The notes under the pieces: model-generated
What the model was told of the DNA's origin: nothing
Databases searched by the model: none
What the model saw: the letters and a program-made list of their open reading frames with translations, nothing else
NCBI RefSeq assembly: GCF_001429285.1
Contig: NZ_LMJJ01000042.1
Span: 62,001-126,000, forward strand
Length of the DNA stretch: 64,000 nt
Reading direction: 5' to 3'
Source: Ensifer sp. Root278
GTDB lineage: Bacteria > Pseudomonadota > Alphaproteobacteria > Rhizobiales > Rhizobiaceae
Position numbers and translations under genes: made by a program
Shown here: positions 1 through 64,000 of the stretch, piece after piece
How positions within the stretch are numbered: position 1 is the first letter of the stretch
Layout of the letters: each line of letters begins with the position of its first letter

Positions 1-114
1 CTTCTTCACCATGACAGCCAGGTCGTCGAGCGTGACATAGGTGCTGGTCCCGGTGTTGTAGAGCCGCCGGTTCGCATATTTTTTTATAACGATCTGGCCT
101 TCGTGCTTCGCCAT
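1..114 (-). CDS. phaR: PhaR, polyhydroxyalkanoate synthesis repressor (5' end only, cut by window edge)
   Basis: Only the first 38 codons are inside the window; the frame is still open at base 1. The start is the ATG read from 114-112. The visible protein starts MAKHEGQIVIKKYANRRLYN and continues NTGTSTYVTLDDLAVMVKK, which is the typical N-terminal DNA-binding segment of the PHB/PHA accumulation regulator family. Members bind DNA and PHB granules and repress phasin and PHB synthesis genes. It is divergent from the phaA-phaB operon, with a 224-bp gap that would hold both promoters. Family assignment is confident from the conserved YANRRLYNT signature; the rest of the protein cannot be judged. 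Confidence 0.93.
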   Translation of the reverse strand, partial: MAKHEGQIVIKKYANRRLYNTGTSTYVTLDDLAVMVKK

Positions 115-200
115 CAGGGTCTCCTCTCACCCATCATCCCGTCTTTATTGCGTTTTTCAGAGTATCCGCAAAAGAGCGCCGCTGACAATGTCTTTGTGCG

Positions 201-214
201 TTGCGGCGACGCAA
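201..214. promoter_or_regulatory. TTGCG/CGCAA inverted repeat in the phaR-phaA gap, possible operator
   Basis: Arms TTGCG (201-205) and CGCAA (210-214) are a perfect 5-bp inverted repeat with a 4-base spacer, and TTGCG recurs twice between 224 and 235. The site lies between the divergent phaR and phaA starts. PhaR proteins are known to bind TGC-rich symmetric sites, so this is a candidate operator. That is inference from position and symmetry only. Confidence 0.3.
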
Positions 215-338
215 GTGCGAAATCTTGCGGTTGCGTCTTGAGTGACGGTTTTGTGGCACCGCATCAAGGCGTTTGACTTGCGCCGCGCGCTTTGCCAGTC
301 TGCTTCCATTAGGCAAGAAAGATCTGAGGAAACGTCCC

Positions 339-1520
339 ATGAGCAATCCCTCCATCGTGATCGCCAGCGCCGCCCGTACCGCGGTCGGATCCTTCAACGG
401 TGCATTCGCCAACACACCGGCGCACGAACTCGGCGCCGCCGTCATCAAGGGCGTGCTCGAGCGCGCAGGCGTCGAGGCAGGCGAGGTCGACGAGGTGATC
501 CTCGGCCAGGTCCTGCAGGCCGGCGAGGGCCAGAACCCGGCGCGTCAGGCGGCGATGAAGGCGGGTCTTCCGCAGGAGAAAACCGCCTGGGGCATGAACC
601 AGCTCTGCGGTTCCGGTCTTCGTGCCGTGGCGCTCGGCATGCAGCAGATTGCAACCGGTGATGCGGATATCATCGTCGCCGGCGGCATGGAGTCCATGTC
701 GATGGCGCCGCATTGCTCGCATCTTCGCGGCGGCGTGAAGATGGGCGATTTCAAGATGATCGACACGATGATCAAGGACGGTCTGACCGACGCCTTCTAC
801 GGCTATCACATGGGCATCACTGCCGAAAACGTCGCCCGCCAGTGGCAGCTCAGCCGTGAAGAGCAGGATACTTTCGCGCTCGCCTCGCAGAACAAGGCCG
901 AAGCGGCCCAGAAGGCCGGGCGGTTCGCCGACGAGATCATTCCCTTCATCGTCAAAGGCCGCAAGGGCGACGTCACCGTCGACCAGGACGAATATATCCG
1001 CCATGGCGCAACGCTCGACCAGATGACGAAGCTGCGTCCGGCCTTCGACAAGGAAGGCACGGTCACCGCCGGCAACGCCTCCGGCCTCAATGACGGCGCC
1101 GCGGCCACTCTGCTGATGACCGAAGCGCAGGCTTCCAAGCGCGGCATCCAGCCGCTCGCCCGTATCGTTTCCTGGGCAACGGCCGGCGTCGATCCGCAGG
1201 TCATGGGCACCGGCCCGATCCCGGCTTCGCGCAAGGCGTTGGCGAAAGCCGGCTGGGCGATCGGCGACGTCGAACTGGTCGAGGCCAACGAGGCTTTCGC
1301 GGCACAGGCCTGCGCGGTCAACAAGGACCTCGGCTGGGATCCGTCGATCGTCAACGTCAATGGCGGCGCGATCGCCATCGGCCATCCGATCGGCGCTTCC
1401 GGCGCCCGCGTGCTCAACACGCTGCTCTTCGAAATGAAGCGCCGCGGCGTTTCCAAGGGGCTTGCAACGCTCTGCATCGGCGGCGGCATGGGCGTCGCCA
1501 TGTGCGTCGAACGGCTCTAA
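339..1520 (+). CDS. phaA: Acetyl-CoA acetyltransferase (beta-ketothiolase) of PHB synthesis
   Basis: Condenses two acetyl-CoA molecules to acetoacetyl-CoA, the first step of polyhydroxybutyrate synthesis in the cytoplasm. The 393-residue product has the normal thiolase length. The acyl-accepting cysteine lies in NQLCGSG (Cys90), the catalytic histidine in GHPIGASG (His349) and the second active cysteine in LCIGGGMG (Cys379). The ATG at 339 gives [17 protein letters not shown], the canonical thiolase start; a longer in-frame start at 273 has no family support. It is first in an operon with the small gene at 1534 and phaB, divergent from phaR. Confidence 0.97.
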
Positions 1521-1533
1521 TCGGTTTGGCGGC

Positions 1534-1893
1534 ATGAACAGCGCCAGGTGGGTTCCGTTTTCCCTTCTTCTGGCCGGTTCGCCGATCGTTTCCGCACATG
1601 CCAATCCCGCGCCTCTCGACGAGGCGCGGTTGGTTCAGTGCATGCTGGAACATACGACCTCGGACGACGAGGCCGTTTTCAAGGACATGATGGTTGCGGC
1701 CCCGAACGATGACAGTGGCGCTTTGAAAGCGTCGCTCGTTCAGCTCTCCAGTCTGATGATGAACCTCGCGCTCACCAAGTGCGAGGTGGGTATGTCTATG
1801 CTCGCGACGCCTCAGTTCCAGGCTGCCGCCGAGCTCTACGGACGACAGGTCGGCGAAAAGCTGATGAAGAAGGCCTTTGAGAAACTGAACTGA
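1534..1893 (+). CDS. Small putative secreted protein between phaA and phaB, function unknown
   Basis: 119 residues starting MNSARWVPFSLLLAGSPIVS, with a hydrophobic signal-like segment and a likely signal peptidase site after AHA (about residue 23). The mature part is acidic then helical and has two cysteines (in VQCML and TKCEV). I do not recognise a family. It starts 13 bp after the phaA stop and ends 17 bp before phaB, so it is almost certainly co-transcribed with the PHB genes. The Shine-Dalgarno match is poor (TTTGGCGGC). Codon use looks like its neighbours. In S. meliloti, as I recall, phaA and phaB are adjacent, so this gene would be an insertion into the operon. Confidence 0.7.
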   Translation: MNSARWVPFSLLLAGSPIVSAHANPAPLDEARLVQCMLEHTTSDDEAVFKDMMVAAPNDDSGALKASLVQLSSLMMNLALTKCEVGMSMLATPQFQAAAELYGRQVGEKLMKKAFEKLN

Positions 1894-1910
1894 TCAAGTG
1901 GGAGGCGTGC

Positions 1911-2636
1911 ATGAGCAGGGTAGCATTGGTCACAGGTGGGTCGCGCGGCATCGGCGCGGCAATCTCCGTCGCACTCAAGAATGCCGGCTACAAGGTGGCC
2001 GCAAACTATGCCGGCAATGACGAAAAGGCTGAGGCCTTCAAGCAGGAAACCGGCATCCCCGTCTACAAGTGGGATGTTTCCAGCTATCAGTCCTGCGCCG
2101 AAGGCATCGCCAAGGTCGAGGCCGATCTCGGCCCGGTCGAAGTGCTGGTCAACAATGCGGGCATCACCCGCGACGCGATGTTCCACAAGATGACGCCCGA
2201 GCAATGGGGCGAGGTGGTCGGCACCAACCTCACCGGTCTCTTCAACATGACGCATCCGATCTGGTCCGCCATGCGCGACCGCGGTTTCGGCCGCGTCATC
2301 AACATCTCGTCGATCAACGGCCAGAAGGGCCAGATGGGCCAGGCCAACTATTCGGCGGCCAAAGCCGGTGATCTCGGCTTCACCAAGGCGCTTGCCCAGG
2401 AAGGTGCGGCGAAGGGGATCACGGTCAACGCCATCTGCCCGGGTTATATCGGCACGGAAATGGTGCGGGCGGTGCCGGAGAAAGTGCTGAACGAGCGGAT
2501 CATCCCGCAGATCCCGGTTGGCCGCCTCGGCGAGCCGGAAGAAATCGCCCGCTGCGTTGTGTTCCTGGCCTCCGACGACGCCGGCTTCATCACCGGCTCG
2601 ACGATTTCGGCGAATGGCGGACAGTTCTTCGTCTGA
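1911..2636 (+). CDS. phaB: Acetoacetyl-CoA reductase (NADPH), PHB synthesis
   Basis: Reduces acetoacetyl-CoA to (R)-3-hydroxybutyryl-CoA, the substrate of PHB synthase. A 241-residue short-chain dehydrogenase: the cofactor-binding TGGSRGIG is at residues 8-15, NNAG at 81-84, and the catalytic Ser134, Tyr147 and Lys151 are in NISSINGQKG...NYSAAK. The C-terminus ITGSTISANGGQFFV is typical of PhaB. A good Shine-Dalgarno (GGGAGG) precedes the ATG. It is last in the phaA operon and is followed at once by a strong terminator. Confidence 0.97.
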   Translation: MSRVALVTGGSRGIGAAISVALKNAGYKVAANYAGNDEKAEAFKQETGIPVYKWDVSSYQSCAEGIAKVEADLGPVEVLVNNAGITRDAMFHKMTPEQWGEVVGTNLTGLFNMTHPIWSAMRDRGFGRVINISSINGQKGQMGQANYSAAKAGDLGFTKALAQEGAAKGITVNAICPGYIGTEMVRAVPEKVLNERIIPQIPVGRLGEPEEIARCVVFLASDDAGFITGSTISANGGQFFV

Positions 2637-2661
2637 CCTTTTGATCTCATCATTGCTTTGA

Positions 2662-2687
2662 ACGGCGCCCTTCGGGGCGCCGTCTTT
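2662..2687 (+). terminator. Rho-independent terminator of the phaA-phaB operon
   Basis: Perfect 9-bp stem (ACGGCGCCC at 2662-2670, GGGCGCCGT at 2675-2683) closed by a TTCG tetraloop and followed by CTTTG. It lies 26 bp after the phaB stop. Confidence 0.9.
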
Positions 2688-3281
2688 GTGTAGGGCGGAG
2701 AGAAGAGACGCCTGTTGCCCCGGCATTTGAATCCCGAAATCGCGCACGTGAATCTGCTGCCGGCGCGCGGCGCAGACACTATATCTTGTGGAGAACAAAA
2801 GCGGAATGATGCCCGTACCACGAGTCGCCATCGGATCCTCCCGTATTGGTCGAGGGTGCTCGGTGCGATTCTCATTCTCTCTGCCCAGCGAATCTCCGAT
2901 GAATTTCGTTAAAAATTTTCTAGGCTTTCCAGAGTCTTGGATTCGGAATCCTTTGACCTGTCTGGCAATGGGACAGCCAGGATTGAGGCGAGTCGTGGGC
3001 TCTAACACACGCGCGCGGCGTCAGATTCAGCATGTGGTGCAACGTTTGGTGTTGAAATCTATATGTAGTCGTGAACATACAGTGAATCGCGATGAGTCTT
3101 CGATTCGTCGCCGATTCGTTCCATGGCTGTTCCCGTTCTCGATTGCGCCAACCACAACAGGTGGTGCAATGGGCTGAGAGACGCCGAACGATGGTTTTAG
3201 TTGTCGGCGCCCCTTGCGTTTGGCTCGGTGCGTGGGCATGTGTTTGCCGCCAGCGTGAAAAGACGCTGTCGTAATTTCTGA
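2688..3281. other. Long gene-free stretch before the helicase gene
   Basis: About 590 bp without a convincing gene on either strand; the open frames across it lack family signatures and good ribosome sites. It is visibly more AT-rich than its flanks (for example 2895-2925 and 3050-3080). It may hold the promoter and leader of the helicase gene. The only site I can name is the LexA-like box at 2793-2807. It could be a decayed gene. Confidence 0.5.
2793..2807. promoter_or_regulatory. LexA-like box (GAAC-N7-GAAT), weak
   Basis: Alphaproteobacterial LexA sites follow GAAC-N7-GAAC. Here GAAC (2793-2796), AAAAGCG, GAAT (2804-2807) matches in 7 of 8 positions and sits just downstream of a TATATCT hexamer-like stretch at 2780-2786. 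No SOS gene follows directly; the next gene is the helicase 475 bp away. Confidence 0.25.
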
Positions 3282-6200
3282 ATGCCCGGGATCGATGACG
3301 TGTCCGTTCACCCCATGATCCTGAGCGGCCGCGGCGTAACCGCGGTGCTCGGGCCAACCAATACCGGCAAGACGCACTACGCGATCGAGCGCATGATCGC
3401 GCATGACAGCGGCGTCATAGGCCTGCCGCTGCGCCTCCTGGCGCGCGAGGTCTATACGCGCCTGGTCGAAAGGGTCGGCCATCACAATGTCGCGCTGATC
3501 ACTGGCGAGGAGAAGATTACTCCGCATCGCGCCCGCTATTCGGTCTGCACCGTCGAAGCGATGCCGAGGGAGACGACCGCGTCCTTCGTGGCGATCGACG
3601 AAGTGCAGCTTGCAGGCGATCTCGAGCGCGGTCACATCTTCACCGACCGGATCCTGCATCTGAGGGGGCGTGGCGAGACGCTGCTTCTGGGGGCTGCAAC
3701 GATGCGGCCGATCCTGGAGCACCTCCTGCCCGGCATTACCGTCGTCGAGCGGCCGCGCATGTCGCAACTGCTCTATGCCGGTTCGAAGAAAATCACCCGC
3801 CTGCCGCATCGCTCGGCGATCGTCGCCTTCTCGGCCGACGAAGTCTATGCGATCGCCGAACTGATCCGTCGCCAGCGCGGCGGCGCCGCCGTCGTGCTCG
3901 GCGCGCTTTCGCCGCGCACGCGCAATGCGCAGGTGGCGCTCTATCAGGAAGGCGACGTCGAATACATGGTGGCGACCGACGCGATCGGCATGGGTCTCAA
4001 CCTCGACGTCGATCACGTCGCCTTCGCGCAGGACCGCAAGTTCGACGGCTACCAGTTTCGCAACCTGAACCCGGCGGAACTGGCGCAGGTCGCCGGGCGC
4101 GCCGGGCGACATCTGCGTGACGGAACGTTCGGCGTCACGGGTCGCGTCGATCCTTTCGACAACGAGCTCGTTCATCGCATCGAGTCGCACGAGTTCGATG
4201 CGGTCAAGGTGCTGCAATGGCGCTCGAAGGCGTTCGACTATTCCTCGCTTACCGCCTTGAAGAAGAGCCTCGATGCCGCGCCGAAAGTTCCCGGCCTTGC
4301 CCGGGCGCTACCTGCGGTAGACCAGCAGGCGTTCGAGCATCTGGCCCGCTACCCGGAGGTCGTCGACATTACGACCAATGCCGAGCGCGTCGAAAAATTA
4401 TGGGAAGCCTGCGCGCTGCCGGACTATCGGCGCATCACGCCCGCCCAGCACGCCGATCTGATCTCGACGATCTACGCGGATCTCGTTCGCCGGGGTACGG
4501 TGAACGAGGACTTCATGGCCGAACAGGTCAGGCGTGCCGATCACACCGACGGTGAGATCGACACACTTTCGGCGCGAATCGCGCAGATCAGAACCTGGAC
4601 CTATGTGTCGAACCGGCCGGGATGGCTGGCCGATCCGACACACTGGCAAGAAAAGACGCGGGAAATTGAAGATCGATTATCCGACGCACTACATGAACGG
4701 TTGACGAAACGCTTTGTTGATCGCAGGACATCTGTGCTCATGAAGCGCCTGAGAGAGAATGCTATGCTGGAAGCTGAAATCAGTGTGAATGGTGATGTCT
4801 TCGTCGAAGGACACCACGTAGGACAACTAACCGGTTTCCGGTTTACGCTGGCGACCGGCGGCGACGGCCCGGATGCCAAGGCCGTGCAGGGCGCTGCCCA
4901 GAAGGCGCTGGCGCTCGAGTTCGAGGCGCGGGCCGCACGTCTGCACGCCTCGGGCAACAACGACCTGGCGCTTTCGTCGGATGGTCTCGTGCGCTGGCTC
5001 GGCGATCCCGTCGCCCGTCTGGCAGCGAGCGACCATGTCATGCGTCCGCGCGTCATCCTGCTTGCCGACGATCAGCTGCAGGCGAACGCCCGCGAGCATG
5101 TCGTGGCGCGCATCGAGCGTTTCGTGAACCATCACATCGGTACGGTGCTGAAGCCGCTCGACGATATCTCGCGCGCTGAAGACCTCGAAGGCCTCGCCAA
5201 GGGCCTTGCCTTCCAGCTCGTCGAGAACCTCGGCGTGCTCTTCCGCCGCGATGTCGCCGACGACGTGAAGTCGCTGGACCAGGACGGTCGCGCTTCGATC
5301 CGCAAATACGGCGTGCGCTTCGGCGCGTATCACATCTTCCTTCCGGCACTCTTGAAGCCGGCTCCGGCCGAGCTGATCACGCTGCTCTGGGCGCTGAAGA
5401 ACGACGGTCTCGACAAGCCCGGCTATGGTGACCTCATCCCGATGCTCGCTGCCGGCCGTACGTCGGTCGTCACCGATCCATCCTTCGAGCGCACCTTCTA
5501 CAAGCTTGCCGGCTTCCGCTTCCTCGGAAAGCGCGCCGTGCGCATCGACATCCTCGAGCGCCTGGCCGATCTCATCCGGCCGCTGCTGCAGTGGAAGCCC
5601 GGTGCACAGCCGCGTCCTGAAGGCGCCTATGACGGCCGTCGTTTCACCGCCACCACCTCGATGCTTTCGATCCTCGGCGCAACGCCTGATGATATGGAAG
5701 AGATCCTGAAGGGCCTTGGCTATCGGGCCGACAGCGTCAAGGCCGAGGAGGCTGCGGCCTTCCTCGCCAGCCAGGACGGTGCGCCCGCCTCTGCTGCCGC
5801 CGCCTCCGAGCCGGTTGCCGCCGTCGATGACGCGGACGCTGCTGACAGCGCGACGGATGCCGAGACCGCAGCCATTGAGGCACCTGCCGCCGAGGCCGAG
5901 AACGCTGAGGGCAAAGTCGCCACCAGCGACGTGCAACCAGCCGAAGCTCAAGTCGCCGAGACCGGAGAACCGGTCGAAGCCAAGCCCGTGCTGCTGTGGC
6001 GTCCCGGCACCCGCCAGGATAACCAGCGCCAGGGCGGCGGTCGCCACCAGGGCGACCAGCGTCGCGGCGGCCAGCGCCATGGCCAAGGCCAAGGGCAGAG
6101 CGAGGGACGTGAGGGCGGACGCAAGGGCGGCCAGCCGGTGCGCGGCAAGCGCCATGACGGCGGCAAGTCGGAAGGCGGTCCGCGCCAGGACCGTGGTGAT

Positions 6201-6338
6201 CGTCATGATCGTCACGACCGCGGCGGCAAGCCCGGCCAGGGCAAGTTCGAGGCGCGCCCGCCGCGTCGCGAGAAGCCGGTGGATCCGGATTCGCCCTTCG
6301 CCAAGCTCGCGGCGCTCAAGGAGCAGATGAAGAAGTAA
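3282..6338 (+). CDS. SUV3-like DEAD/DEAH-box RNA helicase with long disordered tail
   Basis: 1018 residues related to the mitochondrial SUV3/MgpS helicase family, which unwinds RNA in degradation or surveillance. Walker A GPTNTGKT is at 24-31, motif II DEVQ at 106-109, and the helicase C-terminal domain with QVAGRAGRH near 268-276. The middle part (about 330-820) is the family-specific helical region. From about 825 the chain becomes Ala/Glu-rich, and from about 905 to 985 it is rich in Gly, Arg, Gln and His, a likely RNA-binding disordered tail, before SPFAKLAALKEQMKK. ATG 3282 was kept, but ATG at 3315 (MILSGRGV) is equally plausible; neither has a clear Shine-Dalgarno site. It is probably co-transcribed with the S4-domain gene 8 bp downstream. 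Confidence 0.9.
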   Translation: MPGIDDVSVHPMILSGRGVTAVLGPTNTGKTHYAIERMIAHDSGVIGLPLRLLAREVYTRLVERVGHHNVALITGEEKITPHRARYSVCTVEAMPRETTASFVAIDEVQLAGDLERGHIFTDRILHLRGRGETLLLGAATMRPILEHLLPGITVVERPRMSQLLYAGSKKITRLPHRSAIVAFSADEVYAIAELIRRQRGGAAVVLGALSPRTRNAQVALYQEGDVEYMVATDAIGMGLNLDVDHVAFAQDRKFDGYQFRNLNPAELAQVAGRAGRHLRDGTFGVTGRVDPFDNELVHRIESHEFDAVKVLQWRSKAFDYSSLTALKKSLDAAPKVPGLARALPAVDQQAFEHLARYPEVVDITTNAERVEKLWEACALPDYRRITPAQHADLISTIYADLVRRGTVNEDFMAEQVRRADHTDGEIDTLSARIAQIRTWTYVSNRPGWLADPTHWQEKTREIEDRLSDALHERLTKRFVDRRTSVLMKRLRENAMLEAEISVNGDVFVEGHHVGQLTGFRFTLATGGDGPDAKAVQGAAQKALALEFEARAARLHASGNNDLALSSDGLVRWLGDPVARLAASDHVMRPRVILLADDQLQANAREHVVARIERFVNHHIGTVLKPLDDISRAEDLEGLAKGLAFQLVENLGVLFRRDVADDVKSLDQDGRASIRKYGVRFGAYHIFLPALLKPAPAELITLLWALKNDGLDKPGYGDLIPMLAAGRTSVVTDPSFERTFYKLAGFRFLGKRAVRIDILERLADLIRPLLQWKPGAQPRPEGAYDGRRFTATTSMLSILGATPDDMEEILKGLGYRADSVKAEEAAAFLASQDGAPASAAAASEPVAAVDDADAADSATDAETAAIEAPAAEAENAEGKVATSDVQPAEAQVAETGEPVEAKPVLLWRPGTRQDNQRQGGGRHQGDQRRGGQRHGQGQGQSEGREGGRKGGQPVRGKRHDGGKSEGGPRQDRGDRHDRHDRGGKPGQGKFEARPPRREKPVDPDSPFAKLAALKEQMKK

Positions 6339-6346
6339 GGCAGGTC

Positions 6347-6760
6347 ATGGAAAAACAGCCCACGTCCAACCCGGCATCGCGCCAGCGTCTCGACAAGTGG
6401 CTGTTTTTCACGCGGCTGATCAAATCGCGCTCGCTTGCGCAAAAAGCGATCGAGGACGGCCGCGTGGCCGTCAACGAGCAGCGCGTGACGCAGTCGTCGT
6501 TTCAGGTCAAGACGGGGGACCTGCTTGAGCTCGTCCTCGACCGCCGCAGCGTGACCGTGCGCGTGCTTGCTCCAGGGGAACGACGTGGCCCCTACGAGGA
6601 AGCGCGGCTTCTTTATGATGATCTCACGCCGGAATTGCCTAAGGAGAAACTCTCGGCATTTGATCTCGCCACACGCGACCGTGGGGCGGGACGCCCGACC
6701 AAGAAAGAGCGGCGGGATACCGATCGGCTAAAACCCGATTTCGATCCGCGCGAGGATTAG
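6347..6760 (+). CDS. S4-domain RNA-binding protein (HslR/ribosome-associated heat-shock type)
   Basis: 137 residues. The S4 fold covers about 13-75 (QRLDKWLFFTRLIKSRSLAQ, then EDGRVAVNEQRV), and the C-terminal tail is charged. HslR-like proteins bind stalled 50S subunits carrying peptidyl-tRNA. The start lies 8 bp after the helicase stop, with AAGGCAGG just upstream, so the two are likely an RNA-metabolism operon. The family is sure; the exact role is inferred. Confidence 0.88.
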   Translation: MEKQPTSNPASRQRLDKWLFFTRLIKSRSLAQKAIEDGRVAVNEQRVTQSSFQVKTGDLLELVLDRRSVTVRVLAPGERRGPYEEARLLYDDLTPELPKEKLSAFDLATRDRGAGRPTKKERRDTDRLKPDFDPRED

Positions 6761-6963
6761 AAAACTCTGCCTTTGCCGCGGCGTTTCGCGCATTGAATAT
6801 TCTTGCAAAGGGTCCATAAAGCCTTTACCTGACAGACCCACGTTGGGTGCATCGGTCTTGCTTCGGCAGCTATGCGCGCCGGACATTCCTAGCATGCGCG
6901 GACGATGAGCATCACCATTGATTGCCGTCTGCCATCAAACGTGAGCATTGGCTGGAGTACCTC

Positions 6964-7302
6964 ATGACGTATGTCGTGACCGACAATTGCATTCGCTGCA
7001 AGTATATGGACTGTGTCGAAGTCTGCCCCGTGGACTGCTTCTATGAGGGCGAGAATTTCCTCGTCATCCATCCCGACGAGTGCATCGATTGCGGCGTTTG
7101 CGAGCCGGAATGTCCTGCCGAGGCGATCAAGCCGGACACCGAGCCGGGCCTTGATATGTGGTTGAAAGTGAACGCTGATTTTGCCACGAAGTGGCCGAAC
7201 GTCACGGTCAAGCGCGACCCGATGCCGGAAGCCAAGGAGATGGACGGCGTCGAAGGCAAGTACGAGAAGTTCTTCTCCGCCGAGCCGGGACAGGGCGACT
7301 GA
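6964..7302 (+). CDS. fdxA: Ferredoxin FdxA, 7-iron (3Fe-4S/4Fe-4S) type
   Basis: 112-residue cytoplasmic electron carrier. Cysteines at 9, 12, 17, 21 and 25 and at 40, 43, 46 and 50 ([14 protein letters not shown] and [12 protein letters not shown]) give the two cluster-binding motifs of the Azotobacter FdI/rhizobial FdxA group. ATG 6964 begins [12 protein letters not shown], the canonical start. It lies 203 bp after the S4 gene and has its own promoter region; partners are not visible here. Confidence 0.95.
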
Positions 7303-7713
7303 GACGGACGATCTCTATCGTTCGTCGAGGCTGACGCAGCGAGCGCGACCCAGCGCGCCAAACCTGGGGAAAAACACGCACTGCGCTCGCAGGTGCGAGA
7401 ATGGTGGCTTGATGGCTGCCATGCAGCAAATTATTGATTTCGGCACTTTTTTGTGATAGGTTCCTTCTACTGATCCACAGAGGGTGTTTTTGCGCGCCCG
7501 AAAACCATCACGAAAGCAAACGATCTCCAAAAGGCGGTTTCTCCCTATTACGCAACATGGCTTTGCTCTGTTGCGACCGCATTTCATGAGGCTGTTTGCG
7601 TTCCGTGGACGGACCAGGATGTACCCACCCGGCGGTATCCCCGTCTATCCCGGGCCTCACTGACCCGGCCCCGGCCAGAATGGCCGGCGCGAAACAGGGA
7701 GTTTTTGAAACGA
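7303..7713. other. fdxA-carD intergenic region (411 bp)
   Basis: No gene seen. A possible promoter for carD is TTGATT at 7434-7439 followed by a GATAGG-like -10 near 7455-7462, which would leave a 5' leader of about 240 nt. A GC-rich stretch at 7625-7690 can fold locally. No terminator with a T-run is evident after fdxA. Confidence 0.4.
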
Positions 7714-8283
7714 ATGACGACCCAGCAGAAAAAATCTTCGACACGCCAGGGCTTCAAGACCGGTGAATCGATCGTCTATCCGGCCCACGGCGTTGGCCAG
7801 ATCGTGGCGATCGAAGAGCAGGAAGTCGCGGGCATGAAGCTTGAGCTTTTTGTCATCGATTTCGAGAAGGACAAGATGCGGTTGAAGGTGCCGGTGGCCA
7901 AGGCTGTCAGCATCGGCATGCGCAAGCTGTCTGAAACCGATTTCGTCGATCGTGCGTTGAAGGTTGTGCAGGGCAAGGCTCGCGTGAAGCGCACCATGTG
8001 GTCGCGCCGCGCCCAGGAATACGATGCCAAGATCAACTCCGGCGACCTGATTTCCATCGCGGAAGTCGTTCGCGATCTCTATCGCGCCGAAAACCAGCCG
8101 GAACAGTCCTATTCCGAACGCCAGCTCTATGAAGCTGCCCTCGACCGCATGGCGCGCGAAATCGCTGCCGTGAACAAAATGTCGGAGACCGAAGCTGTGC
8201 GCCTCGTCGAGGCAAACCTCAGCAAGGGCCCGAAGCGCGGCAAGGCGATCGACGAAGACGACGCCCAGGACGAAGCAGCATAA
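7714..8283 (+). CDS. carD: CarD/CdnL-family RNA polymerase-interacting regulator
   Basis: 189 residues. The N-terminal CarD domain (about 12-75: FKTGESIVYPAHGVGQIVAI...KMRLKVPVAKA) contacts the RNA polymerase beta subunit, and the helical C-terminal domain binds promoter DNA near -10. Members stabilise open complexes at rRNA and housekeeping promoters. ATG 7714 (MTTQQKKSS) is preferred; a TTG three codons upstream (7705) sits closer to the GGGAG site. The C-terminus is acidic. The gene is monocistronic, ending at a strong terminator. Confidence 0.92.
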   Translation: MTTQQKKSSTRQGFKTGESIVYPAHGVGQIVAIEEQEVAGMKLELFVIDFEKDKMRLKVPVAKAVSIGMRKLSETDFVDRALKVVQGKARVKRTMWSRRAQEYDAKINSGDLISIAEVVRDLYRAENQPEQSYSERQLYEAALDRMAREIAAVNKMSETEAVRLVEANLSKGPKRGKAIDEDDAQDEAA

Positions 8284-8307
8284 GCTTCCAACCCGCAGTG
8301 AGACTGC

Positions 8308-8338
8308 AAAAAAGCCCGGCCATCGCGCCGGGCTTTTT
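8308..8338. terminator. Terminator after carD
   Basis: Stem GCCCGGC (8314-8320) and GCCGGGC (8327-8333) with a 6-base loop, flanked by A6 on the left and T5 on the right, so it could work in both directions. It lies 25 bp after the carD stop. Confidence 0.88.
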
Positions 8339-8350
8339 CTTTGATCTGAT

Positions 8351-8376
8351 GGAACTTTTGCCCGCCACGCGCATTT
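8351..8376 (+). promoter_or_regulatory. Candidate RpoE2-type (general stress ECF) promoter of rpoH2
   Basis: GGAAC at 8351-8355, then 16 bases, then CATTT at 8372-8376. The S. meliloti RpoE2 consensus is GGAAC-N16/17-CGTT, so the -35 is perfect and the -10 has one mismatch. In S. meliloti rpoH2 is known to be under RpoE2 control, which supports the reading. It would leave a leader of roughly 320 nt. Confidence 0.45.
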
Positions 8377-8526
8377 ACATTAGCCGGCAGGAACGCGCCG
8401 CTTTCGCGCCGGGCGATCTTGGTTCTGTGATCCGTCACCGTTCAGGTTCGTGATTTTGAAGTTAGGGCGCCGCGTCGTTTCTTCAAGTTCGGCGCCGGGG
8501 CTCTTGAGCGGGGAAGGAAAAGATCA

Positions 8527-8610
8527 TGCGGTTTTCCGCGCCCATCCCGCTCTGACTTAAAGGAACCGATCACGATGATTTGGATCGATCCGATCCAAAT
8601 CATCGTGATC
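8527..8610. repeat. Rhizobial palindromic element with a perfect 20-bp inverted repeat, upstream of rpoH2
   Basis: Arms 8568-8587 and 8591-8610 are exact reverse complements (GATCACGATGATTTGGATCG) with a 3-base loop. The preceding part (TGCGGTTTTCCG at 8527-8538 to CGATCACG at 8567-8574) has a relative with nearly the same spacing at 41974-42020. It lies in the presumed rpoH2 leader, 88 bp before the start codon. Confidence 0.85.
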
Positions 8611-8698
8611 TAGACGCCCCTGCTGCCGGACGCGCCATCTGTCCGGCCTTTTAGACTTCACACGCAATGGCGCCCGGGCGCCAGTCACGGAGTGATCG

Positions 8699-9565
8699 AT
8701 GAAGACTCTCACTGCAGACCGGCGGATGATCAAGATCGCAATGGAGGCGCCCTATCTCGAGCGCGACGAGGAGCACGCGCTGGCACAGGCCTGGCGGAAC
8801 GACCATGATCAGGAAGCCCGCAACAAGATCGCCATGTCGCATATGCGGCTCGTGATCTCGATGGCAGCGAAGTTCCGCAACTTCGGCCTGCCCATGGGCG
8901 ACTTGGTGCAGGAAGGCCATATCGGCCTCCTGGAAGCGGCGGCCCGCTTCGAACCCAGCCGTGAGGTCAGGTTTTCGACCTATGCGACCTGGTGGATCCG
9001 GGCATCGATGCAGGACTATGTCCTGCGCAATTGGTCGATCGTCAGGGGCGGCACGAGTTCGGCTCAGAAGGCGCTGTTCTTCAATCTGCGGCGGTTGCGT
9101 GCACGTCTGGCGCAAGGCGACAGGCAACTTACATCGCAGGCTATGCATGAGGAAATTGCCGCGGCGCTCGGCGTCAGCATCGCCGATGTGCAGACCATGG
9201 ATGCGCGGCTTTCCGGCAGCGACACTTCCTTGCAGGCCCCCGTTGGCGGCGCCGATTCCGATGGCGGCGAGCGGCTGGATTTCCTGGCCAGCGATGCGCC
9301 GCTTCCGGACGAACAGGTCAGCGACATGATCGACGGCGAGCGGGCCCGTGTGTGGCTCCGCGATGCGCTGGGTGCCTTGACCGAAAGGGAGATGCGGATC
9401 ATCCGTGCACGACGACTGTCGGAGGACGGTGCGACGCTGGAAGAGCTCGGCCTCGATCTCGGCATTTCCAAGGAACGGGTGCGACAGATCGAAACTCGGG
9501 CGCTCGAAAAGCTCAGAGTGGCGCTCGCGACCAAAGCGCCGGCCCTGACTGCGGGCATTCACTAA
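8699..9565 (+). CDS. rpoH2: RNA polymerase sigma-32 family factor RpoH2
   Basis: 288 residues. Region 2 (DLVQEGHIGLLEAAARFEPS, then FSTYATWWIRASMQDYV) covers about 50-115, the RpoH box variant QKALFFNLRRLR follows, and region 4 with LGISKERVRQIETRALEKLR is at the C-terminus. It directs RNA polymerase to heat-shock/stress promoters. Rhizobia have two or more RpoH proteins; this one resembles S. meliloti RpoH2 in neighbours (carD before, M48 lipoprotein after) and in its divergent region 2. ATG 8699 follows GGAG at 6-base spacing. Regulation is probably by RpoE2. A repeat element starts directly after the TAA. Confidence 0.92.
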   Translation: MKTLTADRRMIKIAMEAPYLERDEEHALAQAWRNDHDQEARNKIAMSHMRLVISMAAKFRNFGLPMGDLVQEGHIGLLEAAARFEPSREVRFSTYATWWIRASMQDYVLRNWSIVRGGTSSAQKALFFNLRRLRARLAQGDRQLTSQAMHEEIAAALGVSIADVQTMDARLSGSDTSLQAPVGGADSDGGERLDFLASDAPLPDEQVSDMIDGERARVWLRDALGALTEREMRIIRARRLSEDGATLEELGLDLGISKERVRQIETRALEKLRVALATKAPALTAGIH

Positions 9566-9667
9566 AGCTTGTCGCGCAAAGGTGCGCAGCGGTTTTGTGA
9601 TAACGACCTGCGAAATGTCGAGCGCTTAAAGCGCAAGGAGTGAATCTGAAAGATCGCGACGCGCTTT
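9566..9667 (+). repeat. RIME-like intergenic element, copy 1 (abuts rpoH2 stop)
   Basis: Begins at the first base after the rpoH2 TAA and runs through GATCGCGACGCGCTTTA. It matches the reverse complement of 35832-35939 along most of its length, including CGCGCAAAGGTGCGCAGCGG and GATAACGAC. GCGCA-AAGG-TGCGC forms a hairpin followed by GGTTTT, so the left end could also act as a terminator for rpoH2. Confidence 0.85.
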
Positions 9668-9668
9668 A

Positions 9669-9768
9669 GAGCAATTCCAGGAAAAGTGCGAAACGGTTTT
9701 CCGTCCGGAATTGCGCAATTTCAAACAGTTGGAGCAATTCGCTGTTTTAATGAAACAGTGAAATGCTC
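9669..9768. repeat. Two further palindromes of rhizobial repeat type
   Basis: GCAATTCC (9671-9678) pairs with GGAATTGC (9707-9714), with GGAAAA/TTTTCC pairing inside. A second imperfect hairpin spans 9732-9768 (GAGCAATTCGCTGTTT against AAACAGTGAAATGCTC). Such blocks are common between rhizobial genes; no coding content. Confidence 0.75.
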
Positions 9769-9773
9769 TAGCC

Positions 9774-9870
9774 GTGCATGTTTTCTTTGGCCGTAGCCGG
9801 TCAAAGGACAAAACCATGCAGCACTTCAAAGTGCCTTTGCGTGTCTGACAGGACGCGCGGCGCTGTAGGC
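9774..9870 (+). repeat. Dispersed element carrying a tiny reading frame, copy 1
   Basis: Matches the reverse complement of 60150-60262: GCATGTTTTCTTTG, GTAGCCG, AAGGACAAAA, CATGCAGCA, TTCAAAGTG, GGCGCTGTAG occur in the same order. The GCATG and CATGC ends of the first part can pair, placing a Shine-Dalgarno-like AAAGGA and the ATG of the small frame in a hairpin. Confidence 0.8.
9816..9848 (+). CDS. Putative 10-residue peptide inside dispersed element (copy 1)
   Basis: ATG 9816 encodes MQHFKVPLRV and stops at TGA 9846-9848. AAAGGA lies 7 bases upstream. The second copy of the element encodes MQQFKVLQRPLRV; the difference in length is exactly three codons, so start, reading frame and stop are kept although the DNA has diverged. 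Whether it is translated is unknown; the conservation could also be due to the RNA structure. Confidence 0.35.
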   Translation: MQHFKVPLRV

Positions 9871-9994
9871 CTCAGGGGCATAGTCGTACGGGCTTGGACC
9901 TCAATCCGAGGCACTGCCCTGTGTTCGAACATCGAGGTCTGGCGCAGCAGCGAAGGCCGGAGCCTTCAGCAGCATATGCGCCTTGGTGCCGTGC

Positions 9995-11506
9995 TTACTC
10001 GGAAACGATCTTGACCTTGTCGCCCGGCTTCACTGTCGAGGTGACCTGCATCGCATTGATCACCCGGAACAGGTCCAGCTTGCGATCCGTCCCCATCATG
10101 CGGGCGGAAAGCGTTGCGATCGTCTCGCCGGGCCTTACCGTTACGACGCGGATGCGCAGAGGCTTCAGCGATTGGGCCTCGCCCTGCGTCATGCGGCGGA
10201 ACGAGCTGCGCAGCTGGTTCGCTGTCGGCTCGAGCGCGTTCGAACCCTTGGGAACGGCGGTCAGGAAGCGGTAGATGCGGGTGTCGATGCGGATGACCGT
10301 GACATCGAAATCCCAGCGATCGGCCGAGGCACGCGCGGTCGCGGCTTCCAGACCGTTGATGTTGATCGGCCTGATCGTGTCGGGCTGCAGGCCGGTGACC
10401 CAGCCGCTGGCGATATAGTCGGTCAGGCTGCGACCGCCCGTATCCGCCACGCCGTCGAAGCGCACAGCGATGTCACCGGGCCCGGTCGCAAGGACCGCTT
10501 CTGCCTTGTTGTCGATCTGGAAGCCGGTCGGCACGTCGAAACGGATTCCGAGCTGGCCGTGCAGGAAGGTCTGGCCGCGGACATAGCCTTCCTGGGGGCT
10601 GTCGCCGTAGAGCAGGCCGTCGATACCGGCGAGGTAATAGTCGCGGCCGCGATCGCCGCTGGTGCCCTCCGGCCCGAAGGCGCGGGCATGCCGGCGCGCA
10701 AGGTCCACACGCTGCGGTGCATTCGGGTGGCTCGACAGGAAGTCGAGGCTCTGGTCGGATTCCGGATCGACGGCGGTAAAGCGGCTATAGGCTGCCATCG
10801 AGTCCAGGAAGCGTGCGGCGGCGTAAGGATCGTAGCCGGCTTCGCCGAGCATGCGCACACCGATGACGTCGGCCTGGAGCTCCTGGTTGCGCGAGAAGGC
10901 CGCAAGCCGCAGCTTGCCGCGGGCGAGCGCCTGCTTGCCGGCGAGATCGGACGACAGCACCTCGGAGACCACGCGGCTGGCGATGACTTCCGCTTCCTCG
11001 CGTTGCTGACGTTCGATGCCGTGGTTGGCGGTGACGTGCGCCATCTCGTGCGAGAGTACGGCGGCGACTTCGGAGGCATCATTGGCAAGGGCCAGCAGGC
11101 CGCGGGTGACATAGAGATAGCCGCCCGGCAGTGCAAAGGCGTTGATCGCCGGCGAATTGAGGATGGTGATGCGGTAGGACTGCTGCGGGTTCTCCGAGAC
11201 GGCGGTCAGCGCTCCGGCGATGCGGGCGACCAGCCGTTCGGTCTTCGCGTCCTTGTATTCGCCGCCATAGCTTGCGACGATGCGCGGATGTTCGCGTGCG
11301 CCCATCTTCGCGCGCGGATCGTTCTTCTGGACCTCGTCGACAATCTGCGGATTGGACGAGGGCGAAACTGTCGGCTCGTAGGATTGCTCGATCACCGACT
11401 GGCATGCGGAGAGAAGCGCGGTCGCGATCAGTGCAACCACGGCGCGTGCACGCAGCCGTCCGCGTTTCGGCGGGAACCGGTCGTGTGTGACTGTATGCCT
11501 CTCCAT
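9995..11506 (-). CDS. M48-family metalloprotease, lipoprotein with C-terminal LysM-like domain
   Basis: 503 residues. The N-terminal transmembrane stretch ends in the lipobox LLSAC (Cys35), so it is probably a lipid-anchored periplasmic protein. The zinc site HEMAH lies near 152-156 with the third ligand in NQELQADVIG near 208, as in BepA/LoiP-type M48 peptidases that work on outer-membrane protein quality control. The C-terminus (VRPGETIATLSARMMG...VKPGDKVKIVSE) resembles a LysM-type domain for binding peptidoglycan. It lies downstream of thiQ on the same strand, 303 bp away, so it likely has its own promoter. Substrate unknown. Confidence 0.9.
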   Translation of the reverse strand: MERHTVTHDRFPPKRGRLRARAVVALIATALLSACQSVIEQSYEPTVSPSSNPQIVDEVQKNDPRAKMGAREHPRIVASYGGEYKDAKTERLVARIAGALTAVSENPQQSYRITILNSPAINAFALPGGYLYVTRGLLALANDASEVAAVLSHEMAHVTANHGIERQQREEAEVIASRVVSEVLSSDLAGKQALARGKLRLAAFSRNQELQADVIGVRMLGEAGYDPYAAARFLDSMAAYSRFTAVDPESDQSLDFLSSHPNAPQRVDLARRHARAFGPEGTSGDRGRDYYLAGIDGLLYGDSPQEGYVRGQTFLHGQLGIRFDVPTGFQIDNKAEAVLATGPGDIAVRFDGVADTGGRSLTDYIASGWVTGLQPDTIRPININGLEAATARASADRWDFDVTVIRIDTRIYRFLTAVPKGSNALEPTANQLRSSFRRMTQGEAQSLKPLRIRVVTVRPGETIATLSARMMGTDRKLDLFRVINAMQVTSTVKPGDKVKIVSE

Positions 11507-11809
11507 GCCTCAGCCCGTTTCCCGTCTGTCGCTCCACCCGCATGCAGCGGGGCAATGGAACGACAGCGTTGAAAGTCCTACTTTTTCAGTCCGGCAGCGT
11601 TGCTCCGCCGCGACTGTTCAGCCCTGGTCTTGCTGTATCTGATTTCAGCGCCACCTGCCTAGTTTGTCTCGGTAGAAATAGTTGCCCCGTGGTATCACGG
11701 CAACGGATGCGCGAATATTCGCGCTCCCGGCCGGATATTTCGCGCGTCGCACGGCGCCGCGGTCAAATTGTGGCGATCGGCTGAGGGCGAGGAGAAACCG
11801 GCCCCACCG
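11507..11809. other. Gap between thiQ and the M48 gene
   Basis: About 300 bp with no gene seen. It should hold the M48 promoter (minus strand) and the end of the thi operon. Only a small palindrome around GCGCGAATATTCGCGC (11710-11725) stands out; no clear terminator. Confidence 0.4.
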
Positions 11810-12529
11810 TCACGCGTTGCCAAGAAAGCGGTCGATTGCCGCATTGTCGCGCCGCTCCAGGAAGCGGTCGAGCGTATCGTGTGCAATGATACGCCCCTGG
11901 TCGAGAAAAAGCACGCTATCGGCCAACGCCTTCACGTCTTCGGGATGGTGCGTGATCATCAGAATGGTGTTGCCTTCTTCCGCGTGCAGTTCGCCAAGAA
12001 GCGTGCGCATGCCGGTGCGCATCCCGGGGTCGAGGGCCGCAAATGGTTCATCCAGCAACAGGAGGGGGCGGTGCCGCACAAGTGCGCGGGCGAGCGCGAC
12101 CCGCTGGCGTTCGCCGCCGGAAAGCGTAGGCGGCAGCCTTCGTCCGAAGCCTTCAAGCCCAACGCGGCGAAGCGCGTCCTCGATCCTCTTCCGATCTTCG
12201 TCCGTCAGGCGAAGTGCCGGGTCGATACCGAGGCCGACATTGGTCGCGACATCGAGATGGGCGAAGAGATTGTTGTCCTGGAAGATCATCGAGACCGGAC
12301 GCTCCGAAGGTGCCTGGTTGGCAGCGTTCTGGCCGAGGACACGGATCTCGCCGTGGTCGGCATCTTCAAAGCCTGCGATGAGGTGAAAGAGCGTCGACTT
12401 GCCGGAACCGGAGGCGCCGGCAACGGCGACGATGCCGCCGGCAGCGATAGTGCAATCGAAGTGCAGCGTGGTCGTTTCGAAACGAATCTCGACATTGCGC
12501 AGTTCTATGGCAGCGTTGGGCTCGGTCAT
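11810..12529 (-). CDS. thiQ: Thiamine ABC transporter ATP-binding protein
   Basis: 239 residues, a complete ABC ATPase: Walker A GASGSGKST near 36-44, Q-loop FQDNNLFAHL, signature LSGGERQRVALARAL and Walker B LLLLDEPFAALD. It powers thiamine/TPP import through ThiP. Its ATG overlaps the thiP stop (ATGA at 12526-12529), indicating translational coupling. It is the last gene of thiBPQ, under the TPP riboswitch upstream of thiB. Confidence 0.95.
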   Translation of the reverse strand: MTEPNAAIELRNVEIRFETTTLHFDCTIAAGGIVAVAGASGSGKSTLFHLIAGFEDADHGEIRVLGQNAANQAPSERPVSMIFQDNNLFAHLDVATNVGLGIDPALRLTDEDRKRIEDALRRVGLEGFGRRLPPTLSGGERQRVALARALVRHRPLLLLDEPFAALDPGMRTGMRTLLGELHAEEGNTILMITHHPEDVKALADSVLFLDQGRIIAHDTLDRFLERRDNAAIDRFLGNA

Positions 12530-14154
12530 GCTTTGCGTCCTTCCCGCCGGCGGACGTCTTCCGTTGTGCCGAGGATGGTGAAGATCAGGCAGAGAAGCCC
12601 GAGGAAGAGGGCGAGGCCGGCCGCATCGGCGGTGCGGTAGCTGCCCATGCGGCTATAGAGCAGCCAGGGAAGCGTCACCATGTCCTGCGAGCCGAACAGG
12701 GCGACGGCGCCGAGATCGCCGAGCGATAGCGCCATGGCGAAGGAGAGCGCCATCAGCAGTGGCCTTCGGAGCGCCGGAAGGTCGATCCATCGCAGGCGAT
12801 GAAAACCGCGGATGCCGAGGCTCGCTGTCAGCCGCTCGGAACGCGCCGCGTGCGTCGCCATGGCCGGCGCCAGGATGCGGTGGACGAAAGGAAGCGCCAT
12901 CAGGGCGTTGATTGCCACGACGATGGCAGGCGCAAAGCGCGCGACATCGCCGAAGGGGCGAAGGAGCAGAAACCAGCCGGCGCCGAGCACGACAGGCGGC
13001 ACCAGCAGGATCAGCGAGGTACTGGCGCCGATCGCACCGGCAAGGCCGTGTGCCGGCGCGCCCGCATGGCGTGGCGCGGTGACCGTCGCCGCGGCGCGGA
13101 TCATCACGGCCGCCATGGCGACGGAGGCGAGTGCCGAGGCGAGCGCGATCGCCGCACTCGTCATCAGTGCCCGGTGCACGCTCGGATCGCGCGCGAGCTT
13201 CAGAAGATCGGCCTGCAGGCCGGAGACGACCACCGCAATCAACGGGGCGATGAGGAAGAGCAATGCCAGGATGATCCAGGCGCCATCGTTGAACAGCGCC
13301 GCTGTCGTTGTGCCATCGAAGCGTCGAACGGTTCGGCCGCCGGTCATGCCCTCTTCCGGATCCGTTGCCAGACGTCTGAGGATGAGAAGCAGGACGCCGG
13401 TCATGGCGATCTGCAGGCCGGACAGCGCGATGGCGCGTGGCGGATCGAAATCGAAGCGCAGCGCCTGATAGATCGCGACCTCGATGGTGCTGGCAGCGGG
13501 CCCGCCGCCAAGCGTCAGCACGAGCGTGAAGCTGGTGGCGCAGAGCATGAAGACGAGGCCGGCCGCGCCTGGCAACAGGCCGCGCAGGACGGGCCATTCG
13601 ATGAAGCGGAAGAGCGCTCGGGAGGGCATGCCGAGATTGGCAGCGCTGCGCCAGTATTCGGCGGGAATGCGCTCGAGGCCGGCCAGGAACAGGCGCGCCG
13701 CAAGCGGCATGTTGAAGAAGACATGGGCAAGCAGGATGCCGAACAGGCCATAGATGCTGATCGGTTGCTCGAGGCCGAGCCAGCGCAGGCCGGAATTGAG
13801 GAAGCCCTGGCGTCCCCAGATCTCGATCAGCCCGAGTGCGCCGACGAGAACGGGCAGGCCGAGCGGCAGCGCCATCAGCCGCAACAGCCAGATCCGGCCG
13901 AAGAAACGCGGCCGCCGCGCCAGCGCCCGCGCCACCGGTATCGCGAAGAGCACGGATAGCAGAGTGGAAAGGCTTGCCTGCAGCAGCGTGAAGCGGGTGA
14001 CGCGCCAGATATAGGCGTCGAACAGAGTGCCTTCGTCCGTGCCGCCGGTTTGGGCGAGCAAGGCGGCGATCGCCAGGCCGACGAAGAGCAGGAAGGCGCC
14101 GAGGCAAATCGCCCCGGCGACAACAGTCATGCGGTTTTCGCGAAGTGCGAACAA
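12526..14154 (-). CDS. thiP: Thiamine/TPP ABC transporter permease
   Basis: 542 residues with about twelve hydrophobic segments and two binding-protein-dependent transport permease modules (ThiP is a fused dimer of the usual permease). The EAA-type loops are visible as YWRSAANLGMPSRALFRFIE and AARSERLTASLGIRGFHRLRW. The start is either TTG 14154 (after a TGAGG site, 5 bp after thiB) or ATG 14130. It sits between thiB and thiQ, which settles the substrate. Confidence 0.94.
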   Translation of the reverse strand: MFALRENRMTVVAGAICLGAFLLFVGLAIAALLAQTGGTDEGTLFDAYIWRVTRFTLLQASLSTLLSVLFAIPVARALARRPRFFGRIWLLRLMALPLGLPVLVGALGLIEIWGRQGFLNSGLRWLGLEQPISIYGLFGILLAHVFFNMPLAARLFLAGLERIPAEYWRSAANLGMPSRALFRFIEWPVLRGLLPGAAGLVFMLCATSFTLVLTLGGGPAASTIEVAIYQALRFDFDPPRAIALSGLQIAMTGVLLLILRRLATDPEEGMTGGRTVRRFDGTTTAALFNDGAWIILALLFLIAPLIAVVVSGLQADLLKLARDPSVHRALMTSAAIALASALASVAMAAVMIRAAATVTAPRHAGAPAHGLAGAIGASTSLILLVPPVVLGAGWFLLLRPFGDVARFAPAIVVAINALMALPFVHRILAPAMATHAARSERLTASLGIRGFHRLRWIDLPALRRPLLMALSFAMALSLGDLGAVALFGSQDMVTLPWLLYSRMGSYRTADAAGLALFLGLLCLIFTILGTTEDVRRREGRKA

Positions 14155-14161
14155 TCCGGCC

Positions 14162-15190
14162 TCAGTTCTTGCTCATGGCAGCAAGCCACTCGTCGATCCA
14201 GGCCTTGCGGTTCTTCGCGACCTCTTCCGATGGCAGCAGGAAGGTCTTCTCCGGGTTGACCAGCTTGTTGAAGGCGTCCGGCAGCGGCTCCTTGGTTGCT
14301 GCGACCGGCATCATCCAGTTGGTTGTCGGAATGATCGACTGGAATTCCGGACCGGTCATGAACGCGAGGAACTGCTTTGCCAGTTCCGGCTCCTTGGCAC
14401 TCTTGGTCATGCCGGCGACTTCGATCTGGATGTAGTGACCTTCCGAGAAGGTGGCCGCCTGGTAGCGCTCGGTGTTCTCAGCGACCATGTGGTAGGCGGG
14501 CGAGGTGGTGTAGGAGAGCACCATCGGCGCTTCGCCCTTGGTGAAGAGGCCATAGGCTTCCGACCAGCCGGGGGTGACGGTCAGAACACGGTCCTTGAGC
14601 TTCGCCCAGGCAGCACCCGCCTCGTCGCCATAGACCGCCTTGACCCAAAGCAGCAATCCGAGGCCCGGCGTCGAGGTGCGCGGGTCCTCGATGACGATCT
14701 TCTGCGACGCGTCGCCTTCGACCAGTTCCTTGAGGCTCTTCGGCGGTGTCTTCAGGGTCTCGGTGTCGTAGACGACGGCGAAATGGCCGTAGTCATAGGG
14801 CAGGAAGGTGTCGTCGGAGAAGTTGCCGGGCACCTTCAGGTCCTTCGCTTCGATGCCATGCGGTGCGAAGAAGCCCGTTGCCTTTGCTTCCGCCACGAGG
14901 TTGGTGTCGAGACCGAGCACGATGTCGGCCTTCGAGGCAGCACCCTCGAGCTTTAGGCGCGTCAAGAGTTCGACGCCATCGGCAACACCGACATAGTTGA
15001 CCTTACATTCGCAGGTCTTTTCGAAGGCTTCCGCCACCTTGGCGCCCGGCCCCCATTCGGTGATGAAGCTTTCATAGGTGTAGACGGTCAGCGTCTTGTC
15101 GGCAGCGGCGGCATAACCGGTGAAAACAAGGCTTGCGCTTGCGGCCAGCGCTAGCCGGCTAAGTATTTTGAGCTGTGATGAATTGAACAT
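14162..15190 (-). CDS. thiB: Thiamine/TPP periplasmic binding protein
   Basis: 342 residues with a signal peptide ([20 protein letters not shown], cleavage near AAA-ADK). The mature protein starts [19 protein letters not shown], the usual ThiB beginning, and contains the FDLPYDYG-like motif ([14 protein letters not shown]). It delivers thiamine, TMP or TPP to ThiP. ATG 15190 follows GGGAGAGG at good spacing; the frame upstream of it lies within the riboswitch and is not coding. Confidence 0.95.
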
Positions 15191-15251
15191 GCGAAGCACC
15201 TCTCCCAAAGTTCGTTGTTGCACGGGAAAAGGGCGTATCGGTGCGATCGCG

Positions 15252-15352
15252 TCTAATCCCTCCGCCGGTATGAGCCGGATCAGGTTCCGCGGGTTGGCGT
15301 TTTGACGCCTCTCAGCCTCCGGCCGCCATGTGGTCGGGAGGCACCCCGTTAG
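15252..15352 (-). promoter_or_regulatory. TPP riboswitch (THI element)
   Basis: Read on the minus strand from 15350: GGGGTGCC, CTGAGAGGCG, ACCCGCGGAACCTGATC, then TACCGGCGGAGGGA, the conserved thi-box blocks in the right order and spacing. It ends about 60 nt before the thiB start codon, whose GGGAGAGG site could be sequestered when TPP is bound. This makes thiBPQ expression fall when TPP is plentiful. Confidence 0.95.
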
Positions 15353-15363
15353 AGCGGCAAGAG

Positions 15364-15392
15364 ATTTACCGCTGCGGCGGCTCCATGGCAAG
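15364..15392 (-). promoter_or_regulatory. Sigma-70-type promoter of thiBPQ
   Basis: On the minus strand TTGCCA (15392-15387), 17 bases, then TAAATC (15369-15364). Transcription would begin near 15357, just before the TPP riboswitch, which fits well. Confidence 0.6.
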
Positions 15393-15503
15393 CGGTGTTT
15401 GGAATGGGCGACGCATGGGGCGAGCCCATTTTCTGTCGGGCGTTTTCGCCAACCGGCAACTGCGCTATGACACCATCACGCTTGGCCGCAAGGAGGAAAT
15501 CCC

Positions 15504-15989
15504 ATGCCAGATATGCTAGTTCGACTTTATGCCCTTCCGGCAGAGCCCCAGTCGCGGCTTGGTTCAGGCATCAGCATCCGTCGCGCCATGGCGCCGGAAC
15601 GCCGTCTGGTGGTCTCCTGGATCGAAAAGACGTTTGGCGCCGGCTGGGCAGGCGAAGCGGAAGCTGCCTTCTCCTCGACCCCGACACGCATGCACGTCGC
15701 GGTGCACGACGAAAAGATCGTCGGCTTTGCCTGCCACGACGTGACAGCGCTCGGCTTCTTCGGCCCAACCGGCGTCGATGAAGGTATGCGTGGGCAGGGC
15801 ATCGGCGAGGCGCTGCTGCTTGCAAGCCTGACGGCGATGCGCGAGGCGGGCTACGGCTATGCGGTCATCGGTGGCGTCGGTCCGGCGAAGTTCTACGAGC
15901 GCGTGGCCGGCGCGATCGAAATTCCCGATTCAACACCCGGGATCTATGCCGGCATGCTATTCCCGGAACCGGTGCCGGAAGGACACTGA
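15504..15989 (+). CDS. GNAT-family N-acetyltransferase
   Basis: 161 residues. Acetyl-CoA binding motif A is visible as VDEGMRGQGIGEALLLASL around 90-110, preceded by the strand HVAVHDEKIVGFACHD. Substrate not predictable. An excellent Shine-Dalgarno (AAGGAGG at 15490-15496) supports ATG 15504. It stands between the thi riboswitch and thiN on the opposite strand to thiBPQ; no evidence that it is part of thiamine metabolism. Confidence 0.88.
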   Translation: MPDMLVRLYALPAEPQSRLGSGISIRRAMAPERRLVVSWIEKTFGAGWAGEAEAAFSSTPTRMHVAVHDEKIVGFACHDVTALGFFGPTGVDEGMRGQGIGEALLLASLTAMREAGYGYAVIGGVGPAKFYERVAGAIEIPDSTPGIYAGMLFPEPVPEGH

Positions 15990-16061
15990 CGGCTTCGGCA
16001 AATTGCTGCGATCGCAGCGGTTTGCGGTTTTCTTCGTTTTCCTTCCGCGATCCTTTGCGCT

Positions 16062-16724
16062 ATGGGCATTGCCATGGCTCGATCGACCTTCACCATATTG
16101 CTTGGCGGCGCCCTCTCGGTGACCAGCCGGCTGACAGAGCAGCTCAGCGGCAGCCGCTTCGTTGCCGCTGACGGCGGCATGCGCCATGCCCGCTTGCTCG
16201 GCGTCGTGCCGGATGTCTGGGTCGGCGATTTCGATTCGACCGAAGACGCCCTGCTGTCCGAGTTCGCCTCCGTTCCACGCGAGCCCTACCCGGCGGCAAA
16301 GGCTGCGACGGATGGCGAGATCGCGGTCGAGGCTGCGTTGTCCCGCGGCGCTGATCGGCTGATCTTTGCCGGCGCGCTTGGCGGCAGCCGCAGCGACCAT
16401 GCCTTCCTGCACCTGCTGCAGGCCGCAGCGCTTGCCGAGCGCGGGCTTTCGGTGCTGATGACCTCGGGCGAGGAAGAAGCCTACCCGCTGCTGGCAGGCA
16501 CGCTCGATCTCGACCTGCCGAAAGGTTGTCTCTTTTCCGTGCTGGGATTGACCGAGCTGACCGGCCTTTCGATCGTCAATGCGCGCTATCCGCTTGACGA
16601 TTTCACCCTGCCGTTCGGATCGTCCCGAACCGTATCCAACGTCGCGGAGGGTCCCCTTCGCTTCAGCCTCAAGAGCGGACGCGCCATCGTGCTTGCCCGC
16701 CCCTATGATCTTTCCGGAGCCTGA
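16062..16724 (+). CDS. thiN: Thiamine pyrophosphokinase
   Basis: About 220 residues. Transfers pyrophosphate from ATP to thiamine to give TPP. Family motifs: VAADGGMRHA, VWVGDFDST and the KAATDGEIAVEAAL segment (Asp/Thr-Asp-Glu metal site), followed by GALGGSRSDHAFLHL. ATG 16062 or 16074 (MARSTFTILLGG, better fit to the family). It neighbours the thiamine transporter but is on the other strand without a riboswitch of its own, so uptake and activation are close but separately controlled. The ABC-F gene follows after 3 bp. Confidence 0.92.
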   Translation: MGIAMARSTFTILLGGALSVTSRLTEQLSGSRFVAADGGMRHARLLGVVPDVWVGDFDSTEDALLSEFASVPREPYPAAKAATDGEIAVEAALSRGADRLIFAGALGGSRSDHAFLHLLQAAALAERGLSVLMTSGEEEAYPLLAGTLDLDLPKGCLFSVLGLTELTGLSIVNARYPLDDFTLPFGSSRTVSNVAEGPLRFSLKSGRAIVLARPYDLSGA

Positions 16725-16727
16725 GCC

Positions 16728-18554
16728 TTGGCGCCCCCAATTCTGAAACTCGACGATATCTTCTTGACCTTCGGCGGCGCGCCGCTGCTTGCCGGTGCCA
16801 ATCTGCAAGTGGAACCGGGCGATCGCATCTGCCTTGTCGGGCGCAATGGCTCGGGCAAGTCGACCTTGATGAAGATCGCCGCGGGCCTTTCAGAGGCACA
16901 GTCGGGCGAGGTGTTCCGCCATCCCTCAGCGACCATCCGCTATCTCCACCAGGCGCCGGATTTCGACGGCTACGACACGGTGCAGGCCTATGCCGAAGCC
17001 GGCCTCGGACCGAGCGACGATCCCTATCGCGTCGCCTACCTGCTGCAGCATCTGGGCCTGACCGGCGAAGAAGACCCGACGCGCCTTTCGGGCGGTGAGG
17101 CGCGCCGTGCCGCACTGGCGCGCGTCATGGCGCCGGAACCTGACATCTTGCTGCTTGACGAACCGACCAACCATCTCGACCTGCCGACGATCGAATGGCT
17201 GGAAGAGGAGCTTACCCGCAGCCGTTCGGCGCTGGTGTTGATCTCGCACGACCGGCGCTTCCTGGAGAAGGTCTCGACGGCGACCGTTTGGCTCGACCGT
17301 GGCCAGTCGCGCCGGCTCGATCGCGGCTTTGGCCATTTCGAAGCCTGGCGCGACGAGGTGCTGGAGGCCGAGGAACTGGAGCAGCACAAGCTCGGCAAGG
17401 CGATCGAGCGCGAGGAGCACTGGCTGCGCTACGGCGTGACGGCGCGGCGCAAGCGCAACATGCGGCGCCTCGGCGAGTTGCAGACCATGCGCGCGGTCTA
17501 TCGCGGCCACAAGGGGCCTCAAGGCACCGTGCAGGCAACGGCAGCTGACGCCAAGGAGTCCGGCAAGCTGGTGATCGAGGCCGAAAAGGTCAGCAAGGCC
17601 TATGGTGACCGCACCATCGTCGCGCCCTTCTCGATCCGCGTCCATCGCGGTGACCGCATCGGTCTCGTCGGTCCGAACGGTGCCGGCAAGACGACGCTCC
17701 TCAAGATGTTGACCGGTCAGATCGAGCCGGACGCTGGCACGGTCAAGCTCGGCACCAACCTCGAAATGGCGACGCTCGACCAGAAGCGCGAAGACCTCAA
17801 CCTGGACGACACGCTGGCCCATTACCTGACCGACGGGCGCGGCGACAACCTGCTTGTCAACGGTGAGCAGCGCCACGTTACCGGCTACATGAAGGATTTC
17901 CTGTTCCAGCCGGAACAGGCGCGCACGCCGATCCGCGAGCTCTCGGGTGGCGAGCGCGCTCGGCTGATGCTGGCGCGCATCCTTTCGCGGGCGACCAATC
18001 TTCTGATCCTCGACGAGCCGACCAACGACCTCGACATCGAGACGCTGGACCTCTTGCAGGAGATCGTCGCCGGCTTTGCCGGAACGGTCATCCTCGTCAG
18101 CCACGACCGCGACTTTCTCGATCGTACGGTCACCTCGACGATCGCGCCGGCAAACCCGGAGGAGCCGGATGGCCGCTGGATCGAGTATGCCGGCGGCTAT
18201 TCCGACATGATGGCGCAGCGCAAGGGCGCGATTGAAGAGAAGCGCAAGGCAGAGAAGGCGGAAAAGGCCAAAGCCGACGCCGCTGCACCCGCCGCCGATG
18301 CGCCGAAGGCCGCCAAGGGCAAGCTTTCCTACAAGCAGAAATTCGCGCTCGAAAACCTGCCGAAGGAGATCGCCAAGGCAGAGGCCGATGCCGCCAAGCG
18401 CGAAGAAAAGATGGCTGATCCCAAGCTTTTCACAAAAGATCCAAACGCCTTTGCGAAGCTCGCGCAGGAACTGGAGAAGCTTCGTGCGGATCTCGCCCGC
18501 ATGGAGGAGGAATGGCTGGAGCTCGAAATGCTGCGCGAGGAGCTAGAAGGCTAG
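16728..18554 (+). CDS. ABC-F family ATPase (Uup/EttA-like)
   Basis: 608 residues with two ABC cassettes and no membrane segments. Cassette 1: GRNGSGKST near 38-46 and LSGGEARRAALARV; cassette 2: GPNGAGKTT near 315 and LSGGERARLMLARIL, each followed by LLDEPTNHLD or LDEPTNDLD. The C-terminal 90 residues are a Lys/Glu/Ala-rich coiled coil as in Uup. ABC-F proteins act on ribosomes or nucleic acids rather than in transport. The start is probably TTG 16728 (APPILKLDDIFLTFGG), 3 bp after thiN. Confidence 0.93.
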   Translation: MAPPILKLDDIFLTFGGAPLLAGANLQVEPGDRICLVGRNGSGKSTLMKIAAGLSEAQSGEVFRHPSATIRYLHQAPDFDGYDTVQAYAEAGLGPSDDPYRVAYLLQHLGLTGEEDPTRLSGGEARRAALARVMAPEPDILLLDEPTNHLDLPTIEWLEEELTRSRSALVLISHDRRFLEKVSTATVWLDRGQSRRLDRGFGHFEAWRDEVLEAEELEQHKLGKAIEREEHWLRYGVTARRKRNMRRLGELQTMRAVYRGHKGPQGTVQATAADAKESGKLVIEAEKVSKAYGDRTIVAPFSIRVHRGDRIGLVGPNGAGKTTLLKMLTGQIEPDAGTVKLGTNLEMATLDQKREDLNLDDTLAHYLTDGRGDNLLVNGEQRHVTGYMKDFLFQPEQARTPIRELSGGERARLMLARILSRATNLLILDEPTNDLDIETLDLLQEIVAGFAGTVILVSHDRDFLDRTVTSTIAPANPEEPDGRWIEYAGGYSDMMAQRKGAIEEKRKAEKAEKAKADAAAPAADAPKAAKGKLSYKQKFALENLPKEIAKAEADAAKREEKMADPKLFTKDPNAFAKLAQELEKLRADLARMEEEWLELEMLREELEG

Positions 18555-18587
18555 CCGCAACCAGGGGCGTGTTGAACGGCGTCAGGG

Positions 18588-18614
18588 GATATGATAAGAA
18601 AAACTTATTATATC
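18588..18614. promoter_or_regulatory. Inverted repeat upstream of marR-type gene, likely operator
   Basis: GATATGATAAG (18588-18598) and CTTATTATATC (18604-18614) are inverted with one mismatch around AAAAA. MarR proteins bind such AT-rich palindromes, and the site is 18 bp before the MarR start, so autoregulation is likely. Confidence 0.55.
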
Positions 18615-18631
18615 ATTTGTGAACGATCCTG

Positions 18632-19135
18632 ATGCCCTTCAAACTTGAATCCGAAACCATCGGAATGCTGCTCACGGACGTCTCGCGCCTTTTGCGCGGG
18701 GCTTTCGACCGCAAGGTCAATGCCATGGATCTGGGCATCACGCCCGGCGAGGCGCGCACGCTGATCCAGGTGGTGCTGAAAGAGGGCATCAAGCAGGCCG
18801 AGATCGCCACCCGCATGGGCATCGAGCCGATGACGCTTTCGGCCTATCTCGACCGGCTGGAGGCGATGGGCCTTGTTGCCCGCGTGCCGGATCCGGCGGA
18901 TCGCCGCGCCAAAAACGTCGCCATCACCGAGAAGGCAGGTCCGCTGCTCACCGAGCTGATGACGGGGCTCAGGGAGATGATGAACGCCTATACCGCGGGG
19001 CTCGACGAGGCGACGCGCGAGGTTCTCTGCGCCAACTTGCGCATCCTGCGCGACAACTTGCGTGAGCTTGATCCGTGTCTCGCCGGCAAGGAAGCTGGCG
19101 AGAAGTCAGAGGGCGAGTCCGGAGCCTCGCAATGA
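18632..19135 (+). CDS. MarR-family transcriptional regulator
   Basis: 167 residues. The winged helix covers about 30-100: DLGITPGEARTLIQVVLKEG, then QAEIATRMGIEPMTLSAYLDRLEAMGLVARVPDPADRRAKNV, the typical MarR recognition helix and wing. Its stop overlaps the start of an MFS drug exporter (ATGA), so it most likely represses that exporter and itself, with release by the exported compound. Ligand unknown. Confidence 0.92.
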   Translation: MPFKLESETIGMLLTDVSRLLRGAFDRKVNAMDLGITPGEARTLIQVVLKEGIKQAEIATRMGIEPMTLSAYLDRLEAMGLVARVPDPADRRAKNVAITEKAGPLLTELMTGLREMMNAYTAGLDEATREVLCANLRILRDNLRELDPCLAGKEAGEKSEGESGASQ

Positions 19136-20370
19136 CGCGTCGCATGAGCGAGCGGCGCACGAGTATCATCGGGGCCTTCCTGGTGGCGCTCGGGCCTGTA
19201 TCCATGGCGCTCTATACGCCGGCCATGCCGGACCTGGTGCGGGCGTTTTCGTCGAGCGAGGCGGCGATCAAGATGACGCTGTCGCTCTATTTCGCCGGCT
19301 TCGCCTTTGCCCAGCTCGTTTCCGGCACGCTGTCCGACGTCATCGGGCGCCGCCGCGCGACGCTGATCTTCATGGCGATCTATCTCGTCGGCAGCCTGAT
19401 GGCGGCCTTTGCGCCTTCCGTTGCGGTGCTGCTTGCCGGGCGCCTGGTACAGGGTATCGGTGCTTCCGTCGGCATGACGGTGGCGCGCGCGATCGTGCGC
19501 GACCAGTTCACCGGCACCGAAGCGGCGCGGATCATGAACATGATCGGCATGATGCTAGCGCTGGGGCCAGCCTTGTCGCCGACCCTCGGCGGCCTGGCGC
19601 TCGGCCTTTTCGGCTGGCAGTCGATCTTCTTGCTGATGGTCGGCTTTGCCGCGATGGCTTGCATCACCGTGCAGTTCTTCATGGCCGAGACGGCGACGCC
19701 CGATCCGAGCAAGGGCCACCTAAGGCCGATCCTTGCGGCCTATCGCAGGCTGGTGAGCGACAGCCGTTTCATCTCCTCGACGCTCGTCATCGGCGGAGCT
19801 GTCGGCGCGCTCTATGCCTGGGCGACGATGCTGCCTTTCGTGCTGATCAACGAAGTCGGCCTGACGCCCACCGAGTTCGGCGTCGGCATGCTGATGCAGT
19901 CAGGCCTGTTCTTCTCGGGAACGGTGGTTGTGCGGCTCTTGATGCGTCGTTTCACACCGCAGGCGCTGGTACCGGCCGGCCTCGTCTTCATCGGTCTCGC
20001 CAGCCTGATCCTTGCTTACAGCATGCATGCACTTGCGCCGAGTTTCCTCTCGGTCATGCTGCCGATTGGCATCTATGCCTTCGGCATCGCCTTCGTCATG
20101 CCCTACATGATGACGGCGGCGATGGCGCCCTTTCCCGATATCGCCGGCACGGCATCCGCGATGATGGGCTTCGTCCAGATGGGCTCAGGCCTGCTCGGTG
20201 GGGCGATCGCCGCTGCCGTCGGTGTCCCGGTGCTTGCGCTTGGCACGATCATTCCGAGCTTTGGCGTCGTCTCTATCCTCAGCTATCTCTGGTATCGCCG
20301 GACGGTTCGGTTGAAGCTGCTGGCCCCGGCCGTTGACCGCGAGGATCCGCTGCCGGAGGCGGCGGAGTAA
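19132..20370 (+). CDS. MFS multidrug transporter, Bcr/CflA type
   Basis: 412 residues and twelve hydrophobic segments. The start MTRRMSERRTSIIGAFLVAL, ALYTPAMPDLVRAF, and the loop GTLSDVIGRRRATL (motif A) are typical of Bcr/CflA exporters. It is a proton-driven inner-membrane efflux pump. ATG 19132 overlaps the MarR stop at 19133-19135. Substrate cannot be predicted. It converges with argG across a shared terminator. Confidence 0.93.
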   Translation: MTRRMSERRTSIIGAFLVALGPVSMALYTPAMPDLVRAFSSSEAAIKMTLSLYFAGFAFAQLVSGTLSDVIGRRRATLIFMAIYLVGSLMAAFAPSVAVLLAGRLVQGIGASVGMTVARAIVRDQFTGTEAARIMNMIGMMLALGPALSPTLGGLALGLFGWQSIFLLMVGFAAMACITVQFFMAETATPDPSKGHLRPILAAYRRLVSDSRFISSTLVIGGAVGALYAWATMLPFVLINEVGLTPTEFGVGMLMQSGLFFSGTVVVRLLMRRFTPQALVPAGLVFIGLASLILAYSMHALAPSFLSVMLPIGIYAFGIAFVMPYMMTAAMAPFPDIAGTASAMMGFVQMGSGLLGGAIAAAVGVPVLALGTIIPSFGVVSILSYLWYRRTVRLKLLAPAVDREDPLPEAAE

Positions 20371-20372
20371 CG

Positions 20373-20409
20373 GAAAAAAAAGCCTCCGCGAACGGATCGC
20401 GGAGGTTTT
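20373..20409. terminator. Bidirectional terminator between MFS gene and argG
   Basis: CCTCCGCG (20383-20390) and CGCGGAGG (20398-20405) with a 7-base loop, flanked by A8 on the left and TTTT on the right. It serves both convergent genes and is stronger for argG, which gains eight U residues. Confidence 0.88.
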
Positions 20410-20429
20410 GTCTTTCGGCGCTTACCGAC

Positions 20430-21647
20430 TTAGCGGTTGCGCGCAGCCAACGTGCGCAGGCGCAGCGCGTTGAGCTTGATGAAGCCGGCCGCATCCTTCT
20501 GGTCGTAGGCGCCCTGGTCGTCCTCGAAGGTAACGAGTTTGTCGGAATAGAGCGACTTGTCGCTTTCGCGGCCGATGGTCATGACGTTGCCCTTGTAGAG
20601 CTTCAGCGTCACTTCGCCTTCGACATGCTCTTGGCTCTTGTCGATCGCTGCCTGCAGCATCTCGCGCTCCGGCGAGAACCAGAAGCCGTAGTAGATCAGC
20701 TCGGCATAACGCGGCATCAGCTCGTCCTTGAGGTGGGCAGCACCCCGGTCGAGCGTGATCGATTCGATCGCGCGGTGAGCGGCAAGCAGGATCGTGCCGC
20801 CGGGGGTCTCATAGACGCCGCGCGACTTCATGCCGACGAAGCGGTTTTCGACGAGGTCGAGGCGGCCGATGCCGTTGTCGCGGCCGTACTCGTTGAGCTT
20901 GGCAAGCAGAGAGGCGGGCGACAGGCGCACGCCGTTGATCGAGACGGCGTCACCACGCTCGAACCCGATCTTGATGACGGTCGCCTGGTCCGGGGCCGCT
21001 TCCGGCGAGATCGTGCGCATATGCACGTACTCGGGAGCTTCCTGGGCCGGATCTTCGAGAACCTTGCCCTCGGACGAGGAGTGCAAAAGGTTGGCGTCGA
21101 CGGAGAACGGCGCCTCGCCCTTTTTGTCCTTGGCAACCGGGATCTGGTGCTTCTCTGCGAATTCGAGCAGGTCGGTGCGGCTCTTGAACGACCAGTCGCG
21201 CCAGGGAGCGATGATCTTGATGTCGGGGTTCAGAGCATAGGCCGAAAGCTCGAAGCGAACCTGGTCGTTGCCCTTGCCGGTGGCGCCATGGGCGATGGCA
21301 TCGGCGCCTGTCTTCTTGGCGATGTCGATCAGGTGCTTGGAAATCAGCGGGCGGGCGATCGAGGTGCCGAGCAGGTAGACGCCTTCATAGACGGCGTTGG
21401 CGCGGAACATCGGGAAGACGAAATCCTTGACGAATTCCTCGCGGACGTCCTCGATGTAGATCTCCTTGATGCCGAGCATTTCGGCCTTCTTGCGCGCCGG
21501 CTCGAGCTCTTCGCCCTGGCCGAGGTCAGCGGTGAAGGTGACGACTTCCGCGCCGAGTTCGGTCTGCAGCCACTTCAGGATAATCGAGGTGTCGAGACCG
21601 CCCGAATAGGCGAGAACGACCTTTTTCACGTCTTTATGCGATGCCAT
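20430..21647 (-). CDS. argG: Argininosuccinate synthase
   Basis: 405 residues; joins citrulline and aspartate with ATP in arginine synthesis. The N-terminal pyrophosphatase motif [19 protein letters not shown] is at about 8-26; [13 protein letters not shown] and [14 protein letters not shown] are further family signatures. ATG 21647 (MASHKDVKK) is the canonical start. Monocistronic. Confidence 0.97.
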
Positions 21648-21818
21648 GGTTTCCGTCCGTCTGGTCTTGGGGAGGGCGGCGATGCCGCGTGCAAATCTGC
21701 GGCACTTTAGCCAGAACCTGCGGCGATACAAGCGCTAGAACGCGCCATGGCGCGAATCCGCTGGCAAAAGCGAAGGCGTGGCGTTAGAGGGGGCGATCTT
21801 GCCCCGAGGTGACTGACG

Positions 21819-22460
21819 ATGGACTTCATTCCTGGCCTGCCGACCCTCGCCACCTTCGCCGCCGCAACGCTGCTTCTGGCGGCGACGCCCGGCCCGGACA
21901 TGACGCTTTCGATCAGCCGGGCTCTGGCTCAGGGCAAGAAGGCGGCACTCTTCGTGGTGCTCGGCACCAGCTTCGGCATCGTCGTGCATACGCTTCTCGT
22001 CGCCTTCGGCATTTCGGCGCTGATCACCGCTTCGCCCACCGCCTTCACCATCCTCAAGACCGGTGGTGCCGCCTATCTTCTGTGGCTTGCGGTGCAGGCG
22101 ATCCGCTTTGGTTCGAGCATTTCCGTTCAGAAGGTCGAGGTCACGGAGGGCACCGCGCTTGCCAACATTTCGGCCGGCTTCTGGGTGAATCTGCTCAATC
22201 CCAAGGTCATCATCTTCTTCATGACCTTCCTGCCGCAATTCGTCAGCGCTGACGACCCGTCGGTCACCGGAAAACTCTTGTTCCTCGGGCTGTTCTTCAT
22301 CACCATCGGCATGCCGGTCAACATGCTGGTAGTCTTCACCGCCGACTGGCTGGCCTCCTGGCTGCAGCGCAACAAAGGCGTGATGCGGGCGCTCGATTTC
22401 AGCTTCGCCGGCGTCTTCTCGGTCTTCGCGGTGAAGATCTTCATGACGACGGCGCGGTAA
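21819..22460 (+). CDS. LysE/RhtB-family amino-acid exporter
   Basis: 213 residues with about six membrane segments. The N-terminal ATPGPDMTLSISRALAQGKKAAL is the family signature, and FWVNLLNPKVIIFFMTFLPQFV the second. Members export lysine, threonine, homoserine or related compounds; which one is unknown here. The start has GAGGTGA upstream. Confidence 0.9.
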   Translation: MDFIPGLPTLATFAAATLLLAATPGPDMTLSISRALAQGKKAALFVVLGTSFGIVVHTLLVAFGISALITASPTAFTILKTGGAAYLLWLAVQAIRFGSSISVQKVEVTEGTALANISAGFWVNLLNPKVIIFFMTFLPQFVSADDPSVTGKLLFLGLFFITIGMPVNMLVVFTADWLASWLQRNKGVMRALDFSFAGVFSVFAVKIFMTTAR

Positions 22461-22473
22461 GCGGACAGTTTCG

Positions 22474-22666
22474 CCCCTCATCTGCCTGCCGGCATCTTCT
22501 CCCCGCATGCGGGGAGAAGAGACCAGGCGGTTATCGCTCGGCCCGCTCACCCGTCGAGGTAAGAGATAACATGTCTTCGCAAAGGCTGGCGTAGTTTGCC
22601 CACGGTGCAGCACGCGTTCTTCTCCCCGTCCTTACGGGGAGAAGATGCCGGCAGGCAGATGAGGGG
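22474..22666. repeat. 193-bp palindromic element with perfect 32-bp terminal inverted repeats
   Basis: The left arm 22474-22505 and right arm 22635-22666 are exact reverse complements (CCCCTCATCTGCCTGCCGGC... on the left). Each arm also contains a smaller hairpin (CTTCTCCCCG with CGGGGAGAAG). The middle has no reading frame of note. It fills the gap between the convergent LysE and ABC ATPase genes and could terminate both. Confidence 0.9.
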
Positions 22667-22679
22667 CAGGCTGAGCGGA

Positions 22680-23474
22680 TCAGCCGATCAGCAGGGCGTC
22701 ATCGTCGAGCGTCTGGCCGCGGATGCGGCGGAACATGGCGATGAGGTCCTCGACCTGCAACTCCTTGCGGCTGTCGCCGGCGACGTCGAGCACGATCTCG
22801 CCGCCATGCAGCATGATGGTGCGGTGGCCGTAATCGAGCGCCTGGCGCATCGAGTGGGTGACCATCATCGTCGTCAGCTTGCGCTCCGAGACGATCTTCT
22901 GGGTGAGGTTCATCACGAATTCGGCCATGCCCGGGTCGAGCGCTGCGGTGTGCTCATCGAGCAGCAGCACTTCGGAACCCGCGAGCGTCGCCATGACCAG
23001 TGAAACCGCCTGGCGCTGGCCGCCGGAGAGCAGATCCATGCGATCGCCCATGCGGTTTTCGAGGCCGAGATTGAGCTCGGCGATGCGCTCGCGGAAATGC
23101 TCACGGCGCTTGGGGCCGAGTGCTGCGGCAAGACCGCGCGCCTCGCCACGCTTGGCGGCAAGCGCCAGGTTTTCCTCGATGGAGAGAGCGCCGCAGCTGC
23201 CGGTCAGCGGATCCTGAAAGACACGGGCGACGAGGCCGGCGCGGGCGGCGGTGCCCTTGCGGCTGACATCGGTCTTCCCGATCATCACCTGGCCTTCGCT
23301 CGGCAGCACGTCGCCGGCGAGCACGCCGAGCAACGTCGACTTGCCGGCGCCGTTGGAGCCGATGACGGTGACGAAGGAGCCTTGTTCGATCGTCAGGCTG
23401 ACGCCGTTCAGCGCCTGCTTCTGCAGCGGGGTTCCCTTGCCGAAGATGACCTGGATGTTGTTGACGCTGATCAT
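22680..23474 (-). CDS. ABC transporter ATP-binding protein (third gene of TrpXYZ-like importer)
   Basis: 264 residues: Walker A GSNGAGKST near 39-47, signature LSGGQRQAVSLVMA, Walker B VLLLDEHTAALDP (with His in place of the usual Pro, as often seen in this subfamily). Works with the permease and binding protein upstream. Starts with a 4-bp ATGA overlap with the permease gene. Substrate unknown. Confidence 0.9.
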   Translation of the reverse strand: MISVNNIQVIFGKGTPLQKQALNGVSLTIEQGSFVTVIGSNGAGKSTLLGVLAGDVLPSEGQVMIGKTDVSRKGTAARAGLVARVFQDPLTGSCGALSIEENLALAAKRGEARGLAAALGPKRREHFRERIAELNLGLENRMGDRMDLLSGGQRQAVSLVMATLAGSEVLLLDEHTAALDPGMAEFVMNLTQKIVSERKLTTMMVTHSMRQALDYGHRTIMLHGGEIVLDVAGDSRKELQVEDLIAMFRRIRGQTLDDDALLIG

Positions 23475-24349
23475 GCCGCACCTCCACGACGCAGGCGGGG
23501 AAGGACGAGGGCGAAGGTGACGAGCGCGGCGGTGACGAAGTTAAGGTCGGAGGCCTGCAGCCCGAGCATGTCGGTCGACAGCGCCAGCTGGATGGCGATG
23601 CGGTAGAGGATCGAGCCGAGCACGCAGCCGATCAGTGCGATCAGGATGCCGCGCGCGCCGAGCAGCGTCTCGCCGATAATGACGGCGGCAAGGCCGACGA
23701 CGATGGTGCCGACGCCCGAGGTGACATCGGCGAAACCGTTGGTCTGGGCAAAGAGCGCACCGCCGAAGGCGACGAGTGCGTTGGAGATCGCCATGCCGAG
23801 ATAGATCTGGCGGTTGGTGTCGACCCCTTGTGCGCGGGCCATGCGGGCATTGGCGCCGGTGGCGCGCATCGCGAGACCGGCATCGCTCTCAAGGAAGCGC
23901 CAGACGACAATGACGGCGATGACGACGAGCACGCCGATGAACAGCGGCCGGACGTAGAAATCACGAAGACCGAGACCGTAGAAGGGCGACAGCATCGTGT
24001 CGGCATTGATCAGCGCGACGTTCGGCTTGCCCATCACGCGAAGGTTGACCGAGAAGAGCGCGATCATCGTCAGGATCGAGGCGAGCAGGTTGAGGATCTT
24101 GAAGCGCACGTTGAGCATCGCCGTGACGATGCCGGCGGCAGCCCCCGCGACCATCGCCACGCACGCGGCAAGCCACGGGTTGACGCCGGCAATGATCAGC
24201 ACGGCGGTGACGGCGGCGCCCAGCGGAAACGATCCGTCGACGGTCAGGTCGGGGAAATCGAGTACCCGGAATGCAAGAAAGACGCCGACGGCAACAAAGG
24301 CGTAGACCAGCCCCAGTTCCACGGCTCCCCAGAAAGCGATTAGACTCAA
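23471..24349 (-). CDS. ABC transporter permease (TrpY-like)
   Basis: 292 residues with about eight to nine membrane segments, of the branched-chain permease-like family. The start MSLIAFWGAVELGLVYAFVA and the segment FPDLTVDGSFPLGAAVTAVL are typical of permeases paired with ABC-sub-bind (DUF534-type) binding proteins. It lies in order binding protein - permease - ATPase, with a 219-bp gap after the binding protein. Confidence 0.9.
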   Translation of the reverse strand: MSLIAFWGAVELGLVYAFVAVGVFLAFRVLDFPDLTVDGSFPLGAAVTAVLIIAGVNPWLAACVAMVAGAAAGIVTAMLNVRFKILNLLASILTMIALFSVNLRVMGKPNVALINADTMLSPFYGLGLRDFYVRPLFIGVLVVIAVIVVWRFLESDAGLAMRATGANARMARAQGVDTNRQIYLGMAISNALVAFGGALFAQTNGFADVTSGVGTIVVGLAAVIIGETLLGARGILIALIGCVLGSILYRIAIQLALSTDMLGLQASDLNFVTAALVTFALVLPRLRRGGAA

Positions 24350-24568
24350 CCCCAGACCCTCTTTTCTACGTGTCGCGCGTGGTTGTCCTTATGGGCGCGA
24401 CGCTCCCGCCTGGCACATGGGGCCATCTGTGGCCGGGCGCATGTGCGGCTTAGAACTTCGGAGCGGCCCCTCAATCCCAAGGATGCAGGCCCCTCATAGC
24501 GAACCGCCCCCGTATGGAACGGAGGCGGGCAAAACGCAACAAACTTGAACCTGAAAAGGCCGAAAGCC

Positions 24569-25522
24569 TTATTCAACGACGCGCGTTGCGCGCTTTACGA
24601 CACTTTCCGGAAGGGTGACGCCCATTTTCTCGGCGGCCTTCTTGTTGATCACCAGGTCGGAACCGGCGGCGACCTTCACGGCGATGTCACCCGGGTTTTC
24701 GCCCTTGAGGATGCGCACGACCACGTCGCCGGTCTGCTTGCCGACGTCGTAGTAGTTGAAGCCGAGGGCTGCGAGCGAGCCGCGGGCAACCGAATCCGTG
24801 TCGGCGGTGAAGAGCGGCAGCTTGGCTTCTTCAGCCACAGCCACGGCGCCTTCCAGCGCGGAGATGATCGTGTTGTCGGTGGGCACGTAGATCGCGTCGG
24901 CGCGGCCGACGAGGGCGCGGGCAGCACCCTGGACTTCGGCCGACTTGGTGGCGGCGGATTCGACGACGGTCAGGCCGGCCTTTTCGGCTTCGGTCTTGAG
25001 AACTGCAAGCAGCGAAACGGAGTTGGCTTCACCGGAATTGTAGAGATAGCCGATCGACTTGGCGTTCGGCAGGATCTCCTTGATCAGCGCCACGTGTTCG
25101 GCAACCGGCGACATGTCCGAGAGGCCGGTGACGTTGCCGCCGGGCTTTTCCATGTCCTTGACGAGCTGGGCGCCGAGCGGGTCGGAAACGGCGGTGAAGA
25201 CGACCGGGATGTCGCGGGTCGAGGAAACGACCGCCTGGGCGGACGGCGTCGAGATCGGCACGATCACGTTCGGTGCCTCGCCGGCGAACTGGCGGGCGAT
25301 CTGCGCAGCGGTTGCCGGGTTGCCCTGGGCCGACTCGTAGATGAACTTGAGGTTCTCGCCTTCCTTGTAGCCGGCGGAGGCCAGCGCATCCTTCACGCCG
25401 TCGCGGGCGGCATCGAGCGCCGGATGCTCGACGATCGCGGTTACGGCGACGGTCACCTCATCGGCACGGGCGGGCAGGGTGAATGCCACCGTGGCGGCAA
25501 GGGCGATGAGAAGTGAGCGCAT
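24569..25522 (-). CDS. ABC transporter substrate-binding protein (TrpX-like)
   Basis: 317 residues with a signal peptide (MRSLLIALAATVAFTLPARA, cleaved before DEVTVAV). The mature chain is the two-lobe ABC-sub-bind fold (IVEHPALDAARDGVKDAL, PISTPSAQAVVSS, VPTDNTIISALEGAV). In Firmicutes members of this family import tryptophan under T-box or TRAP control; no such regulator is seen here, so the ligand is open. Confidence 0.9.
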   Translation of the reverse strand: MRSLLIALAATVAFTLPARADEVTVAVTAIVEHPALDAARDGVKDALASAGYKEGENLKFIYESAQGNPATAAQIARQFAGEAPNVIVPISTPSAQAVVSSTRDIPVVFTAVSDPLGAQLVKDMEKPGGNVTGLSDMSPVAEHVALIKEILPNAKSIGYLYNSGEANSVSLLAVLKTEAEKAGLTVVESAATKSAEVQGAARALVGRADAIYVPTDNTIISALEGAVAVAEEAKLPLFTADTDSVARGSLAALGFNYYDVGKQTGDVVVRILKGENPGDIAVKVAAGSDLVINKKAAEKMGVTLPESVVKRATRVVE

Positions 25523-25636
25523 GGGTTGTCCTCCAATTGATTTCCCGCTTTCTTAGGAAACCGGTGACATGAAATCAATCGATAGGAACTGCATCACCCA
25601 TCAAAGTTCTTCATCGATCCCGGCGAGCCGGGACCG

Positions 25637-25661
25637 GAAAACCGCCGCGGGGCAGGCGGTT
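25637..25661 (-). terminator. Terminator after rlmN
   Basis: AACCGCC/GGCGGTT stem (25640-25646 and 25655-25661) with an 8-base loop; on the minus strand it is followed by TTCC, so the T-run is short. It lies 5 bp past the rlmN stop. Confidence 0.55.
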
Positions 25662-25665
25662 CGTC

Positions 25666-26901
25666 TCAGTCCTCGCCGTGATTGGCGATCATCATCGCCT
25701 CGAAGGCAAGGCGGTCGACCTTGCGCATGCGCTCGGATTCCGACTTCAGCTGGCCGCAGGCGGCGAGAATGTCGCGACCGCGCGGGGTGCGGATCGGAGA
25801 GGCATAGCCGGCCTGGTTGATGAAGTCAGCAAACTTCTCGATGTGTTCCCAGTCGGAGCACTGGTAGTTGGTGCCAGGCCACGGGTTGAAGGGGATGAGG
25901 TTGATCTTCGCCGGTACCCCCTTCAGGAGCTTCACCAGTTGCTTGGCGTCTTCGAGGCTGTCGTTGACATCCTTCAGCATCACATATTCGAAGGTGATGC
26001 GGCGGGCGTTCGAGAGACCCGGATAGGCGCGGCAGGCGTCCATCAGTTCCTTCAGGGGGTACTTCTTGTTGATCGGCACCAGCATGTCGCGCAGGTCGTC
26101 GCGCACCGCGTGCAGCGAGATCGCCAGCATGACGCCGATCTCCTCGCCGGTGCGGTAGATTTCCGGCACGATGCCGGAGGTCGAGAGCGTGATGCGGCGC
26201 TTGGAGAGCGACAGGCCCTCGCCGTCAGACGCGATCAGCAGTGCGGTCTTGACGTGTTCGAAATTGTAGAGCGGCTCGCCCATGCCCATCATGACGATGT
26301 TGGTGATCTTGCGGCCCTCGGCCGGCACGATCGCGCCCTGTGGCGTGTCGCGCTCCGGGAAATCGCCGAGCCGGTCGCGGGCAAGCAGCAGCTGCGCGAG
26401 GATTTCCTCGGCCGTCAGATTGCGCACCAGCTTCTGCGTGCCGGTGTGACAGAAGGAACAGGTGAGCGTGCAGCCGACCTGGCTCGAAATGCAGAGCGTG
26501 CCGCGGCCTTCTTCGGGGATGTAAACGGTCTCGATCTCGACCGGGCGGCCGGCACCGCGTGCCGGGAAGCGCAGCAGCCACTTGCGGGTGCCGTCGCCGG
26601 AGATCTGCTCCTCGACGATTTCGGGCCGGGCAATGGTGAAATGCTGCTTCAGCATCTCGCGCATGTCCTTCGACACGTTCGTCATGTGGTCGAAGTCGGA
26701 GACGCCGCGCACGTAGAGCCAGTGCCAGAGCTGACTGACGCGCATCTTGACCTGGCGCTCCGGCACGCCCTTTTCGACGAGGGCCTTCGCCATGTCCTCG
26801 CGCAGGAGGCCGATCAGCGACGGCTTCTCCGCTTCGGGCGCTGCGCGCACCTGCGGTGCCCTAGCGATCTCCACCCGGTTCAGAATTTCAGTGGCTGCCA
26901 T
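25666..26901 (-). CDS. rlmN: 23S rRNA (adenine-2503-C2)/tRNA methyltransferase, radical SAM
   Basis: 411 residues. Methylates C2 of A2503 in 23S rRNA and A37 in some tRNAs. The radical SAM cluster is bound by Cys144, Cys148 and Cys151 ([12 protein letters not shown]); the methyl-carrying cysteine is Cys382 in [10 protein letters not shown], and the N-terminal helical domain covers about 28-100. ATG 26901 ([10 protein letters not shown]) is preferred; an upstream in-frame start at 26991 is poorly supported. Confidence 0.96.
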
Positions 26902-27083
26902 GCTCTTGATGTCCTGTCGTACAGCGTGAGGCCGTCCGGAGAGCGGGTCCGGAATTCGTCCTGATGCGCGAATTGAAATCGGTCGAGCCATCGAAAGCGG
27001 CCAATCAGGGCGCGGAGGCTCTCAAGTTGGGCCGGGCTTTAGCATTGTTTTGGCCCGGAGTCACGAGGCAGACCCTTTGAATG

Positions 27084-27108
27084 CAAAAGGCCGGCTTCGC
27101 AGCCGGCC
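27084..27108 (-). terminator. Terminator after the IalB-like gene
   Basis: GGCCGGC (27089-27095), loop TTCGCA, GCCGGCC (27102-27108); on the minus strand followed by TTTTGC. 76 bp past the stop codon. Confidence 0.8.
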
Positions 27109-27184
27109 CAATGTCTGGTTCTTCGCCATGGCTTTCACGCCTGTTGTGCCGCAAGACCGCTGCACACTGCGTGACATGCCTGGA

Positions 27185-27688
27185 TTACTTGCAGGCTTCG
27201 ATCTGCTTCAGCGCAGCCGAGATGCCCGAGAGCGAATAGGAGTAGGAGGTGGCCGTGCCCTTGCGCGACTTGGCGTTGACCGACATGGCCTTGCCGGTCT
27301 TCATCGCGGCGACGAGCGCCGGTTCTTCCGCCGCGTTTTCCACCCAGGCGGAGTTGCCCTTGGTAAACATCACGAAAGTGCGGCCGTCGATGACGACGTT
27401 GACCTTGGAGTTTTCCTGAAGGGGGTAGCCCATCATCGCCTGCGGCTCATAGCTGATGTTCTGGCCCGGGCGCTGGGATACGAGGAAGAAGATGTCGCCG
27501 TGGTCGACGCCGGCCGGGCTCTTTTCCTTCGGAACCGAGAGGACGTAGCAGACCTTGCCGCCGCCGGCGTTGTAGGAATAGGCGCCCCAGGCGTTGAACT
27601 GCTGGATGCGCGTCGGAGACTGAGCGGCAGCCATGCTGGCGGTTGCCAGAACGAGTGCGATTGCGGTTGCGATCTTTCTTACAAACAT
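27185..27688 (-). CDS. Invasion-associated locus B (IalB) family periplasmic protein
   Basis: 167 residues with a clear signal peptide (MFVRKIATAIALVLATASMA, cleaved near AQ). The body (FNAWGAYSYNAGGGKVCYVLSVPKEK, then GRTFVMFTKGNSAWV and TATSYSYSLSGISAALK) matches the IalB family, named for a Bartonella erythrocyte-invasion factor but widespread in free-living rhizobia where the role is unclear. ATG 27688 gives the signal peptide; an upstream start at 27754 adds a charged stretch and is less likely. Confidence 0.85.
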   Translation of the reverse strand: MFVRKIATAIALVLATASMAAAQSPTRIQQFNAWGAYSYNAGGGKVCYVLSVPKEKSPAGVDHGDIFFLVSQRPGQNISYEPQAMMGYPLQENSKVNVVIDGRTFVMFTKGNSAWVENAAEEPALVAAMKTGKAMSVNAKSRKGTATSYSYSLSGISAALKQIEACK

Positions 27689-28085
27689 GAGGTCCTGCCG
27701 CTTTTCTTGCTTTTCGATCACCCGAAACAGGTCAGACGGGCGACGCGTAGTCATGATTTGATTTGTTTTGACTTAATTCAGGTTACCAAACCGTCAACGA
27801 AGGCTGAAAACCGCGGGTTTAGCCCCGAAATGGGGCGGTTTGCCCCATCTGCCCCAGCGTCTTTCACCCGATGATTCGCGGTGAGCGAACCAAGGGTCGA
27901 TGCCGGATGCGCGTCGCCTCGGAATGCTGTTCCAGAAGGTTTCCTGCCCCAAGCCATTACATGGCGCCAGCCGCGCCTAACCGTGCGACCAGCGTCATTT
28001 GCAAGTCTATGCCACAAAGATTCGGGCAAGAGTTTGACTTTCGGGCAGGAATGGGGCGCCACAACCTGGCGGCCGGCTTTCAACA
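27689..28085. other. Gap between the IalB-like gene and the YkvA-like gene
   Basis: 397 bp with no supported gene. It must contain the IalB promoter (minus strand); TTGACG at 27797-27792 is a possible -35. ATGGGGC (27830-27836) and GCCCCAT (27842-27848) form a perfect 7-bp hairpin. Nothing else recognised. Confidence 0.4.
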
Positions 28086-28463
28086 TCAGCCCTCGGGCGT
28101 GTCGGCCAGCGTCTCGTCGGCCTTGGTATAGTGCGTTTCCTTGATCTGTCCGCTGATGGCGGCGAAGGCCGCGGTCAGCACCGCCACGTCGTCGGAGAAA
28201 CCGACCACTGCCAGCACGTCGGGCAGGAAGTCGAGCGGCAGCACGAAATAAGCGAGCGCTGCGAGCAGAATGCCGCGGGTGCGTGTCGGCGTCTTCGGGT
28301 CAATCGCGCAGTAATAGGCGGCGACGAGATCGCGGCTGAACGGGATCTGCCGGGCAGCGCGCCGAAAGGTCGGCCAGAAGCGTCGCTTCACGCGCTTTTC
28401 CCGGCGCTCCTGCTCGGATTCTTCGCCTGGCAAGAGAATTTCACCGATCTTGATGTCGTCCAT
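28086..28463 (-). CDS. YkvA-family (DUF1232) membrane protein
   Basis: 125 residues. The DUF1232 core covers about 55-90: ILLAALAYFVLPLDFLPDVLAVVGFSDD, a hydrophobic hairpin with the conserved P-x-D-x-(I/L)-P-D. The N-terminal half is basic and charged. Function of the family is unknown. Isolated, no operon partner. Confidence 0.88.
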   Translation of the reverse strand: MDDIKIGEILLPGEESEQERREKRVKRRFWPTFRRAARQIPFSRDLVAAYYCAIDPKTPTRTRGILLAALAYFVLPLDFLPDVLAVVGFSDDVAVLTAAFAAISGQIKETHYTKADETLADTPEG

Positions 28464-28495
28464 CGTCCCGCTTCCGGCGCTCTAGCATTTTGATT

Positions 28496-28540
28496 CCAGA
28501 GCATCTTATCCGCTTTCCGCTTGAAAGCGGGATGCTCTGG
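28496..28540. repeat. Palindromic repeat between YkvA-like gene and phhB
   Basis: CCAGAGCATC (28496-28505) and GATGCTCTGG (28531-28540) are perfectly inverted, with CCGCTTT/AAAGCGG pairing inside. It is typical of rhizobial intergenic palindromes and could end phhB transcription on the minus strand. Confidence 0.8.
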
Positions 28541-28567
28541 CGTTTCTCAATATGGGGATCGGCCGTG

Positions 28568-28885
28568 CTATTTCAAATGATCCGGCATCCGGCCGGCCGC
28601 CGCTTTGTCCATGCGCGCCGCCAATTTGAAGTCGAGTTCCGTCAGCCCACCGGCATCATGGGTGGTCAGGGTTACGTCGACGCGATTGTAGACGTTGAAC
28701 CATTCGGGATGATGGTTGAATTTTTCGGCGACGATCGCGCACTCGGTCATGAAACCGAAGGCTTCGACGAAGTTCTTGAAGCGGAACGCCTTCCAGATCG
28801 AGTTGCCGTCTTCGGCTCGCACCCAGCCTTCCATCTTGTGCAGGTTTTCGGCAATCGTTGCCTCGTCGAGCTTTTCCGCAGTCAT
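28568..28885 (-). CDS. phhB: Pterin-4a-carbinolamine dehydratase
   Basis: 105 residues. Dehydrates 4a-hydroxytetrahydrobiopterin to recycle the pterin cofactor. The signature [30 protein letters not shown] (about 58-88), with the His-His-Pro active site, is complete. ATG 28885 follows GGGAGAG. No aromatic hydroxylase gene is nearby. Confidence 0.94.
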
Positions 28886-28974
28886 CGTCTCTCTCCCACA
28901 CATCGACCTGTTCGAAGGCCGAGCTGCTGCGTATAAATGCGCATCAATCTCCAGTCCTGTCGAAATTGAATAGC

Positions 28975-29451
28975 ATGAAACCGGTCAGAGTTCTTTTCGT
29001 TTGTCTCGGCAATATCTGCCGGTCGCCGCTGGCCGAGGGTGTGCTGCGCGCATTGGCCGAGCAAAAGGGATTGGCACCAGCGCTGCAGGTGGATTCGGCC
29101 GGAACCGGTGCCTGGCACATCGGCGATCCGCCCGACAACCGCTCGATCCAGGCGGCGCGGCGGCGCGGGATCGACATCTCTGCGCTGCGCGGGCGCCAGG
29201 TTCGGCCGGACGATTTCCGGGATTTCGACCTGATCCTCGGCATGGACGAAAACAATGTCCGCACGCTCAAGCGCTTGGCGCCCGCCGATGCGGCCGAGAA
29301 GGTGCATCTCTTCCTCGACTATGCGTCCGCCCGCAATCAGGATGTCCCGGACCCCTATTACGAAGGGCCAGAAGCCTTCGAGGCGCTCTACCAGATGCTC
29401 GAAGCCGGGTGCTCGTCGTTGCTCGAAAGGTTCGGTGACCGCGCCTCGTGA
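28975..29451 (+). CDS. Low-molecular-weight protein tyrosine phosphatase
   Basis: 158 residues. The P-loop [10 protein letters not shown] has Cys10 and Arg16 (C-x5-R), and the general acid lies in DPYYEG near 124. Dephosphorylates phosphotyrosine; in rhizobia such enzymes may act on exopolysaccharide kinases, but no such genes are near. Its 3' end overlaps the 3' end of the convergent thpR gene by 64 bp. Confidence 0.93.
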
Positions 29452-29978
29452 AGCGGGAAGACCTCTTCCGTGAGGTATGGCCCGCCACCGACCGAGTCGC
29501 GCGATGACAGAAGCACGAAGCGCGAGACGGTGAAGAGCGAAGTCATGAAATTACCGCGTCCGGAGAGGTACTCGACCACATCCTCGACGCGGCTTGAGCG
29601 CAGCCGGGCGAGCGTCACATGCGGCGTGAATTTTCGCGGATCCGGCCCGAGCCCGAGCCGCTGGCAGATGCGCTCGATCTCGGCCTGAAGGGCGTACATT
29701 TCCGGGTGGTTGCTGACGCCGGCCCAGACGGAATGCGGCTTCTTCGAGCCGAAAGCGCCGGTGCCGGTCAGCTGCAGTTGGAATTCCGGTCTTTCGATCC
29801 GATCGAGCTTGTCGATGATCTCGTCGGCGGTGCGCCAGTCGACGTCACCGATGAAGCGCAAGGTGATGTGGTAGTTCTCCACATCTATCCAGCGAGCTCC
29901 GGGAAGTCCTCCGCGCAGCAACGAAAGACTCATTGCTGCATTGCGCGGAATTTCGAGGGCGGTGAATAGTCTCGGCAT
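29388..29978 (-). CDS. thpR: RNA 2',3'-cyclic phosphodiesterase (2'-5' RNA ligase family)
   Basis: 196 residues of the 2H phosphoesterase superfamily. Two HxT motifs: HITLRFIG (His37/Thr39) and HVTLARL (His120/Thr122). Opens 2',3'-cyclic phosphates or joins 2'-5' RNA halves. The last about 21 residues lie in DNA shared with the opposite-strand phosphatase gene. Confidence 0.93.
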   Translation of the reverse strand: MPRLFTALEIPRNAAMSLSLLRGGLPGARWIDVENYHITLRFIGDVDWRTADEIIDKLDRIERPEFQLQLTGTGAFGSKKPHSVWAGVSNHPEMYALQAEIERICQRLGLGPDPRKFTPHVTLARLRSSRVEDVVEYLSGRGNFMTSLFTVSRFVLLSSRDSVGGGPYLTEEVFPLHEARSPNLSSNDEHPASSIW

Positions 29979-30092
29979 GGCGAGCTCCCCGAATCTCTTG
30001 CAGATGTCTCAGCGAATCACGCATCGAGTCTGCACGCAACTAGTATTTGACACTTACGAATATTAACGTTCCCTTAACTGTGGACGATGTCA

Positions 30093-30734
30093 TCACTCCG
30101 TCTTATTCAAGGTTGCCAGAAAGCGTTCGACGATAGGCAGTGCCTTCTCGACCATTACGCCGACGCCGTCGCCATTGGGATGCATGCCGTCTTCCAGCTT
30201 GAGCTTCGCCTCGGTCACTACGCCGTCGAGGAAGAACGGGTAGAGTTCCAGCCCATATTTTTCGGCAAGCTCCGGAAAGATCGGGTTGAAGCGGGCGGCA
30301 TAGTCGGCGCCCATGTTCGGCGGTGCCATCATGCCCGCGAGCAGCACCGGGATGCCGCGGTCCTTGAGACGTGTAATCATCGCCTCGATGTTCTTGCGAG
30401 TCTCTTCCGGCGGGATACCGCGCAGCGCATCGTTGGCGCCAAGTTCGAGGATCACGCCCTTCGTGCCATCGGGCACGGACCAGTCGATGCGGGCAAGGCC
30501 GCCGGATGAGGTGTCGCCGGAAACGCCGGCGTTCGCGATCGTCACGTCCAGGCCCTTTTCCTTCAGCGCCTTTTCGAGCCGAGCGGGGAAGGCGTCCTGC
30601 GGCGGGAGCTGATAGCCCGCCATCAGGCTGTCGCCGAACCCCACGAGGCTGATCGTCTCGGCGCGTGCTGCCGATGATAACGCAATTGTCATCGTCAGTG
30701 CCAAGAAAACCCGTTGAAATCCTTTTAATGCCAT
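30093..30734 (-). CDS. tesA: SGNH/GDSL arylesterase-lysophospholipase (TesA-like)
   Basis: 213 residues with a signal peptide (MALKGFQRVFLALTMTIALS, cleaved near ARA-ETI). GFGDSLMAGYQLP holds the nucleophile Ser36; GANDALRG (block III) and DGMHPNGDG (Asp/His) complete the catalytic set. Periplasmic esterase/thioesterase. Divergent from an ABC export-type pair, an arrangement also known for tesA-ybbA-ybbP in E. coli. Confidence 0.93.
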   Translation of the reverse strand: MALKGFQRVFLALTMTIALSSAARAETISLVGFGDSLMAGYQLPPQDAFPARLEKALKEKGLDVTIANAGVSGDTSSGGLARIDWSVPDGTKGVILELGANDALRGIPPEETRKNIEAMITRLKDRGIPVLLAGMMAPPNMGADYAARFNPIFPELAEKYGLELYPFFLDGVVTEAKLKLEDGMHPNGDGVGVMVEKALPIVERFLATLNKTE

Positions 30735-30799
30735 GGGCCTGTTCCTAAATCCCGAATGCCGTTTCTGTTCCCCATTTCGTTCATATAGGGTTGTTTCGC

Positions 30800-31525
30800 T
30801 TGGCCAGCACCATCATCGAACTCAAAAACGCGGATCTGACGCTCGGGGAGGCGGCGGCCTCGGTGCACGTGCTGAAGGGCATGAGCCTCACGATCGATGC
30901 CGGCGAGTCCGTCGGGATCGTTGGTCCGTCGGGTTCGGGGAAGTCGACGTTGCTGATGGTGCTTGCCGGGCTCGAGCGGCTGGATAGCGGTGAGATCGTC
31001 ATCGACGGTACGCCGTTGCATCGGCTTGACGAGGACCGGGTGGCGGACTTCCGCGGGCGCAACATCGGCATCGTCTTCCAGTCCTTCCACCTCATCCCCA
31101 ACATGACCGCGCTCGAAAACGTCGCGGTGCCGCTCGAACTCGCCAATGTGGCCGGCGCCTTCGAGATCGCGCGCAAGGAACTCGTCGCCGTCGGTCTCGG
31201 CGAGCGGCTCAGCCACTATCCCGGCCAGCTTTCCGGCGGCGAACAGCAGCGCGTGGCGATCGCTCGCGCCTTGGCGCCTTCGCCGAAACTGCTAATCGCC
31301 GACGAGCCGACGGGCAACCTCGACGCCGAAACCGGACGCCAGATCGCCGATCTGCTTTTCGCCGAACAGCGTGACCGCGGCATGACACTCGTTCTCGTGA
31401 CGCATGATGCGGCTCTTGCCGCACGTTGCGTGCGGCAAGTCCGCGTCCGCTCCGGCGAGATTGTCGCCGGCGGCGAGGCGGGGCCGCTTGCGGTGACGCC
31501 GCGCCAGGAGGCGGCCTCGGCATGA
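30800..31525 (+). CDS. ybbA: ABC transporter ATP-binding protein (YbbA/LolD-like)
   Basis: About 241 residues: Walker [11 protein letters not shown]-loop [16 protein letters not shown], signature [15 protein letters not shown], Walker [13 protein letters not shown], as in the MacB/LolD/YbbA group. There is no ATG; TTG 30800 ([16 protein letters not shown]) or TTG 30791 must be used. Pairs with the FtsX-type permease (ATGA overlap at 31522-31525) and is divergent from tesA. Confidence 0.93.
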
Positions 31526-34074
31526 GCGGCGCGTCATCGGTTCGGCTGCGGCCGCTGCTTGCCCTTCGCCTGGCACTGCGCGAAATGCGCGGCGGGCTTA
31601 GAGGTTTCTACATTTTCCTCGCCTGCATCGCGCTCGGGACCGCGGCGATTGCCGGCGTCAATTCGCTGTCGCAATCGATCACCGCGACGATCGCGACGCA
31701 GGGGCAGGAACTGCTCGCCGGCGACATCCGCTTCGAGCTCAACAATCGCGTGGCGACCGCGGACGAGCGCGCCTATCTCGACAGTCTCGGAACCGTCGCG
31801 GTTTCCGCCGGCTTGCGGTCGATGGCGCGGTTGCCCGACGGATCCAACCAGGCGCTGGTCGAACTGAAGGCGATCGATGCCGCCTACCCGCTCTACGGCG
31901 CGCTGGAAAGCGAGCCGAGCCGTCCGCTGCATGAGCTTTTGGCGCGCGATGGCGAGACCTTTGGCGCCGTCGTGGCGCCGCTGCTGCTCGACCGTCTTGG
32001 CGTGCAGGTGGGAGATGAGATCCTTCTCGGCAACGCCAGGATCCGGATCTCCGGCACGATCGTGCGCGAGCCGGACGCCTTGTCCGACGGCTTCGGCTTT
32101 GCCCCCCGCCTGATGGTCTCGGCCGAGGCGCTGGCCGTGAGCGGCCTGGTGCAGACAGGAAGCCTTGTCGAGCACAGCTACAAGGTAAAGGTCGCGGGCC
32201 CGGCGCAGCTCGCGGCCATTCGCACCGACGCCGAGAAGCGCTTTCCGGCGGCCGGCTGGTCGATCCGCACCAGCGCCAACGCCGCGCCGTCATTGACGGC
32301 GAACATCACCCGCTTTTCGCAGTTCCTGACGCTTGTCGGGCTGACGGCGCTGATCGTCGGCGGCGTCGGCGTCGCCAACGCGGTGCGCGCCTATCTCGAC
32401 CAGAAGCGCAGCGTGATCGCCACCTTCAAATGCCTGGGCGCTCCTGCCTCGCTGGTGGCGATGATCTATCTCGCGCAGATCCTGATGATCGCCTTGATCG
32501 GCATCGTGATCGGCCTCGCCCTCGGCATGCTGATCCCCTTCATCGCAGCGCAGTTCCTGGCAGATTTATTGCCGATCTCGACGGAGTTTCATCTCTATCC
32601 GGGGGCGCTCGGTCTTGCCGCGCTCTTCGGCGTGCTGACGGCGCTGACTTTTGCCATCCTGCCGCTCGGGCGGGCACGGGCCATTCCGGCAACCGCGCTC
32701 TTCCGCCAGCAGGGCTTCGACCCCTCCGGCTTTCCGGCATGGCCCTATTTGCTCGGCGCCGTCGCTTGTCTTGCCGCGCTCGCGGGGCTCGCGATCTGGA
32801 CGGCCTACGACCGCTATATTTCGCTGGTGTTCCTGGGCGCGATCGCCTTTGCCTTCATTGTCCTGCGCGTCGTCGCGCTCGCGATCGCCTGGCTTGCGCG
32901 CCGCAGCCCGCGGGTCAACTCGCCGGCCCTCAGGCTGGCGATCGGCAACATCCATCGCCCCGGCGCACTCACGTCCTCGGTCGTGTTGTCGCTGGGTCTT
33001 GGGCTGGCGCTGCTTGTAACGTTGGCTCTGATCGACGGCAATCTGCGCCGCGAGCTTACCGGCAGCATGGCGGAGCGGGCGCCGAACTTCTTCTTCGTCG
33101 ATATCCAGGGCAACGAGATCGAAGGCTTCCGCTCGGTGCTCAACCGGACGATCCCGAAGGGCAAGGTCATCGAGGTGCCGATGCTGCGTGGCCGGATCAT
33201 TGCCTTCAACGGTGAGGACGTGAACAGCCGCAACGTGCCGCCCGGCGGCCAATGGGTGCTGCGCGGCGACCGCGGCATCACCTATGCCAAGAACAAGCCG
33301 GAGAACGCGACGCTTTCCGCGGGCACGTGGTGGCCGGCCGACTATAGTAGCGAGCCCTTGGTTTCCTTCTCGGCGGAAGAGGCCGGCGAACTCGGCCTGA
33401 AGATCGGCGACACCGTGACCGTCAACGTGCTTGGTCGCAACATCACCGCCAAGATCGCCAATTTCCGCAACGTCGAGTGGGAATCGCTTTCGATCAACTT
33501 CGTCATGGTGTTTTCGCCGAACACCTTTGCCGGTGCGCCGCATGCGTGGTTGGCAACGGTCATCGATCCGGCAGCGACGCCGGAAGAGGAGGCGGCGGTG
33601 CTGAAGGCCGTCACCAACGCCTATCCGACGATCACAAGCGTGCGGGTGAAGGATGCTCTCGACATCGTGAACGGGCTGCTTGGACAGTTGGCAACCGCCA
33701 TCCGGGCAGCCGCCGCGGTGGCGCTCGTCGCCTCCGTCCTGGTGCTTGCCGGTGCGCTCGCCGCTGGCAACCGGGCGCGCGTCCATGATGCCGTGGTGCT
33801 GAAAACGCTGGGTGCGACGCGCGCGACCCTCATCCGGGCGTTCAGCTACGAATATGCCATTCTCGGCCTCGCAACTGCGGTTTTCGCGCTGTTTGCCGGC
33901 GGAGTTGCCGCTTGGTTCGTCGTCAGCCGCATCATGAAGTTGCCGTCAGACTTCCTGCCGGATGTCGCCATCCTGACCGTCGTCGGGGCGCTGGTGATGA
34001 CCGTCGGCATCGGTCTTGCCGGTACCTGGCGTATTCTCGGGCAGAAGGCGGCGCCGGTCCTGCGGGAGCTTTGA
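31522..34074 (+). CDS. ybbP: FtsX-like permease (YbbP family)
   Basis: 850 residues. Two FtsX domains of three to four membrane segments each (about 255-360 and 735-845) plus extra central segments, with large periplasmic domains between, as in E. coli YbbP. The ATG overlaps the ATPase stop. Such pairs do mechanical work on lipids, lipoproteins or envelope proteins rather than small-molecule uptake; the linkage to tesA suggests lipid handling, which is inference. Confidence 0.92.
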
Positions 34075-34297
34075 GCGGTGAAGTTAACCGTAAATCCCTG
34101 TCGTGAATGCCGGAAACGGCCGGATGCGTTCGAATCCAGCGGCTTCGGGTCTTGTACGCAACGGGTTTCGGCATCATATTTATCCACAGGCATGCTGGAG
34201 CTCCGCAGCGGCGCCTGGGCGTGGAAGCCAGCCTTCCAAAGCGAGACTGTTCGCCGCCCGACACCGTAACTTCCACCGGAGCTTAAATGAGGAAACA

Positions 34298-35035
34298 ATG
34301 GCTGATCTGAGAAACTACCAAACCCGAATGTCGCCCGCCGGCGCTCAGGCGGGTGCCGTGATCGATGAGGGCCTTCGCGCGTACATGCTGAAGGTCTACA
34401 ACCTGATGGCCCTGGGCCTGGCGATCACCGGCGTGGCAGCTTACGGAACCTATGCGCTTGCCGCCTCCAATCCGGCATTCGCCCAGCTCATCTACGCTTC
34501 GCCCCTGAAGTGGGTCGTGATGCTGGCGCCGCTGGCGATGGTCTTCTTCATGAGCTTCCGCATTAATTCGATGAGCGTCTCCGCAGCACAGACGACGTTC
34601 TGGATCTACGCCGCCCTGATGGGCCTGTCGCTGTCGTCGATCTTCCTGGTTTTCACCGGCCAGAGCATCGTGCAGACGTTCTTCGTCACGGCCGCTTCGT
34701 TCGGCGCTCTGTCGCTCTACGGCTACACGACCAAGAAGGACCTGTCGGGCTTCGGCACGTTCCTGATCATGGGCCTCTTCGGCCTGATCATCGCGTCGAT
34801 CGTCAACATCTTCCTTGCTTCGTCGGCCCTCGGCTTCGCGATCTCCGTGATCGGTGTTCTGATCTTCGCTGGCCTCACCGCCTACGACACGCAGAAGATC
34901 AAGGAAATGTACTACGAAGCCGATGACAGCACCGTTGCCGGCCGCAAGGCGATCATGGGCGCGCTGACGCTCTACCTCGACTTCATCAACCTGTTCATGT
35001 TCCTGCTGCAGTTCATGGGCAACCGGAACAACTAA
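34298..35035 (+). CDS. BAX inhibitor-1/YccA family membrane protein
   Basis: 245 residues with seven predicted membrane segments, the last ones IIMGLFGLIIASIVNIFL-like and LDFINLFMFLLQFMGNRNN. The segment FAGLTAYDTQKIKEMYYEAD carries the conserved aspartate region of the BI-1 fold (calcium leak channels; YccA inhibits FtsH). ATG 34298 follows GAGGAAAC. Monocistronic, with a strong terminator. Confidence 0.94.
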   Translation: MADLRNYQTRMSPAGAQAGAVIDEGLRAYMLKVYNLMALGLAITGVAAYGTYALAASNPAFAQLIYASPLKWVVMLAPLAMVFFMSFRINSMSVSAAQTTFWIYAALMGLSLSSIFLVFTGQSIVQTFFVTAASFGALSLYGYTTKKDLSGFGTFLIMGLFGLIIASIVNIFLASSALGFAISVIGVLIFAGLTAYDTQKIKEMYYEADDSTVAGRKAIMGALTLYLDFINLFMFLLQFMGNRNN

Positions 35036-35053
35036 GCTTGAAACGAATAGCGG

Positions 35054-35079
35054 AAAAGGCGGCCTCGGCCGCCTTTTTT
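35054..35079 (+). terminator. Terminator after the BAX inhibitor-1 family gene
   Basis: AAAAGGCGGC (35054-35063), CTCG loop, GCCGCCTTTT (35068-35077) with T6 overlapping the stem. 18 bp after the stop codon. Confidence 0.92.
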
Positions 35080-35142
35080 GTTGCCGGAAGTAGTTGATCG
35101 CGTCCCGGCCCCCATGGGAGTAAAGGACGACGAAACCTCGAG

Positions 35143-35715
35143 ATGCAGTTTACCGCCATGTCCCTGAGTCTGCGTGACGCCACCTTGGCCGACCTTCCTG
35201 CCATCGCAGCGATCTATCGCGAATCCGTACTGAACGGCGTCGCCACCTATGAGATCGAACCTCCTTCCGAAGCGGAGATGCGAAACCGCTTCGAGACGAT
35301 CATCGGCAACGGCTACCCCTATGTGGTCGCATGCGATGGCAGCGGATCGATCGTCGGCTATGCCTATGCGTCCGCCTTCCGGACGCGCACGGCCTATCGC
35401 TTTCTGGTCGAGGATTCGATCTACCTGGCGCCGGAAGCGCGCGGCAAGGGTGCTGGCAAGGCGCTGCTCGTCGAACTCATTCGTCGTTGCACCGAGCTCG
35501 GCTTCCGGCAGATGGTTGCGGTGATCGGCGGTGCCCACCCGGCATCGATCGCCGTACACAGTTCGCTCGGCTTCGAGCATCAGGGCACGATGAAAGCGAC
35601 TGGCTTCAAGCATGGCCGTTGGCTCGACACGGCGATCATGCAGCTCGCGCTTGGCGAGGGCCAGAAGAGCGATCCGCCGGAAGACATCTATCCAGACACG
35701 CTCTATCAGAACTGA
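35143..35715 (+). CDS. GNAT acetyltransferase (phosphinothricin acetyltransferase-like)
   Basis: About 185-190 residues. LRDATLADLPAIAAIYRESVLNGVATYEIEPP at the start and EDSIYLAPEARGKGAGKALLVELI (acetyl-CoA motif) are typical of the PAT/bar-like group, which acetylates phosphinothricin, methionine sulfoximine or similar amines. Actual substrate unknown. Start at 35143 or ATG 35158 (MSLSLRDA). Confidence 0.9.
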   Translation: MQFTAMSLSLRDATLADLPAIAAIYRESVLNGVATYEIEPPSEAEMRNRFETIIGNGYPYVVACDGSGSIVGYAYASAFRTRTAYRFLVEDSIYLAPEARGKGAGKALLVELIRRCTELGFRQMVAVIGGAHPASIAVHSSLGFEHQGTMKATGFKHGRWLDTAIMQLALGEGQKSDPPEDIYPDTLYQN

Positions 35716-35831
35716 TCGTCGCCTCGCGGACGCCCGACATGCGCTGATTGCAGTCGGCCGTCCCGGGGCGGGTCAAAGCCCTGCGTCGGAAGAGGTCGCC
35801 GCGCATCTCACCGGGACGCCGGTGCGGATCA

Positions 35832-35939
35832 GGTCTTAAGGCGCGTCGCGATCTTGCAGGTCCGCTCCCAGCGCTTCAAGCTTCTGATATTTCGCATGTC
35901 GTTATCGCAAAACCGCTGCGCACCTTTGCGCGGCATGCT
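35832..35939 (-). repeat. RIME-like intergenic element, copy 2 (abuts DUF2794 stop)
   Basis: The reverse complement matches 9566-9667 nearly end to end. Its left end (minus strand) begins at the first base after the TGA of the DUF2794 gene, just as copy 1 begins after the TAA of rpoH2. The CGCGCAAAGGTGCGCAGCGG block followed by TTTT can form a hairpin. Confidence 0.85.
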
Positions 35940-36350
35940 TCAGGTTTCCACCAGCTTCAGGACCTTGTCGAACACCTTGAGCACCTGGGCGAGCTCGTGG
36001 CCGCGTTTCAGGATCGTGCCGTGAATGTTCAGCACGCTATAGGCGCCCTGTTTCGTCGACAGCTTCGGGTTCTTCTCGATCCGGTAGAGCGGCATTTCTC
36101 CCGAACGCTTGAACACCGAGAAGACCGCGCGGTCCTTCAGGTGGTCGATGGCGTAGTCCCGCCATTCGCCTTCGCCGACCATTCGACCGTAGACCCAAAG
36201 GATTTGGTCCAACTCGCGGCGATGGAAAGTGATGGGGGGAGGGTTCTTGGCGTTCTTGTATTCGTGAAGATGGACGACCACTTCGGAAGTGATCTCGCGC
36301 TGATGGCGCGCCTCGCCTTGCGGCAAATCCGGCTCATCGGTCATCGGCAA
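35940..36350 (-). CDS. DUF2794 family protein
   Basis: 136 residues, cytoplasmic. VVHLHEYKNAKNPPPITFHRRELDQILWVYGRMVGEGEWRDYAIDHLKDRAVFSVFKR is the DUF2794 core, conserved in Rhizobiales; function unknown. The stop codon directly touches a dispersed repeat. Start 36350 or 36344. Confidence 0.88.
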   Translation of the reverse strand: MPMTDEPDLPQGEARHQREITSEVVVHLHEYKNAKNPPPITFHRRELDQILWVYGRMVGEGEWRDYAIDHLKDRAVFSVFKRSGEMPLYRIEKNPKLSTKQGAYSVLNIHGTILKRGHELAQVLKVFDKVLKLVET

Positions 36351-36657
36351 TCCGGCCTTCTGTTGTGACAGAACGATAACAGTGTGCCTGACGTGAGCCG
36401 AAAAGCAAGCCGGAAGCCGTTGGACGAAGAGGGCATTTCTTACCTCTGCCCCATTTCAGTCAAATCGCCGCCCCAATTCACCGCAAAACTCGCGAGCGCT
36501 GACGGACAGAGTCGTTGCCACCGTATGTCCGGTCAGGTCGTCATGCTGCGGGAGTTCACCGAACGCAGCCATGGCCGGTTCGGTCCGGTAACTTCGAACC
36601 CTCAGCCCCAGCCCCTCGATGCTGCCGGGCCGAACCACCCCCTTGCGCCGCGCCCGC
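36351..36657. other. Gap between the DUF1223 and DUF2794 genes
   Basis: 307 bp. No supported gene; a frame across it on the plus strand lacks family features and runs into the next gene. No clear terminator for the DUF1223 gene. It must hold the DUF2794 promoter on the minus strand. Confidence 0.4.
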
Positions 36658-37431
36658 TTACAATTTGCCTTGCGGGCCGGCGAGCACGGCCGTGGCGCCG
36701 ATGATCGCGCCCGGCGTTTCCTTGTCCTTCATCGATTGCAAGAGAACGGCACAGCCGCTGTTGCCGGGCCGCTCGGTCAGAACCGTTGCGGGAAGGGTGA
36801 AGGTTGCCGGCTTTCCGTCCCACATGCCGATCGTCTGAATGTCGCGCACGGCATGCCAGTAGGGGATTTCCTTGCCGCTGTTCTCCCCCTTCTCCATCTT
36901 CACCACTTTCGCGCGGTCGAAATAGACGACGACGACGTTCGCCTTGCCGATGCCGCTACCGACGTTGATCTGGATTTCTTCGCCCTCAATCTTCGCCTCG
37001 ACGGGAACGGCAAGCCCCTTGCCTTCGGCCTTCATCGTCTCCAGCCGCGTCTTGATCGCCTGAAGATTGCCGCCGTTGACATGGTCGCGCCCGTTCAGGA
37101 TCGCCTGGGGCGTATAGACGCCATTGCGACCGAGCATCCGGGCATAGGCATATTGCCGTTCGGTATTTTCCTTGGAGGCCAGTGTGTCGGCCCAACCGAG
37201 ATAGTTCCAGTAGTCGACATGGTAGGCGAGCGCCACGACATCACCGCCATCGACAAGCGCCTTCAGCGCCGCATCGGCCGGCGGGCAGGAGGAACAGCCC
37301 TGGCTGGTGAACAGTTCCACGACGCCTTTGATCACCTGTCCGTCCTGTGCCCCGGCCGGTGCACCAGCGGCTGCGAACAGCCCGAAAGCCAGTGCAAAAG
37401 GGCGAATGAAAGAACGGTCTGCGGATGTCAT
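36658..37431 (-). CDS. DUF1223 family secreted protein with thioredoxin-like CxxC
   Basis: 257 residues with a signal peptide (MTSADRSFIRPFALAFGLFA, cleaved near AGA-QDG). LFTSQGCSSCPPADAAL (about 41-57) is a thioredoxin-like CSSC motif, followed by VALAYHVDYWNYLGWADTLAS, the DUF1223 signature. Periplasmic, perhaps redox-active; function unknown. Confidence 0.9.
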   Translation of the reverse strand: MTSADRSFIRPFALAFGLFAAAGAPAGAQDGQVIKGVVELFTSQGCSSCPPADAALKALVDGGDVVALAYHVDYWNYLGWADTLASKENTERQYAYARMLGRNGVYTPQAILNGRDHVNGGNLQAIKTRLETMKAEGKGLAVPVEAKIEGEEIQINVGSGIGKANVVVVYFDRAKVVKMEKGENSGKEIPYWHAVRDIQTIGMWDGKPATFTLPATVLTERPGNSGCAVLLQSMKDKETPGAIIGATAVLAGPQGKL

Positions 37432-37576
37432 GGCGTCACTTCGTTGGGGGCCGTCGGCCTACTCCTTATGGGGGAGTTCATTACATACGCCGGCCACGCA
37501 TCAACGGGAAGTCACGTTGGAGTGAGGTGGCGGGTGAGCACAGGCTTGTGTTGGGACGTTTTGGGATTTGACAACC

Positions 37577-37613
37577 AAAGAAAGAGCCGGGTCGCCTCTC
37601 GGCGTCCCGGCTC
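37577..37613 (-). terminator. Terminator after acnA
   Basis: GAGCCGGG (37584-37591) and CCCGGCTC (37606-37613); on the minus strand followed by TTTCTTTGG. 25 bp past the acnA stop. Confidence 0.8.
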
Positions 37614-37637
37614 CAATGCTTCGCGATGGTCTGGCGA

Positions 37638-40328
<2,691 letters not shown>

Positions 40329-40596
40329 TGGATAATACCCCGTTCCGTCTGATCGCCAAAAACTGACGTACGAACGCCCGAGCGCAATGAAGCGCGAATT
40401 GGGATGCGGGTGCGGCCATTTCCGCTGTCCGTACGTGGAAATTCATTCCATGTTCGGCGCTAGGATGAAATTCACGCCGACCGCTGGCGTGTTGGCCGCC
40501 TTATAGATAATTTCTCCAAAACGTGCCAGAGCAACGAAGGTCCAATTGGAACTTTTTTTGCTCTGCGGAAGACACGCGAAGGGAAGTCTAATATTC

Positions 40597-41247
40597 ATGC
40601 GCCTGCTGGCTGAAGGTTTGAGTGCGAAGCGCGGCGAGGATCTGATTTTTAACGATATTTCCTTTGCGCTCGATACCGGTGAGGCCCTTGTGGTGACGGG
40701 TCCGAACGGCTCGGGAAAGTCGACTTTGCTGCGGGTTCTGGCCGGGTTGCTGAGCCCCGAAAGCGGACATTTGAAACTTGAGAACGCCCCCCCAGAAATA
40801 GCTCACCCATCGGAGCTCAGCCACTATCTCGGGCATCGCAACGCGATGAAGCGCGAATTGACCGTCGCAGAAAATCTTTCCTTCTGGCAGCGTTTCATGG
40901 GCGATTCGCCCGGCGGCGTCGGAATCGCTCTTACCGAGGCGGTCGAAGCGGTCGGCCTGCCTGATATCGCGCATCTGCCCTTCGGATATCTCTCGGCCGG
41001 TCAGCAACGCCGCATGGCGATGGCGAAGCTGCTCGTCGCCCATCGCCCGATCTGGATTCTCGACGAGCCGACCGCGGCACTCGACGCCGGCGCCGATCGG
41101 CTGTTTGCCGACCTGGTAAAGGCGCATCTCGGGAAGGGCGGCATCGTGATCGCAGCGACGCATCAACCGCTGGGGCTCGATCAAACGAGGGAATTGCACA
41201 TGAAGGGCTTCGAGCATTTCGCGGGAGGGCTCTGGCATGATGCGTAA
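40597..41247 (+). CDS. ccmA: Heme exporter ATP-binding protein CcmA
   Basis: 216 residues. Walker A GPNGSGKST near 33-41, signature LSAGQQRRMAMAKLL (the CcmA variant with SAGQ) and Walker B IWILDEPTAALD. With CcmB, CcmC and CcmD it loads heme onto CcmE and releases holo-CcmE for cytochrome c maturation. ATG 40597 (MRLLAEGLSAKRGED). First of ccmABCDG. Confidence 0.94.
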   Translation: MRLLAEGLSAKRGEDLIFNDISFALDTGEALVVTGPNGSGKSTLLRVLAGLLSPESGHLKLENAPPEIAHPSELSHYLGHRNAMKRELTVAENLSFWQRFMGDSPGGVGIALTEAVEAVGLPDIAHLPFGYLSAGQQRRMAMAKLLVAHRPIWILDEPTAALDAGADRLFADLVKAHLGKGGIVIAATHQPLGLDQTRELHMKGFEHFAGGLWHDA

Positions 41248-41283
41248 AAGCGCGTCCGTGCTCGCTGCCGGGAGAGTGCCGGC

Positions 41284-41943
41284 ATGATCGCGCTCTTCTT
41301 CCGCGATCTGAAGCTGTCGATACGCGCCGGCGGCGGCGCGATGATCGGCGTGCTCTTCTTCATGACCGTGGTCGCGGTCATTCCCTTCGGCGTCGGCCCG
41401 GATCTGAACCTGCTTTCGCGCATCGGCCCGGCGATCCTCTGGATCGGCGCGCTGCTCGCCTCGCTACTCGGTCTCGACCGCCTGTTCCAGGCGGAGCGGG
41501 ACGACGGTTCGCTCGACCTGATGCTGATGCAGGAGACGCCGCTGCTTTTCACCGTCTTCGTCAAATGCGCGGCCCATTGGGCAGCGACCGGCCTGCCGCT
41601 GGTGATCGCCTCGCCCTTGCTCGGTCTCTTCATGAACATGAGCGAGATCGCGATCGGCGCCACCATGCTGACGCTTCTGATCGGCACGCCGGCGATCACC
41701 TTCATCGGTGCGGTCGGCGCTGCCGTCGCCGTGTCGCTGCCACGCGGCGGGCTGCTGGTGTCGATCTTGGTGCTGCCGCTTGCGATCCCGGTGCTGATCT
41801 TCGGCGTCAGCGCCGTCTATGCGGCGATCGAGGACCCGGCGCCGTTCCTGCCGCCCCTGATGATCCTCGCGGCGATCACCCTGTTCTTTGCCGTCATCGG
41901 GCCGGTTGCCGCCGCCGCAGCACTTCGGCACGCGTCCGATTGA
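41284..41943 (+). CDS. ccmB: Heme exporter permease CcmB
   Basis: 219 residues and six hydrophobic segments. MIALFFRDLKLSIRAGGGAMIGVLFF and FQAERDDGSLDLMLMQ are CcmB signatures. Located 36 bp after ccmA. A 164-bp gap follows with a palindromic repeat. Confidence 0.94.
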   Translation: MIALFFRDLKLSIRAGGGAMIGVLFFMTVVAVIPFGVGPDLNLLSRIGPAILWIGALLASLLGLDRLFQAERDDGSLDLMLMQETPLLFTVFVKCAAHWAATGLPLVIASPLLGLFMNMSEIAIGATMLTLLIGTPAITFIGAVGAAVAVSLPRGGLLVSILVLPLAIPVLIFGVSAVYAAIEDPAPFLPPLMILAAITLFFAVIGPVAAAAALRHASD

Positions 41944-41973
41944 CGCAATAGGAGCGGAACGGCTGAAACAGTT

Positions 41974-42053
41974 TGCGGTTTTCCGTCGCAGCCGTCGCTA
42001 AGTCCTTCAGATCGATCACGTTTATGATTGAAGGCCCCAACTGATCGTGATCG
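41974..42053. repeat. Palindromic element related to the one upstream of rpoH2
   Basis: TGCGGTTTTCCG at 41974-41985 and CGATCACG ending at 42020 keep a 47-bp span against 48 bp in the rpoH2 copy (8527-8574). CGATCACG (42013-42020) is inverted at 42046-42053. It lies between ccmB and ccmC and may bring a separate promoter or processing site. Confidence 0.65.
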
Positions 42054-42107
42054 GTCGATTGACGCGGATCAATTGCAGCAGGGGGACTTAAGCGCTAAAG
42101 AGCGATC

Positions 42108-42878
42108 ATGAGCGAAAACAGCCTGGCCATCCGCAAATTCAGCGATCTCGCCAACCCGACACGGTTCCTGGCGCTGGCCGACCGTCTGCTGCCGTGGCTA
42201 GCCGGCCTGACCGCGGTGTTCTTCGTCGTCGGCCTCTGGCTGTCCTTCGCCACAGAAGGCGACTACCAGCAGGGCGAGACGGTGCGCATCATGTATGTGC
42301 ACGTGCCCGCTGCCTGGCTGTCGATGATGTGTTATTCGGTGATGGCGCTGGCAGCGCTTGGCACGCTCGTTTGGCGCCATCCGCTGGCAGATGTTTCTTC
42401 GCGCGCGGCCGCGCCGATCGGCGCCTGTTTCACTTTCCTGGCGCTCGTCACCGGCTCGCTTTGGGGCAAGCCGATGTGGGGCACCTGGTGGGTCTGGGAC
42501 GCGCGGCTGACGTCGGTCTTTGTGCTGTTCCTCATGTATCTGGGACTGATGGCGCTCAACCGCGCGATCGACGACCCCGCACGGTCTTCCAAGGTTTCCG
42601 CAGTGCTGGTGCTGGTCGGTTTCGTCAATATCCCGATCATCAAGTTCTCGGTCGAATGGTGGAACACGCTGCATCAACCGGCGAGCGTCATGCGGCTCGA
42701 CGGGCCGACGATCGATCCCGAGTTCCTGTGGCCGCTGATCGTGATGGCGGTTGCCTTCACGCTTCTGTTCTTCACGCTGCACATCGCCGCCATGCGCAAC
42801 GAAATCCTGCGCCGGCGGGTCACTGCGCTGCGCCGTCTGGCGGCGCGCAGCGCTGGCCGGGGAGCGCGCACGAAATGA
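42108..42878 (+). CDS. ccmC: Heme-handling protein CcmC
   Basis: 256 residues and six membrane segments. The tryptophan-rich heme motif WGTWWVWDARLTS (about 124-136) is complete, with conserved histidines on either side (YVHVPAAW, EWWNTLHQP). It passes heme to CcmE in the periplasm. Confidence 0.96.
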   Translation: MSENSLAIRKFSDLANPTRFLALADRLLPWLAGLTAVFFVVGLWLSFATEGDYQQGETVRIMYVHVPAAWLSMMCYSVMALAALGTLVWRHPLADVSSRAAAPIGACFTFLALVTGSLWGKPMWGTWWVWDARLTSVFVLFLMYLGLMALNRAIDDPARSSKVSAVLVLVGFVNIPIIKFSVEWWNTLHQPASVMRLDGPTIDPEFLWPLIVMAVAFTLLFFTLHIAAMRNEILRRRVTALRRLAARSAGRGARTK

Positions 42879-43051
42879 TGAGCCACGCCGCTTACGTCTT
42901 CACGAGTTATGGAATAGCGACGCTGACCGTCCTCGGCCTGATCGGCTGGGTGGTTCTGGATGGGCGCGCGCGCCGGCGCGAACTTGCCGAGCTCGAAGCA
43001 TCCGGCATCCGCAGGCGCTCGGCCGAACCGGCGTCGGGAGAGACACGATGA
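42875..43051 (+). CDS. ccmD: Heme exporter protein CcmD
   Basis: 58 residues with one membrane segment (ATLTVLGLIGWVVLDG) and a charged C-terminal tail (RARRRELAELEASGIRRR), the typical CcmD layout. Starts inside the ccmC stop (ATGA) and its own stop overlaps ccmG, so all three are translationally coupled. Confidence 0.9.
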   Translation: MMSHAAYVFTSYGIATLTVLGLIGWVVLDGRARRRELAELEASGIRRRSAEPASGETR

Positions 43052-43656
43052 CCAGCACTCCTGCGCCCGGCAGCGACGAGCGCAAACCGGGGCCGATGCG
43101 TTTCGTGCTCGCGGCACTGCCGCTCATCATTTTCGCCGGGCTTGCGGCGATCTTCTGGAGCCAACTCAATTCCGGCAAGGACGTGAGCGAGATCCCGTCC
43201 GCACTGATCGGCACGAAGGCGCCGAAACTCGACCTTCCTGCACTCGAAGGGGCGACCCGCGATGGCCAGCCGATGCCGGCGCTGACCGACGTGGCGATCA
43301 AAGGCAAGCTGACGCTCGTCAACGTCTGGGCCTCCTGGTGCGTGCCCTGCCGTCAGGAGCATCCCTTCATTCTGGAACTGTCGAAGGACCCGCGGCTCAC
43401 CGTCGTCGGCATCAATTACAAGGACCAGAACGAAAACGCGCTGCGTTTCCTCGGCGAGCTCGGCAATCCATTTTCCGCCGTCGGCGTCGATCCCCGCGGC
43501 AAGGCGGCGATCGATTGGGGTGTCTACGGTATTCCGGAATCCTATCTGGTCGGCGCCGATGGCACGATCCTCTACAAGCGTGTCGGCCCGTTCGACGAGA
43601 ACAGCGTCAAGAATGGACTGCTGCCGGCCATCGAGAAGGCTACCGCCGGCTCGTGA
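43048..43656 (+). CDS. ccmG: Thiol:disulfide interchange protein CcmG/DsbE (CycY)
   Basis: 202 residues with an N-terminal membrane anchor (about 17-38) and a periplasmic thioredoxin fold. The redox centre WASWCVPCRQEH has Cys98 and Cys101; GVYGIPESYLV carries the cis-proline loop. It reduces apocytochrome c thiols for heme attachment. ATG 43048 overlaps the ccmD stop. Confidence 0.95.
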   Translation: MTSTPAPGSDERKPGPMRFVLAALPLIIFAGLAAIFWSQLNSGKDVSEIPSALIGTKAPKLDLPALEGATRDGQPMPALTDVAIKGKLTLVNVWASWCVPCRQEHPFILELSKDPRLTVVGINYKDQNENALRFLGELGNPFSAVGVDPRGKAAIDWGVYGIPESYLVGADGTILYKRVGPFDENSVKNGLLPAIEKATAGS

Positions 43657-43742
43657 GTGGTTCGGGCCATTTCGAGAGCAGTTGGGGCTGTAAAACCTGA
43701 CCGAGAACCGGGGCAGTTTTTCGCCGGGGGCTACTTCACCCA

Positions 43743-43944
43743 CCTCATCCCTGTGCTTGTCACAGGGATCCAGCCACGGTGCGTCTGCACCGTGAATGAC
43801 ATCCCGACCAGAAGCAGCCACAGCTCGCCTAGCGGCACATTTCTGAAAAGTTCGCTTCCGGCCGGAACTTTCCAGTCGGAACAGAGCTCCCCAGCGCCGC
43901 GGACGCGGCGCTGCTGGATCCCTGTGACAAGCACAGGGATGAGG
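43743..43944. repeat. 202-bp element with perfect 32-bp terminal inverted repeats
   Basis: Arms 43743-43774 and 43913-43944 are exact reverse complements (CCTCATCCCTGTGCTTGTCA... on the left), each holding a CCCTGTG...CACAGGG hairpin. The centre contains smaller palindromes (GAACTTT-type, GCGCCGCGGACGCGGCGC). It fills the gap between convergent ccmG and the DUF2585 gene. No reading frame of note. Confidence 0.9.
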
Positions 43945-44014
43945 GAGGCTGAGGGAACGGTTCGCTTCCGATAGATATCTGGATGTGAAAGGTTGGCCTA
44001 TACGCCGAGCCCGA

Positions 44015-44608
44015 CTAAATCCCCGCCTGCCAATCCCTGACGGCATCGAGCGGCCAGACCAGCATCAGCACGTTCAAAGTGAGGTTGTCGCGGATCAGCC
44101 AACCAGTGAAAAGCTCGAAGACGATGGCGATCGTGACCGTCAGCCAGACGGGCATGCGGGCCGCGAACATAAAGCCCGCGACCATCGCCAGGGTGTCCAT
44201 GGTCGAATTCAGGATGCTGTCGCCGAAATAGTCGAGCGAGATCGTCGCCGATCGGTAGCGGTTGATCACCATGGGGGTGTTTTCGGCGATTTCCCAGGCG
44301 GATTCGATCGCCATCGCCAGGAAGAGCTTTGCCGTCAGCGGCTTGCGGCGCAAAAGCAGGTGGCCGAGGCCGTAGAACAGGAAGCCGTGGATGATGTGGG
44401 AGGGTGTGTACCAGTCGGCGATGTGCTGCGAGTTGCCGCTGGATTTGACGACGGGTTCGAAGAGTTTGACGTAGCCGCAGTCGCAGATCCAGATGCGACC
44501 CATCAGATGCTGGGTGACGATCTGTATCAGCAGAACCGCGAAACAGGCGGCGAGCCAGAGGAGTGCGTGCCGGTTGCGGCTGTCATTCTCCTCAAGCGCG
44601 GTGCTCAC
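44015..44608 (-). CDS. DUF2585 family membrane protein
   Basis: 197 residues with about five to six membrane segments. [53 protein letters not shown] is the conserved core; the C-terminal half has [19 protein letters not shown]. Function unknown, mainly in Rhizobiales. Starts 4 bp inside the end of yciB (overlap at 44605-44608). Confidence 0.9.
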
Positions 44609-45236
44609 TCGGCGTTCTCCTGGTCAAGCGAATGTTTCATGATCAAGGGCATCTGGGCGAGCGTGAAGAGGATGGTGATCGGCATCGTGCCCCAGACCTT
44701 GAAGGCGACCCAGAAATCGGTCGAGAACGAACGCCAGACCACTTCGTTGAGCACGGCCAGGAACAGGAAGAACAGGCCCCAGCGCAGCGTGAGCTTGCGC
44801 CAGCCGTCCTCGTCGAGCTTGAAGGCGGAGTGAAAGACGTAGCCGAGCAGCGACTTACCGAAGAGAAGACCGCCGAGCAGGATCGCGCCGAACAGCGTGT
44901 TGACGATCGTCGGCTTCATCTTGATGAAGGTGTCGTTCTGCAGCCACAGCGTCAGCGCACCGAAGACGAAGACGACGATGCCTGAGATCAGCGGCATCAT
45001 CGGCAGGGTGCGGGTCAGCATCCAGGAGACGGCGAGCGCGATCGCGGTCGCGGCCATGAACAGGCCGGTGGCGATGAAGATCGGACCGCCGAGCTCGGCG
45101 AGCGCCGGGAAATGCCCGGCCAGCCATTCGCCGCGCGAATTGGCGAAGAAGAAGACCATCAGCGGTCCAAGCTCCAGCACCATCTTGAGCAAGGGGCTGA
45201 CTTCCTTCTGCGGCTTGGTAGCCTCGATCGACGACA
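44605..45236 (-). CDS. yciB: YciB/IspA inner membrane-spanning septation protein
   Basis: About 210 residues with five to six membrane segments ([72 protein letters not shown]). YciB proteins affect envelope integrity and septation. I chose ATG 45236 (MSSIEATK); in-frame ATGs at 45258 and 45273 are possible and none has a strong ribosome site. Coupled to the DUF2585 gene by overlap; a CCCGCGC/GCGCGGG hairpin at 45313-45330 lies between ftsY and this gene. Confidence 0.9.
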
Positions 45237-45345
45237 TTTCCGGGTCCTGTTTCTGCATGTGCCTGCTGCTCATAACACCAGCTTTGCGGCAAAACCATAT
45301 CAAGGCAACGGCCCCGCGCAAATGCGCGGGCGCAGAACGGCCTCG

Positions 45346-47121
45346 TCAGGCGGCAACGCCGGCGATCGCTTCGGCGAAATCCTTGGCCTCGAAAGGCTCC
45401 AGATCGTCGATGCCTTCACCGACGCCGATAAAATAGACTGGCAGCTTGTGCTTGGCGGAGATGGCAACGAGGATGCCGCCGCGCGCCGTGCCGTCGAGCT
45501 TGGTCATGATCAGACCGCTGACGCCGGCGATATTGCGGAAGATCTCGACCTGCTGCAACGCGTTCTGTCCCGTCGTGGCATCAAGCGTCTGCAGCACCGT
45601 GTGCGGCGCATCCGGATCGAGCTTGCCGAGCACGCGCACGATCTTCTCAAGTTCGGCCATCAGCTCCGCCTTGTTCTGCAGGCGGCCGGCGGTGTCGATG
45701 ATCAGCACGTCGGACTTCTTCTCGCGCGCCTGCTGGAACGCTTCATAGGCGAGACCGGCGGCATCGGCGCCAAGCTTGGAGGAAACGATGTCGGACTTGG
45801 TGCGCTCCGCCCAGATCTTCAGCTGCTCGATCGCCGCGGCGCGGAAGGTGTCGCCGGCGGCAAGCATGACCTTGAGGCCCGCGCCCGAAAGCTTGGCGGC
45901 GAGCTTGCCGATCGTCGTGGTCTTGCCGGTGCCGTTGACGCCGACCACCAGAATGACATGCGGCTTGTGGCTGAGGTCGAGCTCCAGCGGCTTGGCGACG
46001 GGAGCGAGCACCTTGGTGATCTCGCCGGCCATGATGCGCGAGACGTCCTCGCCCGAGACATCCTTGCCATAGCGCTCGGAGGCGAGCGTATCGGTGATGC
46101 GCATTGCCGTCTCGACGCCGAGGTCGGCCTGGATCAGCAGGTCTTCAAGGTCCTGCAGCGTTGCTTCATCGAGCTTGCGCTTGGTGAAGAGGCTGGCGAT
46201 CTGGCCGGTGAGCTGCGACGAGGTCCGGGCAAGGCCGCGGCGCAGGCGCTGGTACCAGGTGAGCTTTTCCTTCGGCGCGGCGAAGGGCTCGTCCTTGGGC
46301 TTGTTGTCGGTGGTCGCGAAGCCCTTGGGAAGGGCAGGGGCTGCGGCGGCTACCTCTGCTTCGCCGGCCTCGGTCGGCGCGACTTCGGCCACTGCTTCTG
46401 CCGCGTCGCTCTCTGTGGTTTCGAAGCTTTTGGGGAGGGCTGCGGCTTCACCCCTCTCTGCCTTGCCGGGCATCTCCCCCACAGGGGGGGAGATTGCGCT
46501 GGGCTCGCCCACGGCGTCAGCTACGGGCGTTTCGGCTGTCGTGATGTCGCGTAGTTCCGCTTCGGCATCGTCCGCAGTTGGCAAGGCTTCTGCGGTGCCC
46601 TCGATGGTCTCGGCCACGTGGGAGGTTACGATGATCTCAATGGAATCCGCTGGCTTCTCGTCGGCAACAGCTTCCGCGGTCTCGGTGGTTAGAGACGCAT
46701 CGTCGATGGCTGCCTTGGTCTCCGTCTGATCTCCCTCCTTTTGGGGCAGATGTCCCGAAGGGACAGAAGGGGGTATCGCAACGCTGTCCTCAAACGGTGT
46801 GGCTCCGGCCTCGTCACGCGTCAGCTCTTCGGCATCGTCGGAAGCCGGACCGCCCGCAGTCTCGATCTCGGCTTCGAGCACCGGATCGTCCTCGGAGAGC
46901 GGCAGCGTCTCGATATCGACAGGCGGCTCGAAGGCGGCGTCCGGGGTCTCTTCGGCAATTTCAGCCGCGGCGACAGGCGCAGACGGTTCCACCGCCTCGG
47001 CACTTGGCTCCGCCTCGGGCGAAGAGACAATCGTCTCCTCGGGCACACCTTCCGGCGGCTTCGTCTCCTCCACCGCGCCCTTGCCGAAGGTGAAGATCCT
47101 CTTGATGAAACCCATTGCCAT
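45346..47121 (-). CDS. ftsY: Signal recognition particle receptor FtsY
   Basis: 591 residues. The NG GTPase domain is at about 290-591: GVNGTGKTTTIGKLA (G1), DTFRAAAIEQL, DTAGRLQNK (G3), TKLDGTARGG (G4 region) and GVGEGIDDL. The N-terminal 280 residues are an acidic, Ala/Glu-rich disordered region, normal in kind for FtsY but long. Two stretches in it (about residues 115-131 and 206-225) are encoded by a palindromic repeat family in opposite orientations (see repeats at 46445-46502 and 46728-46775). It docks SRP-ribosome complexes at the membrane; its partner Ffh is encoded at 51280. ATG 47121 or 47115. Confidence 0.96.
   Translation of the reverse strand: MAMGFIKRIFTFGKGAVEETKPPEGVPEETIVSSPEAEPSAEAVEPSAPVAAAEIAEETPDAAFEPPVDIETLPLSEDDPVLEAEIETAGGPASDDAEELTRDEAGATPFEDSVAIPPSVPSGHLPQKEGDQTETKAAIDDASLTTETAEAVADEKPADSIEIIVTSHVAETIEGTAEALPTADDAEAELRDITTAETPVADAVGEPSAISPPVGEMPGKAERGEAAALPKSFETTESDAAEAVAEVAPTEAGEAEVAAAAPALPKGFATTDNKPKDEPFAAPKEKLTWYQRLRRGLARTSSQLTGQIASLFTKRKLDEATLQDLEDLLIQADLGVETAMRITDTLASERYGKDVSGEDVSRIMAGEITKVLAPVAKPLELDLSHKPHVILVVGVNGTGKTTTIGKLAAKLSGAGLKVMLAAGDTFRAAAIEQLKIWAERTKSDIVSSKLGADAAGLAYEAFQQAREKKSDVLIIDTAGRLQNKAELMAELEKIVRVLGKLDPDAPHTVLQTLDATTGQNALQQVEIFRNIAGVSGLIMTKLDGTARGGILVAISAKHKLPVYFIGVGEGIDDLEPFEAKDFAEAIAGVAA
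46445..46502 (-). repeat. Palindromic repeat inside ftsY, copy A (in frame)
   Basis: ATCTCCCCC (46472-46480) and GGGGGAGAT (46486-46494) form a 9-bp stem, with GCCTTGCCGGGC-type palindrome beside it. On the coding strand it reads ISPPVGEMPGKAERGEA. The minus strand aligns with the plus strand of copy B at 46728-46775. The coding frame is kept through it. Confidence 0.75.
46728..46775 (+). repeat. Palindromic repeat inside ftsY, copy B (in frame, opposite orientation)
   Basis: TGATCTCCC...GGGGCAGATG followed by the perfect hairpin TGTCCC-GAA-GGGACA (46751-46765) and GAAGGGGG. On the ftsY coding strand it reads IPPSVPSGHLPQKEGDQ. Related to copy A in reverse. Confidence 0.75.
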
Positions 47122-47139
47122 TCAGGAATTCCGCATAAA

Positions 47140-48414
47140 TCAGGCCGCAGCCATCTGTTTTACCTGCATCGTCAGATGCTTGCCATTGTGGCCGGTGATT
47201 AAGACCGGGACAAGCGCGCGGGCTTTCAGGCCGGCGGCATCGACGAGCGTGAAGTTTTGTGTGTGGGCGAGCCCGTTGTTCTCGACCAGGATCGTCTGCT
47301 CGCTGCCGACCATGCCTTCGAGGTGGCGGGCGTAGAGCGTCGTGCCAACCGCGCGCAGACGCGCGGCGCGATCCTTGACGAGCGCCCGGTCGAGCTGCGG
47401 CATGCGCGCCGCCGGCGTGCCGGGACGCGGGCTATAGGGAAAGACGTGCAGAAGGGCGATGCCGCAATCCTCGGCGAGCTTCGCGGCATTCTCGAACATC
47501 TCCTCGGTCTCCGTCGGGAAACCGGCGATCATGTCGGCGCCAAGACTGATCTCGGGCCGCAGCCGCCGGACTTCATCGGCGAAGGCGCGGGCGTCGGCGC
47601 TCAAGTGGCGGCGTTTCATGCGCTTCAGGATCAGGTCGTCGCCGTGCTGCAGCGACAGGTGCAGATGCGGCATGAAGCGCGCTTCATCGGCGATCAGGTC
47701 GAAGAGGTGTTTGTCGGCCTCGATGCCGTCGATCGAGGAAAGGCGCAGGCGGCGGATCTCCGGCACCTGCTTCAAAAGCGTCTTGGCAAGCAGGCCGAGC
47801 GTCGGGGCACCCGGTAGGTCGGCGCCGTAGCTGGTGGCGTCGACGCCGGTGAGCACGATCTCGCAATAGCCTGTTTCAACGAGCTTGCGGGCCTGGTCGA
47901 CGACAGCACCCATCGGCACGGAGCGGGAATTGCCGCGGCCATAGGGAATGATGCAGAAGGTGCAGCGATGATCGCAGCCGTTCTGCACCTGGATGAAGGC
48001 GCGCACGTGGCCGTCGATGTGCTTGACCATCTGCGGCGCCGTCGCACGCACGCTCATGATGTCGTTGACGCGCAGCTTCTCTTCCGCCGAAACGCCGAAA
48101 TCGGGCAGCGAGCGATAGGAGGCGCTCTTCAGCTTTTCCTCGTTGCCGAGCACGGCGTCGACCTCGGCCATTTCGGCAAAGGTCTCTTTTTCGGTCTGCG
48201 CGGCGCAGCCGGTGACGATGATACGCGCATGCGGATTGTCGCGACGGGCACGACGGATTGCCTGGCGCGCCTGGCGCACCGCCTCGCCGGTGACGGCGCA
48301 GGTGTTGACGAGGATGGCGTTGTTCAGCCCTGCTTTCTCGGCTTCGGCCCGCATCACTTCGGATTCGTAGGTATTGAGACGGCAGCCGAAGGTTATGACC
48401 TCGACGCCGCTCAA
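47140..48414 (-). CDS. mtaB: tRNA t6A37 methylthiotransferase MtaB
   Basis: 424 residues. N-terminal UPF0004 domain ([33 protein letters not shown]), radical SAM domain with [15 protein letters not shown] (cysteines near 147, 151 and 154), C-terminal TRAM-like part. Converts t6A37 to ms2t6A37 in tRNAs reading ANN codons. No ATG fits; TTG 48414 starts [13 protein letters not shown] and overlaps the dapF stop (TTGA), which favours it. Confidence 0.93.
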
Positions 48415-49316
48415 AGCGCCCGCGCTCCGCTGCCCGCGCTCTCCGCCTCGTCGCGCTGCCAGGTGCCGGTGGTCGGGTTCAGTGTGCCGGACCATTCCCA
48501 TTCGGCCGGGCCGGTCATGATCACGTGATCATCGCGCTCGCGCCATTCGATCGTCAGCGGCCCGCCGGGCACGTTGACGATGACATTGCGGTCGGTGCGC
48601 TCGGTGCGGGCGGCACTGACGGCGGCGGCGCAGGCGGCCGAGCCGCAGGCGAGCGTCAGCCCGGCGCCGCGCTCCCAGGTCCGAAGATCCAGTTCGCCGC
48701 GCGAAAGCACGCGGGCAATCGAGATGTTGGCGCGCTCGGGGAAGATCGGATGGTTTTCGAGCAACGGGCCGAAGCGCTCGAGATCGTAGGACCAGACGTC
48801 GTTGTCGACCCAGAAGATCGCGTGCGGATTGCCCATGGAGGCGACCGAGGGCGAATGCAGCACGGGATTGTCGATCGGGCCGATCTGCAACTCGATGCGG
48901 CGCGTGTCGTGAAACTCTTCGGAGAGCGGGATTTCGTTCCAGGCAAAGCGCGGGGTTCCCATGTCGACGGATATGGTGCCGTCGTCGTGTTCCTTGGCTT
49001 CGAGCAGGCCGGCGACCGTATGGAATAGGAAGGCCTTCTTGCCGGTTTCGGCGGCGAGCGCCTGGACGACGCAGCGGGTGCCGTTGCCACAGGCCTGGGC
49101 CATGGAGCCATCGGAATTGACGATGTCGATCCAGGCATCGGTGCCGGCGGCCTTCGGGTCGTGGATCGCCATGATCTGGTCGAAGGCAGTTGCCGGGTCG
49201 GCATTGAGCGCGATCGCGGCCGCCGGCGTCACTCGATCTTTCCGACCGCGCATGTCGACGACAAGGATCTTGTTTCCAAGCCCGTTCATTCTGGCGAATT
49301 GCACGTTGTCGGTCAT
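48411..49316 (-). CDS. dapF: Diaminopimelate epimerase
   Basis: 301 residues. Converts LL- to meso-diaminopimelate for lysine and peptidoglycan. The two catalytic cysteines are in QACGNGTRC (Cys76) and [10 protein letters not shown] (near 223). ATG 49316 ([21 protein letters not shown]) is canonical. It is first in a tight run dapF-mtaB-ftsY-yciB-DUF2585, all co-directional with overlaps or short gaps, so probably one operon. Confidence 0.96.
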
Positions 49317-49408
49317 GTAGCGATGGTCCAAACTGGCCCGCGTCAAGCAGGGCACCCTTCATTCGGGCTGTATATGGCGGAAAAGCCCGGAAATTACCAG
49401 TGCCGCCT

Positions 49409-50425
49409 TCATTCCGCGGCGGATGCAGCGGCAGGCACGTCGAAGACCTCGCCGGGGCGCAGCGGCCGGAAGCGGGCGCGGGCGATACCGGCCGCATCAA
49501 GCGCCCGTTCCAGCGCCAGCCGCGGCTCGTCGACGCCCTCGTCGGTCAGGCGGAACGTGCCCCAGTGGTGGCCGGCGACATGGGTGGCGGCGCAATCGAT
49601 CATCCCGCGCACTGCCTCTTCCGGATTCTGGTGCTGGTCCTGCATAAACCAGCGCGGTTCGTAGGAACCGAACGGCAGGTTGGCGAGGCGGAACGGCCCG
49701 TGTTTTTCGCGGGCGGCCCGATAGTTTATGCCGTCGTGAAAGCCCGTGTCGCCGACATGGTAGATCTTGCCTGCCGGAGTCTCCAGAACGAAGGCGGCCC
49801 AGAGCGCCATGCGGCGGTCGCGCGAGCCGCGGGCCGACCAGTGATGGCAGGGCTCCGCGTGGATCACGATGTCATCACCGCAATCGACCTGGTCGTTCCA
49901 GTCGACCACCGTTATCTCGGCATCGGGAACGGCGTGGCGGATGATCGTGTCGTTGCCGAGCGGGGTGATGATCCGGGGGGCGTGCTCCTCGTGCAGTGCG
50001 GCCAGCGTTTCGATATCGAGATGGTCGTAGTGGTTGTGGGTGACGAGCACGATGTCGATCGGCGGCAGATCGTCGAGCTCGATGCCGGGGGCGTTGTAGC
50101 GCTGCGGTCCGGCAAAGGCGAAGGGGCTGGCGCGACGCGCCCAGACGGGGTCGGTGAGAATGTTCACGCCGTGCACCTGGATGAGCAGCGTCGCGTGGCC
50201 GATCATCGTCACGCGCAGGCGTTCGCCTTCGACGGCCAGTTCAGGCTTGGTCTGTGCAAATGGGCTTGGATTGTGCGCCGGCCAGCGGATCTTGCCGCCG
50301 CCGAGCTGCCAGCGCAGCAAATCAGCCATGCCCTTGGGCGGCCTGCCGCCGGGATTGAAGAAGCGCGTCCCGTCGAAATGGTCGGAGACGGGGCCTCGAT
50401 AGTATGGATTCTGCGATTTCTTCAT
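49409..50425 (-). CDS. Metallo-beta-lactamase-fold hydrolase (NAPE-PLD/UlaG-like)
   Basis: 338 residues. The zinc motif THNHYDHLDIETL (about 129-141) with later ligands in AEPCHHWSARG and HVGDTGFHDGINY matches the NAPE-PLD-like group (lipoprotein- or phospholipid-related hydrolases). C-terminal APPTHVAGHHWGTFRLTDE-like segment is also typical. Substrate unknown. Divergent from a MarR gene 115 bp away, which may regulate it. Confidence 0.9.
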   Translation of the reverse strand: MKKSQNPYYRGPVSDHFDGTRFFNPGGRPPKGMADLLRWQLGGGKIRWPAHNPSPFAQTKPELAVEGERLRVTMIGHATLLIQVHGVNILTDPVWARRASPFAFAGPQRYNAPGIELDDLPPIDIVLVTHNHYDHLDIETLAALHEEHAPRIITPLGNDTIIRHAVPDAEITVVDWNDQVDCGDDIVIHAEPCHHWSARGSRDRRMALWAAFVLETPAGKIYHVGDTGFHDGINYRAAREKHGPFRLANLPFGSYEPRWFMQDQHQNPEEAVRGMIDCAATHVAGHHWGTFRLTDEGVDEPRLALERALDAAGIARARFRPLRPGEVFDVPAAASAAE

Positions 50426-50540
50426 CCCGAGCCTTTCGGCATGTCTTGTGATTGCATGAGATGGTGCGCCGGCGCATCCGATGGAAGATCGGGCTTTAAT
50501 AAATTCTTGAAAACAGCAACTGGATTGCTATCGTGCTTTC

Positions 50541-51023
50541 ATGCTCGTTCGATTCGACCCGCATGAACGCCTCTACAAGACCCTTCGGCTGGTCCGCTCC
50601 GTCCACCTCAATATGCAACGAGCGTCGGAGCATATGCTCGATGGCGCGGGTATATCCGTGGCGGAGCGCGCGGTTCTCGAACTTTTTTACGAAGTGCAGC
50701 TGACTGTGCCGGAAGCGGCGCGACGCCTGTCGATGAAACGGCAGTTCGTGCTGCGCATCGTCACCGGGCTGATGGACAAGCAATTGCTGGAACGGCAGCC
50801 GAATCCAGAGCACCGACGCGCCTATCTTTGCGTCCCGACCGCCGCCGGACGCGATCTGTTCGAGGAAATCCATCGCCGTGAAGTCGAGATGCTGCACGCC
50901 TTGCTCGGCGATATCAATCAGACCGAAGTGGTGGCTACGCTCCGGGTGATGACGCGGGTGGCGACGGCCTTTGAGCATCTGGCGGGCGAACTGGATGCAG
51001 CCGTCGAGGGCGAGGCGCTCTGA
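50541..51023 (+). CDS. MarR-family transcriptional regulator
   Basis: 160 residues. Helix-turn-helix and wing: TVPEAARRLSMKRQFVLRIVTGLMDKQLLERQPNPEHRRAYLCVPT (about 55-100). Divergent from the MBL hydrolase gene, its most likely target. Ligand unknown. Confidence 0.9.
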   Translation: MLVRFDPHERLYKTLRLVRSVHLNMQRASEHMLDGAGISVAERAVLELFYEVQLTVPEAARRLSMKRQFVLRIVTGLMDKQLLERQPNPEHRRAYLCVPTAAGRDLFEEIHRREVEMLHALLGDINQTEVVATLRVMTRVATAFEHLAGELDAAVEGEAL

Positions 51024-51053
51024 GCCAAAAAAGCCGTCATTGCCCTGCCGTCC

Positions 51054-51082
51054 TTGACTTTTGCCGCGCTTTCCTGTTTATC
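51054..51082 (+). promoter_or_regulatory. Sigma-70-type promoter of ffh
   Basis: TTGACT (51054-51059), 17-base spacer, TTTATC (51077-51082). About 190 bp before the ffh start codon, in the 256-bp gap after the MarR gene. Confidence 0.5.
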
Positions 51083-51279
51083 CGCCGCAATTCCTTCGCA
51101 AGCTCAAGTCTTCGAAGCCGCCGACCGGGTCCCGTAAAGGTGTAAAGAGAACCCGGAGGTCAACATCCGACAGCGCGTTGCGCCCTCGGGTGGTTTTTGG
51201 CTTTGCGCCTTGTTTTCTGCGCGAAGGAACCCACGTTTCCGGCGAGTTGATCGCCACCGGAAACCAGAAGGAAGTGAGA

Positions 51280-52845
51280 ATGTTCGAGAGCCTCCAGGAC
51301 CGCCTTGGTTCCATATTGAATGGACTGACCGGCCGCGGCGCATTGTCGGAAGCCGATGTTTCCGCTGCGCTTCGCGAGGTTCGCCGTGCGCTGCTCGAAG
51401 CCGACGTCGCGCTCGATGTCGTGCGCTCCTTCACTGAAAAGGTTCGCGAAAAGGCCGTCGGCGCCGAGATCCTGAAATCGATCAAGCCTGGCCAGATGGT
51501 CGTCAAGATCGTCCATGATCAGCTGATCGAGATGCTCGGCTCCGAGGGAGTCACCATCGACCTCAACGCTCCGGCGCCTGTTGTCATCATGATGGTCGGT
51601 CTGCAGGGCTCGGGTAAGACGACCACCACCGGCAAGATCGCCAGCCGGATGAAGACCAGGGACAAGAAAAAGGTCCTGATGGCTTCGCTCGACACGCGCC
51701 GCCCGGCTGCCCAGGAGCAGCTGCGTCAGCTCGGCGTGCAGACCGGCGTCGATACGCTGCCTGTTATTACCGGCCAGTCGCCGACCGATATCGCCGCGCG
51801 CGCGGTCCAGGCCGCCAAGCTCGGCGGTCATGACGTCGTCATCCTCGACACCGCCGGCCGTACCCATATCGACGAGCCGCTGATGATCGAGATGGCGGAG
51901 ATCAAGCGGAAGTCCAATCCGCATGAAATCCTGCTCGTCGCCGATGCGCTGACCGGTCAGGACGCCGTCAATCTTGCCCGCAACTTCGACGAACGCGTCG
52001 GCATCACCGGCCTGGTGCTCACCCGTATGGACGGTGACGGCCGAGGCGGTGCAGCGCTCTCGATGCGTGCCGTCACCGGCAAGCCGATCAAGCTCATCGG
52101 CGTCGGCGAAAAGATGGGCGAACTCGAAGAGTTCCATCCGCGCCGCGTCGCCGACCGCATTCTCGGCATGGGCGACATTGTCTCGCTGGTCGAAAAGGCG
52201 GCCGAGAACATCGACGCCGAGAAAGCGGCCGCCATGGCCGCGAAGATGGCCAAGGGCAAGTTCGACCTGAACGACCTCGCCGACCAGCTTGGCCAGATGC
52301 AGAAGATGGGCGGCATGGGCGGCATCATGGGCCTGATGCCCGGCATGTCCGGCATGAAGGACAAGATGGCCGCCGCCGGTCTCGACGATAAGCTGTTCGG
52401 ACGCCAGATCGCCATCATCTCCTCGATGACCAAGGCGGAGCGCGCCAACCCGGACCTGCTCAAGCATTCGCGCAAGAAGCGCATTGCCGCCGGTTCCGGC
52501 ACCGATGCCGCCGACATCAACAAGCTTCTGAAGATGCACCGCCAGATGGCGGACATGATGAAGATGATGGGTGGCAAGGGCAAAGGCGGCATGATGAAGC
52601 AGATGATGGGCGGCCTTGCCAACAAGATGGGGCTTGGTGGCCTCGGCGGCGGCGGTGTGCCCGACCTGTCGAAGCTCGACCCGAAGCAGCTCGAGGCCCT
52701 GCAGAAGCAGGCGGAAGCAGCCGGCCTCAAGCCGGGCGGCATGCCGGGTCTTGGCGGCGGTGGCCTGCCGGGTCTCGGCGGCGCCAAGCTTCCGGGCCTC
52801 GGTGGCGGTTTCCCCGGCCTTCCCGGCCTGCCGAAGAAGAAGTGA
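51280..52845 (+). CDS. ffh: Signal recognition particle protein Ffh (SRP54)
   Basis: 521 residues. N-domain helices, then GTPase motifs GLQGSGKTTTTGKIA, DTRRPAAQEQL, DTAGRTHID and TRMDGDGRGGAAL, followed by the methionine-rich M domain (QMQKMGGMGGIMGLMPGMSGMKDKM) and a Gly/Leu/Pro-rich tail. Binds signal peptides and 4.5S RNA and docks to FtsY (45346-47121). ATG 51280 (MFESLQDRLGSILNG) is the standard start; upstream frame is not part of the family. Confidence 0.97.
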   Translation: MFESLQDRLGSILNGLTGRGALSEADVSAALREVRRALLEADVALDVVRSFTEKVREKAVGAEILKSIKPGQMVVKIVHDQLIEMLGSEGVTIDLNAPAPVVIMMVGLQGSGKTTTTGKIASRMKTRDKKKVLMASLDTRRPAAQEQLRQLGVQTGVDTLPVITGQSPTDIAARAVQAAKLGGHDVVILDTAGRTHIDEPLMIEMAEIKRKSNPHEILLVADALTGQDAVNLARNFDERVGITGLVLTRMDGDGRGGAALSMRAVTGKPIKLIGVGEKMGELEEFHPRRVADRILGMGDIVSLVEKAAENIDAEKAAAMAAKMAKGKFDLNDLADQLGQMQKMGGMGGIMGLMPGMSGMKDKMAAAGLDDKLFGRQIAIISSMTKAERANPDLLKHSRKKRIAAGSGTDAADINKLLKMHRQMADMMKMMGGKGKGGMMKQMMGGLANKMGLGGLGGGGVPDLSKLDPKQLEALQKQAEAAGLKPGGMPGLGGGGLPGLGGAKLPGLGGGFPGLPGLPKKK

Positions 52846-52858
52846 GGATCGGTGAGAG

Positions 52859-53194
52859 ATGATTGATCCCGAAATCAAACAGGAATTGGCGGGTTACCGG
52901 CAGTCGATCGACAACATCGATGCCGCACTCGTCCACATGCTGGCCGAACGCTTCCGCTGCACCCAGGCAGTCGGCGTTCTCAAGGCCAAGCATGATCTGC
53001 CGCCGGCCGACCCGGCGCGCGAAGAATACCAGATCGAACGCCTGCGCCGCCTGGCCAAGGATGCCAATCTGGATCCGGATTTCGCCGAGAAGTTCCTGAA
53101 CTTCATCATCAAGGAAGTCATCCGGCATCATGAAGCCATCGCCGCCGATCGCTCGCATTCCGCGGGTAACGCCGGCACAAACCATTCCGCTTGA
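52859..53194 (+). CDS. Chorismate mutase (AroQ type)
   Basis: 111 residues, all-helical AroQ fold: [57 protein letters not shown], with the key Arg, Lys and Gln/Glu positions in place. Turns chorismate into prephenate for Phe/Tyr synthesis. Sits 13 bp after ffh and 37 bp before rpsP, an arrangement conserved in Rhizobiales. Confidence 0.93.
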
Positions 53195-53231
53195 ACGAAG
53201 CGGTCAAGAAAGCCTGCAAGGAGTAACTGAA

Positions 53232-53606
53232 ATGGCACTGAAAATTCGTCTCGCCCGTGGCGGTTCCAAGAAGCGTCCGTACTACCAGATCGTCGTTGCT
53301 GACGCCCGCAGCCCGCGTGACGGCCGCTTCCTCGAGAAGATCGGCTCCTGGAACCCGATGCTCGGCAAGGACGACGAAAAGCGCGTCGAGCTCGACGCCG
53401 AGCGCATCGCTCACTGGATCGCCCAGGGCGCCCAGCCGACCGACCGCGTTCTGCGCTTCCTCGACCAGGCTGGCCTCGCAAAGCGTCCGGCTCGCAGCAA
53501 CCCGACCAAGGCCGTTCCGGGCAAGAAGGCTCAGGAGCGCGCTGCTGAAGCCAAGCAGAAGGCTGAAGACGCCGCTGCTGCCGCTGCAGAAGCTGCCGCA
53601 GAATAA
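53232..53606 (+). CDS. rpsP: 30S ribosomal protein S16
   Basis: 124 residues. [42 protein letters not shown] is the S16 signature. The C-terminal 40 residues are an Ala/Glu/Lys-rich extension, as in other Rhizobiales. ATG 53232 follows AAGGAG. Confidence 0.97.
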
Positions 53607-53752
53607 TAGCCGGCAAATGGTTTGAAGCAGGATGCACGGGCTTCCGTCCGCGTCCGCTTCCAACCTGTCGTGACTTTAAGGAAACGGGTGGCATTTCCAT
53701 GCCGCCCGTTTTCCGTTATGTGCACCCTGAACTCCCGAAATGGACGCGGACG

Positions 53753-54316
53753 ATGAGCAAACTCGAAAACCCGGTTCTGATGGCGACGATCGGCGCGGCG
53801 CAAGGCTTGCGCGGCGAGGTCAGGGTCAAATCCTTTACCGACGACCCGACGGCGCTCGGCGACTACGGCAATTTGCACAGCGCCGACGGACGTGTTTTCG
53901 AGGTGCTGGAAATCCGCGAGGCGAAGAACGTCGTCATCGTGCGCTTCCGTGGTGTCAACGATCGCAACGCCGCCGAGGCGCTCAATGGTCTTGAGCTGTT
54001 CATCGAGCGGGACAACCTGCCCGACGACGACCTCGACGAGGACGAGTTCTTCTATGCCGATCTCGAAGGGCTGGAAGCGATCGACGGCAATGGCACCAGC
54101 TATGGCAAGGTCAGCGGCGTTTACGATTTCGGCGCCGGCGATCTTCTGGAGCTGAAGGGTCCTGGCCGGCGCCCGGTGCTGATCCCCTTCACCGAATGGT
54201 CAGTGCTGGAGATCGACCTGGAAGCGGGCAAGCTGCTGGTCGATCCGGTGGCTGCCGGTCTTTCCGAGGACAAGGACCAGGATTCGGGCAATCCGTTTTC
54301 CGCCAAGCGCAAGTGA
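53753..54316 (+). CDS. rimM: Ribosome maturation factor RimM
   Basis: 187 residues. Binds S19 and helps 16S rRNA 3'-domain processing. N-terminal RimM domain [23 protein letters not shown] and the C-terminal PRC barrel ([18 protein letters not shown]...[21 protein letters not shown]). ATG 53753 preferred over 53699 on family alignment. Confidence 0.95.
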
Positions 54317-54327
54317 GCGATGCGGTG

Positions 54328-55020
54328 ATGACTTTTCGCGCGACTGTCCTGACGCTCTATCCCGAAATGTTTCCGGGCCATCTCGGCGCGTCCCTTTCGG
54401 GTAAGGCGCTGGAGCGCGGCCAATGGTCGATCGAGCCGGTGCAGATCCGCGATTTCGCCGAGGACAAGCACCGCACCGTCGACGACACGCCGGCCGGCGG
54501 CGGAGCCGGCATGGTGCTGAAGCCGGACGTGCTCGCCCGCGCGATCGACCATGTCTCTGAGGGTGACGACCGTCCACGGTTGTTGATGAGCCCGCGCGGT
54601 CGCCCGCTGACGCAAGAGCGGGTGCGTCAGCTCGCTGATGGTCCTGGTGTCGTCATCGTCTGCGGACGCTTCGAAGGCGTCGACCAGCGGGTGATCGATG
54701 CCCGCGGCCTCGAAGAGGTTTCCATAGGCGACTATATTCTTTCGGGCGGCGAGCCGGCAGCGCTGACGCTTCTCGATGCCGTGGTGCGCATCCTGCCGGG
54801 TGTCATGGGCAACGAGCTTTCAGGCGTGCATGAAAGCTTCGAAGGCGGTCTGCTCGAACATCCGCACTATACCCGCCCTCAGATCTTCGAGGGCCGCGAG
54901 ATCCCGCCGGTGCTGACCTCGGGCAATCACGGCGCCATTGCCAAATGGCGCGAGGCAGAGGCGCGGCGTCTGACGGCCGAGCGCAGGCCCGACCTTCTCG
55001 ATCAGCCCGTGAAGAAATAA
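54328..55020 (+). CDS. trmD: tRNA (guanine-37-N1)-methyltransferase
   Basis: 230 residues. Makes m1G37 in tRNAs. The knotted SPOUT signature includes [18 protein letters not shown] and [23 protein letters not shown], and [15 protein letters not shown] binds SAM. ATG 54328 ([20 protein letters not shown]) or GTG 54313, which would overlap the rimM stop (GTGA). Its 3' end overlaps the opposite-strand transporter gene by 19 bp. Confidence 0.96.
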
Positions 55021-55748
55021 TAGGCGGCAAGCAGCAGGCCGACGGCGACCACCAGCGCGCGGATGACGGCTTGGGGTACCCTCCGGGCCGCCCAGACGCC
55101 GCTGTAGCCGCCAAGTGCCGCCCCCGGCACCATGATTGCCGCATGCAGCCAGGAGACGACGCCGCCGGCGGCGAAGACGACGATGGCGATGGCCGCAATC
55201 ACGATCGAGATGAAGTTCTTGAGCGCGTTCAGCCGGTGATAGCCGCCACCGGTCGCCAGCCCCAGTACCGCCAGCATCATGATGCCCATGCCGGCGCCGA
55301 AGAAGCCGCCATAGATTGATGTGACGAACTGGGCGCCGATGCCGGCCGGATTGATCGCATGCTCGTCGACGCGCGCCTTGGGCTTCAAGAGCGGCCCGGC
55401 GGCGAAGATCGCCGTCGCGGCGAGCAGCAGCCAGGGCACCAGAGTACGAAAGGAGGCGTTGGAAAGCGAGATGAGAAGCAGTGCGCCGGCAAGGCCGCCG
55501 AGCGCCGAGATCACGCCGAGCAGGACGGCGTATCGTCTGTCGGCGCGGATCTCCTTGGCATAGGCGAGTGCCGAGGTGATGTAGCCCGGGAACTGGATGA
55601 TCGACGAGGTCGCGTTGGCGACGATCGGCGACAGGCCGCCAAGCGTCATCGCCCCGAAGGTCAGGAACGTTCCGCCGCCGGCGATGGCATTGACGACGCC
55701 GGACAGGAAGCCGGCCGCAAACAGCATGAGCACTTCAAAGATATGCAT
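55002..55748 (-). CDS. TSUP-family (TauE/SafE) membrane transporter
   Basis: 248 residues with about eight membrane segments. The start [38 protein letters not shown] is the family signature; a second [24 protein letters not shown] repeat marks the internal duplication. Carries sulfite, sulfonates or other organic acids; unknown here. ATG 55748 follows GGGGGAG. It is inserted, on the other strand, between trmD and rplS, which usually form one operon. Confidence 0.92.
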
Positions 55749-56074
55749 GGTCTCCCCCGACCCACCACGCTCGGGATAGCCGGTGGCAGGGATGGCCGCA
55801 AGCCCGTCCGCTCGGACAATCGAGCATGCATCCATCCGGGTTTTCTGATAGAAAGGCGTTTCTTGCCGCGGATCGCCGAGAAAATATGGCCTCCGGGGAT
55901 GACAAGGCGGATCGATTGGTGTATGTGCCGGCCCGGTTCGGGTTCTGTGCCCGTCGACCAAAACAAAGAATGGCGAATCCGCTCCTGCCGGTTTCCGGCA
56001 AGACCTGAAGGCAAGCCCGACAGGTTCATCGAGAGCGCTCTGGCTGTTTCAGAAGAACTTGAAAGGTTAGACCG
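55749..56074. other. Divergent gap between the TSUP gene and rplS
   Basis: 326 bp that must hold both promoters. TGCCGG-TTT-CCGGCA (55986-56000) is a perfect small hairpin in the rplS leader. No gene supported. Confidence 0.4.
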
Positions 56075-56617
56075 ATGAACATCATCCAGCAGCTGGAAGC
56101 CGAACAGGCCGCCAAGATTGCCGCCAAGCGCACGCTCCCCGAATTCTCCGCCGGCGACACGCTGCGCGTCAACGTCCGCGTTGTCGAAGGCAGCCGTACC
56201 CGCGTTCAGGCCTATGAAGGCGTCTGCATCGCTCGTTCGGGCGGCGGCATCAACGAAAGCTTCACCGTTCGCAAGATCTCCTACGGCGAAGGCGTCGAGC
56301 GCGTATTCCCGGTTTACTCTCCGCTCGTCGAAAGCGTCGAAGTTGTTCGCCGCGGTAAGGTCCGTCGCGCCAAGCTCTACTACCTGCGCGATCGTCGCGG
56401 CAAGTCGGCTCGTATCGTCGAGAACACCGGTACGCGCGCCCGCAAGCTGAACGACGCCGAGCGCCAGGCCGTTGCCGAGGAAAAGGCACGCATCGAAGCT
56501 GAAAAGATCGCAGCAGCTCAGGCTCTCGCCGCCGAAAAGGCAGCAGCCGAAGCAGCAGAAGCCAAGGCCGCTGCAGAAGCCGCCGAAGCCAAGGCAGCAG
56601 AAGCTGCAGCGGAATAA
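56075..56617 (+). CDS. rplS: 50S ribosomal protein L19 with Ala/Glu/Lys-rich C-terminal extension
   Basis: 180 residues. The L19 core (about 1-125) is complete: [60 protein letters not shown]. The last 50 residues are a highly regular Ala/Glu/Lys repeat ([35 protein letters not shown]), likely a single helix, as in other Rhizobiales but absent in E. coli L19. Confidence 0.97.
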
Positions 56618-56642
56618 GATTTCAATCCATTCGGATTGTTGG

Positions 56643-56672
56643 AAAGGCGGCCTCGGGCCGCCTTTCTTTTTT
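56643..56672 (+). terminator. Terminator after rplS
   Basis: AAAGGCGGCC (56643-56652), TCG loop, GGCCGCCTTT (56656-56665), then CTTTTTT. 25 bp after the rplS stop. Confidence 0.9.
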
Positions 56673-56743
56673 GGTACTATGCGCTTGTCTTTCCGACGGA
56701 ATTTGTGACATTTTCCGCTGCCACACTTTTCGGGAGCCCTCCA

Positions 56744-57553
56744 ATGACAATCCGTCGCCACGTGCTTGCGGGCATCGCAGCTGCACTTGCCGTTCCTTTC
56801 GCATTTTCTGCACCGGCTGTTGCCAGCGATCTGCCCGATCTCGGCGGCAAGACGGTTGTCGTCGTCACGGAGAACGCTTACCCGCCGCTGCAGTTCGTCG
56901 ACCCCAAGACCGGCGAGGCCAAAGGCTGGGAATACGACGCCATGAACGAGATCGCCAAGCGGTTGAATTTCAAGGTCGAATACCAGAACACCAGCTGGGA
57001 CGCGATGATCCAGGCAGTGCATGACGGCCAGTACCAGATCGGCATGACCGGCATCACCATCAAGGACGACCGCAAGGAGAAGGTCGACTTCTCGGACCCC
57101 TACATGCGCTCGCAGCAGTTCATGCTGGTGCGCAGCGATGAAAACCGTTTCAACGACGGCAAGAGCTTCGGCGCCTTTGCCGACGGTCTCGTCGGCGCAC
57201 AGCCGGGCACCTCGCCGTTCTACACCGCCGTCTACGAAATGCTCGACGGCAACGAGCAGAACCCACGCATCAAGCTGTTCGAGACCTTCGGTGCGACTGT
57301 CCAGGCGCTGAAGGCCGGCGACGTCGACGTGGTTCTGACCGACAGCGTCGCCGCCAAGGGTTATGTCGATTCCTCCGAAGGCAAGCTCAAGGTCGTCGGC
57401 GGTCCGCTCGGCACCGAGGATTTCGGCTTCATCTTCCCGAAGGGCTCGGACCTCGTCGCTCCGGTCAACGCCGCGATCAAGGCGTTGAAGGAAGACGGCA
57501 CCTTCGATGCCCTCGATAAGAAGTGGTTCCTCGAATACAAAATGGGCGGCTGA
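56744..57553 (+). CDS. Amino-acid ABC transporter substrate-binding protein
   Basis: 269 residues with a signal peptide ([20 protein letters not shown], cleaved near VAS-DLP). SBP family 3: [36 protein letters not shown] and [24 protein letters not shown]. Polar amino acids are the usual ligand class. Its permease is next; no ATPase gene follows. Confidence 0.93.
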
Positions 57554-57562
57554 TCCGAGGCT

Positions 57563-58384
57563 ATGGCCGCTCCGCAATCTCCTGACATGTCCGGCAAGGG
57601 CGACTATCCCTGGTGGTTGGTCGCCCTTCTTGTGATCGCGGTGGCGCTTGCCGCCGTGATCGTCAGCAATGACATCTTCTCCGAGGTCTTCACCGTCGTC
57701 TTCAAAGGCCTTGGCGTCACCGTCTTCGTAACGCTCATGGGCTTTGTGCTGGCGACGACGCTCGGCCTCGGTATTGCGCTGATGGCGCTGTCCGAGCACT
57801 CGTCGCTCCGGCAGATCGCGCGCTTCTACACCGAGATCATTCGCGGTGTGCCGATCCTTGTGCTTCTCTTCTATATCGCCTTCGTCGGGGCGCCGGCGCT
57901 TGTCGTCGCCGCCAATTTCATCTGCGCGCCGTTGATCGGCGCCGGCTGGATCGAGCCCTTCGTCGTTCGCGACATATCGCTGATGTGGCGGGCGATCATC
58001 GCCTTGATGATCGGCTATTCCGCCTTCATTGCCGAAGTGTTCCGGGCCGGCATCCTCTCGGTCGACAAGGGACAGATCGAGGCGGCCAAGGCGCTCGGGC
58101 TCTCGCGCTACCAGCGCTTTCGCCTGGTCGTCTTTCCGCAGGCAATCCGGGTGATCCTGCCGCCTCTTGGCAACGACTTCATCGCCATGGTCAAGGATTC
58201 CTCGCTCGTCTCGGTGCTCGGCGTCGCCGACATTACGCAGATGGGCAAGGTCTATGCTTCCGGTTCCTTTCGCTTCTTCGAGACCTATTCGATCGTCGCC
58301 TATGTCTATCTGGTGCTGACTATTGGTCTGTCGCTGGGATTGCGGGGTCTGGAGCGGCGGCTGCGGCGCGCGGAGGCCCGCTGA
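57563..58384 (+). CDS. Amino-acid ABC transporter permease (HisM/GlnP-like)
   Basis: 273 residues and five to six membrane segments. The EAA loop is IEAAKALGLSRYQRFRLVVFPQAIRVILPPL. Starts 9 bp after the binding-protein stop (ATG 57563; ATG 57587, MSGKGDYPWW, is also possible). The import ATPase must come from elsewhere in the genome. Confidence 0.93.
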   Translation: MAAPQSPDMSGKGDYPWWLVALLVIAVALAAVIVSNDIFSEVFTVVFKGLGVTVFVTLMGFVLATTLGLGIALMALSEHSSLRQIARFYTEIIRGVPILVLLFYIAFVGAPALVVAANFICAPLIGAGWIEPFVVRDISLMWRAIIALMIGYSAFIAEVFRAGILSVDKGQIEAAKALGLSRYQRFRLVVFPQAIRVILPPLGNDFIAMVKDSSLVSVLGVADITQMGKVYASGSFRFFETYSIVAYVYLVLTIGLSLGLRGLERRLRRAEAR

Positions 58385-58423
58385 GCGCGATCACGCCAAT
58401 TGCCGACCTGTCAAAAAATTGAT

Positions 58424-58552
58424 ATGAACGCGCTCATGGAATCCAAATTCGGATGTCGCGAACAGAAAATCGTCGTGCTGCAGGATCACAAGCGCCTGCC
58501 GGCACGCTTCTTTGCGCGCGTCCACGGGGCGCTCACAAGCCGCCTATCCTGA
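58424..58552 (+). CDS. Possible 42-residue small protein upstream of leuC
   Basis: Starts MNALMESKFGCREQKIVVLQ and ends LTSRLS before TGA 58550-58552, in the 243-bp gap before leuC. It is basic. There is no good Shine-Dalgarno site and no leucine-codon run, so it is not a classic leader peptide. Weakly supported. Confidence 0.2.
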   Translation: MNALMESKFGCREQKIVVLQDHKRLPARFFARVHGALTSRLS

Positions 58553-58627
58553 TCTGCTGATCAGTGTTTCCGGCCGCCCTGCCGCCGGCTTTCCCTACCT
58601 TTTGAAAAACTCGATGGATATACCGCC

Positions 58628-60037
58628 ATGAGCGCACCGCGTACCCTCTATGACAAAATCTGGGACGACCACCTGGTCAACGAACAGGAAGACGGCACCT
58701 GTCTTCTCTACATCGACCGTCACCTCGTTCACGAAGTGACGAGCCCGCAGGCCTTCGAAGGCCTGCGCATGGCCGGCCGCCAGGTCCGCGCCCCGGAAAA
58801 GACGCTTGCCGTCGTCGACCACAACGTTCCGACCTCGCCTGACCGCCACCTCGGCATCAAGAACGAGGAAAGCCGCATCCAGGTCGAGGCGCTGGCCAAG
58901 AACGCCGCCGAGTTCGGCGTCGAATACTACTCCGAGAACGACAAGCGCCAGGGCATCGTGCACATCGTCGGCCCGGAGCAGGGCTTCACCCTGCCGGGTA
59001 TGACCATCGTCTGCGGTGACAGCCACACTTCGACGCACGGCGCCTTCGGTTCGCTGGCGCACGGCATCGGCACGTCCGAGGTCGAGCACGTGCTCGCCAC
59101 CCAGACGCTGATCCAGAAGAAGGCGAAGAACATGCTGGTGCGCGTCGACGGCCAGCTTCCGCCCGGCGTCACCGCCAAGGACATCATTCTTGCCATCATC
59201 GGCGAGATCGGCACGGCCGGCGGTACCGGCCACGTCATCGAATTTGCCGGCGAAGCGATCCGCTCGCTGTCGATGGAAGGTCGCATGACCATCTGCAACA
59301 TGACGATCGAAGGCGGCGCCCGCGCCGGCCTGATCGCGCCGGACGAGACGACGTTTGCCTATATCAAGGACAAGCCGCGCGCGCCGAAGGGCAAGGCCTG
59401 GGACATGGCGCTCGACTACTGGAAGACGCTGCACACGGACGAGGGCGCCCATTATGATCGCGTCGTCGTGCTCGATGCTGCCAACCTGCCGCCGATCGTT
59501 TCCTGGGGTTCCTCTCCGGAAGACGTGATTTCGGTTCAGGGTATCGTTCCCAACCCGGACGAGATCCAGGAAGAAACCAAGCGCGCCTCCAAGTGGCGTG
59601 CGCTCGACTATATGGGCCTGAAGCCGGGTACCAAGATCACCGACATCGGTATCGACCGCGTCTTCATCGGCTCCTGCACCAACGGCCGCATCGAGGACCT
59701 GCGTGAAGTTGCCAAGGTGGTGGAAGGCCGCAAGGTTGCTTCGACGGTTTCGGCAATGATCGTTCCGGGCTCGGGCCTCGTCAAGGAACAGGCGGAAGCC
59801 GAAGGCCTCGACAAGATCTTCAAGGAAGCCGGCTTCGACTGGCGCGAGCCGGGCTGCTCCATGTGCCTGGCGATGAACGACGACCGGCTGAAGCCGGGCG
59901 AGCGTTGCGCGTCCACGTCGAACCGCAACTTCGAGGGACGTCAGGGCTTCAAGGGGCGCACGCATCTGGTCTCGCCGGCAATGGCGGCGGCCGCTGCGGT
60001 TTCGGGTCACTTCGTCGACATCCGCGAATGGAAATAA
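58628..60037 (+). CDS. leuC: 3-isopropylmalate dehydratase, large subunit
   Basis: 469 residues. Isomerises isopropylmalate in leucine synthesis with LeuD (not in this window). Aconitase-type fold; iron-sulphur ligands in [12 protein letters not shown] and [20 protein letters not shown] and [13 protein letters not shown] are the substrate-site signatures. Ends at a strong terminator. Confidence 0.97.
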
Positions 60038-60065
60038 GCCGGATTTGAGCTTTTCCGGCGCAAAT

Positions 60066-60091
60066 GGCCGCCCTTCGGGGCGGCCTTTTTT
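60066..60091 (+). terminator. Terminator after leuC
   Basis: GGCCGCCC (60066-60073), TTCG, GGGCGGCC (60078-60085), then TTTTTT. 28 bp after the stop. Confidence 0.92.
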
Positions 60092-60149
60092 GTTTGTCCG
60101 CACGTCAGCGCTCCGCGCGGATCGGCGAATTGCGCTAAGCTGCCTGCTC

Positions 60150-60262
60150 ACAAGTCTACAGCGCCGGGCGTCTTATCAGACGCGCAAAGGTCGCTGTAGC
60201 ACTTTGAATTGCTGCATGTTTTTGTCCTTAAATCGGCTACGATTAAAGGAAACATGCAGTAG
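60150..60262 (-). repeat. Dispersed element carrying a tiny reading frame, copy 2
   Basis: The minus strand reads the same blocks as 9774-9870: CTGCATGTTTCCTTTAATCG, GTAGCCGATTTAAGGACAAA, CATGCAGCA, TTCAAAGTG, CCTTTGCGCGTCTGA and GGCGCTGTAG. CTGCATGTTT and AAACATGCAG are inverted, enclosing the AAGGA site; GCGTCTGATAAGACGC is a perfect palindrome over the stop codon. Confidence 0.8.
60176..60217 (-). CDS. Putative 13-residue peptide inside dispersed element (copy 2)
   Basis: ATG 60217 encodes MQQFKVLQRPLRV, stop TGA at 60178-60176. AAGGA is 8 bases upstream. Compared with copy 1 (MQHFKVPLRV) it has three more codons in the middle and otherwise keeps the residues. Translation is unproven. Confidence 0.35.
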   Translation of the reverse strand: MQQFKVLQRPLRV

Positions 60263-60298
60263 GAACGGTTGGCCGAAGGGCGTTTGGGAGGACGACGG

Positions 60299-60835
60299 AT
60301 GAGCGACGATCTGCCTGTACAAAGCTACTGCCTGATGCTGTTGCGCCATGCCAAGTCCGCCTGGCCGGATGGTGTTGCCGACATCAATCGTCCGCTCGGC
60401 GAGCGCGGCCGCAAGGCGGCGCCGCTGATGGGAAAGTACATAGCCCGGCATAAGCTCGTGCCGGATCTTGCACTGGTTTCGACCGCCAAGCGCGCGCAAG
60501 AGACCTGGCAATTGGTGGCGTCCGCCCTGTCGTCCGAGGTCGCGGTCGAGAATACCCGTGCGATCTACGAGGTGGGCGCCTCGCAGATCCTGAGCGTTCT
60601 GCGCGCGACGGATCCGGCTGTCAGGACTTTGCTGATCGTCGGCCATAATCCCGGCATGGAAGATCTGGCGCACGAACTCGTCGGCTCCGGCGATGCGGAT
60701 CTGCGCATACGCATGGCGGACAAGTTTCCGACGGCCGCCCTTGCGGTGCTCGAGTTCGAAGCTGTGGGCTGGCGTGAGCTTATGCCCGGCGGCGCCAAAC
60801 TCGCGCGTTTTGTGACCCCGCGCTCGCTCGACTGA
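60299..60835 (+). CDS. SixA-type phosphohistidine phosphatase (histidine phosphatase superfamily)
   Basis: 178 residues. The catalytic LLRHAKSAW (RHxK) is near residue 15, and the second histidine in LIVGHNPGMEDLAHEL near 118. Probably removes phosphate from phosphohistidine in phosphorelay proteins. GGGAGGACG precedes ATG 60299. Confidence 0.9.
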   Translation: MSDDLPVQSYCLMLLRHAKSAWPDGVADINRPLGERGRKAAPLMGKYIARHKLVPDLALVSTAKRAQETWQLVASALSSEVAVENTRAIYEVGASQILSVLRATDPAVRTLLIVGHNPGMEDLAHELVGSGDADLRIRMADKFPTAALAVLEFEAVGWRELMPGGAKLARFVTPRSLD

Positions 60836-60853
60836 GTTGTTTGCAGGCCTGGA

Positions 60854-61405
60854 TCAAAGCACCCGCACGACGGTGCCGCGCCGCATATGAGGCATCAGCC
60901 GCGACATGGCGGGCAGGCTGACCGCGACGCAGCCCTGCGTCGGTTCATAACCCGGCCGGATCAGGTGGAAGAAGATCGCCGAACCGGCATTTCGACGGCG
61001 TGCGAGGAGGTTCCAGTCCATCACCAGGCAGATGTCGTAGAGCCCGTCTTCGCGCATCATCTCTTCGTGGCTCGGTGAGAAAGGTGCCATGACCGGACGA
61101 TTGTATTGGGCGTGACCTGGGGCGTCGCACCAGAGCATGTCCTTGCGCGTCGCTCGCGTCGGCAGTGGTGTCGGCGGCAGAAAGAGACGATCGCGCCTGA
61201 CATAGCCGCCGATCACCTTCATGGCGGCACGCGGCGTCGCGCCGTCGCCTTCACGCTTCAGGCTGGTAATGCCGCTTCGTCCGATCGCCGCCTGCTCGAC
61301 GCGGCCATCGAAACACACCAGGGCCCGCTTTCGATCGCGCGGCGCCGGGCGGACTGTGATGATGGACTGGGCTGGTCTTTTTCCCGACGTTTTCTTGCGC
61401 ATCAT
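60854..61405 (-). CDS. L,D-transpeptidase (YkuD-type) family protein
   Basis: About 180-200 residues. The catalytic segment is IFFHLIRPGYEPTQGCVAVS: a histidine, then TQGC with the nucleophilic cysteine, as in YkuD enzymes that cross-link peptidoglycan or attach lipoproteins. The N-terminus is very basic without a clean signal peptide. Start uncertain: ATG 61405, 61402 or 61447. Divergent from cenR. Confidence 0.85.
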   Translation of the reverse strand: MMRKKTSGKRPAQSIITVRPAPRDRKRALVCFDGRVEQAAIGRSGITSLKREGDGATPRAAMKVIGGYVRRDRLFLPPTPLPTRATRKDMLWCDAPGHAQYNRPVMAPFSPSHEEMMREDGLYDICLVMDWNLLARRRNAGSAIFFHLIRPGYEPTQGCVAVSLPAMSRLMPHMRRGTVVRVL

Positions 61406-61545
61406 TCTCACGGATTTTTGCTTTGCCCGTGATTTGGGCGGCACCATAAGCACGGTTGCAGGTATAAGGACTTACCGACGCTGGCTCGCTTGCCAACATG
61501 GGCATTTGAGCTAGTTTGAAAACGGAAGCAAACAGGAATTGTCCC

Positions 61546-62229
61546 ATGGCGACCCGTACCATTCTTCTTGTCGATGACGACAATGACCTGCGCGAAACAT
61601 TGGTCGAGCAACTCTCGCTCTACGAAGAGTTCGATCTCATCCAGGAAGCGACCGCCGGCAAGGGCATCCAGACCGCGCGGGCGCAGCAGGTGGACCTCTT
61701 GATCATGGATGTCGGCTTGCCCGACATGGATGGCCGAGAGGCGGTGAAGCTTCTGCGCAAGGGCGGCTTCAAGGCGCCGATCATCATGCTGACCGGGCAC
61801 GACACCGATTCGGATACGATCCTCGGTCTCGAGGCCGGCGCCAACGACTATGTCACGAAGCCGTTCCGCTTCGCCGTGCTGCTTGCCCGTATCCGTGCGC
61901 AGTTGCGCCAGCATGAACAGAGCGAGGATGCGACCTTCAGCGTCGGGCCCTATACGTTCAAGCCCAGCCAGAAGCTGCTGACGCTGGAAAACGGCCAGAA
62001 GATCCGCCTCACCGAGAAGGAAGCGGCGATCATCCGCTACCTCTACCGCGCCGACCAGAAAGTGGTGACGCGCGACGTGCTCTTGGAAGAGGTCTGGGGC
62101 TACAATTCCGGCGTCACGACACACACGCTCGAAACCCACGTCTACCGGCTGCGCCAGAAAATCGAGCGGGACCCTTCCAATGCCGAGATTTTGGTGACAG
62201 AGAACGGCGGCTACAAGATCGTACCGTAG
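61546..62229 (+). CDS. cenR: OmpR-family response regulator CenR
   Basis: 227 residues. Receiver domain with acidic pocket LLVDDDND (10-12), phosphoacceptor Asp55 (LLIMDVGLPDMDG) and Lys in YVTKPFRF near 105; the winged-helix C-terminal domain is KIRLTEKEAAIIRYLYRADQKVV...HTLETHVYRLRQKIE. The sequence closely resembles the CenR envelope regulator of Caulobacter (IIMLTGHDTDSDTILGLEAGANDYV, EVWGYNSGVTTHTLETH). The CenK kinase gene is not here. ATG 61546. Confidence 0.9.
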   Translation: MATRTILLVDDDNDLRETLVEQLSLYEEFDLIQEATAGKGIQTARAQQVDLLIMDVGLPDMDGREAVKLLRKGGFKAPIIMLTGHDTDSDTILGLEAGANDYVTKPFRFAVLLARIRAQLRQHEQSEDATFSVGPYTFKPSQKLLTLENGQKIRLTEKEAAIIRYLYRADQKVVTRDVLLEEVWGYNSGVTTHTLETHVYRLRQKIERDPSNAEILVTENGGYKIVP

Positions 62230-62235
62230 CCGGGG

Positions 62236-62291
62236 TGGGGAAGGTGCGAAGCGGTTTGCCGCCCGAATCCTGCTCCATGTCATCTAGACTG
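62236..62291. repeat. Degenerate rhizobial palindromic repeat between cenR and the cNMP gene
   Basis: GTGCGAAGCGGTTTGCCGCCCG (part) resembles the GTGCGAAACGGTTTTCCGTCCG block at 9686-9707, and GATCGTGCGCGATC (62290 region) is a palindrome. Similar to the mosaic elements upstream of rpoH2 and ccmC but decayed. Confidence 0.45.
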
Positions 62292-62349
62292 ATCGTGCGC
62301 GATCCGGCTCGCTTGGGGTCGGGTGCCGTGATTTCGGGAGGTTAGCCGT

Positions 62350-62805
62350 TTGGCGCTCAACGACGATATCGTGCTTCTGTCCAACGTCCCGCTGTTTGCC
62401 GATATCAGCGAGGACAAGCTGCGGCTGATCGCCTTTGGAGCGGAGCGACGTCGGATCTTCAAGGGGCAGGAACTGTTTCGCGAAGGGGCGCCGGCGGATT
62501 GCGCCTTTGCGATTGCGAGCGGCAGCCTCTCCTTGTCGAAAGTTGGTGTCGATGGTTCCGAGGCGACGGTTTCGACGGTCGGCCGCGGGGCGCTGCTGTC
62601 GGAACTGGCGCTGATCTCGATGGTCGAACGGAAGTTCACGGCGACCGCCGAGGAGGATAGCGAGGTCATCCGCATCAACCGGCCGCTCTTCCGTCGCATG
62701 CTGGAAGAGTACCCGGAAGTGGCAGAGCTCGTCGAAGCCCGCATCCGCGAGAATCTGCAGGCGATGATCCGCCGGGCCGGCGCGCTCGCCGGCCGCTTTG
62801 CTTGA
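62350..62805 (+). CDS. Stand-alone cyclic-nucleotide-binding domain protein
   Basis: 151 residues, CRP-like beta-roll: LSNVPLFADISEDKLRLIAFGAERRRIFKGQELFREGAPADCAFAIASGSL, then GRGALLSELALISMVERKFTATAEEDSEVIRI. The usual phosphate-binding cassette with RxxT/S is only partly kept (RGALLSELAL...RKFTATA). There is no helix-turn-helix after the roll. TTG 62350 follows GGGAGG. Located 120 bp after cenR. Confidence 0.88.
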   Translation: MALNDDIVLLSNVPLFADISEDKLRLIAFGAERRRIFKGQELFREGAPADCAFAIASGSLSLSKVGVDGSEATVSTVGRGALLSELALISMVERKFTATAEEDSEVIRINRPLFRRMLEEYPEVAELVEARIRENLQAMIRRAGALAGRFA

Positions 62806-62827
62806 AGTAAGCAACGGCTTCCGGCCG

Positions 62828-64000
62828 CTACCACCGATATTTGAGCGAACCGAGCACCGTGCGGCCCTGGCCGAAATAGCAATAGCCATCGGTGCAGACC
62901 TCTTCGCGGCGATCGCCGAGATTGGTGGCGCTGACGGCGAGCGACAGTCCGTCAAGCTCCGGATTCTTGACGCCGAAGTCGTAGGCGATCGAGGCGTCGA
63001 AATAGACGGCACCACCGTTCTTGGCGGTATTAGCATCGGATGTGTAGGAGCTTGATGCCAGGCGCACCCCGCCGCCGAGGCTCAAACCCGCAAGCTGCGT
63101 GTCGTCGGGCAGCAGATAGTTCACCCACAGCGATGCGACATGGCGCGGCTTCGTCGACGGCACGTTGCCGATCAGCGACGGGTCGACATTTCCGGTGATT
63201 TCGGCGTCGTTGTAGGTGTAGGCGGCGATGAAGCTCAGGCCGTTATCGAATTCCCGGCGTCCTTCCAGCTCGAAGCCGTTGGTCGTCACCTCGCCTGCCG
63301 ATTTGTAGTAGTAGCCGGCGGGTAGCGAAGCGTCCGATACATATTGCGCAGCACCGGTCTCGACGATCCGGTAGTAGGCCGCACTCAGCGAATAGGTCTC
63401 GCCCTCCGGCTGGTACTTCACGCCAAGCTCGATCTGCTCGCCGGTCGTCGGATCAAGCACTCTGCCGTCGGCCGAAAGTTCGGTGCGCGGCACGAAGGAG
63501 GTGCTGTAGCTGGCATAGGGTGCGATGCCACTGTCGAAGAGATAGAGAAGACCAGCCTGGCCGGTGAGTTCGCCATCGTCCTTGCGGTCGACGACGCCGA
63601 TGTTCTTGTCGGTGCTCGTCTGGTCGACCCAGTCATAACGAAGGCCGCCGACGGCGCGCCAGTTGCCGAACTCCGCCTGGTCCTGGATGTAGATGCCGGT
63701 CTGCCGAAGATCCCGCCCGCTGAAGCTGGTGAGCGCAGGCGTCGGGCCGCTGATCCCAAAGGTGGGGTTGTTGAGATCGAAACGATAGGCCGGATCGACG
63801 GCTTCGAAGCCGAGACCGAAATCGGAGGTGATCCACGTATAGTCGAGGCCGGTCAGGAGCGTGTGCGAGACTGCGCCGGTATCGAAGATGGCCTCGAGCT
63901 GATTGTCGATCTGGTAGGCGCGCTGGTCGTCCTTGATGGCGACGGGCGAGCGATCGAAGACGTCGGGTGCCACCTCAGTCCCGAACTGCAGGTAACGGGC
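62828..64000 (-). CDS. TonB-dependent siderophore receptor, C-terminal part (cut by window edge)
   Basis: 390 residues visible, open at base 64000. All of it is outer-membrane beta-barrel: ARYLQFGTEVAPDVFDRSPVAIKDD, LLTGLDYTWI, IYIQDQAEFGNWRAVGGLRYDWVD, FVPRTELSADGRVLDPTTGEQIELGVKYQP, and the C-terminal strand GQGRTVLGSLKYRW ending in an aromatic residue for BAM. FhuA/FoxA-type hydroxamate siderophore receptors are the nearest match. The plug domain and any Fur box lie outside. Confidence 0.92.
   Translation of the reverse strand, partial: ARYLQFGTEVAPDVFDRSPVAIKDDQRAYQIDNQLEAIFDTGAVSHTLLTGLDYTWITSDFGLGFEAVDPAYRFDLNNPTFGISGPTPALTSFSGRDLRQTGIYIQDQAEFGNWRAVGGLRYDWVDQTSTDKNIGVVDRKDDGELTGQAGLLYLFDSGIAPYASYSTSFVPRTELSADGRVLDPTTGEQIELGVKYQPEGETYSLSAAYYRIVETGAAQYVSDASLPAGYYYKSAGEVTTNGFELEGRREFDNGLSFIAAYTYNDAEITGNVDPSLIGNVPSTKPRHVASLWVNYLLPDDTQLAGLSLGGGVRLASSSYTSDANTAKNGGAVYFDASIAYDFGVKNPELDGLSLAVSATNLGDRREEVCTDGYCYFGQGRTVLGSLKYRW

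Follow-up and report, generated by a model that had tools for sequence, protein, structure and literature searches.

Rickettsia palindromic elements (RPEs) lie between genes and also in frame inside unrelated, often essential genes. Rhizobia carry palindromic repeats as well, among them the RIME and the A, B and C palindromes of Sinorhizobium meliloti that were reportedly described by Osteras in 1995. A section of one paper describes RPEs in R. conorii, with DNA-repair genes among their hosts, and places some of the GTAG/CGTC REP elements inside ORFs, including the uvrA, uvrB and UvrD/Rep helicase genes (PMC3733652). Excerpts of two others name RIMEs and the A, B and C palindromes as intergenic repeats (PMC2573895, PMC2245857), and those of a further three hold mentions only of rhizobial repeats (PMC2873474, PMC1273637, PMC3687685). 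No report of in-frame palindromes in rhizobial proteins was found in the open-access literature, as far as the excerpts of these sources go, which is weak evidence of novelty.

Here we describe such a case in a window of 64,000 nucleotides from Ensifer sp. Root278 (i.e., the whole stretch of DNA that was analyzed). A stretch of its ftsY gene is very probably an inverted-repeat element of the Rhizobiaceae that a distant ancestor acquired in frame and that the linker of the protein tolerated. Directly observed are the architecture of this element, its in-frame reading, its spread among relatives, the rare codons that it keeps, and other host genes with empty sites.

The likeness to RPEs, drawn by description and not by sequence, is that of a palindromic repeat with some copies in intergenic DNA and others in frame inside unrelated genes for proteins. 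The differences are that the hosts belong to another bacterial order, are free-living and have large genomes, and that the Rhizobiaceae element is an inverted pair of double palindromes with a variable interior. An initial annotation of this DNA had invoked RPEs as precedent, and the parallel holds insofar as a largely intergenic family became a protein segment, as in Rickettsia. The element works like RPEs, although this likeness does not make it a member of the RPE, REP or RIME families. With REP elements it shares short palindromes, which in REPs are often dimers in opposite orientation according to the section consulted (PMC3733652). Unlike them, it has neither GTAG nor CGTC in its consensus end or the complement of that end, and none of the 16 Ensifer genomes searched, some of them rich in the element, has a gene for a RAYT transposase (PF01797, Y1_Tnp, E 0.001). 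With RIMEs and the A, B and C palindromes, compared by description from excerpts and not letter by letter, it has in common that it is rhizobial, intergenic and present in dozens of copies per genome, whereas in-frame use inside proteins goes unmentioned in the excerpts on those repeats (PMC2573895, PMC2245857). Its terminal inverted repeats, i.e., facing ends of about 45 bp, recall MITEs. A comparison with the RIMEs of the chvI-chvG region was attempted through a ChvI-like motif, which was absent from all 25 loci of two genomes, L078 (S. meliloti) and L084 (Ensifer sp. USDA 6670).

The ftsY Gene and Its Insert

In FtsY of Root278, an acidic linker precedes the GTPase domain, which lies at about residues 316–586. 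The gene and the parts of its insert, with the two ends named plus-type and minus-type, are as follows:

45346..47121, minus strand: ftsY, signal recognition particle receptor, 591 aa (ORF; NCBIfam TIGR00064 ftsY, 317.9 bits)
46450..46773, minus strand: whole inverted-repeat palindromic element, 324 bp, 108 codons, FtsY residues 117–224 (layout as in the elements of relatives)
46729..46773, minus strand: plus-type end, N-terminal in FtsY, DNA IPPSVPSGHLPQKEGDQ, peptide PPSVPSGHLPQKEGD
46729–46752, minus strand: inner palindrome of the plus-type end, 3 mismatches against the family core
46752–46764, minus strand: outer hairpin of the plus-type end, GTCCC-TTC-GGGAC
46495..46728, minus strand: element interior, now Ala/Glu-rich linker (compared with L135 and L138)
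46450..46494, minus strand: minus-type end, C-terminal in FtsY, DNA ISPPVGEMPGKAERGE, peptide ISPPVGEMPGKAERG
46472–46480/46486–46494, minus strand: inner palindrome of the minus-type end, 9-bp stem, 1 mismatch against the core
46460–46471, minus strand: outer hairpin of the minus-type end

Counted from the first base of the start codon, the element begins 348 bases further on, in phase and at the boundary between two codons. Each end is a double palindrome of about 45 bp, and the two ends face each other. The initial annotation had reported two repeat copies in opposite orientation and in frame, each with its own hairpin; both are there and read as described, and each end, folded alone, gives two hairpins on the coding strand. 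On that strand the inner stem is complete (9 bp) in the minus-type end and interrupted in the plus-type end. When the four folds of the two ends are compared with shuffles, one stands out (z -2.77), on a non-coding strand.

The linker is GC-rich, repetitive and acidic, and its low complexity could favor a chance similarity. This explanation has next to no probability, however, as the copies stand above chance: a 26-base pattern taken from one copy, with ≤3 mismatches allowed, matches the window once, at its own place, vs. 0.00 times expected in shuffles, and the reversed form of the pattern shared by both copies has 0 matches in every genome searched, i.e., in Root278 and in each genome of the two sets introduced below. 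A direct repeat that had also been pointed out in the linker (ALPKSFETTESD and ALPKGFATTDNK) exists, with 26 of 36 bases alike, but 5 of 5 near relatives have a version of its first copy that resembles ALRESMETAEAD, and the repeat is absent from the repeat listing of the window, so that we give it no weight.

At gathering scores, no Rfam family matches the ftsY element. Three unrelated matches in the window are the ffh sRNA (RF01793) at 51149–51199 (plus strand), just upstream of an Ffh-like match starting near 51283, a TPP riboswitch at 15240–15358 (minus strand), and a ybhL leader at 34187–34286 (plus strand).

The Repeat Family in Rhizobiaceae

The initial annotation had proposed that further copies be sought in intergenic DNA, and the outcome depends on the genome. 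Within the whole 7,095,460-base genome of Root278, the shared pattern (≤3 mismatches) matches only the two ftsY ends, the cores of which are 258 bp apart and in opposite orientation. A search of the same genome with 73 bases of one copy returned that copy itself, the next nine hits having E 0.84 or worse. Relatives hold many more, e.g., 28 copies in G012, 33 in G002 and 101 in L057, the maximum per genome, vs. 2 in Root278. Copies at this threshold are present in 18 of 61 genomes of a first set and in 44 of 50 of a second; the two sets overlap in species, and the genomes searched belong to the same order as Root278 or were reached through its loci.

In these relatives the family lies largely between genes, and TA often flanks its copies (by eye, uncounted). 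Plasmids carry it too: 184 of 72,556 plasmid records match, and 143 of those 184 are named Rhizobium or Sinorhizobium. Among the best 60 plasmid places, 53 are outside listed genes, 1 is in cadA and 6 are in unannotated records (the gene table being incomplete).

A RAYT transposase was considered as the mobilizer of the element and set aside, none having been found in the 16 Ensifer genomes. Over all 61 genomes, a Y1_Tnp match is present in 9, one of them element-rich (G035), and 5 of 14 control genomes were positive. In G035, which has 98 copies, the single Y1_Tnp (RAYT-type) match is at C3:83276-83602 and has a stop inside. No mobilizing enzyme and no parent transposon came up in these comparisons.

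A Probable Single Element in ftsY

The layout of the family was read from 40 loci around listed copies in eight relatives, a self-chosen sample that takes pairs first and is not a census. Of these, 31 hold a +/- pair, 89–254 bp apart with a variable interior (one of them with a third end), and the remainder hold a -/+ pair (3 loci, 91–96 bp), a +/+ pair (1 locus) or a single end (5 loci). The consensus end of the relatives' elements, drawn by eye, is ACCCCCCTCTGtCCTGCCGGaCATCTCCCCCACAAGGGGGGAGATC. L131 and L138 are apparently one site in two species (flanks similar by eye), with the ends kept and the interiors unlike.

The two ftsY copies had initially been taken for two separate insertions, whereas the simplest reading is that they are the facing ends of one 324-bp inverted-repeat element. 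We regard two independent insertions of a single palindrome, in opposite orientations, as very unlikely. Single ends do occur in relatives, as in the 5 loci above, and some FtsY have three to five ends; yet +/- pairs outnumber every other layout in the chosen loci, the order of ends is exactly +- in 35 of 66 element-bearing FtsY, and the extra ends in Sinorhizobium resemble a duplicated +...- unit (by eye). One insertion explains both copies because ftsY has this same +/- layout and because the 15 interior bases adjoining its minus-type end (GGCGAGCCCAGCGCA) are identical in L135, an element copy in a uvrB-like fragment of a relative (they are nearly so in L138). Most simply, then, the ftsY stretch is a single inverted-repeat element.

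Probable Descent of the Element in FtsY

The FtsY set comprised 111 extracts (110 loci and the window), 96 of which were used after leaving out the window duplicate L013, the short extracts L036, L039 and L116, and identical proteins. As their extracts are too short, L036 and L039 are unreliable as absences in the comparison of presence with copy number. Of the 61 genomes in the first set, no more than 30 yielded FtsY loci. As the extracts are stop-free ORFs, in-frame reading is partly built in, and none of the counts is free of relatedness between genomes.

With these bounds, an element end (≤6 mismatches) is found in 66 of 96 distinct FtsY; 62 have both end types, and 30 have none. The ends are ordered +- in 35 of the 66, +-+- in 8, +-- in 8, -+- in 6, and otherwise in 9. 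All minus-type copies (93 of 93) are read in one frame, and plus-type copies in one frame (66 of 74) or a second (8 of 74). The second frame, found in 8 FtsY (L098, L102, L104, L110, L111, L113, L114, and L121), makes independent insertion possible in some lineages. On a tree of the GTPase domain, element presence changes at least 8 times (5 of these forced by well-supported branches) vs. a shuffled-label mean of 25.8; because the tree gives neither root nor direction, this pattern may reflect either a single gain with several losses or several separate gains.

The outer hairpin GTCCCTTCGGGA is present at the FtsY plus-type end in five clades (4, 12, 6, 1, and 4 copies; once in the R. etli clade). 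Among 98 distinct copies that were sampled outside ftsY, most of them in Ensifer and Sinorhizobium, none has it, a count that excludes five ftsY-locus copies present in an earlier count of 0 of 103; it also occurs at two Rhizobium chromid loci that are apparently intergenic (by eye). The constant frame, together with this hairpin common to the FtsY of five clades, favors descent.

The alternative is that the FtsY linker is a hot spot into which separate elements inserted in each lineage, the likeness between copies reflecting recent arrival, and this we think unlikely. It draws on the loop letter of the FtsY ends (a T or A dialect), which matches the family of the same genome (r = 0.91, 40 of 50 genomes), a correlation reached by 0 of 20,000 shuffles. 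On the tree, however, this match comes to 4 independent pairs (means of 3.8 the same way and 0.0 the other; p = 0.125), and shared ancestry within the family could contribute to it. Similarly, the presence changes on the tree and the other frame in 8 FtsY would suit repeated insertion, but the minus-type copies keep to a single frame although three are open, and the outer hairpin is common to several clades. We retain a single ancestral insertion, with later losses, as the probable history.

The exact empty site in FtsY cannot be placed, since element-free linkers do not align there by eye. Absence from ftsY occurs both in genomes with many copies elsewhere (26 in L031 and 31 in L033) and in those with few (3–9 in L029, L034, L038, L041, and L046). 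At the position of the element, element-free Ensifer FtsY (L020, L021, L022, L024, L026, and L028) have an alternative recurring linker, which reads ...LSPAAQEALEAYxxLQETxPEEPPVEPEDLAEQEE... and variants. FtsY ends tended to be more decayed where the rest of the genome holds few copies (rho = -0.55, 45 of 76 rows), a relation that was dropped because it is not significant on the tree, where 3.2 pairs point one way vs. 1.7 the other (2.4 vs. 0.2 at other thresholds).

Conservation of Synonymous Letters

The ends in FtsY are conserved beyond their peptides. At the fourfold third bases of the eight-codon cores, six clades agree with one another at 84–97% vs. 57–67% in the GTPase domain (59 of 66 bearers; L032, L090, L091, L098, L104, L110, and L121 left out). 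Within clades, too, the ends are better kept than the GTPase domain, the R. etli minus-type end excepted (0.75 vs. 0.79). Here, as in the comparisons of presence, loop letter and decay above, copies were chosen by their DNA likeness, a choice biased toward conserved ones. A peptide-based scan, which may have picked up a few windows by chance (one in L122), found the canonical base at 217 of 226 fourfold sites in plus-type ends and at 343 of 366 in minus-type ends. One Gly is encoded by GGA in 54 of 61 cases vs. 3% GGA in the GTPase domain, and in the outer hairpin the rare codons CCT and GGA are kept in 35 and 38 of 40 copies, respectively, whereas CCT stands at 4% in the GTPase domain. That rare codons are kept implies that something holds the DNA letters. 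The initial annotation had named the contrary pattern, in which the segments of relatives would show ordinary divergence and no DNA-level palindrome; what relatives have is the palindrome with its rare codons.

Either copying from the family or selection at the level of the nucleic acid may keep the DNA letters. The loop-letter match between FtsY and its own genome suggests copying, though it comes from the 4 independent pairs given above. As for selection, the palindromes would be kept because, as DNA or mRNA, they bind something or fold to a purpose—a possible account, but to our mind a rather unlikely one. It fits the synonymous letters, which are far better kept than in the GTPase domain, as well as the outer hairpin with its rare codons. 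It also fits the ability of the two ends to pair across about 300 bases of mRNA (z = -2.89) and the four Rhizobium genomes in which the inner stem has other letters and is still palindromic in one end (by eye). The stem changes, however, are mostly single: in 151 copies of 9 pairs each, counted without the variant core of those four genomes, there are 86 unpaired and 26 G-U cells vs. 1 double Watson-Crick change. In addition, the plus-type core of Root278 has 3 mismatches in a genome where no other copy is recognizable, and 30 of 96 FtsY do without the element. Pair covariation in the hairpins, sought among the 151 copies, found no support.

In L098, L104, L110, and L121, both ftsY ends have the variant core CCCCCCCACAGGTGGGGGG. 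Within 2 mismatches, this core is found in four of six Rhizobium genomes, at two places each, both of them in the ftsY loci; the genome of L098 has 48 ordinary family copies beside its variant-core ftsY ends. Its confinement to ftsY suggests that one end was copied from the other or that another variant was inserted, and the two ends may copy each other in these four loci.

It is doubtful that the ftsY ends are a working nucleic-acid site in coding sequence that is kept in step with the genome's own family. If they were, an essential protein-targeting gene would carry a DNA or RNA signal that is also a segment of its protein and is common to dozens of sites elsewhere in the genome. The pairing of a freely changing linker with frozen synonymous letters offers a direct test of repeat copying vs. 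nucleic-acid selection.

Other Host Proteins and Proposed Origin

The acidic linker of FtsY had been singled out as the landing site for such insertions. The element is in frame there, but FtsY is one of several hosts, along with UvrD, CobN (twice), UvrB, and a CadA-like ATPase, so that DNA-repair and vitamin B12 genes are among those that contain it. UvrB and CobN have in-frame element ends in both G012 and G002, and UvrD has them in G012 (the G012 proteins being confirmed as members of these families); one plus-type end is in frame in the CadA-like ATPase of a Neorhizobium plasmid. By our own count G012 has 15 element sites, five of them in frame in conserved genes (ftsY, uvrB, uvrD, and cobN twice); a sixth site is in a uvrB-like fragment, and for the other nine no conserved gene came to light around the element.

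Two of these hosts allow filled and empty sites to be compared. In UvrD the insert interrupts the helicase core, with AQYMWLRLLAQRP on one side and NICCVGDDDQSIYGW on the other, and the protein has 903 aa with the element in G012 and 859 or 853 aa in the 8 of 10 genomes where the site is empty. Both CobN sites are filled in G012 and G002, only the first in G007, and none in the remaining 7 of 10 genomes. Such empty vs. filled sites between close species are a natural experiment on selfish DNA becoming protein, of which the FtsY copy is apparently an old stage. Together, these hosts suggest that protein-coding palindromic elements are not peculiar to Rickettsia, with rhizobial FtsY, UvrD, CobN, and UvrB likewise containing them.

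The peptides themselves bear on tolerance. None of the six frames of the consensus end contains a stop, and the two without Cys and Trp are those read in CobN and UvrD; in FtsY (most plus-type ends) and UvrB, where other frames are read, different letters in the hairpin keep the reading free of Cys. Cys is absent from 62 of 65 element-bearing FtsY linkers. As the peptides from the frames in use have almost no Cys or Trp, the element lengthens the linker without evident harm, and the freedom of this linker to vary would be why the insertion into ftsY was tolerated.

We propose that a mobile inverted-repeat element, presumably moved by an enzyme acting in trans, lands widely, and that genic copies would survive if their length is a multiple of three and their frame harmless. 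In FtsY, the linker would tolerate the added peptide, and the insert would then lengthen and diverge.

In Root278, the family would otherwise have died out or decayed beyond recognition, leaving the ftsY copy and a probable uvrD relic. The uvrD gene of Root278 (L194; contig C40:385791-388481) has an insert at the known element site that lacks a recognizable palindrome and makes the protein 38 residues longer; being unlike the element, this insert is probably a relic. Short remains that resemble deletion footprints are seen at the second, element-free CobN site of L205 and L206. In G012, a second short uvrB-like C-terminal fragment (L167:3915-4262) lies downstream of uvrB and has a single end of its own.
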